A stretch of 64,000 nucleotides of DNA, taken from the NCBI GenBank assembly GCA_020073185.1, contig JAIQFT010000001.1, positions 1 to 64,000 of the forward strand. Reading direction: 5' to 3'. The notes beneath the pieces were generated by a model, which saw only the letters and a program-made list of their open reading frames with translations, had not been told where the DNA came from and made no database searches. Below, piece after piece: positions 1 to 64,000 of this stretch (within the stretch, counting starts at the first letter, position 1; each line of letters opens with the position of its first letter). Made by a program: the position numbers and the translations under genes. This DNA comes from Terriglobia bacterium (GTDB taxonomy: Bacteria > Acidobacteriota > Terriglobia > Terriglobales > Acidobacteriaceae).

Positions 1-179
1 TCCAGTGCACGCAGCCTCCGCGCCTCGCTCACCTCCATGCCGCCGTACTTCGCCTTCCAGCGGTACAGGCTGCCACGCGTGATCCCGTGCCGCCGGCACA
101 GTTCGCCGGGCTCTACCCCCGCTTCGGACTCCTTCAGCACCGCGATGATCTGTTCTTCGCTGAATCGACTCTTGCGCAC
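1..179 (-). CDS. IS3-family transposase OrfA, N-terminal part (partial)
   Basis: The minus strand from 179 codes for a protein beginning VRKSRFSEEQIIAVLKE, followed by a helix-turn-helix containing CRRHGITRGSLYRWKAKYGG. This is the HTH_Tnp_1 type DNA-binding domain of IS3-family OrfA proteins. The start is GTG at 179, preceded by a strong GGAGGAGG ribosome site. OrfA normally binds the element ends and is fused to OrfB by programmed frameshifting to give the active transposase. Only about 59 residues are present because the window cuts the gene, so whether the element is intact cannot be told. Confidence 0.85.
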   Translation of the reverse strand, partial: MRKSRFSEEQIIAVLKESEAGVEPGELCRRHGITRGSLYRWKAKYGGMEVSEARRLRAL

Positions 180-261
180 GACTCCTCCTCCTTGCCCCGA
201 GCGGGGCATCGTAAATGGAGAAGTCACATTTCCAATGGACTAATTCTTGGGGAGCAGGTCA
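1..261 (-). mobile_element. IS3-family insertion sequence, partial (left end inside window)
   Basis: The element runs off the window start. Its outer end is taken as position 261, where the minus strand begins TGACCTGCTCCCCAAG, which fits the TGA...CCCC terminal inverted repeats of IS3-family elements. An OrfA reading frame starts about 80 bases inside this end, the usual arrangement. The other end, OrfB and any target duplication lie outside the window. Confidence 0.75.
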
Positions 262-514
262 GTTTTGTATCGATCGATGCATCAACTTCGGCGATCCCGA
301 GGAAGAGATAACCAATTGTCTAATTTATTATCACTGTGATGACTATTACAATACATGTGTCGCCAATTGCCCCTAGCAGTTGTTATGACGTTTAGGCCTG
401 ACCATTCCTCGCGCTCTTGAGTTCAGACGCGAGGAATGCTCGTCTCTTCAGATTCTCGGGACCGGGGGGCCTGTATGGCAGACAATCTGTAGTGCGATAG
501 GAAGGCTGATCAGG

Positions 515-994
515 ATGAGACGTCTCGAAGTTGCAGCGAATATACTGTTGATCATTGTTACGATTATGGTAGGTTTTACCTTAGTTGTTAATTATCGTGC
601 TCGGCGGCCAGTGTCCAGGCCATCACTAACAGGGCGAGAGCTTCCAATTCATGACATCGCATGGTCTGACTACTCTCGTACCTTGGTGCTGATTCTAAGG
701 AAGGAGTGTCGCTTCTGCCGCGAAAGCTCGCCTTTCTACCGTCGCCTTGTCTTGCAAGCCCATGCAAGACATGTGCGCGTAATTGCGATTTTGCCGGACT
801 CGCCAGCGGATGCGCGCCTGTATCTTGCTGGAGAGGAGATTGCAGTGGATTGTATCGTACAATTACGAGCAAATGATGTTCGCGTAGCAGGAACACCAAC
901 GCTACTTACGGTGAATCGGCAGGGCGTCGTCGAAAAGGAGTGGGTAGGTAAAGTGCCTTCGGAAAAAGAGGAAGAAGTTATCCGGTCCTTGTGA
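515..994 (+). CDS. membrane-anchored thioredoxin-fold (redoxin-like) protein
   Basis: A 159-residue protein. Residues 7-26 form an N-terminal membrane segment, so the rest should face the periplasm. The domain carries a CRFC pair (C65 and C68), which fits a CXXC redox centre, and a GTPT motif near residue 128 that supplies the cis-proline loop of thioredoxin folds. It is likely a thiol-disulfide oxidoreductase of the TlpA/redoxin type; the substrate is unknown. ATG at 515 has AGGAAGG nine bases upstream. Base composition is visibly more AT-rich than the window average and the gene lies next to an IS3 end, suggesting acquired DNA. Confidence 0.7.
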   Translation: MRRLEVAANILLIIVTIMVGFTLVVNYRARRPVSRPSLTGRELPIHDIAWSDYSRTLVLILRKECRFCRESSPFYRRLVLQAHARHVRVIAILPDSPADARLYLAGEEIAVDCIVQLRANDVRVAGTPTLLTVNRQGVVEKEWVGKVPSEKEEEVIRSL

Positions 995-1123
995 GAGCGT
1001 GCTCCTTCGTGCTGGACGTGTGGGTCCCAATTGCTAACGGCACAGCGCCACTGGCCGTGTAACCCGACTCTAACGGACTGTCGGTGCATTCACGGTGGTA
1101 GCTGGGCGGAACGGAATGAAGTT

Positions 1124-1684
1124 ATGCACAGTGTCTGTATCTTGCTATTGTTGTCGGTAATGCAGCAGGCGTCTAGTCTGACGAGCGACAGTATTTACGC
1201 CGAGGTTCAGAAGGAGATTTCCTCGAGCCGTTCGCATGTAGGCGATGCTGTCCAAATGACCGTGTTGGAGGAAACACACGTAAGTGATGTCATTCTTCCT
1301 GCCGGCGCGAAACTCAGTGGCAGAGTAGTCACTGCGCGTAAGCGAAGCGCCGGCTCTCCTGCTATGCTTTCGGTGTCCATTGATGAGGCCACGTGGGAGA
1401 CCGGCCATATGGCTCTGAACGCTAGAATCTCGCTATTAGAGCTGATGGGAATGCGCAGACGGGAGCAGCCCGTAATGCCTTATCTCCGAGGTAGGGGAGG
1501 GGTAGCAGTCCCATCGGCTGCAGCAAACTTTGACGATGATCCTGCGATCGTCCCCAAGGATTGTCGCGTGGAGGCCGTCGGGATGGAGGGTTCAGACATT
1601 GCAGCGGTGTGCCGCAAGCGCGAAGTCGTGTTGAAACGAGGTGCTCGTGTCTACCTCAAACACACCAGTCTGGGCACGAATTGA
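1124..1684 (+). CDS. exported protein of unknown function
   Basis: The 186-residue product starts with a hydrophobic signal-like stretch (residues 2-17) and has no further membrane segment. The middle part has a LPAGAKLSGRVVTARK stretch that reads like a small beta-barrel repeat seen in several secreted acidobacterial proteins; this resemblance is from memory and not tested. The ORF extends upstream to 1031, but ATG 1124 puts the signal sequence at the N-terminus. It follows the thioredoxin-fold gene by 129 bases on the same strand and shares its lower GC content. No function is assigned. Confidence 0.5.
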   Translation: MHSVCILLLLSVMQQASSLTSDSIYAEVQKEISSSRSHVGDAVQMTVLEETHVSDVILPAGAKLSGRVVTARKRSAGSPAMLSVSIDEATWETGHMALNARISLLELMGMRRREQPVMPYLRGRGGVAVPSAAANFDDDPAIVPKDCRVEAVGMEGSDIAAVCRKREVVLKRGARVYLKHTSLGTN

Positions 1685-1821
1685 TCGCTCGTGTATCTCC
1701 GGCGGCGGGTGGGCGAGTGCCGTACCTTGACCCGGGTGGGAGACGAGCGGCAGACCTGACGAGGGCGTCGGCCGAGCGCACAAGGGAACTGGAACCGGGA
1801 AAACGAGAACTAAAACTGAAT

Positions 1822-2502
1822 TTACTCCCTGATCGCCTTCCTTACCAACTCCACCGCCCGCTTTACCACCTGATCGATGGTGAGGTGTGTCGAATCCAAA
1901 ATCACCGCGTCCGGCGCGGGTACCAGCGGCGACGCCGCGCGCGTCCGGTCGCGCTGGTCGCGTTGTTGCAGCTCCGCCGCCACCGTCTTTGCCTTGCCCG
2001 CATCCGCTCCGCGCTGCTTCAAGCGCCGTTCCACGCGCACGTCGGGCGTGGCCTCCAGGAATATCTTCACCTCGGCCTTGGGGAACACTACGGTTCCGAT
2101 GTCGCGCCCTTCCATGATGACACCACCCCGCTTGCCCATCTCGCGCTGCCGATCCACCATCCATGCCCTCACCGCCGGATGCACCGATACCCGCGACGCC
2201 GCCTCGGTCACATCGCGCTCCCGAATCCGCGCGCTGACGTCGGCGCCATCGAGCAGCACGCGGTTTCCGTCCAGCCGCGGCTTCAAACTGATGCGCGAAT
2301 TCCGGGCCAGTTCCAACAGCGCGCTATCGTCGTCGAACGACACATCGTTTTGGATCGCCTTGAGCCCCAGTGCGCGGTACATCGCCCCACTCTCCAGGTT
2401 CACGTACCCGAGTTTGCGCGCCAGTCGCGCCGCAATCGTGCTCTTGCCGGCTCCCGCCGGCCCATCAATCGCGATCGTTAGCTTGCCTTTCTTGCTCGCC
2501 AT
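1822..2502 (-). CDS. cmk: cytidylate kinase
   Basis: Phosphorylates CMP and dCMP with ATP in pyrimidine nucleotide recycling in the cytoplasm. The 226-residue protein has the P-loop GPAGAGKST at residues 14-22, the family's NLESGAMYRALGLKA segment after it, and the EGRDIGTVVFP motif of bacterial Cmk. Length is normal for the family. Transcribed leftwards, with a tandem hairpin repeat array (2514-2680) just upstream of the start, so its promoter must lie in or beyond that array. Nothing unusual in the protein. Confidence 0.95.
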   Translation of the reverse strand: MASKKGKLTIAIDGPAGAGKSTIAARLARKLGYVNLESGAMYRALGLKAIQNDVSFDDDSALLELARNSRISLKPRLDGNRVLLDGADVSARIRERDVTEAASRVSVHPAVRAWMVDRQREMGKRGGVIMEGRDIGTVVFPKAEVKIFLEATPDVRVERRLKQRGADAGKAKTVAAELQQRDQRDRTRAASPLVPAPDAVILDSTHLTIDQVVKRAVELVRKAIRE

Positions 2503-2513
2503 CTCAGTAAAGG

Positions 2514-2680
2514 GTAGTCCGTAGTCGGTAGTCCGTAGTCCGGGGTGGACAGGGCGTACGTTACGGACTACGAGCTACGGCTAACAGCTACGGTAGAGAT
2601 GTAGTCCGAAGTCGGTAGTCCGTTGTCCGGGATGAACAGGGTGTACGTTCCGGACTACCGGCTACGGGCTATGGACTACC
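2514..2680. repeat. two tandem copies of a GTAGTCC/GGACTAC hairpin repeat
   Basis: Two related units of about 80 bases (2514-2594 and 2601-2680) each begin with runs of GTAGTCCGTAGTCGGTAG, contain a central GGACAGGG-GTACGTT core, and end with inverted GGACTACnnGCTACGG runs. Each can fold on itself. Related single copies occur at 22438-22490 and 35181-35250. The array fills the gap between cmk and the upstream gene. Confidence 0.8.
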
Positions 2681-2683
2681 CCC

Positions 2684-3559
2684 CTAGCCCCTGACTGTCC
2701 GCCGAGGCCTGGCCACATACGCCTCTCGCTGCGGCGCCACCTGCAACATGCTCTTTTTTCCGACCGTAACAAAACTCAACTCGCGCGCCGCCAGCAGCGC
2801 ATTCACCGACTCCTTCACCCGCGACTTCGGCACCAGCCGCCCGAAAAATTCCTCGACCTCAGCGCTCTCCGCCGCCACCACCGTCTCCAGATACTTCGAC
2901 AGGAGCCCCGACAGCGCCTCCGGTTGGGACATGTGGAGCCCGCGCTGCACCTGCTCCGGCGCCCAGCGATACAGCGCATCCCACTTCGCGCCTTCTTCCG
3001 GCGTGTAGTCCACGCGCGTGATGCGCAGCCGCGACCACAACTCGTTCAGCGCCCGGTCCAGCGCCGGCGCCGATGGCTCACCGCCGACTAGCTCGCGCAA
3101 TTGCGGCTTGGAAACCCCGCCATGTGCGCGGATTACCTCGAAGGCGTCGCGCGCCAGCGGTGAGTATTCCGCGCGCGCGCCCGGCGTCGGCATGTGCCGC
3201 GGGTTCTTGTCGCCGACCACGCCATACAAGTACGGAAACACTGCCGCCGAGACCAGCCATCCCGCCTCGCCGAACACGTTCGCCTCGAACGCCGTCTTCT
3301 CGCGCAGCAAGCGGACCATCATCTCCGTCGCCTCGCGCGCTCGCGGATCGGCAAACGCCTGCCTCACCGTCGGCAGGTCATCGTCGATGCCGGCGTACGC
3401 GCCCAGAAACGTCGGCGCCAGCACCGGCGGTTTGGTCGGGTACAGCAGGCACATTCCAACCGTCTCCACGAACGCGCGCGCCTCCTCCAGCGTGCGCGCG
3501 CCGCGCCCGTCAAGACCCCATTTCTGGCGGCGTAGTTGGTGGAGTTCCTGTTCCGTCAT
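2684..3559 (-). CDS. winged-helix protein of the AlkZ/YcaQ DNA glycosylase-like type
   Basis: A 291-residue cytoplasmic protein. The N-terminal part (residues 20-80) has an ARAFVETVGMCLLYP stretch and a predicted all-alpha body; residues 135-190 look like a winged-helix module. Overall order and length recall the AlkZ-like (YcaQ) crosslink-repair glycosylases, which are built of tandem winged helices, but the catalytic QxQ motif typical of YcaQ was not found. The assignment is therefore to the broad family only. It starts 46 bases after the end of mutL on the same strand, so the two may be co-transcribed, which would fit a repair role. Confidence 0.45.
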   Translation of the reverse strand: MTEQELHQLRRQKWGLDGRGARTLEEARAFVETVGMCLLYPTKPPVLAPTFLGAYAGIDDDLPTVRQAFADPRAREATEMMVRLLREKTAFEANVFGEAGWLVSAAVFPYLYGVVGDKNPRHMPTPGARAEYSPLARDAFEVIRAHGGVSKPQLRELVGGEPSAPALDRALNELWSRLRITRVDYTPEEGAKWDALYRWAPEQVQRGLHMSQPEALSGLLSKYLETVVAAESAEVEEFFGRLVPKSRVKESVNALLAARELSFVTVGKKSMLQVAPQREAYVARPRRTVRG

Positions 3560-3568
3560 GGAGTGTTC

Positions 3569-3613
3569 TGGCGATCGTGCGATCCGCCCCGCGATCGCCG
3601 GATCGTCAGATCC
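3569..3613. repeat. GATC/CGATCG-rich short repeat between mutL and downstream gene
   Basis: The stretch alternates GCGATCGTGCGATCC and GCGATCGCCGGATCG units. It overlaps the last three codons and stop of mutL and fills the gap to the next gene. Similar GATC-rich strings lie at 10729-10765 and inside hemW at 36052-36100. Confidence 0.55.
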
Positions 3614-5645
3614 TCTTGAACGCTTTCTGAATGTCCTTCACAGAATACCGCAACACCACCGGCCTTCCGTGAGGGCACGACATCGGACATTCGGTTTTGG
3701 CCAGTTCGCGCAGCAGCCACTCCATCTTCTCCGTCGTCAGCGGGGTATTGACCTTGATGGCGGCGTGGCACGCGATAGACGCAGCGATTCGGGTGCGCGC
3801 GATCTCCAGGTTCAGCGCCTGCTCCTCACGCTCGAACTGCGTCAGCAACTCGTGCAGCATGCGCTCCACGTCGCTGGCGTCCACCCCGGCGGGCGCGGTC
3901 TTCACCGCAATGGTGCGCGAGCCGAAAGGCTCCGCGTCGAAGCCGTTGTGCCGCAGCTCATCGCAGATTTCCGCGAAGATCGCCTGCTGCTGCGGCGACA
4001 ACTCAATGATCAGAGGCATCAACAATCGCTGCGACTCCACCCGCTCCGCCGCGCGCTGCCGCAGCACTTTCTCGAACAGCACGCGCTCGTGCGCCACGTG
4101 CTGATCCACAATCCACAGCCCCTCTTCGTTCACCGCCAGAATGAACGACTCGCGCACCTGGCCCAGCGGCTTCAGCGATTCGAAGGGCGGCGCATCGCTT
4201 GGCGGCGGCTCGGAAATCTCGCGCGAACATCCCCCATCCGGCACCACGGCCCGCGATCCGAAACGCGCCACCGGCACGGCCGCATTCGCCTCGACATCGA
4301 GCGAACCCCGAAACTCCAGGCGCTGCGAAACCGGCGGCAGCGCCGGGGCGCTCAGCGCAAAATCCGCGTCCGCCTGCGTGATCGCGAGATCGTCGGGGTA
4401 GGGACGTGCGGATGCCGTAGCCGCCGGTGTCAACCCCGGCGACGCCGTCGGCTGCGCCGTAATTTCCCGCGTGAATTGCGGCACCGGGCGCGCCTTCATC
4501 AGCGCCGCCCGCACCGAGTCGCGCACAAAGTCGTGCACTACCGACTGCTGCCGGAACCGCACCTCCACCTTCGACGGGTGCACGTTCACGTCCAACTCGC
4601 CGCTCGGCATCTCCAGAAACAACAGCACCACCGGGTACACCGTCGGCGGCAAAATATTGCGATACGACTCCGTCAGCGCGTGCTGCACCACCTTGTCGCG
4701 GATCAGGCGTCCGTTGACGAACACGAACATCGAGTTCCGGTTCAGCTTCTGGATTTCCGGCTTGGACGCAAACCCGTGCAGCCGCAGCTCACCCGGCGTG
4801 GCGCGGGCGCCCTCGCCCGCGTCATCTTCTTCCTTGCGCGCCCACGGCGGTGGCTGCGGAAGTCCCACCCGCGCCAGCGGCAGCATCGCCGCCAGCGGCA
4901 GCAGTTGGTCGAGCGTCTCGCGCCCGAACACCTGGTAAATCCGTTCCTGGTGCGACGCCACCGGCGCCGCGATCAGCATCGCGTTCACCGACGAGTGCAG
5001 CTCGAAATGCTTGTCCGGATGCGCCAGCGCGTAGTGCGTTACCAGCGACGCGATCTGCGCCAGTTCGGTGGATTCCGCGCGCAGGAACTTCCGCCGCGCC
5101 GGCACGTTGAAGAACAGATCGCGCACCGTAATCGACGTCCCCGCCGGCAGTCCAGCTTCCTCCACCTTCAGGATTTTTCCCCCGGCGATCTCGATCACCG
5201 TGCCCGTTGGTGCCATCGATCGTGCCGTTGGTGCTGTGGGTGCTGTCGGTGTCCCATATCTGCCCGGTTTTGGCAGATGTGGGTCTGCGCGACTCTCCGC
5301 CGCACAGGTTTCCAGCCGTAATCTTGAAACCGACGCGATCGACGGCAGTGCCTCGCCCCTGAACCCCAGCGTCGCCACCGTCAGCAGGTCATCGGCAGTC
5401 CGGATCTTCGATGTGGCGTGCCGCTCAAATGCCAGCAGGGCATCGTCGCGCACCATCCCGCAGCCGTCGTCGGTAACCTGGATCAGCTTCTTGCCGCCAC
5501 CCTCCACTTGCACCCGAATGCGCTGCGCGCCCGCGTCCAGCGCGTTTTCCAGCAACTCCTTCACCACCGACGCCGGACGCTCCACTACCTCGCCGGCGGC
5601 GATCTTGTTGGCAACGTGTTCCGGGAGAACGTGAATGCGGCCCAT
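3606..5645 (-). CDS. mutL: DNA mismatch repair protein MutL with in-frame palindrome insert
   Basis: MutL couples mismatch recognition by MutS to strand removal. The 679-residue protein has the GHKL ATPase motifs ELLENALDAGA (31-41), DDGCGM (59-64) and TLGFRGEAL (92-100), and a C-terminal dimerisation domain. The sequence DQHVAHERVLFE from residue 514 fits the DQHA-x2-E-x4-E endonuclease motif, and CPHGRP is present near the end, so this should be a nicking MutL as in bacteria without MutH. Between CAAES and the conserved TVIEIAGGKI strand lies an extra segment (about residues 117-146). Residues 121-131 of it are encoded by a 31-base palindrome repeated elsewhere in the window. The reading frame stays open through it. 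Confidence 0.96.
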   Translation of the reverse strand: MGRIHVLPEHVANKIAAGEVVERPASVVKELLENALDAGAQRIRVQVEGGGKKLIQVTDDGCGMVRDDALLAFERHATSKIRTADDLLTVATLGFRGEALPSIASVSRLRLETCAAESRADPHLPKPGRYGTPTAPTAPTARSMAPTGTVIEIAGGKILKVEEAGLPAGTSITVRDLFFNVPARRKFLRAESTELAQIASLVTHYALAHPDKHFELHSSVNAMLIAAPVASHQERIYQVFGRETLDQLLPLAAMLPLARVGLPQPPPWARKEEDDAGEGARATPGELRLHGFASKPEIQKLNRNSMFVFVNGRLIRDKVVQHALTESYRNILPPTVYPVVLLFLEMPSGELDVNVHPSKVEVRFRQQSVVHDFVRDSVRAALMKARPVPQFTREITAQPTASPGLTPAATASARPYPDDLAITQADADFALSAPALPPVSQRLEFRGSLDVEANAAVPVARFGSRAVVPDGGCSREISEPPPSDAPPFESLKPLGQVRESFILAVNEEGLWIVDQHVAHERVLFEKVLRQRAAERVESQRLLMPLIIELSPQQQAIFAEICDELRHNGFDAEPFGSRTIAVKTAPAGVDASDVERMLHELLTQFEREEQALNLEIARTRIAASIACHAAIKVNTPLTTEKMEWLLRELAKTECPMSCPHGRPVVLRYSVKDIQKAFKRI
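5253..5283. repeat. 31-bp palindrome (CCCACATCTGCC family) inside mutL
   Basis: The plus strand reads CCCATATCTGCC, a 7-base loop CGGTTTT, then GGCAGATGTGGG: a 12-bp stem with one mismatch. The same element is perfect at 54251-54281 and slightly degenerate at 51412-51441, in both cases between genes. Here it is translated in frame as part of MutL. Confidence 0.9.
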
Positions 5646-6535
5646 GGCAAGAGTGTGTCCCGCATCGGGCGCATTGGCCGATGCGGGCGGTCATCCGCAG
5701 ATTATCTGAAAACACCCTGACTTTCGAGTTTCAGTTTCGGTGTTCGCTAGTCAGTGATCTGGTCGGCCCGGCAGAAAGCCGCATTCTGCGGCGAACTTCA
5801 TGGCCGCGTGTGATTGCTTCAACCTAAACCTACATAAGTAGTAATTACATTCAATCAAACTATCAACGTAGTAATCGCAGATGCTGCGCGAACTGTCGGT
5901 TCCACCTGCGTATCGAGTCCCGCTACCGGTAATCTGCTGAAAGTTAAGGACCCGCGATCTTCGCACCCTCCGAATTTCCGGCGCAGAAGCGGTGATCAAC
6001 AGAAGTTTTGGCATAACAGGGCCGGGTGAGACGCCACAAATCGCGGCCACAGCCGGAAGGAATTGAGTATGAACGGCACGTTGCAACTGTAACCGGTATA
6101 TGGGTGTTTCGGCGGTGATAATTTCGAGGCCACCCTAAGCAAATCCCCGGACGCGGCACCCGGCGATGCGGCCTCGCGTGTGCTCAGCGCGCACCGCGCG
6201 ATCGAGAGCAGCCCGGGGCTGGCCCTGGTCGGCGAAAAGCGAGACCGCAGGTGTTGATTGGGCGCTCTCGCACCCGACACGGGGTCGGGTGTCCGCATTG
6301 AAGAATCATGGCCGAGGCAATAGGCCGAATCGATGGTTGGTCCAGCGACCGTAGGGTGATTCGCAACGTGGATTCTGCCAGATGTCTCCAGACCTCAACC
6401 ACGGACGCACAGCGGTGCTTACGCACCGCCCAGGATCAGTGTGCTCTTGACAACGCCTTCGCTCTTATCGAGGGCCAGCCCCCCTTTTGAAAACTGAAGG
6501 TGTGTGCTGCGCCCCTTGCAAGCGATAATTCCGCA
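5646..6535. other. gene-poor stretch
   Basis: About 890 bases between the divergently placed mutL and RES-domain genes. Small open frames on both strands have no recognisable motif, no good ribosome site and mixed composition, so none is called. The part around 5820-5890 is clearly AT-rich. A short open stretch at about 6110-6255 on the plus strand reads like coding sequence (GDNFEATLSKSPDAAP) but has no start and follows a stop; it could be a gene remnant. No RNA gene or terminator was recognised. Confidence 0.4.
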
Positions 6536-7633
6536 ATGGAAAGCAAGAACCCATCGCTCCCAGACCTGGGTAACCTCTACGTCAACTTTACAAAGGACGT
6601 CTCCCTGCTACATGAGCAAGTCTGTTCCGATTGCTTCGCTGACCACGGCTTGCGAGTAACTGCGACGATTTACGGTGAAATTGCCGAGTCGCAGTGCCCG
6701 CGTTGTGGGTCCACCACTGGACGCCGATTGAATTCCTCCGTGTTGGGCTATGTAGTTCAGAAGTTCTTCGTGGATGGCACAAGACCTGGCAGGCACATGC
6801 CAGCCGTACTGATCCCAGGTACCTCGTGGCCCGATGACGACATCATCTTTACACCACAACTCCGACGCGATTACGAGTTGTTGAAGCAGCTCACGGGTTT
6901 TCAGCTAATGCGCAGCGCACCTGATCTTATTCCGATGGGGATCACTCCCCTTCGTCTCACGCTCGAAACTTGCCTTGGAATTCATGATTGGGGCGACATG
7001 GCAGAACCGAAAAGTGCAGCAGAGGCTTTCGCTGAAGTGCTCGATTTCCCGGTAGAGTACACGCTTGCACCAACACAGCTAGTTTTCCGCGTTAGGCTCT
7101 CACCCCGGACGCCGTCCGAACCTGGGGAGTACGATTCGCCGCCTGTAACCTCTGCGAGAGCGAACCGATTGAACCGCGACGGCTTTCGTGTGTTCTATGG
7201 CGCGCTGGATTTCGAGACGTGCGTTTTCGAAGTCAAACCCTCGCTTGAGCAGATTGTGCACGAGGACATCTATGTTGCAACCCTGAGGGCGCGGCGACCA
7301 TTAAAACTGTTTGATCTGTTGAATTTCCCGTTCGACCTCGATGGACTCAACGGCCCAGGAAGCATGTACCATTTCTTGCGCAGCCTATTTTTTCCTGCCG
7401 ATCATGATTACCGGATCACTCAGGAACTGGGCGAACGGATTGCAGCGAGGGGTTACGAGGGAATTCTGTACCCTAGCGGTTTTTCTTACGTGCGAAGTGC
7501 GAGTGCGTACCCGAACGTGGCATTATTCGGATCACCACTCGCAAGTGGAGCCGTGATTTTAGTCTCGATAAACCGTTTATGTTTTAGGGATATCGCCTAC
7601 TCGTGCAATCTCGGTCCAGTAGTCGTCGAGTGA
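6536..7633 (+). CDS. RES-domain protein with N-terminal C4 zinc-knuckle region
   Basis: The 365-residue protein (from ATG 6536) starts with two Cys pairs, CSDC at 30-33 and CPRC at 54-57, matching the small N-terminal domain found on HEPN and RES proteins. The C-terminal half, from about residue 180, carries RANRLNRDGFRVFYGALD, then FEVKP, and later RIAARGYEGILYPSG and NVALFG, the conserved pattern of RES domains. RES toxins break down NAD+. A GTG start at 6500 is also possible. No partner Xre antitoxin gene is adjacent. The gene is AT-richer than its surroundings, as expected for mobile defence or toxin genes. Confidence 0.75.
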   Translation: MESKNPSLPDLGNLYVNFTKDVSLLHEQVCSDCFADHGLRVTATIYGEIAESQCPRCGSTTGRRLNSSVLGYVVQKFFVDGTRPGRHMPAVLIPGTSWPDDDIIFTPQLRRDYELLKQLTGFQLMRSAPDLIPMGITPLRLTLETCLGIHDWGDMAEPKSAAEAFAEVLDFPVEYTLAPTQLVFRVRLSPRTPSEPGEYDSPPVTSARANRLNRDGFRVFYGALDFETCVFEVKPSLEQIVHEDIYVATLRARRPLKLFDLLNFPFDLDGLNGPGSMYHFLRSLFFPADHDYRITQELGERIAARGYEGILYPSGFSYVRSASAYPNVALFGSPLASGAVILVSINRLCFRDIAYSCNLGPVVVE

Positions 7634-7766
7634 CGAACCACTATGCCGCCGTTGCCGCTGGCTTTCCCGGCGCTATTTCGTCGAGCTTCATTGTGCAAAC
7701 CCAACCCACTATTGCACCCCATATTTCGCCCGCATATTTTGAGGCGGTGGGCCATCAAGTGAATGA

Positions 7767-8093
7767 TCAGTAGTTACCCAAAATTGCGCGCAAACAGTAG
7801 TACTCGTTCAGCAGTTCTCCTGGGATTTCTCGCGGCGGTTTGCTGGCTGTTAGCGGTTCCGGCGGGTTTGGGAACAACTGCTCTCGAAGTTCATCTACTC
7901 TCGCTTTAATCTGCAGCAACGTATCGTCATCCCGGGACAGACCGTAATCTGCGACGAGCTTGTTGATCTGATTCTGCAACAGCTGAACTTCTTTCGCATC
8001 GGCACCCGCACCTTGCGCGGTCAGTACTTTAACCTGTGCTGTCGTGAACGCATCACAAATCTTGCCTAATTTTTTCTTGAGTTCCGGGTTCAC
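7767..8093 (-). CDS. small cytoplasmic protein of unknown function
   Basis: A 108-residue, helix-rich protein without signal peptide or membrane segment. Charged residues and regularly spaced Leu/Val in residues 1-75 suggest a helical hairpin or coiled coil. GTG at 8093 has GGAGG at good spacing, which supports a real gene. It is convergent with the RES-domain gene and so is not an obvious antitoxin for it. Composition is less GC-rich than neighbouring housekeeping genes. No family recognised. Confidence 0.5.
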   Translation of the reverse strand: MNPELKKKLGKICDAFTTAQVKVLTAQGAGADAKEVQLLQNQINKLVADYGLSRDDDTLLQIKARVDELREQLFPNPPEPLTASKPPREIPGELLNEYYCLRAILGNY

Positions 8094-8175
8094 GAAATAC
8101 CTCCATGACGGTGCGCCAGCTTACGATATGCACGCTACCAAGGCCTCGAGTTGCTTTCGTCTGCGCGCAAAGAGC

Positions 8176-9810
<1,635 letters not shown>

Positions 9811-9826
9811 CACAACACCTCGCTTG

Positions 9827-9913
9827 GAGTCCCGTCAGGGACGGCCCGCTAGTAGCCCAACACGGCAGTGCTGGGTAAGCTCTATTCGGTGTGCCGAGTC
9901 CCGCAGGGACGAC
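9827..9913. repeat. composite repeat: GTCCC-GGGAC units around a small hairpin
   Basis: Two copies of a GAGTCCCG(T)CAGGGACG inverted repeat (9827-9844 and 9896-9913) flank a hairpin CCCAACACGGCAGTGCTGGG (9857-9876). A related set lies at 36661-36750. It sits directly upstream of the mutase gene, so any promoter overlaps it. Confidence 0.65.
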
Positions 9914-9916
9914 ACG

Positions 9917-10258
9917 TTATCCGCTGCGTCGCCTCGCTCTCCAGAACGAGCTCACGCCAAACCACAAGAACACCAGGGCAAAGCACGCGGCCAAGGCCAT
10001 CCTGCCCGGGCCGAACTTTCCTGCCTGCCAGGCGTGATACTCGCGCCAGCACGCCACGCCACCCGCCAGGGCGAAAAACAGAAAAAAGACCCCTGTAATT
10101 TCCAGCCATAGCAGGTGGAGCACGCGCCCGAAGTGCCGCAACGTGATCTGCAGGGCGGACCAGCCGGCGCGCAGCCATCGGTTCTGTCCGGCCTGGCGCG
10201 CCGCCACGCGTCCGAAGATGCCCAGCTTGCGGGCGGTAGAGATCCCTGGCACGGACAC
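9917..10258 (-). CDS. small membrane protein of unknown function
   Basis: A 113-residue basic protein with two clear hydrophobic segments at about residues 48-68 and 86-104 and a positively charged C-terminus (WRARRRSG). It looks like a two-pass inner-membrane protein. GTG at 10258 is the longest start. It lies upstream of the mutase gene on the same strand, separated by repeats. I recognise no family. Confidence 0.5.
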   Translation of the reverse strand: MSVPGISTARKLGIFGRVAARQAGQNRWLRAGWSALQITLRHFGRVLHLLWLEITGVFFLFFALAGGVACWREYHAWQAGKFGPGRMALAACFALVFLWFGVSSFWRARRRSG

Positions 10259-10398
10259 ATTCTAGCAGCGTGTAACCCGCGACCTGGGTCATAAATCACA
10301 TAACCGTGTGATGCAGCCGGGCATCCAATCAATGAGGCGCACGCGGCAAGGCGGCAAACCTCCTGTGGATGACAGCGCGTGCCTGAAAAGGGGTTCTC

Positions 10399-10680
10399 GT
10401 GGACCAGCAACTGAAACAACTGATGAAAGAGCTCGGCGAAGCCATCAACGAATCACTCTCGGAGAGCGAACCCATTGCCGAGGCGATTTCCAAGATCAAG
10501 GCCGGCGGCTATGACGTGTTCCTGGTGCTGGAGGCGACCATCGGGTTCAACAAGAAAGAAGAACCGGGGGAACGGCCGTCACTGGTCCCCACGCGTCACG
10601 GCGAACCCGATTTCAAGATCAATGCGCAGGACGCGAAGTTCTTGAAGTCGCTGCGCATCCGCATTGACGACGCGGCGTGA
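10399..10680 (+). CDS. small conserved-looking cytoplasmic protein, unknown function
   Basis: A 93-residue acidic protein with an N-terminal amphipathic helix (MDQQLKQLMKELGEAINES) and a C-terminal DAKFLKSLRIRIDD segment. The start is GTG at 10399 with AAGGGG upstream. No transmembrane segment or metal motif is visible. It stands alone about 155 bases before glgC. Confidence 0.55.
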   Translation: MDQQLKQLMKELGEAINESLSESEPIAEAISKIKAGGYDVFLVLEATIGFNKKEEPGERPSLVPTRHGEPDFKINAQDAKFLKSLRIRIDDAA

Positions 10681-10728
10681 ACCATCGGCGATCCCGCGGT
10701 CTGTGACATGGTGAGCGAAAAGCCGGCC

Positions 10729-10765
10729 TTCGCCCGATCACCGGATCATCCAATCATCCGATTCG
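10729..10765. repeat. GATC-rich short repeat upstream of glgC
   Basis: The string CGCCCGATCACCGGATCATCC and following ATCATCCGATTCG is similar to the GATCACCCGATC-type sequence inside hemW and to 3569-3613. Confidence 0.45.
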
Positions 10766-10836
10766 TTGTGCTACTATCAGACTCTCGCGTAGGGCTTCCT
10801 GACCGCCATTAACCAGACCTGATTCGGGATGATGCC

Positions 10837-12087
10837 ATGAAAGACACCCTTGGAGTCCTGTTGGCAGGAGGGGCAGGTGAGCGCCTCTATCCCCTGACGC
10901 GGGACCGCGCCAAGCCGGCGGTGACCTTTGGCGGCATCTATCGCATCATCGACATTACGTTATCGAACTGCATCAATTCCGACATGCGGAAGGTGTACAT
11001 CCTGACGCAGTACAAGGCGCTGTCGCTGAACCGCCACATCCGCGAGGGCTGGAACATCGTGGCGCGAGATTTGGGCGAATTCGTCGAGATCCTGCCGCCG
11101 ATGAAACGGGTCAGCGAGAACTGGTATTTGGGCACGGCCGACGCGGTCTATCAGAACATTTATTCCATCGGCGCAGAGCAGCCCAAGCACGTGCTCATCC
11201 TGTCGGGCGACCATATTTACAAAATGGACTACTCGCGGATGCAGCGCCAACACCTCGAGTCGGGCGCGGACGTGACGCTGGCGACGATTCTGATCGAGCC
11301 GGAGGAGACCTACCGGTTCGGGGTGGTCGACATCGACCGCGAGGGCAGGATTGTCGGGTTCCATGAGAAGCCGCAGGTCACCGACATCCGCTCGCCGTAT
11401 GAGCCGCGCAAGGTATCGGCTTCGATGGGCGTGTACCTGTTTAACACCGACGTGCTCATCCCGGTGCTGCTCAAGGACGCGGAGGACCAGAGCTCGTCGC
11501 ATGATTTCGGGCACGACATTCTGCCCAAGATGATGGAAGACTACCGCGTGTACTCGTTCAACTTCATCGATGAGAACAAGAAGGAAGCGCTGTACTGGCG
11601 CGACGTGGGAACGATGGAGGCTTACTACGAGGCCAACATGGACCTGGTGGCGGTGTCGCCGGTGTTCAACCTCTACGATTCGAGCTGGCCGATCCGCACC
11701 CACCAGCGGCAGTATCCGCCCGCCAAGTTCGTCTTCTCCGATCCCGGGCGCCTGGGCGCGGCGTTTGATTCGATCGTGTCGTCGGGGTGCATCGTTTCCG
11801 GCGGCACGGTGCGCAACTGCATCATCTCGCCGGATGTGCGCGTGAACTCGTATTGCGAGATTGACAGCAGCATCATCTTCAGCCACGTCAACATCGGCCG
11901 CCATTGCCGCATCCGGCGGGCGATTGTGGATCGCGACGTGCATATTCCCGAGGGCACCATCATCGGCTACGACACCGAAGCCGACCGCCAACGGTATTTC
12001 GTTACCGACAGCGGGATCACCGTGGTGACCCGCGACTACTCGCTCTTCGAAAGCCCGGTCACGGTGGATTATTTCACCTTGGAATAG
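10837..12087 (+). CDS. glgC: glucose-1-phosphate adenylyltransferase (ADP-glucose pyrophosphorylase)
   Basis: Makes ADP-glucose from ATP and glucose-1-phosphate, the committed step of bacterial glycogen synthesis. The 416-residue protein has the nucleotidyltransferase motif GGAGERLYPLTRDRAKPAV at the N-terminus, LSGDHIYKMDY in the middle, the sugar-phosphate-binding FHEKP, and a C-terminal left-handed beta-helix built of hexapeptides. Length matches GlgC. No other glg gene is in the window, so it appears to be a single transcription unit. Confidence 0.95.
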   Translation: MKDTLGVLLAGGAGERLYPLTRDRAKPAVTFGGIYRIIDITLSNCINSDMRKVYILTQYKALSLNRHIREGWNIVARDLGEFVEILPPMKRVSENWYLGTADAVYQNIYSIGAEQPKHVLILSGDHIYKMDYSRMQRQHLESGADVTLATILIEPEETYRFGVVDIDREGRIVGFHEKPQVTDIRSPYEPRKVSASMGVYLFNTDVLIPVLLKDAEDQSSSHDFGHDILPKMMEDYRVYSFNFIDENKKEALYWRDVGTMEAYYEANMDLVAVSPVFNLYDSSWPIRTHQRQYPPAKFVFSDPGRLGAAFDSIVSSGCIVSGGTVRNCIISPDVRVNSYCEIDSSIIFSHVNIGRHCRIRRAIVDRDVHIPEGTIIGYDTEADRQRYFVTDSGITVVTRDYSLFESPVTVDYFTLE

Positions 12088-12163
12088 CTTCAACTCTCAG
12101 CCTTCGGCTTACGGCAATCCGCTACCGGCGCCGCATTCGCTAGGAGGATCCGGCCATCGTCAG

Positions 12164-12430
12164 CTATCTCCGCCGCACTTCAACCGAAACCTGGGGCACG
12201 CTGTTCCCGTCGGCCATGTTGCACGGCATCTGGTCAAGCAGGCGCAAGGTGCCGGCTTTATCCTCGAAGACCAAGCCGGACTTGGAAAGGCCTTTGAACT
12301 CTCCCCAATCCCGCGGCACCACCACCACGCAAGGTGACCCTAGCATTTGCGGCGTTGCCTTCAGTTCATGAATGCCGATGGTGCCCGCAATCGCGAGCAT
12401 CCCGATACCCAGTGCCCAACGCAGTCTCAT
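12164..12430 (-). CDS. small exported protein of unknown function
   Basis: An 88-residue protein whose first 20 residues form a signal peptide or membrane anchor (MRLRWALGIGMLAIAGTIGI). The rest has two cysteines (C34, C70) that could pair in the periplasm. GGAGG sits nine bases before the ATG. It converges with glgC. No family recognised. Confidence 0.55.
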   Translation of the reverse strand: MRLRWALGIGMLAIAGTIGIHELKATPQMLGSPCVVVVPRDWGEFKGLSKSGLVFEDKAGTLRLLDQMPCNMADGNSVPQVSVEVRRR

Positions 12431-12539
12431 AAGAAATTACCTCCCGATGATCTTGCTCAGTGTATCGCTTCACGGTCCGTCACGAACTCATGTACACACG
12501 TACTCATGGGCTCATTGGGAGGGGGCAGTTCCGTTGCTC

Positions 12540-13067
12540 TCATTCTGTGCCGAGCGATTCAGACGCGGCCTTGACAGTCCTCATGTCCAGGTACATTCGT
12601 GCCGACCCGCCCTTGCTGCCCTCGATGGGGATGAAGCCGTAGCGTTGATACCACGCCACGGCGGTGGGGTACGCGTCCACAAGAATGCAGCGGCACCCAA
12701 CTTGCTCGGAGATGCGCAAGCTCAGCTTTAGAGCCTCTGACAAGAGAGCATGTCCCAAGCCTCGCCTGGCAAAATGGCGGTCCACGGCCAAGCGGGCCAG
12801 CAGAATCATCGGGAGGTCATAGGCGGGGAGTCCGCGGACATATTTTCTCGGCATGGCGTTCCGTGGAACGCTCGACATAGCCAGCGTGAAGTAACCGATG
12901 ACTGCCGCCGGTGCGATCTCCTCAATGGCGACATAGGTAACGCCGATCGAGCTCTTCTGCTGATTGTTCCAGGCGTGTTTCTTTAAATAGTTATTGAGGG
13001 GTTCGTCGCCGCAGTCGAAACCTTCGACCGAATCTCTCTCCTGCAATCGCCGGATGACAGTTGCCAA
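12540..13067 (-). CDS. GNAT acetyltransferase, probable toxin of a toxin-antitoxin pair
   Basis: A 175-residue GNAT protein. The N-terminus FDCGDEPLNNYLKKHAW and the acetyl-CoA loop RLAVDRHFARRGLGHALL are the hallmarks of TacT-type toxins, which acetylate the amino acid on charged tRNA and so stop translation. The C-terminal AVAWYQRYGF is also typical. The TTG start directly follows the stop of the upstream gene, giving tight translational coupling to its likely antitoxin. Substrate specificity cannot be read from sequence. Confidence 0.82.
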   Translation of the reverse strand: MATVIRRLQERDSVEGFDCGDEPLNNYLKKHAWNNQQKSSIGVTYVAIEEIAPAAVIGYFTLAMSSVPRNAMPRKYVRGLPAYDLPMILLARLAVDRHFARRGLGHALLSEALKLSLRISEQVGCRCILVDAYPTAVAWYQRYGFIPIEGSKGGSARMYLDMRTVKAASESLGTE

Positions 13068-13469
13068 CTATCTGCCCCTCATTGCGCGAAGTAGAGCTAC
13101 AGTCGGTTCGGCAGGTCCTGCACTGGCAAGTTGGGAGAGACTGTCCAACTCCTTCTCGGTCCAGTCGATCCTGACATGCGGCAGTGCGGTTTCGGGCGCT
13201 ACTCTTTCCAGACGAGGAAGTACCAGCACCTTTCTCTCGCCGGTGGCGCTTTCGCTGACGATTTTGTTTCCCCGCTTGCGTTCGGAAACGGCCCATTGGA
13301 ATAAGGCAACCGCCTCGGTCAGGAAATCGGAGTTGCTGGCTAGCTGCAATTCATCCTTCAGGGCACGAACCGTCTTGTCCTCAAAAGGCGCCAGATCGGC
13401 CTGGAACTTCGGCTTGCGGGCGGACTTGCCGCGCTGTTTCGTCCTTCGGTGCTGAGCCGTGGAGGGCAT
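13068..13469 (-). CDS. probable antitoxin partner of the GNAT toxin (RHH-like)
   Basis: A 133-residue basic protein. After a Lys/Arg-rich N-terminus, residues 25-65 (ALKDELQLASNSDFLTEAVALFQWAV) fit a ribbon-helix-helix fold with the usual strand-helix-helix order. An extra C-terminal part (residues 70-133) holds a second helix that could block the toxin. It is longer than the roughly 90-residue DUF1778 antitoxins that usually accompany GNAT toxins. AAGGAGA precedes the ATG, and the stop abuts the toxin's TTG. An AT-rich stretch just upstream could hold the autoregulated promoter. Confidence 0.6.
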   Translation of the reverse strand: MPSTAQHRRTKQRGKSARKPKFQADLAPFEDKTVRALKDELQLASNSDFLTEAVALFQWAVSERKRGNKIVSESATGERKVLVLPRLERVAPETALPHVRIDWTEKELDSLSQLASAGPAEPTVALLRAMRGR

Positions 13470-13719
13470 CTTGACTCTCCTTTAACTCCTAAAATAATAC
13501 ATTCTGGATGCAAAAGCGAGTACTAAGGATCGGTCGCCGCCTTCTCGCTCTGAGCCCTGGGGCGACGAAGGTGGGGCGGCCACGGACCCAGGAGCGACAC
13601 CGTCAAGCAAGCGTCAGAAGAAGACTGCGGGGGAGACGTGAAAGCGGGCGCTTCAATTGCCGGATCTGTTCCTTGGCGAGTTCTCGTTTTGCCTCGATTA
13701 CAATCGGCCTGGCTCAGCA

Positions 13720-14439
13720 CTACCGCAGCGTGAAATGGACGGTAATCTGCGTCTGCACGTTTACCGCTTCACCTTTAAGAAGAAAAGGCTTGTAGCGCCA
13801 TTGCTGTACCGCGCTCACCGCAGCCGGGATAAGTTCCGGGGGGCCACTGATTGGCTCAAGCTCGTGCACCGCCCCGTCTTTTCCGATGACAGCGCGCAAC
13901 ACTACCGTTCCCTGAATTCCCTTACTTCTTGCCTTTGGCGGGTACACCGGGCTGACCTGGTGGATCAGCCTTCCCTGGGCAACTCCCGCTTCGATCGGAA
14001 CACGTGAAGCTTCTCCGGCAGGTGAAGTCGCCGGAGTTACCGGTTTTTCCTCCTGCATGTCCTTTGTGGTTCCCGGGAACCCGAAATTGAAAGCTTTTTG
14101 CGCGCGCACCGGTATTACCGTTCCGTTCAAAACGTATGGCTTGTACTTCCATTTCTTCACCGTGGTGACCACGGCGCCTGTCAGCATTGGATCGCCGGAA
14201 ATGACGTCCACCCTCTCTACCTCGCCCGAGGTGGAAACAATGAATTGCACCACTACTTGGCCCTGCACTCCTGCATCTCTTGCTTCTGAGGGATAAGGCG
14301 GACTAGGCGTCTTGATCGGCTCCAGGGCTCCTACGCTGACGAACAACGGCGAAGGGTTCACCGGTTCGCTTTGGGCAGCAGCCAATGCGGTGAGCGCAAG
14401 GAACACCAATACCGCCGAAATGCCTCTTATGCTTGTCAC
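13720..14439 (-). CDS. secreted protein with two TonB C-terminal domains
   Basis: A 239-residue protein with a signal peptide (cleavage near AAAQS, residue 23) instead of the usual TonB membrane anchor and proline linker. It has two successive TonB C-terminal domains: residues 40-120 (PSPPYPSEARDAGVQGQVVVQF ... VKKWKYKPYVLNG) and 155-239 (VSPVYPPKARSKGIQGTVVL ... VQQWRYKPFLLKG). Such tandem periplasmic TonB-domain proteins are common in Acidobacteriota; their partners are unknown. A separate single-domain TonB gene lies at 46078. Confidence 0.8.
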   Translation of the reverse strand: MTSIRGISAVLVFLALTALAAAQSEPVNPSPLFVSVGALEPIKTPSPPYPSEARDAGVQGQVVVQFIVSTSGEVERVDVISGDPMLTGAVVTTVKKWKYKPYVLNGTVIPVRAQKAFNFGFPGTTKDMQEEKPVTPATSPAGEASRVPIEAGVAQGRLIHQVSPVYPPKARSKGIQGTVVLRAVIGKDGAVHELEPISGPPELIPAAVSAVQQWRYKPFLLKGEAVNVQTQITVHFTLR

Positions 14440-14514
14440 CGAGAATGCGTCTTATACCACAGGTGTCATCGTTCAAACCTGCTAAAATCCTCTGTTTTCC
14501 CTCTATTTGCGGGC

Positions 14515-14540
14515 GGAACATTCTGGTCCAGCGCTGCGTA
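14515..14540 (+). promoter_or_regulatory. ECF-sigma-type promoter (GGAAC - 17 nt - CGTA)
   Basis: GGAAC at 14515-14519 and CGTA at 14537-14540 are separated by 17 bases, the layout of ECF (group IV sigma) promoters. It lies 46 bases before the sigma factor's TTG start, which would make the operon self-activated. Confidence 0.55.
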
Positions 14541-14586
14541 TTTATCCCCAGGGGTCGTGTGACCAGGGGTTCCGCAGGAGTGCTGG

Positions 14587-15186
14587 TTGGACGACAATCA
14601 AGTCGTGGCCTCTCTGGTCCGTCGCTGCGCCGCTGGCGACGCGGTCGCGTGGGAGGAGATTGTCCAGCGCTTCAACCGCCGTATCTACAACATTTGTTAT
14701 AGGTTTACGGGCTCGCAGCACGACGCCGAGGACCTCGCCCAGGAGGTCTTCATCAAGATTTACCGCACCCTGAAAAGCTACGACACGGACAAAGGAGCGT
14801 TCATGACCTGGGTGGCGACCCTGACCCGCAACCTCCTGGTGGACCATTTCCGCAAGAGCAAGCAGGACCGGGTGACCGATTCCATGGACGAGCCGATCAC
14901 GGCGGAACAGGACTCGATAAGCGTGGCCGAGCGGCTGGAAGACGTCGGGCCATCCCCCGACGCTCGGCTGCAGACCCGCGAGACCCAGGAAATGGTGCAC
15001 AAAGCCCTGCAGAAGCTGTCCCCGGAGCTGCGCGAGGCGGTCATCCTGCGCGACCTGCAGGACCTGGACTACCGCGAAATCGCCCTCGCCCTGAAGGTTC
15101 CCGAGGGAACGGTCAAATCCCGCATTAATCGGGGCCGGACGGAACTTGCACGGCTGCTATCACGTACTTATAGGCAGGTGACCTGA
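14587..15186 (+). CDS. ECF RNA polymerase sigma factor
   Basis: A 199-residue RpoE/SigW-like sigma factor. Region 2 (residues 25-95: RIYNICYRFTGSQHDAEDLAQEVFIKIYR) and region 4 (135-190: LSPELREAVILRDLQDLDYREIALALKVPEGTVKSRINRGR) are complete. TTG at 14587 has AGGAG six bases upstream. The stop overlaps the ATG of the anti-sigma gene (TGATG), so the two are translationally coupled. The signal is unknown; downstream genes point to the cell envelope. Confidence 0.93.
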   Translation: MDDNQVVASLVRRCAAGDAVAWEEIVQRFNRRIYNICYRFTGSQHDAEDLAQEVFIKIYRTLKSYDTDKGAFMTWVATLTRNLLVDHFRKSKQDRVTDSMDEPITAEQDSISVAERLEDVGPSPDARLQTRETQEMVHKALQKLSPELREAVILRDLQDLDYREIALALKVPEGTVKSRINRGRTELARLLSRTYRQVT

Positions 15187-15914
15187 TGTCCGAGGAGAGC
15201 AAATCCGGAATGCAGTGCCTGGAGTTCGACGCCCTGCTCAGCGAGGCGATTGACGGCACGTTGAGCGGCGCCGAGCTGGAGCAGTTCGAAACACATCGCA
15301 AGTCGTGTGCGAGCTGCGGGCCGATGTTCGCCGAAGCCCAGCACGGCATGCATTTGCTGCGCGGGCTGGCGGAGGTGGAGCCTCCGGCAAACTTCGTGCA
15401 CAACATCCTGACGGCGACCATCGGGCGCACGGAAACCGCGGTCCAGACGGAGCGTCCGCGGGAAAGCTGGTGGCAGAAGCTCCGCAGTGGCCTTCGGCCG
15501 GTGCTCGGCCCGGTGTTGCAGCCCAAGTTCGCCATGTCGTTCGCCATGGCGTTCTTCTCGATTTCGCTGGTGCTCAGCCTGGCGGGAGTGAAGCTGGGCA
15601 ATGTGCGCCATCTTGATCTGAGCCCCAACGCCATCATGCGTGGCGCCTACGAGGCACAGGCCCGGGTGGTGAAGTACTACGAGAACATCCGGTTTGTTTA
15701 CGAGATCGAATCGCGCGTGCAGGAGTTGAAGCGCGCGACCACGCCGGAGGAGAGCAATCCGCCGGCGGAGAGAGAGAAAGACCGCAAAGACCGCAGCGAC
15801 AAACCTGATCGCAAGTATCAGAACTACAGCCGGGAGCAGGAGGCCGTCACCATGGCGCGCTTATTCGATTCCCCTCCGCTGGCTGACCAGGTTTTCGCCA
15901 GGAGAAACTCATGA
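15186..15914 (+). CDS. anti-sigma factor with zinc-finger ZAS motif
   Basis: A 242-residue protein. The N-terminal cytoplasmic domain has C11 and an HRKSCASC motif (HxxxCxxC, residues 39-46), the zinc-binding anti-sigma signature. A single membrane segment lies at about residues 118-137, followed by a charged periplasmic tail rich in Lys, Arg and Glu. It should hold the upstream ECF sigma factor at the membrane. It overlaps both its neighbours by one to four bases. Confidence 0.85.
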   Translation: MSEESKSGMQCLEFDALLSEAIDGTLSGAELEQFETHRKSCASCGPMFAEAQHGMHLLRGLAEVEPPANFVHNILTATIGRTETAVQTERPRESWWQKLRSGLRPVLGPVLQPKFAMSFAMAFFSISLVLSLAGVKLGNVRHLDLSPNAIMRGAYEAQARVVKYYENIRFVYEIESRVQELKRATTPEESNPPAEREKDRKDRSDKPDRKYQNYSREQEAVTMARLFDSPPLADQVFARRNS

Positions 15915-16603
15915 ATTGCACCGTCCATCCCGACGTCGCCGCCACATCGTATTGCCGCACCTGCGGCAAGCCGATGTGCGACAAGTGCTCGCACTCGGTG
16001 CGCGGCGTCGTCTACTGTGAAGACTGCATCGCGACCCGGCTGCACGACACCATGCCGGCGGCTGCGACCATCGTGCCGGGCGCTCCGGGCACTCCGGTGG
16101 CTCCGATGGTCGTAACCAGCGGCCCCAGCCCGGGGCTGGCCGGCGTGCTCGCTGGATTCTTTCCCTTCGGCGTGGGCGCGGTCTATAACGGCCAGTACGC
16201 CAAGGGCCTGGCGCACATGCTGATCTTTGTCGCGCTGGTGTTCGGCGCTTCGCAGACGGGTGACACCTACGGGCCGATCTTTGGACTCGGTATCGCGTTT
16301 TTCTATATCTACCAGATCATCGATTCCGTCCGTTCCGCGCACGCTATTCGCGCCGGGCAGCCCGCGCCCGATCCTTTCGGGTTAGCGAAAGCGTTCGGCA
16401 GCGGCGAGCGCGTCGACTTCAACCGCGTACCGGTCGGAGCGCTGGTGCTCATCGGCCTGGGCATTCTGTTCCTGCTGAACACCCTGGGACTGTTCCATAC
16501 CTACTGGATCCACCGGCTGTGGCCACTGATCCTGATCGCCATCGGAGTGTGGCTGTTCGTGAAGCGCTTCTCACCCCCGGGCGGCGCAACGAGGGAGATG
16601 TAG
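15911..16603 (+). CDS. B-box-type zinc finger and TM2/LiaI-like membrane protein
   Basis: A 230-residue protein. Residues 1-40 contain CTVHPDVAATSYCRTCGKPMC and a later CEDC, a B-box-like double zinc-binding site common at the N-terminus of acidobacterial membrane proteins. Residues 75-140 form a TM2-like pair of membrane segments around FFPFGVGAVYNGQYAKG, and 175-215 (GILFLLNTLGL ... WPLILIAIGVWL) match the DUF5668/LiaI-LiaF membrane hairpin. It overlaps the anti-sigma stop by four bases. Probably part of an envelope-stress response; the exact role is unknown. Confidence 0.75.
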   Translation: MNCTVHPDVAATSYCRTCGKPMCDKCSHSVRGVVYCEDCIATRLHDTMPAAATIVPGAPGTPVAPMVVTSGPSPGLAGVLAGFFPFGVGAVYNGQYAKGLAHMLIFVALVFGASQTGDTYGPIFGLGIAFFYIYQIIDSVRSAHAIRAGQPAPDPFGLAKAFGSGERVDFNRVPVGALVLIGLGILFLLNTLGLFHTYWIHRLWPLILIAIGVWLFVKRFSPPGGATREM

Positions 16604-16615
16604 AGGAGGCGAACC

Positions 16616-16906
16616 ATGGATACCTATCAGCCCAACCGAAGTTGCTACTGCATGCGTTGCCGGAGCCGCGGCCTGATGGGGCCGGTGGTGCTGGTCACCC
16701 TGGGCGTGCTGTTTATGTTGAACGAATTTGATGTCGCCTCTTTCCACCGCACCTGGCCTGTCCTCCTCATCGTGATCGGCCTGGTCAAAGTGCTGGCCGG
16801 AAACCTGGACACTGCGGGACACGTTGAATACAGCGCGCCGCCTCCTCCCGGAACTCCGCCGGCGCCTCCACAGAATCCTGAAACGCGGCAGGTGGACCAT
16901 GTCTAG
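16616..16906 (+). CDS. small LiaI/LiaF-like (DUF5668) membrane protein
   Basis: A 96-residue protein with one DUF5668 hairpin: GPVVLVTLGVLFMLNEF, then WPVLLIVIGLVKVL. The N-terminus has a CYCMRC cluster and the C-terminus is a proline-rich tail. Its stop overlaps the next start by eight bases. The same hairpin recurs in the genes on either side, suggesting they form a complex or arose by duplication. Confidence 0.75.
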   Translation: MDTYQPNRSCYCMRCRSRGLMGPVVLVTLGVLFMLNEFDVASFHRTWPVLLIVIGLVKVLAGNLDTAGHVEYSAPPPPGTPPAPPQNPETRQVDHV

Positions 16907-18434
16907 CCCCGCACCGCAGATGCACTATCATCGTCGCCGCTCGCTGGCCGGGCCGATCGTGCTGATCACCCTCGGGGTGATCTTCCTGCTCGGCAACATG
17001 CGTATGATCTCCTGGCCGTCGCTGCGGCATTACTTCGCGCTCTACTGGCCGGTGCTGCTTATCCTGTGGGGCGCGGTCAAGCTGCTGGAGCACTGGCGCG
17101 ACAACCGCGAAGGCGTGCCCTCGCGGGGCATCGGCGCCGGGGGCGTAGTGCTGATCATCTTCCTCGTCCTGTTCGGCATGGGTTTCACCGCCACCGACCG
17201 CTTCAATTGGGGAGCGTTGCGCAATGAAGCCGATCTTGACGGCGATTTCGGCAGCCTGTTCGGGAACTCCTACACCTACAGCGCGACCGTGGAGCAGCCC
17301 TTTGCCGCCGGTATCGACCTGCGCGTCGTGTCCGATCGCGGCGACGTAGTGGTAAGCAACTGGACCGAACCGAAAATCAAGGTGGTAGTGCACAAGAAGG
17401 TGGTCGCCGAGAGCGAAGAGCAGGCGAAGAAAGTCGACAGCCAGACGCAGCCGAATTTCAACACTGCGGGCACGGTGATGACCCTGAATGCCAACACTGG
17501 TGGCGCAAGCAACCATTCCGTCGCCAGTGATCTGGAGATTTACCTGCCGCCGAAGGCCAACGTCGAGATTTCCACCCGCCGCGGCGATGTCCGGATTGCC
17601 GCGCGTCAGGGAAGCATCACCACCAACTCGCGTGGCGACGTGACCGTCTCCGACAACGCGGGCAACGTCAACATCAGCCTGCGGCGCGGCAACGTGCGCG
17701 CGTCCAACATCAAAGGCGATGTCACCGTGGACGGCCGCGTGGATGACACCACCATCAGCGACGTTAGCGGGCAGGTGCGGCTGAGCGGCGATTTCTTCGG
17801 GCAGATGAATTTGTCGAAGGTCGGCAACGGCGTCAGCTTCCACTCCTCGCGCACCGACATGCAATTGGCGAAGCTGGACGGCGACTTGGTGATGGAGTCG
17901 GGCGACTTGCGTGCCAACGCCATTGTCGGCCCCATGCACCTGGCCACCCGCGCCAAAGACATCCACCTGGAGAACGTCTCCGGCAGCCTGAAGGTGGACA
18001 ACACCAACGGCATGGTCGAGCTGCGCGCCGGCAAGAACCTAGGCGACGTGGAGATCAACAACCAGCGCGGCACGCTCCAGGTGACGCTACCCAAGAACGG
18101 CCCCTTCCAACTTGACGCGCACACTACGCGCGGCGATATCGCCAGCGAATTCTCCTCCATCCAGGTCAGAAGCGAGCGCAACTCGCAGTACGCCAGCGGA
18201 AGCGTCGGCAACGGCGGCCCGCAGGTGAAGCTGACGAATGATCGTGGCGATGTGCAGATTCGGCAATCCTCGGGGCTGCCGTTCGCACCCGTGCCGCCGC
18301 AAACTCCGAAGGCGCCGAGCGCGCCGGGCGTGCAGCGCGGCGCACTCGTCCGCCCCGGACGCGTCGTCGTTTACCGGGACCAGCGTACGTCGGTCAAGAG
18401 CGAACCGCGCAACTACGAAGAGGGAACGCTGTAG
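16899..18434 (+). CDS. DUF5668 membrane hairpin fused to DUF4097 beta-helix domain
   Basis: A 511-residue protein starting at ATG 16899. Residues 20-60 repeat the LiaI-like hairpin (GPIVLITLGVIFLLGN ... YWPVLLILWGAVKL) and a further membrane segment lies at about 85-100. The remainder is a repetitive beta-rich domain with many short RGDV and GDV steps (GDVVVSNW, GDVRIAAR, GDVTVSDN), typical of DUF4097 right-handed beta helices. It is probably exposed outside the inner membrane. Last gene of the ECF operon. No enzyme motif. Confidence 0.8.
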   Translation: MSSPAPQMHYHRRRSLAGPIVLITLGVIFLLGNMRMISWPSLRHYFALYWPVLLILWGAVKLLEHWRDNREGVPSRGIGAGGVVLIIFLVLFGMGFTATDRFNWGALRNEADLDGDFGSLFGNSYTYSATVEQPFAAGIDLRVVSDRGDVVVSNWTEPKIKVVVHKKVVAESEEQAKKVDSQTQPNFNTAGTVMTLNANTGGASNHSVASDLEIYLPPKANVEISTRRGDVRIAARQGSITTNSRGDVTVSDNAGNVNISLRRGNVRASNIKGDVTVDGRVDDTTISDVSGQVRLSGDFFGQMNLSKVGNGVSFHSSRTDMQLAKLDGDLVMESGDLRANAIVGPMHLATRAKDIHLENVSGSLKVDNTNGMVELRAGKNLGDVEINNQRGTLQVTLPKNGPFQLDAHTTRGDIASEFSSIQVRSERNSQYASGSVGNGGPQVKLTNDRGDVQIRQSSGLPFAPVPPQTPKAPSAPGVQRGALVRPGRVVVYRDQRTSVKSEPRNYEEGTL

Positions 18435-18474
18435 GCCCAGGACTACCGCGGTTCCGCGGTGTAGCCGCATGTCC

Positions 18475-18537
18475 CACGGTGGAAGCACCGGCCTTTTAGG
18501 CCCGCGTTGATCAGCGGCTATTTTTTTCTGGTCTCAA
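18475..18537 (+). terminator. possible terminator of the ECF operon
   Basis: Downstream of the operon are a small GGCC-TTTTA-GGCC hairpin and a weak CCGC...GCGG stem followed by a run of seven T. The stems are short and the run overlaps the end of the convergent hemerythrin gene, so this is tentative. Confidence 0.25.
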
Positions 18538-19047
18538 CGCACAGCTTGCGCCGGGCATTCCGCTGTGCAGGAAATACGAATCTAGTTCCGCGCCCGCCTT
18601 CGCCAATTCCTCGCCCGAGAAAAATTCCTGTATGCCCTCGAATAGCCGGCGTTCTTCCTTGCGCACGTGGGCCGCGAGGCTGGCGGCGAAGAGCTGAAGC
18701 TCGGGCACGGAGAGACGTCCCGCGGCAGCGGAGGCGGCGTACTGGCGCAGGGACGCGTGCTCGATGCGCAGCTCATCCACCAGGTCACGCAGCGACGGCG
18801 CGCGCTCGGCGAATGGGAACAGCACCTTCTCTTCGGCCTCGAAGTGGAAGCGGATTTCGCTCTCGAACAGCCGCGCGATCTCCTGTTGCCAGTGCTGCGC
18901 GGCATCCCCGGCACGCGCCGCTTTTGCGCGTGCTGGGGTGGTGAGGTCGGGTTTCTCCAACCGCAGCCCGCGCTCGATCTGCACGCACAGCGCGAGCGCG
19001 TGCTGATGCTGGTGGGAAAGCGGGATAAGGTTGCGGTCGCGCAGCAT
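18511..19047 (-). CDS. hemerythrin-like (HHE domain) protein
   Basis: A 178-residue, all-helical cytoplasmic protein with the spaced His and Glu ligands of hemerythrin domains: LSHQHQHAL near residue 11, RFHFEAEEKVLFP near 66, RIEHASLR near 94, and AAHVRKEERRLF near 125. These bind a di-iron centre used for O2 or NO sensing, storage or iron-sulfur repair in known members. It is not linked to a partner gene. Confidence 0.85.
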   Translation of the reverse strand: MLRDRNLIPLSHQHQHALALCVQIERGLRLEKPDLTTPARAKAARAGDAAQHWQQEIARLFESEIRFHFEAEEKVLFPFAERAPSLRDLVDELRIEHASLRQYAASAAAGRLSVPELQLFAASLAAHVRKEERRLFEGIQEFFSGEELAKAGAELDSYFLHSGMPGASCALRPEKNSR

Positions 19048-19341
19048 GTGTCTATTATGCCCGTTCCGTCGCCTATGAGATTCCGGGATTTCTCATACGA
19101 AATTCCTGGCACCGGCGTGCCGCGCTACTTTCATTCAGAGGACGCAGAGAAAAACCTGTATCCTCTGTTTCCTCCGTGTCTTCCTCGGTGACCCTGTGGC
19201 TAAGCCTGAAGCCTGTGCTGCCGCTTTACTAAACCCGCCCGCACAGCGGAGAATGGTCGTTTCCTTAAGCGCCCGCAGCGCCGTGTGCCGCGGGCTTGCC
19301 ATCATCAATCGTCAATCCAGCCCAGAAAGAGGATGCCACTT
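19048..19341. other. intergenic region between hemerythrin and hbd operon
   Basis: About 290 bases, divergent promoters expected. It contains a purine-rich AGAGGACGCAGAGAAA string followed by CCTCTGTTTCCTCCGTGTC, a loosely palindromic pair around 19137-19185. No gene or RNA was recognised. Confidence 0.35.
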
Positions 19342-19530
19342 ATGCCCGCAACCGGTGAACTGATCCGGATGATGAACTATGTTGACGACATAACCGCCAC
19401 CTTGCGCCGTGTCATCGCCAATGTCCCGTACATGACCGATGATGAAAAGAGGCGGCTGGCCGAGTACATGCGCAAGGCCGACCCCAGCTTCGATGGCCTG
19501 ATGCAGCGGCTGGAGAAGGAGTCCACGTAA
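19342..19530 (+). CDS. small protein upstream of hbd, unknown function
   Basis: A 62-residue helical protein (MPATGELIRMMNYVDDITAT) with a MTDDEKRRLAEYMRKADPSF segment. ATG 19342 is preferred to 19333 and 19285 because GAAAGAGG lies at the right distance. Its TAA overlaps the ATG of the dehydrogenase gene, so the two form an operon. No family recognised. Confidence 0.55.
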   Translation: MPATGELIRMMNYVDDITATLRRVIANVPYMTDDEKRRLAEYMRKADPSFDGLMQRLEKEST

Positions 19531-20423
19531 TGGAGGTCCGCTCCGTCGCGGTGATCGGCGCCGGGATCATGGGACGCGGCATTGCGCATGCTGCCGCGCT
19601 CGGCGGCTATCGCACGATTCTCGAAGACATTCTGCCCAGCGCCCTGCGCCGCGCCGGCGATGAAATCCGCACCCACCTGGACAAGGCGGTCGAACTCGGC
19701 AAAGTCACCGCCGGCGAAGCACAGGACGCGATGGGCCGCATCGAGTACGCCGGCGCGGTGGAGGAGGCCGCGCGCGCCGCCGACCTGGTCATCGAGGCCG
19801 TCCCCGAGGAGCTGGAGTCGAAGATCGAGATCTTCACCCTGCTCGACAAAATCTGCCGCCCGCATACCATTCTCGCCTCCAACACCTCTTCGCTCAGCAT
19901 CACCGAAATTGCCTCCGTTACTTACCGGCCGGAAAAGTGCGTCGGCATGCACTTCTTCAACCCGGTACACAAAATGAAGCTGCTGGAGATTGTGCGCGCG
20001 CTGGAGACCAGCGACGACACGCTCAGCACTGCGGTCGAGGTCGGCCGGCGGATGAAAAAAGAAGTTGTGGTGATCAAGGAGTCGCCGGGATTTGTCACCA
20101 GCCGCATCAATGCCATGATCGGCAACGAGGCGTTCAGCATGTTGCAGGAAGGCATTGCCAGTGCCGAGGACATCGACAAGGCCGTCAAACTCGGGCTCAA
20201 CCACCCCATGGGTCCGTTCGAACTAGTGGACCTGGTGGGTCTGGACACCCGTCTGCACATCCTCGAGTACCTGCACAAGACGCTCGGCGAAAAATACCGG
20301 CCGGCGCCGCTGCTGGTGCAATACGTCAAAGCCGGGCGCCTGGGACGCAAGGCGGGACGCGGGGTTTTCACCTACTCCGAGGAAACGCCCCGCCCGGCGG
20401 AGGCGGCCACGGAAACGAAGTAG
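19530..20423 (+). CDS. hbd: 3-hydroxybutyryl-CoA dehydrogenase
   Basis: Oxidises 3-hydroxyacyl-CoA to 3-oxoacyl-CoA with NAD(P)+, or the reverse. The 297-residue protein has the Rossmann motif GAGIMGRGIA at residues 8-17, the CVGMHFFNPVHKMKLLEIV catalytic segment with its histidine, and the C-terminal FELVDLVGLDT domain. Length and order match the short single-function family, not the FadB fusion. It fits with acyl-CoA and methylmalonyl-CoA metabolism elsewhere in the window. Confidence 0.93.
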   Translation: MEVRSVAVIGAGIMGRGIAHAAALGGYRTILEDILPSALRRAGDEIRTHLDKAVELGKVTAGEAQDAMGRIEYAGAVEEAARAADLVIEAVPEELESKIEIFTLLDKICRPHTILASNTSSLSITEIASVTYRPEKCVGMHFFNPVHKMKLLEIVRALETSDDTLSTAVEVGRRMKKEVVVIKESPGFVTSRINAMIGNEAFSMLQEGIASAEDIDKAVKLGLNHPMGPFELVDLVGLDTRLHILEYLHKTLGEKYRPAPLLVQYVKAGRLGRKAGRGVFTYSEETPRPAEAATETK

Positions 20424-20443
20424 AACGGCCGAGAGAACACGCA

Positions 20444-20938
20444 ATGGGTTTTCATTGGAAGAAGCTCTGGATCATTTTGCCCATATTGTTTTGCGCCTTC
20501 TCCCTGCTGTTTATACTGAGGTTTGTCGCATTCGAGGGGCTGGGTATCATCCGGAAGTTCATGGAGTCCCCGGCCGGGGATGTGCATCGGTACCACATTG
20601 AGAAGATGATGACTTGGGAATGCCTTCCCGAACTGACGGCTCTCCAACAGAAGACTGGAGATGTGGTGCCAGGCGGACAAGCGGTGCGGTTTCGTTTCGT
20701 CGAAGACCCTCATTACGAGGTTGTTCAATTTGGGCGAGGGCTGTGCGATCGGCTAAAGGGTGCTTCCAAGCCCGCGGTTTCCGTTGACTTTAGAGCATGG
20801 GGCAGTTCGAAACACGGCCTGATTGGGTTCAATCCCGAATCCGTGGATGGTCAGCCGATCATAAACGCGGGTGGGATGGGCTCAGCAGGGTCGACCGATG
20901 CAATCGGTCCGCATCCTCTTTCGAAACCGTTCAAATGA
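20444..20938 (+). CDS. membrane-anchored protein of unknown function
   Basis: A 164-residue protein from ATG 20444. An N-terminal membrane segment (residues 8-29, LWIILPILFCAFSLLFILRF) is followed by a soluble domain with three cysteines or fewer and no recognised motif. It lies 20 bases after hbd but is clearly AT-richer, so it may be a later arrival. The longer open frame upstream overlaps hbd and is not used. Confidence 0.5.
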   Translation: MGFHWKKLWIILPILFCAFSLLFILRFVAFEGLGIIRKFMESPAGDVHRYHIEKMMTWECLPELTALQQKTGDVVPGGQAVRFRFVEDPHYEVVQFGRGLCDRLKGASKPAVSVDFRAWGSSKHGLIGFNPESVDGQPIINAGGMGSAGSTDAIGPHPLSKPFK

Positions 20939-20944
20939 ACATCG

Positions 20945-22384
20945 CTACTGTCGGGGCAGTTTTTCCTGCAACAGCTCCCACGCCCTCTGCACGTCGTCCC
21001 ACGTCGTTCCCAGGTTCCCGATCGCCAGCCGCAGGGCCACCTGTCCGTGAAGCACGGTATGCGAGAGAAAGACTTCGCCGGTAGAGTTCACCGCCTCCAT
21101 CAGAGCGCTGTTTTGCTCGTTGGTTCCTTTGTAACGGAAGCAAACCACGGAAAAGGGCACGGGCGCGACCACCTCGAAGTGCGGATTGCGCCGGACCAGA
21201 TCCTCAAACCGTTTGGCCCACGCGATATGCGAGCGCAGGATTGCCTGCATGCGCTCGCGTCCAAAGTAGCGCAGGATGAACCACAACTTGAGCGCGCGGA
21301 AGCGCCGTCCCAGCGGCACGCCGAGGTCGGAGGCGGTCAGGTTCAGTGCGCCCGGGCCGCCGGCGGCTCGCAGGTAGTCCGGAATCAGCGAGAACGCGCG
21401 TCGCAGAATCTCCGGGCGCCGCGTATAGAAGGCGCTCAAGTCCACGGGTGTGAACAGCCATTTGTGCGCATTCACCACCAGCGAGTGCGCGCGCTCGGCG
21501 CCGCGCAGAATGTGCTGATATTCGGGCAGGATCGCTGCCGCGCCCGCATAGGCGCAATCAATGTGCAGCCAGAGGCCATATTTTTCCGCGATATCGGCCA
21601 TGGCAGAGACCGGGTCCACGCTGGTAGTGGATGTGGTTCCGACCGTCGCCACCACACAGAACGGACGCTTGCCGTCGGCGAGGTCCTTCTCGATTGCCTC
21701 CACCAACGCCTCCGGGCGCAGCCGGAATTCAGCGTCAGAAGGGATTTTGCGCACGTTGTTCTGCCCGACGCCGAGGGCGATTGCGCCCTTCTCCACCGAC
21801 GCGTGCGATTCCTGCGAGGTGTACAGCGTCAGGATCGGCCGCGCACCATCGGTACGCACGCTTGGGTCGGCCATATCGCGAGCGGCGGCGATCGCGTGCA
21901 GTGTGCTGATCGACGCAGTGTCATAAATGATGCCGAAGTAGTCGTCGGGCAGGCCCATCCACTGTCTCAGCCAGCCCAGCGCCACCTGCTCTAGTTCGGA
22001 AATCGCTGGTGAACTCTTCCAACTCAAGCCGTTGGTGTTCAGCGCCGCCGCCAGCGCCTCGGCGAGGATCGCGGGTGCGGAACCGGTGCAGGCAAAGTAC
22101 GCCATGAAACGTGGATGGTTCCAGTGCGTAACCGCCGGCAGAACGACGCTCTCAAAATCCTTGAGAATCGCGCTGTAGGGTTCGCCCTTATCGGGCGCGG
22201 AGCGCGGCAGCGCGTCCGTCAATTCTCCCGGCTTGACCTTGGGCAGCACCGGGTAATCGCGCGTGTGCTCCAGGTAGTGTGCGATCCAGTCAACGACTTC
22301 GTGGCCGGCGCGGCGGAAATCCTCGACGTAGGCGGTCCAGTCTTGCTCCTGCGTGGCGGCCGCGCCCGGGTGAGTGCTCGACAT
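20945..22384 (-). CDS. group II PLP-dependent decarboxylase (aromatic-L-amino-acid type)
   Basis: A 479-residue enzyme of the aromatic amino acid/glutamate decarboxylase superfamily. NAHKWLFTPVDLSAFYTR holds the PLP lysine (K308), and LHIDCAYAGAAAILPEY supplies the conserved Asp and Ala that contact the cofactor. PRFMAYFACTGSAPAILAE at 91-109 is typical of the DDC/tyrosine decarboxylase branch. The substrate (Phe, Tyr, Trp or Dopa) cannot be read from sequence. It converges with the preceding gene with a six-base gap. Confidence 0.85.
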   Translation of the reverse strand: MSSTHPGAAATQEQDWTAYVEDFRRAGHEVVDWIAHYLEHTRDYPVLPKVKPGELTDALPRSAPDKGEPYSAILKDFESVVLPAVTHWNHPRFMAYFACTGSAPAILAEALAAALNTNGLSWKSSPAISELEQVALGWLRQWMGLPDDYFGIIYDTASISTLHAIAAARDMADPSVRTDGARPILTLYTSQESHASVEKGAIALGVGQNNVRKIPSDAEFRLRPEALVEAIEKDLADGKRPFCVVATVGTTSTTSVDPVSAMADIAEKYGLWLHIDCAYAGAAAILPEYQHILRGAERAHSLVVNAHKWLFTPVDLSAFYTRRPEILRRAFSLIPDYLRAAGGPGALNLTASDLGVPLGRRFRALKLWFILRYFGRERMQAILRSHIAWAKRFEDLVRRNPHFEVVAPVPFSVVCFRYKGTNEQNSALMEAVNSTGEVFLSHTVLHGQVALRLAIGNLGTTWDDVQRAWELLQEKLPRQ

Positions 22385-22437
22385 AAGGGCTCCTGAATGC
22401 TGGGCGAAAACTACTCATTGTAAGTCAGCCGCCGCGT

Positions 22438-22490
22438 GGGTAGTCGGTAGCCCGCAGCCCGCAGTCCGGACTACCGACTACGGGCTACCC
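22438..22490. repeat. GTAGTCGGTAG hairpin repeat
   Basis: GGTAGTCGGTAG (22439-22450) pairs with CTACCGACTAC (22471-22481) and is followed by GGGCTACCC. It is a single copy of the family seen in tandem at 2514-2680 and again at 35181-35250. It lies between two divergent genes. Confidence 0.75.
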
Positions 22491-22513
22491 TACGAGCACG
22501 GTAAAATCGCTTC

Positions 22514-22837
22514 GTGGCTTCTGCGCCGAATCCGCGCCTGCAACGCGTCCTCGACCAACTTCGCTTGTACGAGCATCCGCTGCTGGTGTTCGACGCGCGC
22601 CAACAGGGAGACGGCGTGGAGGTGATCATCAACTTCCGCAATCCCGCGGTGCCGGTGCATACCTACTACTTCACCATGCATCCGCGCGACCTCGACCACG
22701 CACAATTCGAGTGGACCTTTCAGAACCAGTTCTTCGCCTGCCTGCACGATTACCTGATTGAGATGTTCGTGCGCACGCCGCAAACCCAGATAGCCGACGC
22801 GCGCGTCCGTGCGCTCGAAGAGGACATCGGCAGTTGA
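22514..22837 (+). CDS. small protein upstream of a MidA-like methyltransferase
   Basis: A 107-residue soluble protein with a start at GTG 22514. It has a mixed alpha/beta pattern and an aromatic-rich middle (HTYYFTMHPRDLDHAQFEW). No known motif was recognised. Its TGA overlaps the TTG of the next gene (TTGA), so the two are translated together and may work together. Confidence 0.55.
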   Translation: MASAPNPRLQRVLDQLRLYEHPLLVFDARQQGDGVEVIINFRNPAVPVHTYYFTMHPRDLDHAQFEWTFQNQFFACLHDYLIEMFVRTPQTQIADARVRALEEDIGS

Positions 22838-23973
22838 CCCTCCGCGAGTACATCGAGCGGGAAATCCGCGAGCGCGGACCGCTTCCGTTCTCTCGTTACA
22901 TGGCACTGTGCCTCTCCGGCGCACCTGCCGGCGATCCGCCCGGATTCTATTCCCGTGCGCGAGAACAATTCGGCAAAGCGGGAGACTTCTACACTTCCAG
23001 CGACGTGCACGCCGTTTTCGGGCGCCTGCTGGCGCGGCAGTTCGACGAGATGTGGCGCGCGCTGGATTCTCCGCCACGCATTGATCTGGTCGAGCTCGGG
23101 CCGGGGCGCGGTTTGCTCGCGCAGGACGTGCTCGACTGGACCGCCAGGAAATTCCCCCATTTTGCTCTCGCTCTGCGCTACACGCTGGTCGAGGGTTCGC
23201 CCGAACTGGCGCGGCGATTGCAGGAGCGCTTCGCGGATCGCATCGCGCGCGGCAAAGTGGAGGTGCTAACCGGCTTCGACGATTTTCGCCGCCACTATGA
23301 CCATGCCATCGTCTTCGCCAACGAATTCTTCGACGCGCTTCCGGTGGAAATCGTCTCCGATCGCGGGCAGGTGTACGTCGGAGCGGCGAAGGGACGGTTC
23401 GAGGAGATATTTCGGCCGCTGGCGCCCGAGGTTGACGAGTTCCTCGACCGCTACGGCGTGCGTCCGGAAGCCGGCGAGCGCGTCGAAGCCTGTACCGAAG
23501 CTGTCTCATGGATGAAAAGACTGGCTGCCGTCATGCGGCGCGGGTTCGCCGTCTTCATTGATTACGGCTACACGCGCGAAGAGCAGCTTGCCGGCCGCCA
23601 TCGCGACACCCTGATGACTTACCGCCGGCACCAGGCGGGAACCAACCCCTACGAAGCGCCCGGCGAGCAGGACATCACGGCGCACGTAAACTTCACCGCG
23701 CTTAGCGAGTCCAGCGCCGCCCTTGGCTTCGATCCCCTGGCGCTGGTGACGCAGGCGCAATTCTTGATGGGCATCGGCGAAGAGAATCAATTCGCCGACG
23801 CGTTCGAAGAATGCCAACTGCCGCAGGAGCGGGCCAAGGTCGCTCTGCAACTGAAGCACATCGCGACGCCGGTGGGAATGGGAGAGGTCTTCGACGTGCT
23901 GGTTCTTGGGCGAGGCGTTACTAAGGAAACCGCGAGAGGTTTAAGCGGACTGAAATTTGCGAAGGGTTCGTGA
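22834..23973 (+). CDS. SAM-dependent methyltransferase, MidA/NDUFAF7 (DUF185) family
   Basis: A 379-residue protein. The N-terminus SFSRYMAL-type segment (PFSRYMALCLSG), GDFYTSSDVHAVFG, and the SAM-binding LVELGPGRGLLAQDVL (residues 87-102) are diagnostic. FANEFFDALPVE matches the conserved NEFFDALP motif. In eukaryotes the family methylates an arginine of complex I subunit NDUFS2; the bacterial role is not established. TTG start coupled to the upstream small gene. Confidence 0.9.
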   Translation: MTLREYIEREIRERGPLPFSRYMALCLSGAPAGDPPGFYSRAREQFGKAGDFYTSSDVHAVFGRLLARQFDEMWRALDSPPRIDLVELGPGRGLLAQDVLDWTARKFPHFALALRYTLVEGSPELARRLQERFADRIARGKVEVLTGFDDFRRHYDHAIVFANEFFDALPVEIVSDRGQVYVGAAKGRFEEIFRPLAPEVDEFLDRYGVRPEAGERVEACTEAVSWMKRLAAVMRRGFAVFIDYGYTREEQLAGRHRDTLMTYRRHQAGTNPYEAPGEQDITAHVNFTALSESSAALGFDPLALVTQAQFLMGIGEENQFADAFEECQLPQERAKVALQLKHIATPVGMGEVFDVLVLGRGVTKETARGLSGLKFAKGS

Positions 23974-24083
23974 TACGGAAGGTAGGTCGAGAGAATAGAT
24001 CCTTTGCGCGTGCGCTGGAAAGCATGGCGTACGCGCTTTGCTCCCGAACTCACAATGAAACTGGCTGGAATTGAAACTGAAAC

Positions 24084-26159
24084 TTACTGTCCCTCTTTCG
24101 CCGCTTCCTTCCGTTGATATGGCGCCGAGAGATATTTCCGCGCTTCTTCCATGGCGCCCTGGGTGTTGTCGTTGGTCTGTAGCGCCAGGCGATACTCGTT
24201 AGTGGCGCGGTCGCGCTGCCCGGTCACGTCAAAAATCTTGCCGAGTTGGATGTGGCTCCAGACTTCAGTCCAGCGCGGTTCGCCATCGCCATCCAGCGAC
24301 TCGCGATAAGCGTTCGCGGAGGCCTGGTAATTCTTCTGCAAAAAGAACACCTCGGCGATGCGGTAATGCGCCAGCGAGCTGTTCTTGTTGGCGTCGAGCG
24401 CCTTCTGGAACTCCTGCAGCGCGGCGGCCAGGTCACCCTGCTCCACCAGGCCCTGGCCGCGCATGATGGAAGCGCGCACCTTCAGCTCGGTTGAGTTCTT
24501 GAGCACGCGGTTGTCGGGATCGATCACGATCCGCCGCGGCTTGCCGAACGTCTCCACCTGAAACGCGGAATTCGTGCCCACTACCTCGATGCGCTTGCTC
24601 TCGCTCTGGCCGTCGGTGTCGATCTTCAATTCCACCGGCATGCGGAACAGGTCGAGGTCCTGCGCAATCTCGCCCACCACCCTGAAACCCTTGGCGACAC
24701 GGTACACCGTGTATTTGGCCTTAAACTCGGGTGCGCCGGTGGAGTCGATCCACTGCGAGAAGAACCACGTCAGTTGTTGGCCGTAGTTCTGCTCCGCGAG
24801 CTTGCGAAAATCGTCCACCGTCGCGGGCTTGCCCCCGTACTGCTGCAAGAACGTGCGTATAGTCTTGTCAAACGCAGCGTCGCCGATCACCCAGCGCAGC
24901 ATGTTGAGGATGATGGCTCCCTTGTCGGTGACCAGCGCCTGGAACTCCGGCGCGAAGGTGTCGAGACGCCCGACGCTGGACAGGGGCACGGTGTCGTAGG
25001 CCAGCGCCCCCACTTCCAGGTCCTTGATCGCCTCGTTAAACGCTGCCTCCCCCGCCGCCGACTCGACGTAGCGCGCTTCCGCGTAGCGCGCGAAGCCGTC
25101 ACTCAGCCACCAGTCGCTCTTGGTCGCGGGGCTGACGTCGGCGCCCCACCACTGATGCGCGATGGTGTTGGCCAGCAGGCGATAGTTCAATTTCCCCGTC
25201 AACGAGCGCGACGATATCGCCGCAACTTCCGGCGCCCACGCGCTGGGAACGGTGTCGTCGGGAATTTCCACGATGTTCAGATTGTTCGTCAGCGGCGGGC
25301 CCAGGTTCGCGCTGAAGAACTGGAACTCGCGCACCGCCGTTTCGGTGTAGTTGGACACCAGGTCCTTGTGCGCCGGCTTGAGGAACACGCGTAGATTCAG
25401 CCCGACCGCGTTGCTGCTGCTTTCATCGAACTTGCCCGCGATGATCGTTCCCGGGAAGCTCGGTTTGTCCCAGGCGAAGGTGAAGGTCTTGCCGCCTGGC
25501 AGGGCGGGCAACTGCGGTTCGGGCGCTGGCACAGCCGCGCGTCCGCGCGCGCGCGCTGGCAGAGGCTCCTTCACCGGACGCGCGGGCGCAGTCGCCGCAG
25601 CGGAACCCTGCGCGCCACTGCCGATCACGCTCCATCCCGCGGGCACGGTGATCTTCATCGTGGCCGTGAAACGGTTAGTGCCGTAGCCGCTCAGCGGGAA
25701 CCAGCGCCCGGCGTACAGCAGGTAGCTGGTGTCGTCGCCGACGTAGGCGAGCTTTAGCCCTTGCACCGGGCTGTCCTCGCCGGAGGAAAGCGTGCCTTCG
25801 TAATCGATCTGCAGCGTGGTGCTGGCGTCCTTCGCCAACCCGCTGGGCAGCGCGATGCGGATGGAATTGTCCTGCGTGATGCGTTCGGCGGAGAGCGCGT
25901 GTCCCTCGCCGTCGGTGATGCGTGTCGGGCGCAGCGCGTTGTGCAGCTCGAAGGTGGCGAAGCTGAGGTCTTCCAGCGCGGTGAACTTGACGCGCGTGTG
26001 GGCGATCAGGCGGTGCGTTTTCGGCTGCAGCTCGGCTTCGATCTGGTAATCCTCCACCCGCAGGCGCGCTCGCTCGGCGGCCGCGGCGGGCAGCGCCAGC
26101 GCCGCAACGCAGACCAGTAAGGTAAGGGCGCGCCTTAGGGGACGTGGTGCTAAGAGCAT
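24084..26159 (-). CDS. M1-aminopeptidase-like secreted protein with degenerate zinc site and TPR tail
   Basis: A 691-residue protein starting at ATG 26159 (GGAG upstream) with a signal peptide (LLVCVAALALPAAAAE). Residues 25-520 follow the M1 fold: an N-terminal beta domain, then the catalytic-like domain. The zinc motif HExxH-x18-E is changed: the sequence is NTIAH (331-335) with D354 in LSDGFARY in place of Glu. The GAMEN motif is also missing (DDTVPSAWAPEV instead). About residues 590-680 form TPR-type helices. It is probably a non-catalytic binding protein of the envelope; loss of activity is inference from these residues. Confidence 0.8.
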   Translation of the reverse strand: MLLAPRPLRRALTLLVCVAALALPAAAAERARLRVEDYQIEAELQPKTHRLIAHTRVKFTALEDLSFATFELHNALRPTRITDGEGHALSAERITQDNSIRIALPSGLAKDASTTLQIDYEGTLSSGEDSPVQGLKLAYVGDDTSYLLYAGRWFPLSGYGTNRFTATMKITVPAGWSVIGSGAQGSAAATAPARPVKEPLPARARGRAAVPAPEPQLPALPGGKTFTFAWDKPSFPGTIIAGKFDESSSNAVGLNLRVFLKPAHKDLVSNYTETAVREFQFFSANLGPPLTNNLNIVEIPDDTVPSAWAPEVAAISSRSLTGKLNYRLLANTIAHQWWGADVSPATKSDWWLSDGFARYAEARYVESAAGEAAFNEAIKDLEVGALAYDTVPLSSVGRLDTFAPEFQALVTDKGAIILNMLRWVIGDAAFDKTIRTFLQQYGGKPATVDDFRKLAEQNYGQQLTWFFSQWIDSTGAPEFKAKYTVYRVAKGFRVVGEIAQDLDLFRMPVELKIDTDGQSESKRIEVVGTNSAFQVETFGKPRRIVIDPDNRVLKNSTELKVRASIMRGQGLVEQGDLAAALQEFQKALDANKNSSLAHYRIAEVFFLQKNYQASANAYRESLDGDGEPRWTEVWSHIQLGKIFDVTGQRDRATNEYRLALQTNDNTQGAMEEARKYLSAPYQRKEAAKEGQ

Positions 26160-26512
26160 GAAAAATCTCCGGTCCCGCTGATTTTCGATGAACAGGCGGG
26201 CAGAAAAGATGCGCTCAGCCCAGTTCCGGGCAGAGCGGCTGGCATTACGAACGGATGTGTCCGACTGCTGAATAGGGGAAAATAAACATCTGAGCGGCTG
26301 CTGGCCCACTACTACTCTAACCCAGCCGAGCCCCGTTCGTCGCGCTGCGCCCGAGGATTCAGCGGCGCTGAGTTGTGGGTTCGTCCCAAATTCCTTGTCA
26401 GGAGCGCGGAACGGAGTAAAATTCGGGCACGCTATCTGTGGGGTTCTCCACGGTCTTGATTTCGGCCTTGTAATCGTTCAGCCCCCCGGCTGTCTTCTGG
26501 GAGGAAGTCGGA

Positions 26513-27532
26513 ATGCCCTTTCTGACCAAGTTCCGCGCATGGGCGCAGATCGCGTGCCTGCTTGCGTTCGGGGTGATTTCATTCGCGCAGGCGCCACCGG
26601 CCTCCCAGGACACTCTTCTGCCGCCTGAGAACCCGCCCACAGCGCTGGCGTTGCCGCAAGACGACACCATCCGCACGCGCGTGGACGAAGTCAACGTGAT
26701 GTTCACCGTCGTCAACCGCGCCGGCAAGTTCGTGAGCAATCTTTCGCTCAGCGACCTCGACGTGCTCGACAACCAGCGCGCCCCGGAGCGGATCAGCTAC
26801 TTCCAGCAGCAGAGCGACCTGCCGTTGCGCGTCGGGTTGCTGCTGGATTTGAGCTCTTCTGTGACCGGCCGTTTCGAATACGAAAAAAAGGCCGCCATTA
26901 CCTTCCTGCAAAAAGTGCTGCGGCCAGATGTGGACGAGGCATTCCTGGTAGGCTTCGCCAGCAACGTGAACTTGCTGCAGGATTTCACCGGTGACGTCGG
27001 CGCCCTGTCGCGGGCGGTGCGGCGCATGAAACTGGGGGGCGACACGCGGCTGTACGATGCCATCCGCTTCGCGTCGGCGAAGCTGAGCACCGCTTCCGGT
27101 CCGCCACTGATGCGGCGCGCCATCATCATCATCAGCGACGGCGAGGACACGCGCAGCAAGACGCTCATGTACGACGCCATTCAATCGGCGCTGCACGCCG
27201 AAACCGTGGTCCTGGCTCTCAGCTCTAACGACCTGACCGATCGTGAATACCCGCACGGGGAAGCTGTTCTGGATTTGCTCACGCGTCCCACCGGGGGCGG
27301 AGTTCTGCCGGCGCACAGCAACTCCCAAATTGGCCGCGCGTTCGACAAAGTCAAGGAAACGCTCCACAACCAATACGCCATCGGATACAAGCCGGCCGAG
27401 TTCAAGCCCGATGGAAGGTTTCACGCCATCGAAATCGTGGCCCGGGCCAAGCGACTGCGCGTGCAGTGCCGCCGCGGATACTTCGCGCGGCGCGAAGACC
27501 AGGAGAGCGCTTTTCACGCAACCGCCCCGTGA
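26513..27532 (+). CDS. secreted VWFA-domain protein
   Basis: A 339-residue protein with a signal peptide (residues 8-26, cleavage near FAQA). Residues 55-100 form a short beta domain (VNVMFTVVNRAGKFVSNLSLSDL) and 105-310 a von Willebrand A domain. The metal site DLSSS (D112, S114, S116) is intact, and the later SDGEDTRS segment supplies the downstream aspartate. This architecture is a large paralogous family in Acidobacteriota. The ligand is unknown. Divergent from the M1-like gene. Confidence 0.85.
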   Translation: MPFLTKFRAWAQIACLLAFGVISFAQAPPASQDTLLPPENPPTALALPQDDTIRTRVDEVNVMFTVVNRAGKFVSNLSLSDLDVLDNQRAPERISYFQQQSDLPLRVGLLLDLSSSVTGRFEYEKKAAITFLQKVLRPDVDEAFLVGFASNVNLLQDFTGDVGALSRAVRRMKLGGDTRLYDAIRFASAKLSTASGPPLMRRAIIIISDGEDTRSKTLMYDAIQSALHAETVVLALSSNDLTDREYPHGEAVLDLLTRPTGGGVLPAHSNSQIGRAFDKVKETLHNQYAIGYKPAEFKPDGRFHAIEIVARAKRLRVQCRRGYFARREDQESAFHATAP

Positions 27533-27599
27533 GCGGACGGGAAAGACACTCTGGCGCGGTGCACCCGGTTCTTCAGTCTGCCATCTTCAATCTGAATTC

Positions 27600-28727
27600 T
27601 TAAATTCGGCGGACCGCCGCCAGCACCGCTTCGGCCGCGCGGTCTGAGGCGGTAGACGACCCTGCCGGTGCGGCCAGTTTCGCGCGCACCTCTTTCAATC
27701 CACCGAGCATCGTTTGCCGCGCGGGGCCGTCGGGAAGGATTTCGTTCATGCGCGCAACGATGTTTTCGGCAGTGAAGTTGTCCTGCACCAGTTCGGGGAT
27801 TACTTCGCGTCCGGCGATCAGGTTGGGCATGGCGAAGAAGGGGACACTCACCAGCGGACGGCCGAGTTTCCAGGTCAGCGGCGTTACCCGATAAACCATC
27901 ACGAAGGGTGTGCCGATGAGCGCCGCTTCCACGGTTGCGGTGCCGCTCGCCACCACCGCCGCGCGAGCTTGCGAAAGCGCCAGGCGCGCGTCGCTTTCCA
28001 GCTTGAGATTTATGCCGGGGTCCTGCCCGACCACGCGGTGAATCAGGTCGACCATCCATTTTGAGCTGACGGTGGATGCGACGGGAATGATGAACTGGTA
28101 TTGCTTGCCCAGCGCGCGCGCCGCGTGCAGCATCGCCGGGAGATTGAGCGCGATCTCTTTCTTGCGGCTTCCCGGCAGCAGCGCAATCGGGATTTGCGGC
28201 GAGCGCAGCGGCGGTGCCGGTCCGGGTGCGGGCAGGTCGGCCAACGGATGTCCGACGTACTCGGCTTCAACCCCGCGCTCCCGATACCATCGCTCTTCAA
28301 ATGGAAAAATCACCAGCATCTTGCGCACGTGGCGCTTGATCTGCTCGATGCGCTTGGGCCGCCACGCCCAGAGCTGCGGGCTGATGTAATAGACGACTGG
28401 AATGCCGCGCGCGTGCAGTTCGCGCGCCAGGCGGAGGTTCCAGTCGGGGAAATCAATGAGCACCGCAGCGTCGGGTTTCTGCGCATCCACCGCGCGCAGC
28501 AGCCTGCGAAATTCGCCCCAGATTTTCGGTAGGCGCGTGGCCACCTCGGCGATGCCGACGACGGCTATGTCCTTCGCGTCCACCGCCGTGCGGCAGCCCG
28601 CCGCGCGCATGGCCTCGCCGCCGACGCCGGAGCAGTCAAGTTCCGGCTCGCGTTTTTTCAGGGCGGCGATGAGCTGCGCGCCATAACTTTCGCCGGAGGC
28701 TTCCCCGGCCGAGATCAGCAGTCTCAC
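27600..28727 (-). CDS. lpxB: lipid-A-disaccharide synthase
   Basis: Joins UDP-2,3-diacylglucosamine and lipid X to make the lipid A disaccharide at the inner membrane. The 375-residue protein begins MRLLISAGEASGESYGAQL, has YYISPQLWAWRPKRIEQIK near 110-130, and IALLPGSRKKEI near 180, all LpxB signatures. Its presence indicates an LPS-bearing outer membrane. It is the last gene of a three-gene minus-strand run (aminotransferase, scoA, lpxB), 22 bases after scoA. Confidence 0.95.
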   Translation of the reverse strand: MRLLISAGEASGESYGAQLIAALKKREPELDCSGVGGEAMRAAGCRTAVDAKDIAVVGIAEVATRLPKIWGEFRRLLRAVDAQKPDAAVLIDFPDWNLRLARELHARGIPVVYYISPQLWAWRPKRIEQIKRHVRKMLVIFPFEERWYRERGVEAEYVGHPLADLPAPGPAPPLRSPQIPIALLPGSRKKEIALNLPAMLHAARALGKQYQFIIPVASTVSSKWMVDLIHRVVGQDPGINLKLESDARLALSQARAAVVASGTATVEAALIGTPFVMVYRVTPLTWKLGRPLVSVPFFAMPNLIAGREVIPELVQDNFTAENIVARMNEILPDGPARQTMLGGLKEVRAKLAAPAGSSTASDRAAEAVLAAVRRI

Positions 28728-28749
28728 GGTTCCTGAAGCATAGCAGCAG

Positions 28750-29448
28750 CTAGCTTGCCCTCCGCACCGTCCGCTTCTCGATCAACTTCTCGTACGACGG
28801 CCCCTGGATGATGCGCTGTACGTAGATGCCTGGCGTGTGTACCTGGTCGGGATTCAATTCTCCTACCGGAACTAACTGCTCGACTTCGGCGATGGTGACT
28901 TTGGCCGCGGCAGCCATTTCCGGATTGAAGTTGCGCGCCGTTTTGCGGTAGACGAGGTTGCCGTGCGCGTCGCCCTTCCATGCCTTTACCAGCGCGAAGT
29001 CGGCGCGCAGCGCGGTTTCCAGCAGGTAACGCTGGCCGTCAAAGTCACGGGGTTCCTTGCCCTGTTCTACGACCGTGCCAACCCCGGTAGGAGTGTAAAA
29101 CGCGGCGATGCCCGCCCCTGCCGAGCGTATGCGCTCGATGAAGGTGCCCTGCGGGATGACCTCCAGCTCGATTTCGCCGCGCGCCAGCAGCTCCTGGAGA
29201 AGCTGGTTGTCGCCCATGAACGTGCCGATATGTTTGCGGATCTGACCATTGCGCAGCAGCAGTCCGACGCCGAATCCCTGCACTCCGACGTTGTTGCTGA
29301 TGGTGGTGAGTTTGCGCGCGCCCCGGCGCACCAGCGCGGCGATCAGATTTTCGGGAATGCCGCACAGGCCGAAGCCGCCCATCATCACGCTGCAACCGTC
29401 GGCGATGTTGGCGACGGCCTGGTCGGCGCTGGCAAAAACTTTATTCAC
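28750..29448 (-). CDS. scoA: 3-oxoacid (succinyl-CoA:acetoacetate type) CoA-transferase subunit A
   Basis: A 232-residue protein matching the alpha half of class I CoA-transferases: GGFGLCGIPENLIAAL, ISNNVGVQGFGVGLLL, and GAGIAAFYTPTGVGT. The alpha subunit binds CoA; the catalytic glutamate is on the beta subunit, which is not next to this gene or anywhere in the window. The ATG overlaps the stop of the upstream aminotransferase gene (ATGA), so they form an operon. Substrate uncertain. Confidence 0.85.
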   Translation of the reverse strand: MNKVFASADQAVANIADGCSVMMGGFGLCGIPENLIAALVRRGARKLTTISNNVGVQGFGVGLLLRNGQIRKHIGTFMGDNQLLQELLARGEIELEVIPQGTFIERIRSAGAGIAAFYTPTGVGTVVEQGKEPRDFDGQRYLLETALRADFALVKAWKGDAHGNLVYRKTARNFNPEMAAAAKVTIAEVEQLVPVGELNPDQVHTPGIYVQRIIQGPSYEKLIEKRTVRRAS

Positions 29449-30860
29449 GACGCCTGGACCTCATAGATAGCGCGGCGCAATTCGGCGATGCCGTCGCGGA
29501 TTTCATCGGGCGATGCGACCGCCGGCGGCGCCAACAGCAAGTGGTCGCCGCGCGTGCCGTCCACGCACCCCTGCATAGGGTAAACCAGCACCCCGCGCCG
29601 CTGGGCGGCTTCGAAAACGCGCGCCGAGAACACGGATTCCGGATCGTAGGGCGTCTTGCTCTGCCGGTCGGCGACAAATTCCACGCCCCACAGCAGCCCC
29701 AGCCCGCGCACGTCGCCGACGCAGTCGCAATCGCGCAGCGTCTGAAGGGCCGCGGCGAATTCCGATGCCAGCGAGCCGGGGGCGTTGCTATCGGCAGCCT
29801 CGACGAGCCGAAGTTCCCGGACTCGGTTCAGCACCGCGCGTCCTGCCGCGACCGAGACGGGATGCGCGTTGTAGGTAAGCCCGTGAATGAAAGCGCCGGA
29901 ACCGGCGGCGATTGCCTCGACCACGCGGCGCGAAGCAATGACCGCGCCCAGCGGCGCATATCCCGCCGCAAGCCCCTTGCCGGCGACGACGATGTCCGGC
30001 GCGGTTGCCGCGGTTGCCCCACCCTTATCGGTCGCCGGCCTTGCGACCGATAGGGTGGGGACATTGTCCCAATGCTCCCACGCAAGATTCCGCCCGGTGC
30101 GTCCGCATCCGGTCATGACCTCGTCGGCGATCCAAAGCAGGCCGTGAGCATTGCAGATGCGCCGGATTTCCTGCAAGTAGCCGCCCGGCGGGACGGCTGC
30201 GCCCAGTGTCGCGCCCGAAATAGGCTCACAAATAAACGCCGCCGCCGTGCCACCAGATTCGCTGATGGCGATTTCCAATTCGCGGGCGTACTCCGCCGCG
30301 CAATTGTTGCAGCCGTAGGCGCAGCGATAGCAATACGGCGTGTTGATGTGGCTGAACTCGCGCAGCATCGGGAGGTACGGCTTGCGCCGGCGCAAATTCC
30401 CCGATACCGCCATCGCCCCCAGCGTCGCGCCGTGGTAGCTCTGCTGGCGGCTGATGACCTGGTAGCGTTCGTCGTGGCCGCTCTCGACCTGGAATTGCCG
30501 TGCCAGCTTGAGTGCGGTTTCCACGGCCTCGCTGCCGCCGCTGGTGAAGTACACCGCGCCGCCGCCGAATTCCGCGCCGGCAAATTCCAGCAGTTCGCGC
30601 GCGAAATCTTCCGCGATCGGGGTGACGAACTGGCTGGTGTGCGCGAACTCGATAGCGGCGACTTGGGCCGCCATGGCGCGCGCGATCGCGGGGTCGCCGT
30701 GTCCGAGAAAGGAAACAGCGGCGCTGCCGGCAAGATCGAGATACTTCTTGCCGTGCTCGTCGAAGATCCACGCTCCTTCTCCGCGCACCGCGCGCGGATA
30801 CTGCTTGCGGAAGGAGCGCGGGAATGCCGCCGGCCAGGACGCGTGCGCAGGGAAGTGCAT
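29445..30860 (-). CDS. class III PLP aminotransferase with in-frame palindrome insert
   Basis: A 471-residue omega-type aminotransferase. Landmarks: SGGSEAVETALKLAR (108-122), SYHGATLGAMAVSG, a Cys-rich CYRCAYGCNNC (177-187), IADEVMTGCGRTG and the PLP lysine in VVAGKGLAAGY (K295). Between WEHWD and PDIVVAGKG, where family members usually have only one to three residues, lie 22 extra residues (266-287), encoded mainly by a 44-base palindrome. The frame is kept. Coupled to scoA by a 4-base overlap, suggesting beta-amino acid, GABA or 3-aminobutyryl-CoA breakdown; this is inference. Confidence 0.85.
   Translation of the reverse strand: MHFPAHASWPAAFPRSFRKQYPRAVRGEGAWIFDEHGKKYLDLAGSAAVSFLGHGDPAIARAMAAQVAAIEFAHTSQFVTPIAEDFARELLEFAGAEFGGGAVYFTSGGSEAVETALKLARQFQVESGHDERYQVISRQQSYHGATLGAMAVSGNLRRRKPYLPMLREFSHINTPYCYRCAYGCNNCAAEYARELEIAISESGGTAAAFICEPISGATLGAAVPPGGYLQEIRRICNAHGLLWIADEVMTGCGRTGRNLAWEHWDNVPTLSVARPATDKGGATAATAPDIVVAGKGLAAGYAPLGAVIASRRVVEAIAAGSGAFIHGLTYNAHPVSVAAGRAVLNRVRELRLVEAADSNAPGSLASEFAAALQTLRDCDCVGDVRGLGLLWGVEFVADRQSKTPYDPESVFSARVFEAAQRRGVLVYPMQGCVDGTRGDHLLLAPPAVASPDEIRDGIAELRRAIYEVQAS
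30017..30060. repeat. 44-bp palindrome inside aminotransferase gene
   Basis: CCCCACCCTTATCGGTCGC (30017-30035) pairs with GCGACCGATAGGGTGGGG (30043-30060), an 18-bp stem with one bulged T. It is translated in frame and accounts for most of the extra 22 residues of the enzyme. Confidence 0.88.
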
Positions 30861-30947
30861 GACGTTGGGATTATCCGGGTGGGGTAAGCGGGTGTCAAAA
30901 GCAAGTCAGCGGCTCTGTGCAGCCGGTACCTCATATAATGCCGGGCC

Positions 30948-33146
30948 ATGATCCATGATCAACGGAAAGCACAGGCGGTCGCACGACGCAGCATTGCGCT
31001 GCTCGCATGGTTCGTCGTGACCATTGCCGCTGCCGGGCAAACGCGGCCCGCGGCGGCGATCACGGGCTTCACCAGCAAATCCGGGCAGAAACAGACTGCC
31101 ATCGAACAGAAGTTCAAGGCGCGGATTTCGCGCGCTCAGGAAAACATTTTCCACCGTTTTCTGACTTCCGAGCCGCATCCTGCCGGGTCGGAACGCAATA
31201 ACGAGCTGGCGCGCTACATCGCCGAGACGTGGCGGCGGCAAGGGCTCGAGGATGTCGTCATACGCGAGTACGACGTCCTGAATTCCTTCCCGCGCGAGAC
31301 GTCACTGGAGATGGTGTCGCCCGTCACCTATAAGGCGGACCTGCGCGAGGCGCCCTACGCCGAGGATCCCGACACGCGCAACCCGCGCGTCAAGTCGGCG
31401 TACCTGGGGCTGTCGGCGTCCGGCGAAGTCACGGCGCCCATCGTGTACGCCCGCAACGGTAATCCCGAGGATTACGAGGTGCTGCGCAAGAACGGCATCG
31501 ATGTGCGCGGCAAGATCGTGCTGGTGCGCTACTCGAATCCCTACAGCTATCGCGGCTTCAAGGCGCTGACGGCAGAGCGCGAGGGCGCGGCCGCGATGAT
31601 CGTTTACTCCGATCCGGCGGAAGACGGCTACAAGCAGGGCAAGGTGTTTCCCGACGGCCCGTGGGGGCCGGAGACGCATTTCCAGCGCGGCGCCATCACC
31701 TACGATTTTATTGTCCCCGGCGATCCGCTGACGCCCGGGTGGGCCTCGGTGCCCGGCGCAAAACGCGTGGCGCCTGAGGAAGCGCGTTCGCTGCCGAAAA
31801 TCATCGCGCTGCCGCTTTCCTGGCATGATGCCAAGCCGCTGCTCGAGCACATGGGCGGGCCGCCGGCGCCCAAGGACTGGCAGGGCGGGCTGCCGATCAC
31901 GTATCGGCTGGGTGGCGAGGCGCGCGTCCATCTCAAGGTGGACATGGACAACCGCGTCGCGCCCAACTACGTGGTCGAGGCTCGGATTCGAGGCGCGGAG
32001 TTGCCGGACGAATGGGTGGTGCTGGGAAATCATCGCGACGCGTGGGAATTCGGCGGCGTGGACCCAAGCAGCGGAACCGCGTCCATGCTGGAAATGACTC
32101 GCAGCCTGGGTGCGCTGCTGAAGCAAGGAGTCCGCCCGCGGCGCACCCTGGTGATTTGCAGTTGGGACGGCGAAGAAGTTGGACTGACCGGCTCGACCGA
32201 ATGGGGCGAACAGTTTGCCGACGAACTCAAGCGGAAGGCGATCGCCTACATCAACGTGGATTCCTCGGCGTCGGGCCCGGATTTTGAGGGCAGCGCAGTG
32301 GCCTCGCTGGCGCCGCTGCTGGTGGAGACGACAAAATCGTTGCGCGATCCTTCTGGCGTGTCGCTGTACGCGGCGTGGCTGCGCTCGCGCCGCACCAAGC
32401 AGCGCAGTGAGGGTGAGAAAGAAGAGAAGAAACCCATCACTGCGGCGACCCTGGCCGACGTGCGCATCGGCAGCGGTTCCGACCACACCGTGTTCCTGAA
32501 TTTTCTCGGTGTGCCGGTCATCGGGCTGCAATTCGATGGGCCCTACGGCGTCTATCACTCCATGTACGACGACCATTTCTGGATCGAACATTTTGGCGAC
32601 CCGGGCTTCCGCTATCACGCCCTCATGTCGCAACTCTGGGGCGTGTTGACGTTGCGGCTGGCCAATGCCGACGCGCTGCCGTTTGATTTTGGCGCGTATG
32701 CGCGGGCGTTGCGCGAGTTTGTCGAGGACCTGCAGAAGAAAAATCAGTTGCAAGGTCACTTGGATTTGGCGCCGCTGATGCTGGCCATCGCCAACTTCGA
32801 GCGGCAGGGAACCGAGTGGAACGCCGCGGTGCGCCGGAGGCTGGCGAGTGGGAACGCCGGCGTGCGCGTCCTCGAACCGCTGAATCGGGCCCAGACACGG
32901 GTGGAGGCGAACTGGCTGAATGAGGGCGGCATTCCCGGGCGCCCGTGGTTCAAGCACCTGTTGTACGGCGCGCGCTACACCTATGCGCACCTCGAATTGC
33001 CGGGCCTGACTGAGGCAGTCGAAAGTAAGAGCTGGCCCGTGGCGCAGCGGCAACTGGACCTGCTGCTACGCGCGGTTTCGCGTAATGCGGAACTGCTCGA
33101 GCGGACGCGCGGACTCCTCGGAGTGGAAGCTAATCGTCGGCGCTGA
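30948..33146 (+). CDS. M28-family metallopeptidase (glutamate carboxypeptidase II-like)
   Basis: A 732-residue secreted exopeptidase. A signal segment covers about residues 16-30. A PA domain insertion (VRGKIVLVRYSNPYSYRGFKALTAEREGA region, about 185-215) is followed by the M28 catalytic domain: GNHRDAWEFGGVDPSSGTA with zinc-binding His and Asp, SWDGEEVGLTGS with the catalytic Glu pair, and GSGSDHTVFLNFLGVP with the last His. The C-terminal dimerisation domain is present. The family removes C-terminal glutamate or other residues from peptides. The 3' end overlaps the convergent ABC transporter gene by 17 bases. Confidence 0.9.
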   Translation: MIHDQRKAQAVARRSIALLAWFVVTIAAAGQTRPAAAITGFTSKSGQKQTAIEQKFKARISRAQENIFHRFLTSEPHPAGSERNNELARYIAETWRRQGLEDVVIREYDVLNSFPRETSLEMVSPVTYKADLREAPYAEDPDTRNPRVKSAYLGLSASGEVTAPIVYARNGNPEDYEVLRKNGIDVRGKIVLVRYSNPYSYRGFKALTAEREGAAAMIVYSDPAEDGYKQGKVFPDGPWGPETHFQRGAITYDFIVPGDPLTPGWASVPGAKRVAPEEARSLPKIIALPLSWHDAKPLLEHMGGPPAPKDWQGGLPITYRLGGEARVHLKVDMDNRVAPNYVVEARIRGAELPDEWVVLGNHRDAWEFGGVDPSSGTASMLEMTRSLGALLKQGVRPRRTLVICSWDGEEVGLTGSTEWGEQFADELKRKAIAYINVDSSASGPDFEGSAVASLAPLLVETTKSLRDPSGVSLYAAWLRSRRTKQRSEGEKEEKKPITAATLADVRIGSGSDHTVFLNFLGVPVIGLQFDGPYGVYHSMYDDHFWIEHFGDPGFRYHALMSQLWGVLTLRLANADALPFDFGAYARALREFVEDLQKKNQLQGHLDLAPLMLAIANFERQGTEWNAAVRRRLASGNAGVRVLEPLNRAQTRVEANWLNEGGIPGRPWFKHLLYGARYTYAHLELPGLTEAVESKSWPVAQRQLDLLLRAVSRNAELLERTRGLLGVEANRRR

Positions 33147-35124
33147 CCTGCACGGTGGGACCGCCAAGCTGCGCGGCCGCGGCGCCGGCGGGAAATTCCT
33201 GGTCCTTGTACTGAAGCTGGTAGAGCTTCCAGTAGATGCCGCGCTGTGCCAGCAGTTGCTGGTGCGTGCCTATCTCGCGCAGCCGTCCTTTGTGCATGAC
33301 GATGATTTTGTCGGCGCGCTGAATGGTCGACAGGCGGTGCGCGATGATCAGCGACGTGCGCCCTTCCACCAGGCGAGAGAGCGCTTCGCGTACGCGCAAC
33401 TCGGTTTCCGTGTCCACGCTGGAGGTGGCTTCATCGAGCACGAGAATCTTCGGATTGTGCGCCAGGGCGCGCGCAAACGAGATCAGTTGCTTCTGGCCGG
33501 TGGAAAGCGTGCTGCCGCGCTCGTGCACCGGTTCCTTGAAGCCGCCGGGCAGCGAGCGGATGAAGTCGCCGAGGTTGACGTCCTCCGCGGCGCGCTCCAC
33601 CTGTTTGTCGGTGACATGTTCCGAGCCGAGGCGGATGTTCTGTTCCACCGTGCCGGTGAACAAGAACGGGTCCTGCAGCACGACGCCGAAACGGCGGCGC
33701 AGCTCCGTCAGGTCCATCTCGCGCACGTCGGCGCCGTCAATTCGGATCGCGCCCTGCTGCACGTCGTAGAAGCGCAGCAGGAGCGAGATCATGGTGGTCT
33801 TCCCGGCGCCGGTGTGGCCGACGATGGCCGCCGTCTCGCCCGGCTCAACCGCAAAGCTCACGTCCTTTAAGATCCAATCCGGCTCGCCCGCGTTCGGGTT
33901 CGGCAGGCCGTCGGCGTTCTTCTCCGGCACGGTCCGGTAGTAGAACCAGACGTGCTCGAACTCGATGCGTCCCGGTCCTGTGACCTGCTTCACAACCGCG
34001 GGTGACTCGATCTCCACCGTCGTATCCAGCAGCTTGAAGATGCGCTCGCTGGACGCCATCGCCGATTGCAGGATGTTGTACTTCTCGCTCAGGTCCTGGA
34101 TGGGCCGGAAGAAGCGCTGCGCGTACTGCATGAAGGCGACCAGCACGCCCAGGGTGACCGCGCCGGTCACGACGTGGAGCGAAACCAGCCTCGCGCGGCT
34201 GACCTCGAGCGCGAAGCCGTGCGTCGTGGCGCCGCGAATGACCTGGCCTCCGCCAAACCAGATGACGGCGGCGATCGCCATCGAAGACAGGATTTCCACC
34301 ACCGGGTAATAGAACGCGTAGGCTAGGATGGCGTCCTTGAAGGCCTCCATGTGGCTGGCGTTGATCTTTTCGAAGCGGTCATAGGCGCGTTTCTCGCGGT
34401 TAAAAAGCTGCAGCACCAGCATGCCGCTGACATGTTCCTGGAGATAGGCGTTGATGCGCGCAATGGCGATGCGAATGCGGCGGTAACTGTCGCGCACAAA
34501 CTTACGGAACACCATGGTCGCCAGCATGATCAGCGGCAGCACCGCGAACGTGATCAGCGCCAGCCGCCAATCCATGTTCAGCATGATTGCCAGGATGCCG
34601 ATCAGCACGAAGACGTCTTCGAAGATCGAAACCACCCCGGCGGTAAACATTTCGTTGAGCGCGTCCACGTCGGTGGTAACCCGCGTCACCAGGCGCCCGA
34701 CCGGATTCTTGTCGAAAAAGCCGACGTGCATGCGCTGCAGGTGCCGGAAGATCTGGCTGCGCAGGTCGAACATGATTTTCTGCCCGGTCCACTGCATGAG
34801 GTAGGTTTGCAGGAACTCAAGCAGAAAGCCGAAGAGCAGCAAGCCGACGTAAATCCCGCCGATCTGGGCGATGCCCGTGAGCGGAGCGCTGCTCAGCCAG
34901 CGGTCCAGTACCGAGGACGTTCCACGGGCGGGCGCCAGGTACTTATCAATCGCGATCTTGGTGATGTAGGGACCGACAACGTCGGCGGCGGATTTCAGCA
35001 CAATCGCCACCAGCGCCAGCGCCACCTGCCACTTGTACGGGCGCAGGTAGCCGAGCAGCCGCTTCATCAGCCGGCTGTCGTAGGCCTTTCCCAGGACCTC
35101 TTCTTCGTGGATGTTGGCCGCCAT
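33130..35124 (-). CDS. ABC exporter, fused membrane and ATPase domains
   Basis: A 664-residue half-transporter of the MsbA/LmrA type. Six membrane segments span about residues 30-330 and the nucleotide-binding domain 380-640, with Walker [12 protein letters not shown]-loop [15 protein letters not shown], signature [15 protein letters not shown], Walker [14 protein letters not shown] and switch His in IAHRLSTI. The substrate cannot be told; a lipid or drug is usual. Its upstream region carries the hairpin repeat at 35181. Confidence 0.92.
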
Positions 35125-35180
35125 CTGTGTCTAGGTTATCAGACGAGAGTGGGGGCGCTTAGGATGGAAAAAGTGGGACC

Positions 35181-35250
35181 GTAGTCCGTGGTCGGTAGTT
35201 CGTGGTCCGCTTGAATTGCGACGGACTGGCGGCTACCGGCTACCGACTAC
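35181..35250. repeat. GTAGTCC/GGTAGCC hairpin repeat upstream of hemW
   Basis: GTAGTCCGTGGTCGGTAG at 35181-35198 and GGCTACCGGCTACCGACTAC at 35231-35250 form inverted arms. It is the third copy of the family at 2514 and 22438 and sits between divergent genes. Confidence 0.7.
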
Positions 35251-35271
35251 GCCGTCTGGGATAATGGCAAT

Positions 35272-36633
35272 GTGGCGTTGGGCGTTTACATCTCGGTCCC
35301 GTTCTGCCGCACGAAATGCAGCTTCTGCAATTTTGCCTCCGGCGTAGTGTCGCGCGCGGTATATGTCCGTTACGTGGAACGCGTGTGTGCCGACATTGAA
35401 ATCGCGGACCGGCTGGCAGCGGATATGGGCGCAAAGTTCGAGCGCGAAGTTGATTCCATCTATATCGGCGGCGGCACGCCGACGGTGCTCGAACCGGCCG
35501 ATCTGGAGCAAATTGTCGGCGCGGTACGCAACCAATTCCGCGCGCGCCCGGATGCGGAGATCACCGTCGAGTGCGCTCCCGGAACGCTGCAGCCGGAGAT
35601 GCTGAACACGTTGCTGCGCTGCGGCGTCAATCGCGTCAGCCTGGGCGTGCAGTCATTCGTGGATCGGGAATCGGCCAGCGTCGGCCGCCTGCACACGCGG
35701 GCGATTGTGCTCGATGACCTCTCGCGGCTGCGCTCAGCCGGAATCACAAATGTCAGCATCGACCTGATCGCCGGGCTGCCGCACCAGACGCGTGAGAGCT
35801 GGGAGTGTTCTCTGGCCGAGACGATCGCCACCGGCGTGCCGCATGTCAGTGTGTACATGCTGGAGGTAGACGAGGATTCGCGGCTGGGGCGAGAGTTGAT
35901 CGCCGGCGGCACCCGTTATCACGCGCACTTTGTTCCCGACGACGAGGCCACCGCCGATTTTTATCTGCAGGCTTGCGAGCGGCTGAACACAGCAGGTATT
36001 TTTCAATACGAGATCTCGAACTTTGCGCGAAATACCGACCGCGGCGCCGCTGATCACCCGATCACCCGTTCGCCAGATCGCCCGATCGGCGATTACCCGA
36101 GCTTCGCCTCACGGCACAACCTCAAGTACTGGACGCGCCAGCCATACCTCGGGTTCGGCGTGGACGCCCATTCCATGCTGCCGGCGAATTCGCAACCGAT
36201 GCCTGTGGCGATGGAGCGCGAGATCGGCAAGTACCTGGAGCATGCACCCAACTTCGGCGGCGCACCTGATTCGGAGAACTCGAATTTCTACACACGCATG
36301 GGCATCGAGTCGGTGCGATTTGCTACGCCCGATTCGCTGGAGGCCTACCTGTCGCAAAAGCGGCACCAGCGCACCGAGGTGACCTATGCGGACGCATTAG
36401 AGGAGGCGCACTTTCTCGGGCTGCGGCTGAACCGCGGCTTGCTCGCCGGCGAACTGGGGGAGCGCTACGGTCCGGAGGCGGCGACGGTGTTTCGCGAGCA
36501 GATTGCGGAGTTGAGAGCGTTGGGGCTGGTGGAAATCAGTGATGGCGCAGTGCGGCTGACCAGTCGTGGCCGGCTGCTGTCGAATGAAGTGTTTCAGAGA
36601 TTCATCGGTGCTGCGGAAAAGGCGGCTTCGTGA
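35272..36633 (+). CDS. hemW: radical SAM heme chaperone HemW with repeat-derived insert
   Basis: HemW carries heme to target proteins and holds a radical-SAM 4Fe-4S cluster; it is often mislabelled coproporphyrinogen oxidase HemN. The 453-residue protein has the cluster motif CRTKCSFC (CxxxCxxC, residues 12-19), YIGGGTPTVL, and the C-terminal HemN domain (LGLRLNRGL ... DGAVRLTSRGRLLSNEVF). GTG start. The usual YEISNFARPG-x-SRHNLKYW junction is split by about 26 extra residues (254-279) encoded by GATC-rich repeat DNA, in frame. Confidence 0.9.
   Translation: MALGVYISVPFCRTKCSFCNFASGVVSRAVYVRYVERVCADIEIADRLAADMGAKFEREVDSIYIGGGTPTVLEPADLEQIVGAVRNQFRARPDAEITVECAPGTLQPEMLNTLLRCGVNRVSLGVQSFVDRESASVGRLHTRAIVLDDLSRLRSAGITNVSIDLIAGLPHQTRESWECSLAETIATGVPHVSVYMLEVDEDSRLGRELIAGGTRYHAHFVPDDEATADFYLQACERLNTAGIFQYEISNFARNTDRGAADHPITRSPDRPIGDYPSFASRHNLKYWTRQPYLGFGVDAHSMLPANSQPMPVAMEREIGKYLEHAPNFGGAPDSENSNFYTRMGIESVRFATPDSLEAYLSQKRHQRTEVTYADALEEAHFLGLRLNRGLLAGELGERYGPEAATVFREQIAELRALGLVEISDGAVRLTSRGRLLSNEVFQRFIGAAEKAAS
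36052..36100. repeat. GATC-rich repeat inside hemW
   Basis: Consecutive GATCACCCGATCACCC, then CAGATCGCCCGATCGGCGATTACCC. Related strings lie at 3569-3613 and 10729-10765. It encodes most of the HemW insert (DHPITRSPDRPIGDY). Confidence 0.65.
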
Positions 36634-36660
36634 TCCCTCCCTCGCTGAGCAACACGAGGA

Positions 36661-36750
36661 TGCCGGCCCCGCAGGGGCGGCAGAGAATAGCGCGGCACGT
36701 GAGTGCCGGAAAAGCCGTCCCGAAATCGAGAGTCCCGTAGGGACGGTACC
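36661..36750. repeat. composite repeat with GTCCCGTAGGGAC and GGCACGTGAGTGCC hairpins
   Basis: Three small inverted repeats lie in a row: GCCCCGCAGGGGC (36665-36677), GGCACGTGAGTGCC (36694-36707) and GTCCCGTAGGGAC (36732-36744). The first and last match the unit type at 9827-9913. The block follows hemW and precedes the threonine aldolase gene. Confidence 0.65.
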
Positions 36751-36852
36751 AACTCAGACCAACCCCATTTCCGATAGCCTGTTGGCACAGGCTCAACGAA
36801 TTCATTTACACTGGCCGATTAATTCTTGTCGTTGAGATCGGCGAGAACTTAT

Positions 36853-37938
36853 ATGAGCACCGCGACCTCCACCGGAACGCCGGAGAACACCGGGCAGCGC
36901 ACGCGCCTCACCGTCGACCTGCGCAGCGACACCGTCACCAAGCCCACGCCGGAGATGCGGCGCGCCATGGCCGAAGCCGAGGTTGGCGACGACGTCTACG
37001 GCGAAGACCCCACCATCAATCGCCTGGAGCAGCGCGCGGCGGAGATTTTCGGGCGCGAGGCCGCGATCTTCGTGCCCAGCGGAACCATGGGCAACCAGGT
37101 CGCGATCAAAATCCACACCCGTCCGGGGCAGGAAATCATTTGCGAGGAGCGCTGCCACGTCTTCAATTACGAGATGGCGATGATGGCGCACTTCTCGGGC
37201 TGCCTGGCGCGGCCGATCCACGGCGAAGACGGCATCCTGCGCTGGGTCCAGATCGAGCGCAAGATCGCGCCGAAGACTTATTACTACGCGCAGACCGGGC
37301 TGGTTTCGCTGGAGAACACGCACAACATGGCGGGCGGCACGGTCTATCCGCAGCCGATTACGGACGAGATTTGCGACGGCGCGCATGCCGCCGCCCTGCC
37401 CGTCCACCTGGATGGCGCGCGCGTGTTCAACGCTTCGATTGCGCTGGGCAAACCGGTGGCGGAGATCACGCGCAAATTCGATTCCGTCATGTTCTGTCTG
37501 TCGAAAGGCTTGGGTGCGCCGGTGGGTTCGCTGCTGGTGGGAAGCGGGCAGTTCATCACCCAGGCGCGGATATATCGCAAATCGCTGGGTGGCGGCATGC
37601 GGCAGGCAGGCGTGCTCGCCGCGGCCGGGCTGATCGCGCTGCAGCAAATGCCCCACCGCATGCACGTTGATCACGAGAACGCGAAGTTCCTGGCGCAAGG
37701 TCTGGCGCGCGTGCCCGGCATCAAGGTTGATCCGGCGAAGGTGCTCACCAACATCGTGATCTGCGACATCAGCGGCGCCGGCATGGTTTCGGCTGACTTT
37801 TCGCGCAAGCTGGCGGAGAACAGCGTTCTCTGCGGCACCGTGAACACCGAGCTGGTGCGCTTCGTCACACACATGGATGTCGACCGGGCCGGCTGCGAGC
37901 GGGCGCTGGAGGCAGTCCGCGAGATTTGCGCGAAGTAG
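36853..37938 (+). CDS. ltaE: low-specificity L-threonine aldolase
   Basis: Cleaves L-threonine or allo-threonine to glycine and acetaldehyde. The 361-residue protein (ATG 36853) has [18 protein letters not shown] near the N-terminus, [28 protein letters not shown], and the PLP lysine in [12 protein letters not shown] (K218). These are diagnostic for the fold-type I aldolases. A TTG further upstream (36826) would add nine residues without support. Single gene; specificity towards stereoisomers unknown. Confidence 0.92.
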
Positions 37939-37964
37939 GCAATGAAGAATTGAGAATGAACCAT

Positions 37965-38026
37965 GAAGAATGAAGACAGCGCGAATCGCCGCCATACTTC
38001 ATTCTGACTTTTTCCTTCTTCATTTC
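37965..38026. repeat. AGAATGAAG inverted repeat
   Basis: AGAATGAAG (37967-37975) can pair with CTTCATTCT (37997-38005), followed by a T-rich run and a further CCTTCTTCATTT. It may act as a weak terminator for ltaE or be another dispersed repeat. Confidence 0.35.
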
Positions 38027-38040
38027 TTCCGAGGGTGAGG

Positions 38041-38499
38041 ATGCCGACAAGGCTGGAATACTCCGTAACCGCCAAGTGCAAGCCGGAGCACGTGTGGCGG
38101 AAGTTTCAGAAGCTGGAAGAGTGGCCGTGGTGGAACCGCGTCGTCGGTCAGGCGCGCTGGATCAGCGGCCAGCCCTGGCAAAAGGGCAGCGAGTTCGGCA
38201 TGGAGCTGGTGTACCCGCGCAAGATGTCAATTAAGCCCGTGATTCTCGCATCGACGCCGCCCAACAAAATCGGCTGGGTGGGCAAGACCACCGGCTTCTC
38301 TGGCGAGCATTGGTTCAGCTTCGAGGCGCAGAACGACGGCACCACCCTCATCAAAACCTGGGAAGACATCTCCGGCTGGGCGACCGCGTTCTTCGGCAAC
38401 CGCATGAAGCAATCGCTCCTGACCATGCACAAGGACTGGCTGGAAGCGCTGAAGACGGAAGCGGAGAGGATCGCGCGCGAAGAACTGGCGCGGTTGTGA
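38041..38499 (+). CDS. SRPBCC (START-like) family protein
   Basis: A 152-residue protein with the profile of polyketide-cyclase/SRPBCC folds: an N-terminal strand LEYSVTAKCKPEHVWRKF, the turn EEWPWWNRVV, alternating strands through FSFEAQNDGTTLIKTWEDI, and a long C-terminal helix. Such proteins bind hydrophobic ligands. ATG 38041 is preferred because GAGGG lies upstream at usable distance. No partner gene. Confidence 0.65.
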   Translation: MPTRLEYSVTAKCKPEHVWRKFQKLEEWPWWNRVVGQARWISGQPWQKGSEFGMELVYPRKMSIKPVILASTPPNKIGWVGKTTGFSGEHWFSFEAQNDGTTLIKTWEDISGWATAFFGNRMKQSLLTMHKDWLEALKTEAERIAREELARL

Positions 38500-38538
38500 C
38501 GTGGCCTTTTAGCGGGGACGGTAAATTCCGCGCCGCCT

Positions 38539-39012
38539 TTACGCGTCGAACCTCGGAAACCGCAGCGCGATGTTCATGAACACGCTGCCGCTGGGTGTGT
38601 CGAAGCACATGACCAGGGCCTCGGTATCTTCGCTGTTGCCGATGCCGCGCTCGGCAGTGTGCACTTCGGGCGGCTGGACCCGGAAGTGAAAGCCCTGGTC
38701 GTTCAGGCACGTGATGGCGTTGCCGATCACCTGGTTGGCCAGTTCGCAGATGGTTTCGTGGACCATGCCGGCGTCTTGCGGGAGATCGCTGCCGGCCAGT
38801 GCGGACGCTATGCGCGCCGCGGTCTCGGTTTCGAGATCGAACACGATGCGCCCCTCGATGTCGCCCTTCATTGTGACAATCGCGGCGACCCCGCGGCGTC
38901 GGTACACCTCCTGCTCCATGCTCACGTTGGAAACGCGCGTTTGGCAGGCGAGGGTTTGCGCCAGGACGGCGTCGGCGGCATTAATAAACGGCTGAATCAG
39001 CTCCAGTTTCAT
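38539..39012 (-). CDS. cheX: chemotaxis protein CheX
   Basis: CheX dephosphorylates CheY-P. The 157-residue protein has the helical active site HETICELANQVIGNA with the ExxN pair (E-L-A-N), and the conserved start LELIQPFINAADAVL. It is the last gene of the chemosensory operon and its ATG overlaps the cheY stop. CheC and CheZ are absent, so it is the likely phosphatase of this pathway. Confidence 0.85.
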   Translation of the reverse strand: MKLELIQPFINAADAVLAQTLACQTRVSNVSMEQEVYRRRGVAAIVTMKGDIEGRIVFDLETETAARIASALAGSDLPQDAGMVHETICELANQVIGNAITCLNDQGFHFRVQPPEVHTAERGIGNSEDTEALVMCFDTPSGSVFMNIALRFPRFDA

Positions 39013-39455
39013 CGCGCCGCTCCCGTCGCCGCCTCGGAGGCTGCGGTGGCGTCCTCGCCCATGACGTACTTCACGATGTCGTAGAGGATTTCCGGCTTGA
39101 CCGGCTTCTGCACGAAATGGCGCGCGCCCTTTTGCAGCGCGGTGATGATGTTCTCCTGGTAGCCCACCGAAGACACCATGATCACGCGCGCTTGCGGGTG
39201 CATGCGGATGATGCGCTCGGCCGCCTCGATGCCTTCCATCTGCGGCATGATGATGTCCATCAGCACCAGGTCGGGCAGGGTGCGGCTGTACTCGGTGATG
39301 GCGGTGCAGCCGTCGCCGGCCTCGCCCGCCACCCGCCCACCGAACGATTCAATCATCCGTGACAGGTTCTTGCGCGCGAAGATGGAATCATCCACCACCA
39401 GGTAGCGAAGCGGCTGCTTGTCCTTGCTGCGCAGCAGCGGCGCAAATTGTTCCAT
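39009..39455 (-). CDS. cheY: CheY-like response regulator
   Basis: A 148-residue single receiver domain. VVDDSIFARKN supplies the acidic pair, D67 in LVLMDIIMPQMEG is the phospho-acceptor, a Ser/Thr in IMVSSVG and the lysine in VQKPVKPE complete the site. ATG 39455 is chosen; the longer frame runs into cheB and has no domain. The sequence keeps CheY features, and its place between cheB and cheX supports a motor or output regulator role. Confidence 0.9.
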   Translation of the reverse strand: MEQFAPLLRSKDKQPLRYLVVDDSIFARKNLSRMIESFGGRVAGEAGDGCTAITEYSRTLPDLVLMDIIMPQMEGIEAAERIIRMHPQARVIMVSSVGYQENIITALQKGARHFVQKPVKPEILYDIVKYVMGEDATAASEAATGAAR

Positions 39456-39480
39456 GACCACCTCGAATCGTCGACCGACC

Positions 39481-40575
39481 TTACACCGCCGGTTGGGGCA
39501 CGCTGTGCGCCATCGGCTCGTTCTGCGCGATTCCACATTGCGCTTGGAGCGTGTTGGCCAAGGCGTCGAGCGAGAGCACGCGCGCGGCGTGACCCCGTTC
39601 GATGGCCGCTTTCGGCATTCCAAATACGACGCACGATTCCGCGCTCTGCGCGATCGTCAACCCGCCGGCGGCCTTGACGGCGTACATGGCATCGGCGCCG
39701 TCGTCGCCCATCCCCGTCATCAGCACCGCGATCGCCCTCGGACCGAATTCTTGTGCGACCGAGCGAAACAGAACGTCCACCGACGGCCGGTGACCGTTGA
39801 CCCGTTCTTCCTCCGACAGCACCGTCACTGCTCCCAGCGGCATGCGTCGCACTCGCATGTGACGGTTGCCGGGACAGATGAGCGCGCGCCCCGCCACCAG
39901 CAGGTCGCCGGAGCATGCTTCCTTCACTGCCATGGCGCAGGTCATGTTCAACCGGCGCGCAAACATCTCGGTGAACCCTTCCGGCATGTGCTGCACGATC
40001 AGAATCGATCCTGGGAAACCCGCCGGAAGCTGCGACAAAACGTATTGCAGCGTGTTCGGCCCGCCGGTGGAAATGCCGATGGCGACGATTCTAGTCGGCG
40101 CCTGCATGGGTCTTGACCGCGTCGGTTTGCTGGTCTGGGGCGCCGGCGCAATCGCGAGCGCAGCGCCGATGATGCTGTGCGCGGCAATCTTGATTTTCGC
40201 AATCAGCTCGGCGGCGATTTCGTCCATGTGCTGGGAAGCGGCGTCGGCCGGCTTGGCAACGAAATCCAGCGCGCCCATCGCCAGGGCTTTGAAAGTCGCG
40301 GACGCGCCCGCGGTCGTATGGGCGCTGACCACGATCACCGGTAGCCGGTGCTTGCGCGTGATTTCACGCAACGTCTCCGTGCCGTCCATGCGCGGCATTT
40401 CCAGATCGAGGGTGATGACGTCCGGCTTCAGCTCCCCAATTTTCACCAGCGCAAACGTGCCGTCCATGGCGGTGCCCACCACCTGGATGGAGCTGTCTCG
40501 CTCCAGCATCTGGGGGATGAGCTTCCGCATCAGCGCGGAGTCGTCAACCACCAGCACTCGGATGGGCTGCGTCAC
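39481..40575 (-). CDS. cheB: chemoreceptor glutamate methylesterase/deamidase CheB
   Basis: A 364-residue protein with an N-terminal receiver (VVDDSALMRKL, D57 in VITLDLEMPRMDG) joined by a linker to the methylesterase domain. The catalytic triad is visible: Ser in GISTGGPNTL, His in VQHMPEGFTEMFA, and Asp in MTGMGDDGADAM. Removes methyl groups from receptors to reset sensitivity, activated by CheA phosphorylation. Overlaps cheA by four bases. Confidence 0.95.
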   Translation of the reverse strand: MTQPIRVLVVDDSALMRKLIPQMLERDSSIQVVGTAMDGTFALVKIGELKPDVITLDLEMPRMDGTETLREITRKHRLPVIVVSAHTTAGASATFKALAMGALDFVAKPADAASQHMDEIAAELIAKIKIAAHSIIGAALAIAPAPQTSKPTRSRPMQAPTRIVAIGISTGGPNTLQYVLSQLPAGFPGSILIVQHMPEGFTEMFARRLNMTCAMAVKEACSGDLLVAGRALICPGNRHMRVRRMPLGAVTVLSEEERVNGHRPSVDVLFRSVAQEFGPRAIAVLMTGMGDDGADAMYAVKAAGGLTIAQSAESCVVFGMPKAAIERGHAARVLSLDALANTLQAQCGIAQNEPMAHSVPQPAV

Positions 40576-42677
40576 GCGGTCGCCTCCATCGAGCGCCCTT
40601 TCCCGTCGCCGGGGACTGCCGCCGGAGCCACGCGCGTACCGGAAAACTTGCGCATGGCTTCGTTGACGTTCAGGATCAACACCACCGTGCCGTCGCCCAG
40701 AATGGAAGCGCCGCTGACCAGCTCGCTGGCGACAATGGTTTCATCGAGCGGCTTAATGACCAGTTCCTCCTCGCCGACCAGCTTGTCCACCAGCAGCCCA
40801 AACTTGCGTTCCCCGCTGCTGATCACCATCACGAACACGCGCCCATCGCGGCTGTCGAACACCGCGGGCGCCAGCCGATGCAGGCGCACCAGCGTGAGTA
40901 CCTCGTTGCGCACTTGCACAACTTCGTGGCCGTCCACGTGATGGATGTCGGCCTCACTGGCCCGCGTGATCTCCAGCACCGACTCCAAGGGCATGGCGTA
41001 CAGCCGCTCGCTGACCCGGAACAACAGGGCGCGGATGATGGCCAGCGTGAGCGGAAGCCGCAACTGGAATGTCGTTCCCCGGCCGGGCTGCGTCTCCATC
41101 CGCACGCTCCCTTTCAGCTTGTGCGCCACCGACCTGACGATGTCCAGGCCCATGCCGCGCCCGGAGATTTCGCTGACCTGCTCGGCGGTGCTGAACCCGG
41201 GTTCGAAGATCAGGCCCATGACATCGGCCTCGCTCATACGCGACGCCTGCTCCTGGGGCAACATCCCGTGCCCCACCGCCTTGGCGAGAACGGCGGCGCT
41301 GTCAATGCCGCGGCCGTCGTCGCTGATCTCGATCACCACCTCGTTTCCCTGGTGGCAGGCGTGCAGTCGGATCACGCCCTGCTCCGGCTTGCCGGCGGCG
41401 CGGCGCTCGGCCGGTGTCTCGATTCCGTGGTCCACCGCATTGCGCACCAGGTGAATCATCGGCTCGGCCAGCGCGTCCAGCAGGGTTTTGTCCAGATCGG
41501 TGTCCTGCCCGCTGACGCTCAGCGCAGCGTCCTTGCCGCCCAGCTTGGCCAGATCCCGCACCAGCCGCGAGAACCGCCGGAACAACTGGTCAACCGGCAC
41601 CATGCGGATTTTCATCGCCGAGCGTTGCAGCGCATTCAGTACCTGCGACTGGAACGCCATCGCGTCGGCAAGTTTGGCGCGCAGCGGGTCCTTGGGGAAG
41701 CGCTGCACGAATTCGTTCAGCGTCTGGTGCAGCATGGATTTGCCGATCACTAACTCGCCGACCAGGTTCAGCAGGTTGTCGATGCGCTCCGCATCCACGC
41801 GCAGCGTGTTCTCCCCGTTTGTGGCAACGCGATTCGCGATCGCGTCGGGCACATCTGCTGTGCTCTGCGTCGCGGCAGGTAAGCCCACCGTGGAGGGCGC
41901 GGTCGCGGTTGTTGCCGCGACTGCGTCCTCTTCGGTGAGTTCCAGCGCTGGGACAAACTTTTCAATTACGACCTGCGCCACCACGCCCGGAATGCGGCAC
42001 TTCTGCGCCAGCCACCCCCGGTCGTGTTCGCTGGCCAGGGCAAACTCCACCTGGCTGGCTTGCGCCCACTCCGGTGCGGCCGGCGAGACGGCGAGCACGG
42101 TTCCTGCTTTCTGCAGAACCTTTTTCAGCAGCTCGATGCCGGCTGCGCGCATGGGCAGGTCGGGCGTGAGCGCGGCGCCGATTTCGTACACGTGCAGCCC
42201 GCGTCCCGCCGCTTCCCCCATGGCCAGTTGCTCGTACTCCGTCCACGAAAACCTTGGTTTGAATTCGCTGACGGCCTTGCACGCGGCCGCCTTCTGCGCC
42301 CGCTTCCATATCAGCGCGCGCAGCGGGTCTCCGCTCGGCGGATCGAGATGGGCGCGATAGGCGGCGCACATGGCGTCGAACATGTCGGCGGCGCTGAGCA
42401 CGATTTCCGGCAGCGACGCCGCATTGGCCGCCGTGATTTCCGGCGTCAGCGCGTCTTCCAGTTCATGCGCCAATTTGCTCAGCTCGTGCATGCCGCACGC
42501 CGCCGAGTCGCCTTTCAGGGTATGCACGACGCGGCGGATCTCCTGCACCGCCGCGGCGTGTCCCGGATTTTTTTCTAGTGCCAGCCCCTGGTCGTTGAGC
42601 GCCTGCAACAGTTCCTGCGCGCTCTGGAAGAACATATCCCGCAGCTCCGATGCCCGTTCGTCTGGTTGCGTGCTCAC
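40572..42677 (-). CDS. cheA: chemotaxis histidine kinase CheA
   Basis: A 701-residue kinase. The Hpt domain holds H52 in VHTLKGDSAACGM. Residues 140-260 may be the P2-like region; dimerisation (LLNLVGELVIGKSMLHQ) begins near 300. The HATPase domain (HLVRNAVDHGIETP, DDGRGID, GRGMGLDIV) and a CheW-like domain at the C-terminus follow. It has no C-terminal receiver, unlike many delta-proteobacterial CheA proteins. Overlaps cheR and cheB by four bases each. Confidence 0.95.
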   Translation of the reverse strand: MSTQPDERASELRDMFFQSAQELLQALNDQGLALEKNPGHAAAVQEIRRVVHTLKGDSAACGMHELSKLAHELEDALTPEITAANAASLPEIVLSAADMFDAMCAAYRAHLDPPSGDPLRALIWKRAQKAAACKAVSEFKPRFSWTEYEQLAMGEAAGRGLHVYEIGAALTPDLPMRAAGIELLKKVLQKAGTVLAVSPAAPEWAQASQVEFALASEHDRGWLAQKCRIPGVVAQVVIEKFVPALELTEEDAVAATTATAPSTVGLPAATQSTADVPDAIANRVATNGENTLRVDAERIDNLLNLVGELVIGKSMLHQTLNEFVQRFPKDPLRAKLADAMAFQSQVLNALQRSAMKIRMVPVDQLFRRFSRLVRDLAKLGGKDAALSVSGQDTDLDKTLLDALAEPMIHLVRNAVDHGIETPAERRAAGKPEQGVIRLHACHQGNEVVIEISDDGRGIDSAAVLAKAVGHGMLPQEQASRMSEADVMGLIFEPGFSTAEQVSEISGRGMGLDIVRSVAHKLKGSVRMETQPGRGTTFQLRLPLTLAIIRALLFRVSERLYAMPLESVLEITRASEADIHHVDGHEVVQVRNEVLTLVRLHRLAPAVFDSRDGRVFVMVISSGERKFGLLVDKLVGEEELVIKPLDETIVASELVSGASILGDGTVVLILNVNEAMRKFSGTRVAPAAVPGDGKGRSMEATA

Positions 42678-43573
42678 TCTTGCACCTCGTCGCGCTGATA
42701 CGCGGTCCCGTTGTTCTGGTGGATCATGCGGAATTTGTCGCTCAACCCGAATAGCGTTTCCGCGTGTCCCACGAACAGGTATCCGCCGGTGGTGACGCAG
42801 CGGTAGAGTTTCTCCACCAGCCGCTTCTGCTCCGGCTCATCGAAATAGATCATGACGTTGCGGCAGAAAATGACGTCGTTGCCCTGCGGCAGGTATTCGG
42901 TCTTCAGATTGTGGAAGTCGAACTTCACCACCTGCTTCACCGGCTGCTTGACGCTGTAATGCTCGCCGATCTTGTCGAAATAACGCAGGCGGTACATGTA
43001 ATCCACCGGCTCCATCTGCTGCTCGCTGTAATTGCCTTCCTGGGCCGTGCGCAGCGCCGAGTAGCTGATGTCGGAGGCTAGAATCTCCACCTTCCACGGC
43101 GGCGGGACCAGCGGCTTGGCGAAGGGAAGATCGCGTTCCGGCGCATTGCGCAGCGTGAAGTACGCCAGCGCGTCGCACACCAGCATGGCCATGGTGTACG
43201 GTTCCTGCCCGGTCGAGCATCCCGCGCTCCACAGGCGGAGATTCCAGTCGCGCGCGCTATGCTTCCTCTGCAGCAACTCTTCCAGCGTGACCTTGTGAAA
43301 CAGGTCGAGCTGTGGCTTGTTGCGGAAGAAGCTGGTCTCGTTGATCGTCAGGTTCTCCAGCAACGCGGCCAGTTCGGTGCGGCCCTCCCGGCTGGTCAAC
43401 AGGCGGTAGTAGCTGTAGAACGACTCCAGCCGGCACGCGCGCAGGCGCCGCTGCAGCCGGTCCCGCAGGAAGTGTTCGCGCCGTTCGTCGAAGAACATGC
43501 CGCACTCCCGGTAGACCAGGGTCTGCAGCAGCTTCAGCTCGGGTTCGGACATCTGGATCGCCGGGCTCGCCAT
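42674..43573 (-). CDS. cheR: chemoreceptor methyltransferase CheR
   Basis: A 299-residue SAM-dependent methylase of receptor glutamates. The N-terminal helical domain (ECGMFFDERREHFLRDRLQRR) is followed by LTINETSFFRN, the SAM-site segment LWSAGCSTGQEPYTMAM, and NDVIFCRNVMIYFD, all CheR marks. No C-terminal TPR. Eleven bases separate it from cheW. Confidence 0.95.
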   Translation of the reverse strand: MASPAIQMSEPELKLLQTLVYRECGMFFDERREHFLRDRLQRRLRACRLESFYSYYRLLTSREGRTELAALLENLTINETSFFRNKPQLDLFHKVTLEELLQRKHSARDWNLRLWSAGCSTGQEPYTMAMLVCDALAYFTLRNAPERDLPFAKPLVPPPWKVEILASDISYSALRTAQEGNYSEQQMEPVDYMYRLRYFDKIGEHYSVKQPVKQVVKFDFHNLKTEYLPQGNDVIFCRNVMIYFDEPEQKRLVEKLYRCVTTGGYLFVGHAETLFGLSDKFRMIHQNNGTAYQRDEVQE

Positions 43574-43584
43574 GCTCGTTGTCG

Positions 43585-44040
43585 TTACGCATCCACTGTC
43601 GGCAGGCGCAACTCGCCCGCTTGCAAAATCTTTCCCAAGTCCACCAGGATGATCAGCCGCCCCTGGTACTTGGCAACGCCGGTGACGTAACTCGTGGTGG
43701 CATCGGCGAACACGTTCGGCGGCGGCTCGATTTGCGCGTCGCTGATCTTCAGGACTTCCGAAGCGCTGTCCACCACCAGGCCGACCGCGTGCGACTCCAC
43801 GTCCACCACCAGCACGCGGTTTTTTCGCTTGTTCTCGGTCACCGTGCTGCCGAAACGCCTCCGCAGGTCAATCACGGGGACGATTCGCCCGCGCAGGTTC
43901 ATCACCCCTTCCACGTACTCGGGTGCGTGCGGGACGTTGGTGATTTCCGGCGGGCGTACGATCTCGTGCACCAGCGAGATGGGCAGCCCGAATGTCTCCC
44001 GCCCAATGCGGAATCCGACGATTTGTAGCTCTTTCACCAT
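43585..44040 (-). CDS. cheW: chemotaxis adaptor CheW
   Basis: A 151-residue single CheW domain linking receptors to CheA: IVGFRIGRETFGLPISLVHEIVRPPEITNVP and VMNLRGRIVPVIDLRRRFG are the usual SH3-like strands. Nine bases downstream of the receptor gene, so co-transcribed with it. Confidence 0.93.
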   Translation of the reverse strand: MVKELQIVGFRIGRETFGLPISLVHEIVRPPEITNVPHAPEYVEGVMNLRGRIVPVIDLRRRFGSTVTENKRKNRVLVVDVESHAVGLVVDSASEVLKISDAQIEPPPNVFADATTSYVTGVAKYQGRLIILVDLGKILQAGELRLPTVDA

Positions 44041-44049
44041 CGTCAGCCC

Positions 44050-46050
44050 CTACGAACGAGCGGCGCTCGCGCAGCTCACTGGGGAAGCTCGCTGCCTTTC
44101 AGCCGGCCCCGGGCGCGCTGGACGCCGGCCATTGCCGTTGTAGCCGTCGAGCACGAACCGGTCCATGGCTTCCAGCAGGCTGCGCGACATCTTCGACATC
44201 TGCTCCGACGACGCCGCCAGTTCCGTGGAGCCGGAGGTCGAGCGCTGCACCAACTCACGCATCCGTTCCATGGCCTTTACCACCCCCTGCGCACCGGAGG
44301 CCTGTTCCTCGACCGCGGAATTAATTTCGTGCGTGATCTCGTTCAGCCGCGTGGTCGCCCGCGCAATTTGCGACGAGCCATGCGACTGCTCGTTGGTGGC
44401 CGCGCCGATCTCTTGCGCGAACTTGTAGACCTCGGTGACCACGGTGGATATCTTCCTCAGCGCCAGGTTCAGATCGGCGCCGAAGCTGATCCCCTCGTTC
44501 ACGATCCCCGTGCTCTTTTCCATGTTGTCCACCGCCTTGCGCGCTTCCTTCTGAATGCTGGCGATCAACTCGGCGATCTCCTTGGTGGACTGCGCCGACC
44601 TTTCCGCCAGCTTGCGTACTTCGTCGGCGACCACGGCAAAGCCCAGCCCGTGTTCGCCGGCGCGCGCTGCTTCAATGGCCGCGTTCAGTGCCAGCAGGTT
44701 GGTCTGTTCCGCCAGGTCGTCAATCACCTCCACGATCTTGCCGATGTCGTCGGCGCGTTGCCCGAGCGCCCCGATGATCTCGCCCGCGGAGGAGATGGAC
44801 CGGTTGATCCGCGTCAGGCCGTCGGTGGCTTTTTCCATCGTGCTGATCCCGTTCTGCACCTCTTCCCGCGAGCGCTGGCTGATGTCGAGCAGCACTTTTG
44901 CGGTCTCGGCCACCCGCTGAATCGAAGTCACCATCTGATCGATCGAGGCCGATGTCTCGCTCACGCTCGAGGCCTGCACTTGCGTGTTCTTCACCATGTT
45001 CTGCACGTTGATCGTCATCTCGTGCATGGTGCTGGTGACTTCGTCAATCGCCGAAGCCGCATTCAGGCTGATCTTGGCCGACTCGTCCGAGGCGCCCGCC
45101 ACCTGGTTCGACCCGCTGGCCACTTGCGCCGCACTGTCGCGCACGCTGCTCACTAGCGCGCGCAATCCTTCGATCATCTTCGCGAAAGCGTTGCCCAGCG
45201 TGTCGTGCGTCGATCGCGGGCGCACTTCCACCGCCAGGTCGCCGCCGGCGATCGACTCGGAAACCGCCGCCATCTCGCGCAAATACCTAACCATGGAACT
45301 GAAGGTGCGCGCCAGGTCGCCGACTTCGTCCTCGCGCTTGCTGTCCACTTCGTGGTCGAGATCGCCGGAATCGCCGATATCGCGCGCCATGCCGATCAAC
45401 TGCCCCAGCGGATCGGTGATCGACTTCGCGGTTTTATAGGAGATAAAAACGCCCAGCAGGATGGCCAGCAGAGTCCCCATGATGCTGATGATCGTGGTGG
45501 CCTTGGTCGCGGCCTCGTCTTTCTTGCGCTCCGCCTCCAGCAGCTTGGCGTTGGCGGCTTCGCCTTCATCCAGAGAAGCGGTGGAGGTCTTCATCCACAG
45601 CGCGGGATTGAGTTGCAGGTAATAAATCTCGAGTTCGCCGACCGTGGTCGCGCCCGAGTCCACCTGCTTGCGCTTGTCCACCAGCGGACGCGCGAATCCG
45701 GACTCCCACTGCCGCTCGGCCACGTCCAGGCTTTGCAGCGCGGCGCGGTGGCCCTCGGAGTTCACCTTGGATTGCAGGGTCTTCACTACGCTATGTAGCC
45801 GCGCGATGCCCTCATCCATCTTGTCCACTTCACGCAAGTCGCCGCTGAGCAGATAATTACGCAGGTACAGCCGGTTCTGCATCATCTGGAAGCGTACCGA
45901 TTCACCTTCCTGCGCCAGTTGCAGGGCGCGTGAAGCGGCGTCGCGCGCGCTGTGCTCGCGCTGCACCACGGTCATGTTGACGATGAACAGCAGCAGCAGC
46001 AGCGCCAGGATTGCCCCGAAATTCAGGTACAGCTTCTTGCTGATCGTCAT
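44050..46050 (-). CDS. methyl-accepting chemotaxis protein with CHASE3-like sensor
   Basis: A 666-residue receptor. Membrane segments at about residues 8-28 and 185-207 bracket a helical periplasmic sensor of about 155 residues that resembles CHASE3 ([25 protein letters not shown]). HAMP follows, then a coiled-coil signalling domain with the canonical hairpin [43 protein letters not shown]. It has no C-terminal CheR-docking pentapeptide. It leads the che genes and is presumably the main input to this array. Confidence 0.92.
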
Positions 46051-46077
46051 GGGCTGCTCCTTGGCAGTCGCGGGCCG

Positions 46078-46407
46078 TTACCCGCCAGGACGAACCTTGA
46101 ACTCCACAATCGTTGTCGTCTCCGGCCCGGGCGCATAACGCCACTTGCGCAGCGCTTCGCTCGCCGCCTGAATCAACAGCGGGTGACCTCCTAAAGGCTT
46201 CAGGCTTTTCACGCTGCCGTTGGCCGCGATCACCACGTCGATTTTGACCGTTCCGCTGACCTGCATCTGCCGCGCAAGTTGGGGATAAGCGGGCTTTACC
46301 TTGTTGACCGCCTTGCGGTCCGTTCCCGACCACCCGGCGAACGACGGGAGCAAGCTCGCGCCCAGCACAGCCAACCTGAGCCAACCCGTTTTCCGGATCC
46401 CGAGCAT
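46078..46407 (-). CDS. small secreted TonB C-terminal domain protein
   Basis: A 109-residue protein (ATG 46407, AGGAGA five bases upstream) with a signal peptide (LRLAVLGASLLPSFAG) and a single TonB C-terminal domain (VKPAYPQLARQMQVSGTVKIDVVI ... SEALRKWRYAPG). There is no cytoplasmic or linker part. It ends 27 bases before the receptor gene, so it seems to head the chemosensory operon. Its role there is unclear. Confidence 0.75.
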   Translation of the reverse strand: MLGIRKTGWLRLAVLGASLLPSFAGWSGTDRKAVNKVKPAYPQLARQMQVSGTVKIDVVIAANGSVKSLKPLGGHPLLIQAASEALRKWRYAPGPETTTIVEFKVRPGG

Positions 46408-46732
46408 GGCTGTCTCCTGGGAAAAATCCGGCATCATGAATGCACGGTGGCTGCCAGCCCTGCCCAAGCCTCATCCCGATAGAAGAATGCTCGTGTAAGT
46501 AGTTGAAAGCAGGGGAAATATTCTCTCCCATGAGCTCAGGAGCGTAACTCGGATTCACCCCCCGGCGCGCGCCGCTGTCTCAACTTCGACACCGCCCCAT
46601 CCCCACCAGCTCTCACTCTGAGATTTTCTCCGCACCAGACCTGGTTGGCTAGTTAGTAACCAGCGCGCATTTATCTTGACTCAAATTGAGATTACGTGAT
46701 TCTCTCTCAGGTACGCTGCAATAAATCTGTTC
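46408..46732. other. divergent intergenic region between chemosensory and phosphorelay operons
   Basis: About 325 bases expected to hold both operons' promoters. A TTGACT at 46676-46681 precedes the kinase gene but no convincing -10 box follows. No hairpin repeat, gene or RNA was recognised. Confidence 0.35.
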
Positions 46733-49549
46733 ATGGCCACTGGAGAAAAGCCGGTTGTGGTGACCTCTGCTTCCGCGGAGGGCAACAGCGCATTGCAGCG
46801 CCGGCGCGCCGAGATGTTCGACGAATACCTGGAAAATTTCGTCGTTCGCGCCGCTGAATTCCTGCATTTCCACCGCGCCTTTATCGCGCTCGCCGAAACT
46901 GGCAGCTACGAGATCCGCTGGATTGCCGAACACGGCCAGCCGCGTCCGGCCCGGGCCAAGCTGCCGGACCTGCTGGAACGCCGCGCCCTCACCAGCGACG
47001 AGCCTTTCTGGACCACCGACGTTGGCCAGTGGGCGGAGGGTTGCCCCGAGCCGTTTAGCGCGCTGCATGGGCGCCAATGCTTGGTGATTCCCTTGCTCGG
47101 TTCCAACCGGCAGCCGTTGGGGATTGTTGGCCTGCTGGAGCGTGCCGACGGCGGCAACGTCAATCCCGACGACCTGCTGCGCGCTGCCACGCTGGCGGCG
47201 GAAGCCGCCGTCGTGCTCGAGGCGACCGCCAACCTGTACGCCGCCGATCAGCATCGCCGCCGCTCCGAGAACCTGATGTCCGCCGCGCTGGAGCTGAACT
47301 CCACCGTGCGCCTGCCCCAGTTCATGGAAGGCTTCACGGTTCGTGCCGCCAGCATCCTGAAGGCGCGCGCGGCTGCGCTGGCGCTGGTCCAGGGCAAGCA
47401 TCTCGATACCGCGGTGGTTTACGATCCGGGTGCGCACCACGACTCCGCTATCTACCACCGCCTCGATGTCGCCTTCTCCGATCTCGCCGCCCAGCACCTC
47501 GATCCCATTATCTCTGGAGTCGCCGCCGAGCTCCTCGGCGAGTCGTTGGCCGCGACTCTGGGCTGGAGAGATCTCGCTCTGGCCCGCCTCGCCGGCGGCG
47601 ACGGCGCGTTCATGGGGCTGCTTTGCCTGATTGATTGCGGCGCGCCGCTGGTGCACGACGACCGCAATCTCCTCCAGGCTCTGGTGGCGCACGCCGCCGT
47701 GGCGCTGGAAAACGCGCGCTGGTTCACCCGCATGGACCAAGCCAACCGCCACTGGATGGAGATTTTCGATGCCATCACCGACCTCATCGTGGTTCACGAC
47801 GAGTCCTACCGCGTGCTGCGCGTCAATCGCTCCCTGGCCGACTTGATCGGTGTGCGCCCCTCGGAGCTGATCGGCGTCAGCGTGCGCGCCCTCGTCGCCA
47901 TGGCCGCCGACCAAAGCACGCAGGCCTGTCCTTTCTGCCGCGTTCGTCCCGATGGCGCCGACGAATACATCCATCCCGTGCTCGACCGCACCTACCTCGT
48001 TTCCACTTCGCGGATTCACGGCGCCTCCAACGAGGGCTTGCAGACCATCCACGTGCTCAAGGACATCACCGACCGCCGCGAGGCCGAGCGCCGCTATCGC
48101 GAGCTCTTCGACACTATCCAGGAGGGCCTGTTCTTCTCCACCCCCGAGGGCCGCTTCATCGAAGTCAACGACGCCCTCGTTCGCATGCTCGGCTACGGCA
48201 GCCGCCAAGAACTGCTGCAGGTGGACATTCACAGCCAGCTCCATGTCTCCTCCGAACAGCGCAATCACTTCCAGCAGGAGATCAACTCCAAGGGCGTGGT
48301 GCGCAACTACGAGGAACTGCTCCGGCGCAAGGATGGCTCCATCATCCACAGCCTGCAGAACGCCTTTGCCGTCCGGGATAGCCACGGCAACGTGGTGCAG
48401 TACCGCGGCCTGATGCTGGACATCACCGAGGTGAAAAATTTCCAGGCCGAATTGCAGCGCCAGCGCGACTTCAACAACAAGATCCTCAACAACACCCAGA
48501 GCATGATCCTGGTGGTGGACACCGCCGGGCTGATCAGCTACGCCAACCGCCGCTGCTTCGAAGCCGGCGGCTACACGCAGGAGGATTTGCTCGGGCGCAA
48601 GCTGGTGGAACTGGTCCCCCCGGGACGGCGCGAGGCCCTGTCCACGGCCTTGTCGGAGACCCTCGCTGGACGCCAGATTGACAATCTCGAGTTGCCGGTG
48701 CTGCTCGGTCAGGGTCGCGGCGGGCAGTTCTCCATCAATCTCAGCCCCATGCGCGATGAGCCCGGCAACGTCAACAGCATCGTGGTGGTGATGACCGACA
48801 TCACCGACGCCGCCATGCTGCAAGCCAAGCTCATGCACACCGAGAAGATGGCAGCCGTCGGGCAACTCGTCTCCGGCGTCGCCCACGAGGTCAACAATCC
48901 CCTCACCGCGGTGCTCGGTTTCACCGACCTGCTGCTGGAGCGTCCGGAAATGCCGCCCGCCGCCAAGGAAGACCTCAAGGTCATTCTCCAGGAAGCGCAG
49001 CGCACCAAGCAGATCGTTCAAAATCTGCTCAGCTTCGCCCGCCAGATGCCGCCGCAGCGCGAATCAGTGCAGTTGAACACCATCGTGCGCCGCACCCTGG
49101 CCCTGCGCTCCTACGACTTCGCCAGCCACGGCGTCGAGATCGTGGAGCGGCTCAACGAGCGCGTGCCCGACATCATCGGCGATCCGCACCAGTTGCAGCA
49201 GGTCTTCCTCAACATTTTGAACAATGCCTACGACGCCGTGCGCGAAACCGGAGGCCCGGGGCGCATTGAGATCTCCACGAACGCCGCCGCCGGCTTCGCC
49301 GAAGTCGTATTCCGCGACAACGGCAACGGCATTTCCTTTCCCGACCGCATCTTCGATCCCTTCTTCACCACCAAGGACGTGGGCAAGGGAACGGGCCTGG
49401 GCCTGAGCATCTGCTACGGCATTGTGCGCGAGCACGGCGGCGAAGTCTTGTGCTGGAACAACAGCGATGCGACCGGCGCCACCTTCACCGTCCGCTTGCC
49501 CATCACCGCGGAGGCCCCCAACCCGGCCGCCGCGCGAGCCTTGCCATGA
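46733..49549 (+). CDS. hybrid-sensing histidine kinase with GAF and PAS domains
   Basis: A 938-residue soluble kinase without membrane segments. Order: a GAF domain at about 30-165, a second GAF-like domain at 185-325, PAS domains at about 340-440, 455-565 and 575-690, then HisKA with H718 in VSGVAHEVNNPLTAVLGF and a HATPase with NILNNAYDA, DNGNGI and GKGTGLGLSIC. PAC motifs follow each PAS (DITDRREAE; DITEVKNF). The stop overlaps the next gene's ATG (ATGA). The signals are unknown; a cytoplasmic redox or small-molecule cue is usual for such kinases. Confidence 0.9.
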   Translation: MATGEKPVVVTSASAEGNSALQRRRAEMFDEYLENFVVRAAEFLHFHRAFIALAETGSYEIRWIAEHGQPRPARAKLPDLLERRALTSDEPFWTTDVGQWAEGCPEPFSALHGRQCLVIPLLGSNRQPLGIVGLLERADGGNVNPDDLLRAATLAAEAAVVLEATANLYAADQHRRRSENLMSAALELNSTVRLPQFMEGFTVRAASILKARAAALALVQGKHLDTAVVYDPGAHHDSAIYHRLDVAFSDLAAQHLDPIISGVAAELLGESLAATLGWRDLALARLAGGDGAFMGLLCLIDCGAPLVHDDRNLLQALVAHAAVALENARWFTRMDQANRHWMEIFDAITDLIVVHDESYRVLRVNRSLADLIGVRPSELIGVSVRALVAMAADQSTQACPFCRVRPDGADEYIHPVLDRTYLVSTSRIHGASNEGLQTIHVLKDITDRREAERRYRELFDTIQEGLFFSTPEGRFIEVNDALVRMLGYGSRQELLQVDIHSQLHVSSEQRNHFQQEINSKGVVRNYEELLRRKDGSIIHSLQNAFAVRDSHGNVVQYRGLMLDITEVKNFQAELQRQRDFNNKILNNTQSMILVVDTAGLISYANRRCFEAGGYTQEDLLGRKLVELVPPGRREALSTALSETLAGRQIDNLELPVLLGQGRGGQFSINLSPMRDEPGNVNSIVVVMTDITDAAMLQAKLMHTEKMAAVGQLVSGVAHEVNNPLTAVLGFTDLLLERPEMPPAAKEDLKVILQEAQRTKQIVQNLLSFARQMPPQRESVQLNTIVRRTLALRSYDFASHGVEIVERLNERVPDIIGDPHQLQQVFLNILNNAYDAVRETGGPGRIEISTNAAAGFAEVVFRDNGNGISFPDRIFDPFFTTKDVGKGTGLGLSICYGIVREHGGEVLCWNNSDATGATFTVRLPITAEAPNPAAARALP

Positions 49550-49931
49550 GCCCCAGCGGCAAATATCCGGTGCTGGTGATCGAGGACGAGCCCGCGGTGC
49601 TCTCTTTCGTCAAGGCCGCCCTGGAGCGCGCCGGATACGACGTCGTTCCCGTCGCTTCCGGCGCCGACGCCCTTGCCATGCTGGCCCACGGACGATTTCT
49701 CGGCGTCGTCTCCGACATGCGTACCCCGGGCGGCGTGGACGGCGCCGACGTGCACGACTGGATCGCCTCCAACCGCCCGGAACTGGGCTCGCGCGTCATC
49801 TTCATCACCGGCGACATCGTCAACGAGGAGACCGCCGCTACTCTGCGCCGCACCGGCGCGCCCTGTGTCGAAAAGCCATTTCGCGTCCAGCAACTCATTG
49901 CTGTCGTCGAGAAAGTCTTTGGGGGCCCGAA

Positions 49932-49935
<4 letters not shown>
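49546..49935 (+). CDS. stand-alone receiver domain protein
   Basis: A 129-residue receiver starting at ATG 49546. VIEDEPAVLSFVKAALERAG supplies the acidic residues, D in GVVSDMRTPGGVDG is the probable phospho-acceptor, IFITGD and the lysine in CVEKPF complete the set. It is sandwiched by 4-base overlaps between the kinase and the sigma-54 activator. It may act as a phosphate sink or an intermediate in the relay. Confidence 0.88.
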
Positions 49936-51362
<1,427 letters not shown>

Positions 51363-51411
51363 TGTGGGCTGGCCTTGGGTGCGCGGCCTTCATGCTGCGG
51401 TGCGATGGTGC

Positions 51412-51441
51412 CCCACATCTGCCCGGTTTTGGCAAATGTGG
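51412..51441. repeat. CCCACATCTGCC palindrome between convergent genes
   Basis: CCCACATCTGCC, loop CGGTTTT, GGCAAATGTGG: the mutL palindrome with one arm change. It follows the NtrC-type gene by 50 bases and precedes the end of the convergent gene, so it could serve as a two-way terminator. Confidence 0.8.
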
Positions 51442-51450
51442 CCGAGGGCG

Positions 51451-51711
51451 CTACGGGGCAAGGTTCATGCGCCGCAGCAGGGCCTGAAAGCGAGGCTCAA
51501 ACCGGACAAAATCCAAGTCAGGGGCCACCTTCATCCAAACCATCTCTTCGTCACGCTCCTCAAACCCACGTTCCAGCCAACTGAGCACCTGGTTCTTGTC
51601 GCCGAGCCCGATATACGCGCCGGCAATATGGGTGGGATTCACATAGTGAAGCCGGGCCTTCGCCAGCATCATGGATTGTTCTTTCCGCTTCGTCTCTCCT
51701 CCCGGCACCAC
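51451..51711 (-). pseudogene. displaced C-terminal end of the wHTH-TPR protein (frameshift)
   Basis: This frame codes for the missing TPR end of the upstream regulator: LHYVNPTHIAGAYIGLGDKNQVLSWLERGF, then WMKVAPDLDFVRFEPRFQALLRRM. In this family these residues directly continue the AYGGAGRRDEAER segment that lies in the other frame. One extra base, probably in the GGAAAGAACAA run at 51676-51685, breaks the frame. It could be a genuine mutation or an assembly error. Confidence 0.75.
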
Positions 51712-53341
51712 CGTAGGCCTCCGCCAGAAACGACAGCAGATTTGGGTCCGGGCCGACTTGTCTTATCTTGTTCTCTAACACGGCAATCGCTTCCGGGTAC
51801 ATTTGCTTCATCATGTAGGACCAAGCTAGGCCGATGCTAAATCCTCTGGCGCCTAACCCTCGATATTGCTCAATGGCACGGTCGTACTGCCTTGACATCA
51901 GTGCCAGCACGGCCAGTGCATTTCGGTAGTCGGCCCGCAAGGGATCCAGTTCGATCGCCTCCTCTATCTGGGTGCGGGCCTCGTCGTTTCGCCTCAGCGC
52001 CGCCAGATAAAGGCCGTAGTCCATGTGGCCCTTGGCATAGCTGGGACTCAGTTGCAGGCCCAGCCGGTAGTGCTTCTCGGCTGCCGCCCAATCCCAGTCC
52101 AACAAATTGACGATGCCGGCCAGAGCACTATGAGCTTCTCCCAGAGAGGGATCCAGTTCCAATGCTTTCTTCGCCATTGCCTTGGCCTGGGGCAAGGTTT
52201 CGATTGCGCGATGACGTCCACGGTACGGATCTCCCAGGTCGCGATAGGCGTCGGCCAGTCCGGCGTAGGCGCGAGCGTAGCGCGGGTCCTTGGCGATTGC
52301 TCGCTTGAAATGTCGAATTGCTGTCTGTAAGCCCTCTTCCGTCCCCGTGTTCCAGTAGAAACGCCCCAGCAGGTAATCGTCCTGGGCCTGTGGATCAACC
52401 GTTCCGGCTGTCGCCAGCCGACTCTGTTCCCGCGGAGTGAGCCGGGCAGCTATCTCTCCGACGATAGCCTGGGCCACCTCCGCCTGCAAAACCAATGTGT
52501 CGCTCAGGTCGCGTTCATAGCTGCTGGCCCAAATGTGCTGGTCGCTGGCGGCGTCGATCAGTTGGACGTTGATCCGCACCCGATTGCCGGAACGTTGCAC
52601 CGAACCTTCGACCACGGTGTCGACGTGGAGCTCCCGACTGATTTCGGGAAGCGTCTTGTGCGTTCCTTTGTAATGTATGGCCGAGGTTCGCGACATGACC
52701 TTGACGGCGCTGATTTGCCCCTGTTGTGTGACCAACTCGTCGGACATTCCATCGGCGAAGTAGCCTTGCTCGGGATCATGCGAAGGATTCTCCAGGGGCA
52801 GCACCACCAACGCCCTTATCCGGGGAGTATGGGGGTCGGCAGTCGGCCTGGCTTTGAAATGTCGCCAGGCAAACCAGCAAAGCCCGATACCAAACAACGA
52901 TATGAGCAAGACCCATGGGAGCGCGTTCCAAGACCCAGGGCGAGGCAGTGGGGCCGGAATAGCAAGGGTGGGTTCTGCGGAGGGGCTTGGGGGAATCTTT
53001 CCTGCGTCCACTGGCGCAACGAAGCGATACCCCCGCCGCGCCAGGGTCTCGACATAACGCGGAGACTCCGCCGAGTCGCACAGTGCGTCCCGCAAGCGCC
53101 GGATGGCGCTGTACACACCCTGGTCGAATTCCACGAACGTGTCGGCGGGCCAGACCCGGCTCTTCAACTCCTCCCTGGTTACCACTCGGCCGGGCTTTTC
53201 CAGCAGGATGCAGAGAATCTGGAAGGGCTGGTCCTGGAGCCTGATTCGCGCACCCTCTTTAAGCAACTCGCCGGTGTCCAAGTCCAGTTCAAATGGGCCG
53301 AATCGCACTACATTTCCGGACTCTGGATGCGGCTGTGCCAT
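51560..53341 (-). CDS. CadC-type wHTH-TPR transmembrane regulator, frameshifted near its end
   Basis: From ATG 53341: residues 10-105 form an OmpR/CadC winged helix (VRFGPFELDLDTGELLKEG ... RRLRDALCDSAESPRYVETLARRGYRF). A membrane segment lies at about 135-155. Residues 175-290 form a periplasmic segment with VVLPLENPSHDPEQGYFADGMSDEL, and TPR repeats run to the end. This architecture is widespread in Acidobacteriota. The natural end is in another frame (51451-51711); as read, the last 35 or so residues are frameshift tail. It may still be partly functional. Confidence 0.8.
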   Translation of the reverse strand: MAQPHPESGNVVRFGPFELDLDTGELLKEGARIRLQDQPFQILCILLEKPGRVVTREELKSRVWPADTFVEFDQGVYSAIRRLRDALCDSAESPRYVETLARRGYRFVAPVDAGKIPPSPSAEPTLAIPAPLPRPGSWNALPWVLLISLFGIGLCWFAWRHFKARPTADPHTPRIRALVVLPLENPSHDPEQGYFADGMSDELVTQQGQISAVKVMSRTSAIHYKGTHKTLPEISRELHVDTVVEGSVQRSGNRVRINVQLIDAASDQHIWASSYERDLSDTLVLQAEVAQAIVGEIAARLTPREQSRLATAGTVDPQAQDDYLLGRFYWNTGTEEGLQTAIRHFKRAIAKDPRYARAYAGLADAYRDLGDPYRGRHRAIETLPQAKAMAKKALELDPSLGEAHSALAGIVNLLDWDWAAAEKHYRLGLQLSPSYAKGHMDYGLYLAALRRNDEARTQIEEAIELDPLRADYRNALAVLALMSRQYDRAIEQYRGLGARGFSIGLAWSYMMKQMYPEAIAVLENKIRQVGPDPNLLSFLAEAYGGAGRRDEAERTIHDAGEGPASLCESHPYCRRVYRARRQEPGAQLAGTWV

Positions 53342-53579
53342 GGTCGCACCCCCATTATTGGGCCGAGAGTTCATCACCATTTAATCGACGTGTTGCTCCT
53401 CTTCGCAGAAGGGCCGCAGCACCAGGCACTTAGCTCGTGAGACTTGTTCCAGAGCGAGGTCAGACCCGCACCATTGACGGGCGAGCCCGGCTTGGCTGAA
53501 TGATGCAACGTTCGCAGCCAAAGTCCTGCCGTCACGGCTCCGCTGCGGAGACGACCTAGAGAATTAAGGAGAAGCTAAC

Positions 53580-54206
53580 ATGCAAACACGGTTCACAACC
53601 TGGGCCACCCACCTGAATCAGCACCTGCATACTCTCGCCGACAAGAGCAAAGGTCTCGTCCGTGTCGCGCCTGCAGTTCTGGCCTGCTGCGTAATTTTCT
53701 CCTCCGCTGCCGGGGCCTCCTGTGACTCCCGGCCTGGGCAAGCAGGGGTTCGAGTCATGCCAACTTGGCAGGCGCCGGAAAACTCAGTGACAAAAAACGG
53801 AGCGACCATGGGCGAAGTCAGGCTGGCTTCGATCGTGGGCTTGTGGCATGTCCTCTTTGTATCTGACGGAAAGCCCTTTGATGAGGGTTTCGACATGTGG
53901 CTCAGCGACGGAACAGAAATCCTCAACGATACCGCGCCTCCGCAACCCGCGAACGGAGCCGGCACGGTGTGTCTCGGGGTCTTTCGGAAAACGGGGCCGA
54001 GGACCTACAAACTCAAGGACCCTTTCTGGAGCTTCGACCCTGGCGCCAATTTGGTCGGGACCGGCCTCATCACCGAAACTGTCACTCTTGATGCGGGCGG
54101 CGACAGCTATCACGGCTCCTTCAAGTTTCAGGTCTTTGACCCTTCCAAGGATCTGGTTTTCGAGGCCGCAGGTCACCTTACAGCCGAGCGGATTACCCCT
54201 GATTGA
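53580..54206 (+). CDS. secreted protein of unknown function, lipocalin-like strands
   Basis: A 208-residue protein with a long N-region and hydrophobic core (VLACCVIFSSAAGASC, residues 33-48), so it is exported and might be lipid-modified at C48. The mature part is beta-rich: SIVGLWHVLFVSDGKPFDEGFDMWLSDGTEIL, then TGPRTYKLKDPFWSFD and GTGLITETVTLD. This suggests a lipocalin-like barrel. The pattern recurs in acidobacterial secreted proteins as I recall, with no known function. The gene lies between two frameshifted minus-strand genes. Confidence 0.6.
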   Translation: MQTRFTTWATHLNQHLHTLADKSKGLVRVAPAVLACCVIFSSAAGASCDSRPGQAGVRVMPTWQAPENSVTKNGATMGEVRLASIVGLWHVLFVSDGKPFDEGFDMWLSDGTEILNDTAPPQPANGAGTVCLGVFRKTGPRTYKLKDPFWSFDPGANLVGTGLITETVTLDAGGDSYHGSFKFQVFDPSKDLVFEAAGHLTAERITPD

Positions 54207-54250
54207 TCGACTGGCGTCCCAGATGTGTGTCTTCAGTCCCGCGATGGCGC

Positions 54251-54281
54251 CCCACATCTGCCCGGTTTTGGCAGATGTGGG
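54251..54281. repeat. perfect CCCACATCTGCC palindrome between convergent genes
   Basis: CCCACATCTGCC, loop CGGTTTT, GGCAGATGTGGG, a perfect 12-bp stem. It sits 45 bases after the secreted-protein gene and 55 before the end of the convergent gene, a terminator-like place. Confidence 0.85.
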
Positions 54282-54335
54282 TCTGCCGCGTCCATACTGG
54301 TTTCCTGGACGCGGGCTCCAATTCAAACTCGCTCG

Positions 54336-56366
54336 TTACCGCTCTGCTGCAGGCTTGGCAGCCTCTCTTGCCCCTTTCGCGCTGAGCGATTCCGGTTGGC
54401 CGAACTCCTCCGGGTATAGGTACTTGCCGCGCTCGCGCCCCACCTTCTCTACTTCGACCTCCATGCGATGGGCTTCGGCGTAAGCATCATGGCGGATGCC
54501 GGTCACCTGCCAGGACACTTTCGCACCCGGTTTCCCACCAGCAATTTTGAAACGATTGCCGGTGATTTCCTTCGCAATGTAAACCGGCATGAATCGCCCG
54601 ATCGATGTAAGTTGATAGCGAAAATCGCGGTTGAGCGCCTCAAACCACTCCGCCAGCGTTACCCAGGCTTCGCCATGCTTGTCTAACACGGCAGTCCCGG
54701 TATAGAGATTCATCACTTCAGAGCTTTCGATGGAGGCGTGATAGAGGTATTTGTTTGCCGGGTCGAGCGGGTGATCAATCTTGAAGTTCTTGGTTCCGCT
54801 GACGCTCAGGTTTTGGGCAAACAAGGTGCCGTTAATGTTCGCGCTGCCGGCGGTCAGCACGCCGCTAGGCATGCTCAAGCCCCCGTCCAACTGGAGGTTA
54901 CCTGTAGTTACGGTGATGGTGCATGGATTACAGGGGCCAAAGTTCGCGATCGAGTTGGTGACGATGCCGCCATTGGCGTTGATAGCGCCCGTGGCGCTGA
55001 TGTTGCCGACGTTGACGTTAGGGCCGTTGAAACTGCCGCTGGCGGTGATGTTGGTAGCGTTGATAGTCCCGCCGTTGATAGTCCCGCCGTTGAGGGTGCT
55101 GCCGTTGACACTGCTGTTGGGGCCGTTGGCGTTGATGCTGCCGTTGGCGTTGAAGTCGTTGCCCTGGACATTGCCGCTGCCGTTCACCTGGAAGACGGTC
55201 GTCGAGTTGCCGTTTGGACCCACGTCGGCTTGGATGATGTTTCTCGAAGGCGTGACCGCAAAGTCAAGCTCGATGCCGCCGGCGTCGGGGCTGGACGCCA
55301 TGCCGTTAAACAGACTGACCTTTCCCGAGGTCGCCTGGCTCCAGGACAACATCACCGGAACCTCGTGGCCCACCGCTGAGGTACTAATAGCTACCACCCC
55401 TATGCCGTCGGCACTGGCCGTCTTGCCGATCACGCCGGCGGTGATTCCCGTTCCCGTACCCACCCCGACGACGGCTCCCGGTACGGTGTTTGGGTCGGGC
55501 GGACCGCCGCCCGTGTTGGTCGGACCGTTGGCGGTGTCGGTTACCTTGAATACGCCTTGGACCGTAGGCGGGGTGTCCGCGCCAGTCCCGGTGAAAGGGA
55601 GTGTCAATCCTCCTCCTCCCCCGCCGCCGACGCTGTTGCAACCCACCGTGCCGTCGATGCCGATCAATGCCATCGCCGTGCCCGATGCGCAGGTCCCCGT
55701 GACACGCTTCTGCACGGAACTGAAGTCGGCGCTCAGGCTGACGTTGCCACTGGTGCCGCCGCCCGCCAAACCCGTTCCCGCGGTAACCCCTGTGATGGTT
55801 CCAATGTTGGTGACCGCGGCAGAGCTCTGCGTGGTGCCGTCGGGGAATTTGAAGCCTCCAGTGGTGCTTTCCACCACGCCGGCCACACTCAGTTTGTTCG
55901 CGGGAGCAGCGACGCCGACGCCGACGTTGCCGGTCGGCGCGATGAAGAACGACTTGGCGGCCACGGCGCTGTTGCTTTCGTAGCGCAGAAAACCAAAGTT
56001 GTCGGGGAAAAACGCCGATTGCTGCAACTCCCAGAAGCTGTTGGGTAGCGTGGTGTCGATCAAACGTATGCGCGGCGAGTCGCTGTTGACCAGCAGCGTA
56101 CTGGTGTTCACCATCCCGGCCACATCAAGCTTGAACCCGGGATTGATGGTGCCGATGCCGATGTTGCCGTTGGCCGCTACCAGGAACGATTTGCTGGGTA
56201 CCGCAATGTTGTTTTCGTAGCGCAGAAATCCAAAATTATCCGCTGCATAGGCGGACTGTTGCAGCTCCCAGAAGCTGTTAGGCAGCGTGGTGTCGATGAG
56301 GCGCAGACGCGGCGAGGGGCCCTGCACGAACACGTACGGCGCATTGACGATGCCGCCCACGTCCAA
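54336..56366 (-). CDS. C-terminal part of a tail-fibre-like secreted protein (frameshifted)
   Basis: This 676-residue frame holds most of the protein. Two successive repeats of about 73 residues (RLIDTTLPNSFWELQQSA ... DNFGFLRYE ... GNIGIGTINPGFKLDVAG) are followed by a Gly/Asn/Thr-rich collagen-fibre-like region with many NGSINANG steps. The C-terminal domain (LDPANKYLYHASIESSEVMN ... VSWQVTGIRHDAY) is the kind found at the end of many bacterial tail-fibre-like surface proteins. It lacks its own signal peptide, which is in the overlapping upstream frame. Confidence 0.75.
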   Translation of the reverse strand: MDVGGIVNAPYVFVQGPSPRLRLIDTTLPNSFWELQQSAYAADNFGFLRYENNIAVPSKSFLVAANGNIGIGTINPGFKLDVAGMVNTSTLLVNSDSPRIRLIDTTLPNSFWELQQSAFFPDNFGFLRYESNSAVAAKSFFIAPTGNVGVGVAAPANKLSVAGVVESTTGGFKFPDGTTQSSAAVTNIGTITGVTAGTGLAGGGTSGNVSLSADFSSVQKRVTGTCASGTAMALIGIDGTVGCNSVGGGGGGGLTLPFTGTGADTPPTVQGVFKVTDTANGPTNTGGGPPDPNTVPGAVVGVGTGTGITAGVIGKTASADGIGVVAISTSAVGHEVPVMLSWSQATSGKVSLFNGMASSPDAGGIELDFAVTPSRNIIQADVGPNGNSTTVFQVNGSGNVQGNDFNANGSINANGPNSSVNGSTLNGGTINGGTINATNITASGSFNGPNVNVGNISATGAINANGGIVTNSIANFGPCNPCTITVTTGNLQLDGGLSMPSGVLTAGSANINGTLFAQNLSVSGTKNFKIDHPLDPANKYLYHASIESSEVMNLYTGTAVLDKHGEAWVTLAEWFEALNRDFRYQLTSIGRFMPVYIAKEITGNRFKIAGGKPGAKVSWQVTGIRHDAYAEAHRMEVEVEKVGRERGKYLYPEEFGQPESLSAKGAREAAKPAAER

Positions 56367-57075
56367 GGTGTAAAGCCGGATTGCTGTTGTTGACGCCCAC
56401 GAAGCCGTTGTCGAACAGCAGCGAGTTCACCAAGTTGGTGCCGGTGACGTCGAATTTGGCGAGGAAATTCTGCGTGCCGCCAGCGGTGGTGACCGGGGCC
56501 GAGGTGCCGGCGGGCGCGCTGGCGCTCTTTTTGGTTGTGCTTGAACCGCCGCTAGTCGTCGTTGAGCCGCCGGTGGTCGAACTTGCCGTGCTGCCACTGG
56601 CGCCGCTGGAAGCATCGGCGGCCGCGGTCATGACGAAGTCGCTCAGCGGGTGTCCGCCCACGGTCTCGGCATCACCGGACTTGAGCGCGTAGGGAACTGA
56701 GACGAGCAACACGCGCGGCTGCTCGGCTTCCTGCTCCACCTGCACGCCGAGCCAGCGCGCTTCGTTCGTCGTGAACAGCTCCGTCGGCACGCCGTCCTTG
56801 GAATTGGCGCCCAATAAAACGCTGTAGCTGCCGTTGGCATCGGGCGTGACGTTCTGTACTTCCTGCCATAGCGGCGTGCCGCCGGTTGCGTCCTTGTACA
56901 GTGCAAAGGTGATGCCGACAGTGCCGTCGTGTGGTATGGAGCCGCTGAAGCGTACCAGGCGCGGCATCTGGGCCTGCTCGGATGCTGATCCGGAGGCCGT
57001 GACTTGTGCGAGCGATGAGATTGTGAAGGAAAACAGCACCAGGATGAAAGCGCAGGCGAGGGGAGTTTTACGCAA
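56278..57075 (-). CDS. N-terminal part of the same tail-fibre-like protein, with signal peptide
   Basis: From TTG 57075 (GGAGG seven bases upstream): a signal peptide (LACAFILVLFSFTISSLAQ), a beta domain (RLVRFSGSIPHDGTVGITFALYKDATG), a Ser/Thr/Gly linker, and the first GFVGVNNSNPA repeat start. A one-base shift at about 56362-56375 separates it from the frame continuing with LDVGGIVNAPYV, which is the expected next part of the NPxxKLDVxG repeat. Residues after position 250 are frameshift sequence. Confidence 0.7.
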   Translation of the reverse strand: MRKTPLACAFILVLFSFTISSLAQVTASGSASEQAQMPRLVRFSGSIPHDGTVGITFALYKDATGGTPLWQEVQNVTPDANGSYSVLLGANSKDGVPTELFTTNEARWLGVQVEQEAEQPRVLLVSVPYALKSGDAETVGGHPLSDFVMTAAADASSGASGSTASSTTGGSTTTSGGSSTTKKSASAPAGTSAPVTTAGGTQNFLAKFDVTGTNLVNSLLFDNGFVGVNNSNPALHLGRGRHRQCAVRVRAGPLAASAPHRHHAA

Positions 57076-57671
57076 TTGTGGCCTCCGGTAAGGTGGAACG
57101 CGAGATGTAATGCCTGGCCCGACTGCTCGACCCATGCGAAAGGAGCATTAAGGGTAAGAATCGGCTGTATTCCGACCCTTCCGGTCGTAGACGTTGGCAT
57201 GACAGCACTTGCTCCACCAAGTGACGCTGGGCCATGACCTCGCAGGTCAAAGACTGCGCACGACGGCCGCCAAGATGTCGAGTTCTTCGACCTATCTCAC
57301 CAATTCGATGGCGATGCCGAGCAGGATCGTACCACCCACTTCAGCACTACATGGGTAGTAGGTGGTGTCTGGAGTTCCGGTTAAGCAGCGAAACCGGAAG
57401 CGACCCGACACCAGTTGGGCGGTCTACGAACCTTCCGGTCACGTCGTTGCCGGGCCAGCAGGCGAAGACTGGCACAATTGTTCGTTGCGCTCCCAGCGAT
57501 CTCCTGCGGACACGCTGGTTTTTGAGACCGGGTTTCATCCTGAGACGGAGAATATCCTCCACGGTTATGGCAGTACTCTCGTCGCTTCAACAACTTAAGT
57601 CGAGTGCAGGTTTGGCGCAATCCGTGCACTATGGCAGACGGGCCGCAACCCAGCGCCCCTGGAGCTGCAAC

Positions 57672-58349
57672 GTGTCGCAACCCTCGGTGTTAATCGTCTC
57701 GGATGAACCGGAGTTCGCGCCCACCATTATGGCGCGCTGGCAGACGGAACGCAGCGTACCCGCTTTCCTGCTGATGTCGACTCCCGCCTGGAGCGATTTG
57801 CTGGTGGCGGCCTGCGATATGGTGCTGATCGCCGGCGTGCGGCAGGTGGTCGCGCCGCTGTTCAAGTGCCTGGACGAGTCCGTCAAACCGGTCGTATACC
57901 TGGTTCCCGATTCTCTCGAACTGCAAAAGCTGCGCAGCGATTACTCGCGTTTCATGCTGGTGCGCGACCACCACGGCTGGGTAGACGTGCTGGTAGCGCT
58001 GGCGGCCGAGACTTTGCGCCGCCTGGATGCCAACGCGCGCGCGCGCCGGGCCGAGCAGGCGCTGGCGCAAGCCGAGCCCCATGCTATGCTGGGGCAGTAC
58101 ATGCTGGACATGCGGCACAGCCTGAACAATGCGCTGACCTCGGTCCTGGGAAATGCCGAGCTCATGCTGCTGGAGCCGGGTGCCTTTACCGCCGAGGTGC
58201 GCGATCAGGTTGCCACTATCCACACCATGGCGCTGCGCATCCACGATATTGTGCAGCGGTTCAGTACGATGGAGTCAGAAATCAAGTTCGCCGCCAAGTC
58301 TCACTCTGAGATGAAGGCCCCGCCCCCACGACTGGCCACTGCACGTTGA
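57672..58349 (+). CDS. degenerate receiver domain fused to HisKA-like helix, no ATPase
   Basis: A 225-residue protein from GTG 57672 (GGAG eight bases upstream); a longer frame starts at 57567. Residues 1-115 follow the receiver fold (SVLIVSDEPEFAP) but the phospho-acceptor position reads MVLIAG, without Asp. Residues 140-205 resemble a kinase dimerisation domain, with H149 in MLDMRHSLNNALTSVLGN, yet no HATPase follows. It may be a phosphotransfer or scaffold partner of the divergent MCP just downstream. Confidence 0.6.
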   Translation: MSQPSVLIVSDEPEFAPTIMARWQTERSVPAFLLMSTPAWSDLLVAACDMVLIAGVRQVVAPLFKCLDESVKPVVYLVPDSLELQKLRSDYSRFMLVRDHHGWVDVLVALAAETLRRLDANARARRAEQALAQAEPHAMLGQYMLDMRHSLNNALTSVLGNAELMLLEPGAFTAEVRDQVATIHTMALRIHDIVQRFSTMESEIKFAAKSHSEMKAPPPRLATAR

Positions 58350-58461
58350 GGTGCATGTCCTAAATTCCGGTTCTCGCGGTGACGATTCTTGAGTACAGTA
58401 CGGCTGGAGACCATCCACCAGCCGTCGTCGTTTTTTCTGAAATCAAGTTCCGGAGAATTCT

Positions 58462-59910
58462 GTGAAGGACCGAGTCAAGAATCGCGTGTGGTCGCTAGTT
58501 GGTTTTAACGCAGTCGTTCTCATTGTCGTGCTCGCGCTGGCTTACGCCGCCGGAGCCAGGTCGGGAGGGCTGTCGCTGCTGGATTTTGGTGCACTGCCGA
58601 AGATCGCCGGCTTTGAGTTCCTGGGCGCCGCCTTCCTGGTGATGCTGGCCAGCATTGTGCTGCTGCTGCAACTGGGCAGCCACGTGGTGAAGCCGACACG
58701 CGACCTGGTGGAATTTTCCGAGAAGCTGATGGCGGCCGACTATGAGGTGCGCGCCAGCGTGACGCCGGACGACTTCGGCTTGATCGCGGAAAGTTGGAAC
58801 CGCGCCGCGGAGCTGCTGGCGCAGTTGGCGGCGATCAAAGCGGCAGAGGAGTCGCTGAGGGCGGACGTCGCGCAGTTGGAGCAAGTGGTTACGCAGGTGG
58901 CGCGCGGGGAGTTGACGGCACGGGCGCAGATAGCGCATCCCGTGCTGACGCCAGTCATTGAGGCTTTCAATGCGCTGGCTGACAATTATGCGCGGCGGAT
59001 GGAGCGGGTGCGCGCCGCCAGTGCCGAGATCGCGTCGGCGGCCAACCAGGCGCTGGATGCGGCCGGCGAAATGGTGAACGGCGAGGAGCGGCAGGAGCAG
59101 GCGACCATGGATGCCACCGCGGCCGTCGCGGACCTGGCCGGCAGTACACAGCAGGTCGCAATGCATGCCAACGCGGCGACCGAGGCGGCGCGCAACGCGC
59201 TCGAATTGTCCGATCAGGGCAGCCGTGCGGTGCGCGACACCGCCGACGGCATGCAGCGCATTAGGTCCTCGATGCAGGCAACGGCGGCGAAGATCAAATC
59301 GCTGGGAGATCGCTCGCTGGAAATCTACGACATTATCAACCTGATCCACGAAACCAACCTGCTGGCGCTGAGCGCGGTGGTGGAATCGTCGCGCGGCGGG
59401 CCGGCCGGACAGACGGTGGACGTGCTCTCGACGGAACTCAAGAAGCTGTCGGACCACTCCCGTTCGGCGACGCGCGACATCGTGAGCTTGCTGAAGTCGA
59501 TCCAGGCGGAAAGCAACGAAGCGGTGGGTGTCATGGAGCAGGGAAACCGCGTAGCGGAGACGGGGTCGAAGCTGACCGAGCAGGCCAACAGCGCGTTTGC
59601 CGGGATCGCCACGGTGCTGCGGCAGACCTCGGAATTCGCGGAGGCAATTGCGGCGGCCTCGCACGAGCAGGCATCGGGGACGCAGCGTGTGGCCAACGCG
59701 GTGCAGGAAATCGCGGCCGAGGTGCGACAGAATTCGGGGATCGGCCGGCAGAGCGCAAGCCTGGTCGCGCAGTTGGCACGCTCGGGCGAGCAACTCACCC
59801 AGCTGGTCGCGCCGCCGCGTCCTGCCGCCGTCCCGACGGTGGTGAAGCCGGAGACCGACGAGGCGGTATCGGCGGCGGTCGGCGGACGAGGCATTCAACT
59901 GTTTCCGTGA
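58462..59910 (+). CDS. divergent methyl-accepting chemotaxis protein
   Basis: A 482-residue protein; GTG start with GGAG upstream. Two membrane segments (about 12-30 and 50-72) with a short extracytoplasmic loop, HAMP at about 70-125, a second HAMP-like region (145-180), then the coiled-coil domain. The tip is changed: usual [17 protein letters not shown] is ETNLLALSAVVESSRGGP, and GRGFAVVA is GQTVDVLS. Some contacts to CheA and CheW may be lost. It may signal to the upstream HisKA-like protein instead; this is inference. Confidence 0.75.
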   Translation: MKDRVKNRVWSLVGFNAVVLIVVLALAYAAGARSGGLSLLDFGALPKIAGFEFLGAAFLVMLASIVLLLQLGSHVVKPTRDLVEFSEKLMAADYEVRASVTPDDFGLIAESWNRAAELLAQLAAIKAAEESLRADVAQLEQVVTQVARGELTARAQIAHPVLTPVIEAFNALADNYARRMERVRAASAEIASAANQALDAAGEMVNGEERQEQATMDATAAVADLAGSTQQVAMHANAATEAARNALELSDQGSRAVRDTADGMQRIRSSMQATAAKIKSLGDRSLEIYDIINLIHETNLLALSAVVESSRGGPAGQTVDVLSTELKKLSDHSRSATRDIVSLLKSIQAESNEAVGVMEQGNRVAETGSKLTEQANSAFAGIATVLRQTSEFAEAIAAASHEQASGTQRVANAVQEIAAEVRQNSGIGRQSASLVAQLARSGEQLTQLVAPPRPAAVPTVVKPETDEAVSAAVGGRGIQLFP

Positions 59911-59960
59911 CGTCCGGCGAGTCTCGATCCATCTTTCGCGCCGTCTGTCGTTAGGCCCGC

Positions 59961-61952
59961 TCAGGCGAAGAGGAATTCTTGCGTACGCAAGTCGCGGATG
60001 GTGTCGCGCAGCTTGGCGGCTTGTTCGAATTCGAAGCGCTTGGCGGCCTCGCGCATTTCCACCTCCAGCTTGGCAATGTAAGCGTCCAACTCCTCCTGCG
60101 ACTTGAATTCCGGAATGCCCTCGGCCTGCTCGGTAACGTCCACGTAATCGGCTTCGACGATGTGCGCCAGTGACATCTCCAGCGGGCGCACGATGGACTC
60201 GGGCGTGATCCCGTGTTCTTCGTTGTAGGCGCTCTGGATGGCGCGGCGGCGCGTGGTTTCGTCAATCGCCTTCTTCATCGAGTCGGTCATGCGATCGGCA
60301 TAAAGAACGGCGCGGCCGTGCAGGTTGCGGGCGCAACGTCCCATGGTCTGGATGAGCGAGCCGGCGGAGCGCAGGAACCCTTCCTTGTCGGCGTCGAGAA
60401 TGGCCACGAGTGAGACTTCGGGCAGGTCGAGGCCTTCGCGCAACAGGTTGATGCCGATGAGGACGTCGAATTCGCCCTTGCGCAGGTCGCGCAAGATTTT
60501 CACCCGTTCCAGGGTCTCGATCTCGGAGTGCATATAGCGGCAGCGCACGCCGACCTCGCTGTAGTACTCCGCCAAATCTTCTGCCATGCGCTTGGTGAGC
60601 GTGGTCACCAGCACACGTTCACTTTTTTCCACGCGCCCGCGGATTTCGTGCAGCAGGTCGTCAATCTGGCCCTTGACGGGGCGGACTTCGACTTCCGGAT
60701 CAATCAGTCCGGTAGGACGGATGATCTGCTCGACGACCACGCCGGCGGACTTGGTCAGTTCGTAAGGGCCGGGCGTGGCCGAGACGTAGACGAGTTGGTT
60801 GACGCGGTGCTCGAATTCCTCGAAGGTGAGTGGGCGATTGTCGAGCGCGGAGGGCAGGCGGAAGCCGTACTCGATAAGGGTTTCCTTGCGCGAGCGGTCG
60901 CCGTGCCACATGCCGTGAAGCTGCGGGATGGTCTGGTGCGACTCGTCGATGAAGAGCAGGAAATCGCGCGCGACGTAATCGAGCAGCGTCGGCGGCGGCT
61001 CGCCCGGCAGGCGGCCGGTGAAGTGGCGGGAATAATTCTCGATGCCGTGGCAATAGCCGACTTCCTTCATCATCTCGACGTCGAAGCGGGTGCGCTGGTG
61101 GACGCGCTGCGATTCCACCAGCCGTCCCTGCTTTTCCAGTTCCGCCTCCCACCACGCCAGTTCCTGGAGGATGGAATCGACCGCTGCGCTCTTGGTTTCC
61201 GCCTTCATGACGTAGTGCGTCTTGGGGTAGATCGGGAGGCGCGCGTATTTCTGCTTGACCGTGCCGAAGAGCGGATCAATTTGGCTGAGCGACTCGACCT
61301 GGTCGCCCCAGAGTTCGATCCGGTAGGCGTTGTCGTCGTAGGTGGGGAAGATTTCGATTACGTCGCCGCGCACGCGGAAGGTGCCGCGGCGGAAGTCGCT
61401 GTCGTTGCGCTCGTAGAGGATCTCGACCAGCTTGCGCAGAATGTCTCCGCGCTTGATCTTTTGCCCCTTCTCGAGGAACAGCAGCATGCCGTAGTAGGCC
61501 TCCGGCGAGCCTAGGCCGTAGATGCAGCTCACCGAGGCGACGATGATGCAGTCGCGGCGCTCGAACAGCGACTTGGTGGCGGAGAGCCGGAGCTTGTCGA
61601 GCTCCTCGTTGATGGTGGCCTCTTTCTCGATGTAAACGTCGCCGGCGGGAATGTAGGCTTCCGGCTGATAATAATCGTAATACGATACAAAGTACTCGAC
61701 CGCATTGTGCGGGAAGAAGCTCTTGAACTCGTGGTAGAGCTGTGCCGCCAGGGTCTTGTTGTGGGCCAGTACCAGCGTGGGGCGGTTGATCTGCTCCATG
61801 ACCTTGGCCATGGTGTAGGTCTTGCCCGAGCCGGTGACGCCGAGCAGGACCTGGTGCTTGTCGCCGTCGAAAACACCGCGCGTGAGGGAGTCGATGGCCT
61901 TCTCCTGGTCGCCGCGGGGCTTGTATTCACTGACGAGCTTGAAGTCGGGCAT
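59961..61952 (-). CDS. uvrB: excinuclease ABC subunit UvrB
   Basis: DNA damage verification helicase of nucleotide excision repair. The 663-residue protein has Walker [12 protein letters not shown] (38-48), the damage-inserting beta-hairpin [12 protein letters not shown], helicase motifs ([20 protein letters not shown]), and a C-terminal UVR domain ([22 protein letters not shown]) that contacts UvrC. Full length and normal. Confidence 0.97.
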
Positions 61953-61998
61953 GGCAGGACCTGATTTTTAGTATACCGGGCCGCCGCTTGCGGCGATC

Positions 61999-62376
61999 GT
62001 GACTGCTACGTATCCTGTGATCACATGGCTGGCATTGCGAAGCCGCAAAGAACCGCCCCGACCAAGAAGGACTTGCAAGACTTGGCTCGGCTTCGGTCGA
62101 GTGTTGGAAATTGCGACGTACCCAGCCGAGGGATTCGGCAGTTCGTACAAAGTTCACAGTCTTGACCAGTTGAAAGTCTTGGCCGCTCTCGATCCTGACA
62201 TAAGGGTCACCAAGCACAAGGAGTTGTTCGATAACTGGTCAATCGCCGTCAAATGGGATCCTGAACAGCGCTACGACCCACCGGGGACATACGATAGGCA
62301 AGCGGCTAAAGACATCCTCGACAGTATCCAAACGAAGCCAAATGGAGTGTTGACGTGGCTTACAAAACGTTGGTAG
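61999..62376 (+). CDS. protein of unknown function, possibly frameshifted at its N-terminus
   Basis: Residues from about 34 onward (VLEIATYPAEGFGSSYKVHSL) read as a small soluble domain; no known motif. The N-terminal 33 residues in this frame are Arg/Lys-rich and unconvincing, while the other frame from ATG 62024 gives MAGIAKPQRTAPTKKDLQDL, which reads better. A one-base shift near 62085-62100 is possible. Its stop lies inside the next gene, so the two form a pair. AT-richer than neighbours. Confidence 0.45.
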   Translation: MTATYPVITWLALRSRKEPPRPRRTCKTWLGFGRVLEIATYPAEGFGSSYKVHSLDQLKVLAALDPDIRVTKHKELFDNWSIAVKWDPEQRYDPPGTYDRQAAKDILDSIQTKPNGVLTWLTKRW

Positions 62377-62795
62377 CTGATACGTTTACAACCCGGTTGT
62401 GGGATGCTCTGCGGAGCATCGAGGAAGACAAGGGTCCGTATTTCCTCGTCATGGTCGTGCCTTCTGAATCAGGCCTTTCACAGAAGTGGAACTTGGTCGT
62501 AAGTGCCCCCTGGATGGATCAGGAAGGGGTTCGTAATTCTGTGATTCGTGTCTCATCCGCCCTCAAGCAGGGTCTTAAATCAATGGCCAACCGCATCGAA
62601 CGCATATCGGTGATGCCCGGCGGCGACCCTTTCGTGCGTGAGATGGCATTGTTGAATATCTCTGGGGGACCACCGACCCGAATTGAGAGCCTCGCATTAA
62701 TGAGCCGCGGCTTTGAGGACGCGATCGTATTCGTGGCAAAACGTCCACCTGACCTGCACCAACAGGCTCGCCCAACCGTGAGAAACCAACGGTAA
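62355..62795 (+). CDS. protein of unknown function, second gene of islet pair
   Basis: A 146-residue soluble protein from GTG 62355 (GGAG eight bases upstream). Alternating strands and helices (PYFLVMVVPSESGLSQKWNLVVSA; FVREMALLNISGG) suggest a small alpha/beta fold. No catalytic motif recognised. It overlaps the previous gene by 22 bases and shares its lower GC content. The pair could be an accessory or defence module, but nothing in the sequence shows this. Confidence 0.5.
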   Translation: MAYKTLVADTFTTRLWDALRSIEEDKGPYFLVMVVPSESGLSQKWNLVVSAPWMDQEGVRNSVIRVSSALKQGLKSMANRIERISVMPGGDPFVREMALLNISGGPPTRIESLALMSRGFEDAIVFVAKRPPDLHQQARPTVRNQR

Positions 62796-62958
62796 CCACG
62801 CCATCGCGCAATATGTAGTCGCGGAGCGTGCGTCACAAGCGCGCCGCTCCGTCCCATCTTGGGAGTTACCAAAGCAGGTGCACCGGCCCAAAAGGCTTGC
62901 GCAGAGCGGCTTTCCACCTCATGCTTGTAGGTGCCCTTAAGTTCCTGGGAGGTGTGCG

Positions 62959-63504
62959 ATGAAGTCCCTGCGCACCTACGCCGTGGTGCTGGGCTCAGTG
63001 GCGGCCGCCGCCGGGATCACCTGGCTGCTGCGCCCCACCATGCAGGAAGCCGTGTCGATTGTGTTCCTGGGCGCGGTGACGGTCAGCGCTAGGTATGGCG
63101 GGGTGGCGCCTGGACTGACTGCGGCGGCGCTCTCCGTCCTGTCGTTTGAATATCTTTTTCACCGCACACCGGAGACGGTCGAGAGCGCCATCGCCTGGGC
63201 GGTGCGCACGATCCTGTTCGTGGCCGCTTCGCTCATGGTCAGCTACTTCGAAGCCTCTTTGCGCAATGCCCTGGAACAGGTCGAGGCGGCGAATCGGGAC
63301 CTGCGGGACATCCTGGACCACACCCGGCGGCTGGAATCGCTGCTCCCCATCTGCGCCGGCTGCAAACGCATCCGCAATAAAAAGGGCGAATGGGTGGTGG
63401 TCGAGCGCTACCTGCACGACACCGCCGGCACCAATTTCACCCATGGGCTGTGCCCCGTCTGCCTGCAGCGGTACACGGGAGAGGACACAGGCACGGCGGC
63501 GTAG
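62959..63504 (+). CDS. DUF4118 membrane protein with C-terminal Cys4 zinc-ribbon
   Basis: A 181-residue protein. About four membrane segments at residues 5-95 match the DUF4118 module of KdpD-type sensors (VFLGAVTVSARYGGVAPGL). A coiled coil at 100-125 leads to LLPICAGCKRIRNKKGEW and HGLCPVCLQRY, a paired CxxC zinc ribbon often attached to response regulators and PAS proteins. There is no kinase or cyclase domain. AGG-rich ribosome site upstream of ATG 62959. Confidence 0.7.
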   Translation: MKSLRTYAVVLGSVAAAAGITWLLRPTMQEAVSIVFLGAVTVSARYGGVAPGLTAAALSVLSFEYLFHRTPETVESAIAWAVRTILFVAASLMVSYFEASLRNALEQVEAANRDLRDILDHTRRLESLLPICAGCKRIRNKKGEWVVVERYLHDTAGTNFTHGLCPVCLQRYTGEDTGTAA

Positions 63505-63556
63505 ATCAACCGTCGAGTTCGCATCCAAGATCGATTCTCCAAGCCAATCTGACTAT

Positions 63557-64000
63557 TCATTTCCACCGGTGTCCGTGCAGACCCGACTCGTAGGAGCGGC
63601 GGTCGAGGCGATTCAGGTTCTTCTCCTGCGCCGCGGTAAGCAGGCGGTAATGATGAATTTCCAGCAGGTACTCGGGGATGAACCACAGGTCTTTTTCCGA
63701 GGTCATCCACTGGCGGTCGTCGAAGCGCGTCAAGTTCACCGGGCGGGAGAAAGTGCGCAGGGTGCGCTCGCCGCGGAGGTTGAAGTAGTCCTCGAAGTAG
63801 CTGATGGCCAGCTCGCGCAGGCTGCGATAGACCGGCTCGCGATAGCGGCAGCCGGCGTAATTGGAGTTGGCGACGGCACCCCAGTGGCCGCGGTGGCGGA
63901 ACACCGCGAGGACGTGGTCGGTGTCCTGCGCCGCCTCAAGGTCCACCACGCGCGGCGGATAGCCGAGCACGCGCAGCGCGGCAGCGGCGAAGATCGCCCC
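63557..64000 (-). CDS. protein of unknown function, C-terminal part (partial)
   Basis: The frame is open to the window edge, so only the last 147 residues are seen. AVFRHRGHWGAVANSNYAGCRYREPVYRSLREL and DYFNLRGERTLRTFSRPVNL carry conserved-looking His, Cys and Tyr that recall transglutaminase/cysteine-peptidase-like folds, but the assignment is not made. Ends YESGLHGHRWK. Convergent with the DUF4118 gene. Confidence 0.5.
   Translation of the reverse strand, partial: GAIFAAAALRVLGYPPRVVDLEAAQDTDHVLAVFRHRGHWGAVANSNYAGCRYREPVYRSLRELAISYFEDYFNLRGERTLRTFSRPVNLTRFDDRQWMTSEKDLWFIPEYLLEIHHYRLLTAAQEKNLNRLDRRSYESGLHGHRWK

Follow-up and report, generated by a model that had tools for sequence, protein, structure and literature searches.

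How does a palindrome come to lie in the reading frame of an otherwise ordinary enzyme gene, and why is it put up with there? The question is raised by a class III (PLP) aminotransferase gene (29445..30860, minus strand; assigned by its ORF, homology and an AF2 model with PDB matches) in the window, i.e. the whole stretch of 64,000 nucleotides that was analysed.

The hairpin in the aminotransferase gene

A sequence-only reading had described a near-perfect hairpin at 30017-30060 of this gene, and both its position and its pairing were right. The hairpin core (30018..30059, minus strand) is CCCACCCTATCGGTCGC-AAGGCCG-GCGACCGATaAGGGTGGG; its arms, 17-18 nt long, pair with a single A bulged out and enclose a 7-nt loop. 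It measures 42 nt, or 44 nt counting flanking bases, and scores 49.1 bits against the covariance model R1 described below. Folding of 71 nt around it gave -40 kcal/mol (z = -4.5), and 0 of 200 shuffled sequences were equally stable. The hairpin is in frame on the coding strand and, as had been said, the frame is intact; the ORF is open through 471 aa.

The 22 residues noticed between WEHWD and PDIVVAGKG are N266-A287 (codons 30000..30065, minus strand, from translation and homologue alignment), and the hairpin provides about 20 of them. About 40 class III homologues, including that of the congener G002 (81% identical), have only two residues at this site, EHW-(Q/G)-VA-PDI, so that the peptide was not found conserved without the hairpin. 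The aminotransferase of the congener G001 (89% identical) carries the hairpin in an 18-aa version. The net gain is thus 20 aa in this genome (G000) and 18 aa in G001; the difference of 6 nt (2 aa) is due to a short tandem duplication of GCAACCGCG at the 3' junction (two copies, 30000..30017, minus strand), seen in the sequence and by comparison with G001.

The PLP lysine K295 (codon 29976..29978, minus strand) is invariant in our alignment (A2) and is indeed the eighth residue past the insert. The insert is therefore close to the active site in sequence, as had been proposed, but in the AF2 model (30 sequences, pTM 0.83) it falls in a loop that follows helix 260-264 and precedes strand 290-293 and is predicted to be disordered, with pLDDT below 50 for residues 267-284. 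Outside the insert the model matches class III transaminases in the PDB. Going by this prediction, the insert would form a disordered surface loop without benefit to the enzyme.

A family of repeats and its insertions into genes

When the exact arm of the aminotransferase hairpin was searched genome-wide, only this single site and no second copy was found. Yet the palindrome is repeated. The open-ended pattern CCCACCC-N10-40-GGGTGGG matched 34 genome sites, some of the short ones by chance, against 1 for the reversed control, and the covariance model R1, made from 22 copies, detected about 52 copies in the genome at a threshold of >34 bits. Together with the alignment, this copy number bears out the view of a repeated palindrome inserted in frame and missing from homologues.

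Across the 52 copies, conservation of the flanks ends sharply at -7/-8 and +6 and is weak at +8; therefore the unit is GGAAnATC-hairpin-GCAACC. At the aminotransferase site the 5' end (30060..30067, minus strand) has decayed from the family consensus GGAAnATC, and the 3' tail (30012..30017, minus strand) is GCAACC, conserved to about 85-94% per position across the family. Units are typically 54 nt (30 of 52) or 78 nt (10 of 52) long, and in 42 of the 52 copies the length is divisible by three. Of the copies, 36% have no stop codon in any of the six frames; for genome windows matched in size the figure is 11%. Among the congener matches listed, 56 were in G001 and 39 in G002. Of the G002 genome, about 1.2 Mb was read in stretches. 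The family was not found at E<=1e-4 in the congener G003 or in 37 genomes beyond the genus; the genomes are drafts, mostly metagenome-assembled.

About 22 copies (at least 22 in one tally) lie inside recognisable genes, and about 40% of all copies are intragenic. An insertion was counted as internal only if a profile or structure matched on both sides of the site or across it. The hosts are the aminotransferase, DNA ligase, PrmC, hydantoinase A, a DUF1800 protein, RecG, a GcvT-like protein, an ABC binding protein, homoaconitase, protoporphyrinogen oxidase, an M28 peptidase, YdiJ-like and LMF1-like proteins, CopA (two adjacent copies), GltX, MutY, a tricorn-like protease, PolI, GT9, MazG and an RluB-type synthase. 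Profile support is poorest for the ABC binding protein, but G001 and G002 conserve the sequence on both sides of its insert. Genes with the hairpin at the N-terminal end (heme O synthase, DeoC, ZupT, a DsbD-like protein, a cytidylyltransferase and a molybdenum hydroxylase) were left out because the true start codon may be downstream of the hairpin.

The intragenic copies use all six frames. Compared with solved structures, 61 residues stand in place of 2 in CopA, 36 in place of 0 in GltX and 27 in place of 4 in PrmC; the two adjacent long-form elements of CopA (G000:C99:5693-5837, L102) add about 59 residues vs 3rfu. Net insertion sizes vary from 11 to about 36 aa. This counts against clean-unit insertion, since not every junction can then reproduce the unit exactly. 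Both empty and filled sites exist among the congeners in the aminotransferase, GcvT-like and homoaconitase genes. Some sites may owe their filling in several species to being hot spots and not to common ancestry. In GltX (C8:81265) and the RluB-type gene (C3:38379), one species has the 78-nt form and another the 54-nt form at the same position, pointing, as far as sequence comparison goes, to hot spots, repeated insertion or internal exchange.

By one mechanical criterion, 23 of 52 copies in G000 and 11 of 30 in the congeners are well inside good ORFs, vs 62% of random sites, which indicates mild selection against coding insertion. Replication and repair genes account for four of the 22 internal insertions (ligase, RecG, MutY, PolI), to which mutL is added by a sister family; the apparent excess was noted post hoc, with P ~3e-4 to 4e-3 if 1.5-3% of genes are assumed to be of this kind.

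A candidate transposase and the sister families

The Pfam profile Y1_Tnp (PF01797) matched at 12 places in G000. Two of the RAYT genes (REP-associated Y1 tyrosine transposase) found there, on contigs C15 and C96, each lie between two inverted hairpins of the family, GGTTGCCCCACCCTTGTC...GACAAGGGTGGGGCAACC. Their reading frames (L021, L020) cross their own right-end hairpin and stop just past it, so the C-terminus is the peptide of the repeat. Elsewhere, RAYTs of >=85% identity were found only in G002, where both copies are likewise bounded by inverted hairpins. All four close RAYT copies, in two species, thus lie between twin inverted hairpins, and G003 has neither a close RAYT nor hairpins of the family. 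By inspection, the RAYT P0002 has the HUH motif HLH in VVMPEHLHLL and a tyrosine in YTHMNPV. RAYTs of 47-64% identity in other genera have their own inverted repeats, several of them starting GGGTGCCCC, which in sequence follow the same plan with different stems.

Because twin inverted copies flank every close RAYT gene copy, mobilisation by the RAYT is the likely source of the hairpin copies. What counts against it is G001, where the many copies are accompanied only by 295 bp that match the close RAYT, beside one hairpin, and by more distant RAYTs. By analogy with IS200/IS605 enzymes, the RAYT, as an HUH/Y1 enzyme, would move the hairpin as single-stranded DNA. Insertions into loops, linkers or tails that keep the frame would then survive, presumably because the unit length is usually divisible by three and stops are few in any frame.

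We are therefore fairly confident that the hairpin is a non-autonomous single unit of a genus-specific acidobacterial RAYT family, in-frame copies of which are tolerated in genes.

The hairpin in mutL had been thought unrelated to that in the aminotransferase gene. This did not hold. The mutL hairpin (5253..5283, minus strand), which lies in frame and was found by the folding scan and a copy search, is CCCACATCTGCCAAAACCGGGCAGATaTGGG, one of 14 copies when up to 3 mismatches are allowed. The window contains three of the 14; the two outside mutL (51412..51442 and 54251..54281, both minus strand, from the copy search) have no convincing spanning ORF. It has its own stem on the common plan CCCA-stem-CCAAAnCCGGG-stem-TGGG, followed by GCACC, where the aminotransferase family has GCAACC. 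In G001, a hairpin of the mutL family flanks a RAYT that is 58% identical to the RAYT of the aminotransferase family. On these sequence grounds, which include a shared pattern of loop and ends, the two are sister families built on one plan, and each family has a RAYT of its own.

The further claim that more than one repeat family is tolerated in coding sequence stands: MutY (G000:C24; L105, L276; 381 aa) has two in-frame hairpins, at residues ~244 and ~305, one of each family. Sister families are found inside good ORFs in 1 of 28 cases (genome G009) and in 2 of 14 (mutL family). The rule that divisibility by three explains the tolerance of coding insertions is weakened, since the sister units, which by inspection measure about 45 nt, likewise have a length that is a multiple of three and yet are mostly intergenic.

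For the hairpin search a folding scan of the window was used; a scan for perfect long stems gave no matches because the bulge interrupts the stem. The folding scan gave its most stable hairpin at 41881-41940 (-48 kcal/mol); this one has a long perfect stem and belongs to neither family. At 2514-2667 there are two 67-nt direct repeats 87 nt apart, GTAGTCCG-rich and with a stable fold.

Selection, and comparison with known repeats

In congener pairs in which both genes have the insert, omega of the flanking codons is 0.13-0.26; the host genes are thus kept under purifying selection. For the insert codons, 18-26 per gene, omega is mostly 0.5-1.7. The exception is GltX (0.23), where a long form was compared with a short form. 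Judged by these values, the inserted peptides look mostly unconstrained.

Unexpectedly, the DNA of the hairpin differs less between species than synonymous sites in the filled LMF1-like, PrmC, ABC binding protein and aminotransferase genes of G000, G001 and G002. In the LMF1-like gene, where two species have a rare 37-nt hairpin variant in common, 2 of 37 positions differ vs a pS of 0.35 (P = 3e-5); the values are 2/40 vs 0.55 in PrmC and 5/42 vs 0.32 in the aminotransferase, all against a synonymous yardstick that is rough owing to saturation and codon bias. This may reflect structural selection, arm-to-arm repair or reinsertion.

The intragenic hairpins could themselves be selected for a role as nucleic acid, as mRNA hairpins or in the gyrase or nucleoid binding proposed for REPs, the peptide being a tolerated by-product. 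The small differences in the hairpin DNA of the LMF1-like, PrmC and aminotransferase genes speak for this, as does one stem pair of the aminotransferase hairpin that changed on both sides between congeners, from C-G to G-C. However, this compensatory pair is a single one, and in MutY a slowdown is not clear (P 0.05). Hairpins would also stay alike if hot spots had recently received independent insertions or if one arm served as template for repair within the hairpin, and the insertions are scattered across unrelated genes, strands and frames. We consider such a role rather unlikely as the explanation. Equally tentative is the wider idea that unit length (54 and 78 nt, ~45 nt in the sisters) and low stop content evolved for intragenic life, with the hairpin and not the peptide kept by selection on nucleic-acid structure; if this were true, the family would represent a kind of REP that dwells in genes, is translated and has a transposase that can be traced.

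That the inserted peptide was recruited for a protein function such as regulation, interaction or solubility is very improbable. Two congeners have the aminotransferase insert in common, and all three those of PrmC and the ABC binding protein, as recruitment would predict; but copies in different frames and on different strands give different peptides, most omega values of the inserts are close to 1, the loop is predicted to be disordered and most homologues have no insert. An ordinary indel or low-complexity expansion with a palindrome by chance, for which one could cite the 3-5 extra residues that homologues L041, L051, L056 and L069 have in the same loop, is already refuted by the z-score, the excess of pattern sites over the control, the conserved element ends and the covariance copies.

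How does a RAYT-mobilised hairpin tolerated in genes compare with known repeats? To our knowledge, no mobiliser has been identified for the in-frame palindromes (RPEs) of Rickettsia, although they were described more than two decades ago. Like them, the present hairpins are short palindromes in frame within many unrelated conserved genes, with ~22 internal insertions by profile matches, where they add an extra segment that is predicted to be translated. An RPE measures ~150 bp and codes for a conserved peptide (PMC10969869). In contrast, as far as the likeness can be drawn from descriptions, the units here are 54 or 78 nt long and use all six frames with no preferred peptide, and copies of the same repeat enclose the gene of a candidate transposase.

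With REPs and REPINs and their RAYTs the family shares a bulged hairpin, a conserved short tail, restriction to a genus and a cognate RAYT between inverted copies; for the Y1 (PF01797) gene this arrangement was found in 4 of 4 cases. Unlike in GTAG REPs, no GTAG tag was found beside the hairpin, whose conserved ends are GGAAnATC and GCAACC (the tail being GGTTG in the matching orientation), and REPs are mostly extragenic. As far as the parts of the paper used here go, Di Nocera et al. 2013 (PMC3733652) describe intragenic REPs in several species, with many repair genes among the hosts and the highest intragenic number of GTAG REPs in Opitutus terrae, and a distinct acidobacterial group of RAYT-like genes flanked by TIRs. 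These TIRYTs/TIRtrons resemble our family in having an acidobacterial RAYT-like gene between inverted self-complementary repeats and a moderately abundant repeat in the same genome. However, in those parts intragenic copies are given for GTAG and CGTC REPs and none are described for TIR repeats, whereas here they make up about 40%. By inspection, the TIRYT motif GGGGWSAS was not matched exactly at the ends of the RAYT locus, GGGGCAAC and GGGGATTT.

What is new with respect to RPEs and TIRYTs is the combination of a RAYT-linked, short, frame-neutral and heavily intragenic repeat with empty sites. RPE-like behaviour is seen here in a free-living soil lineage, together with a candidate transposase whose gene the hairpin itself flanks. 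Through the empty and filled sites of the congeners and the sister families, the entry of the hairpin, its tolerance and its possible role as raw material for proteins become directly testable.
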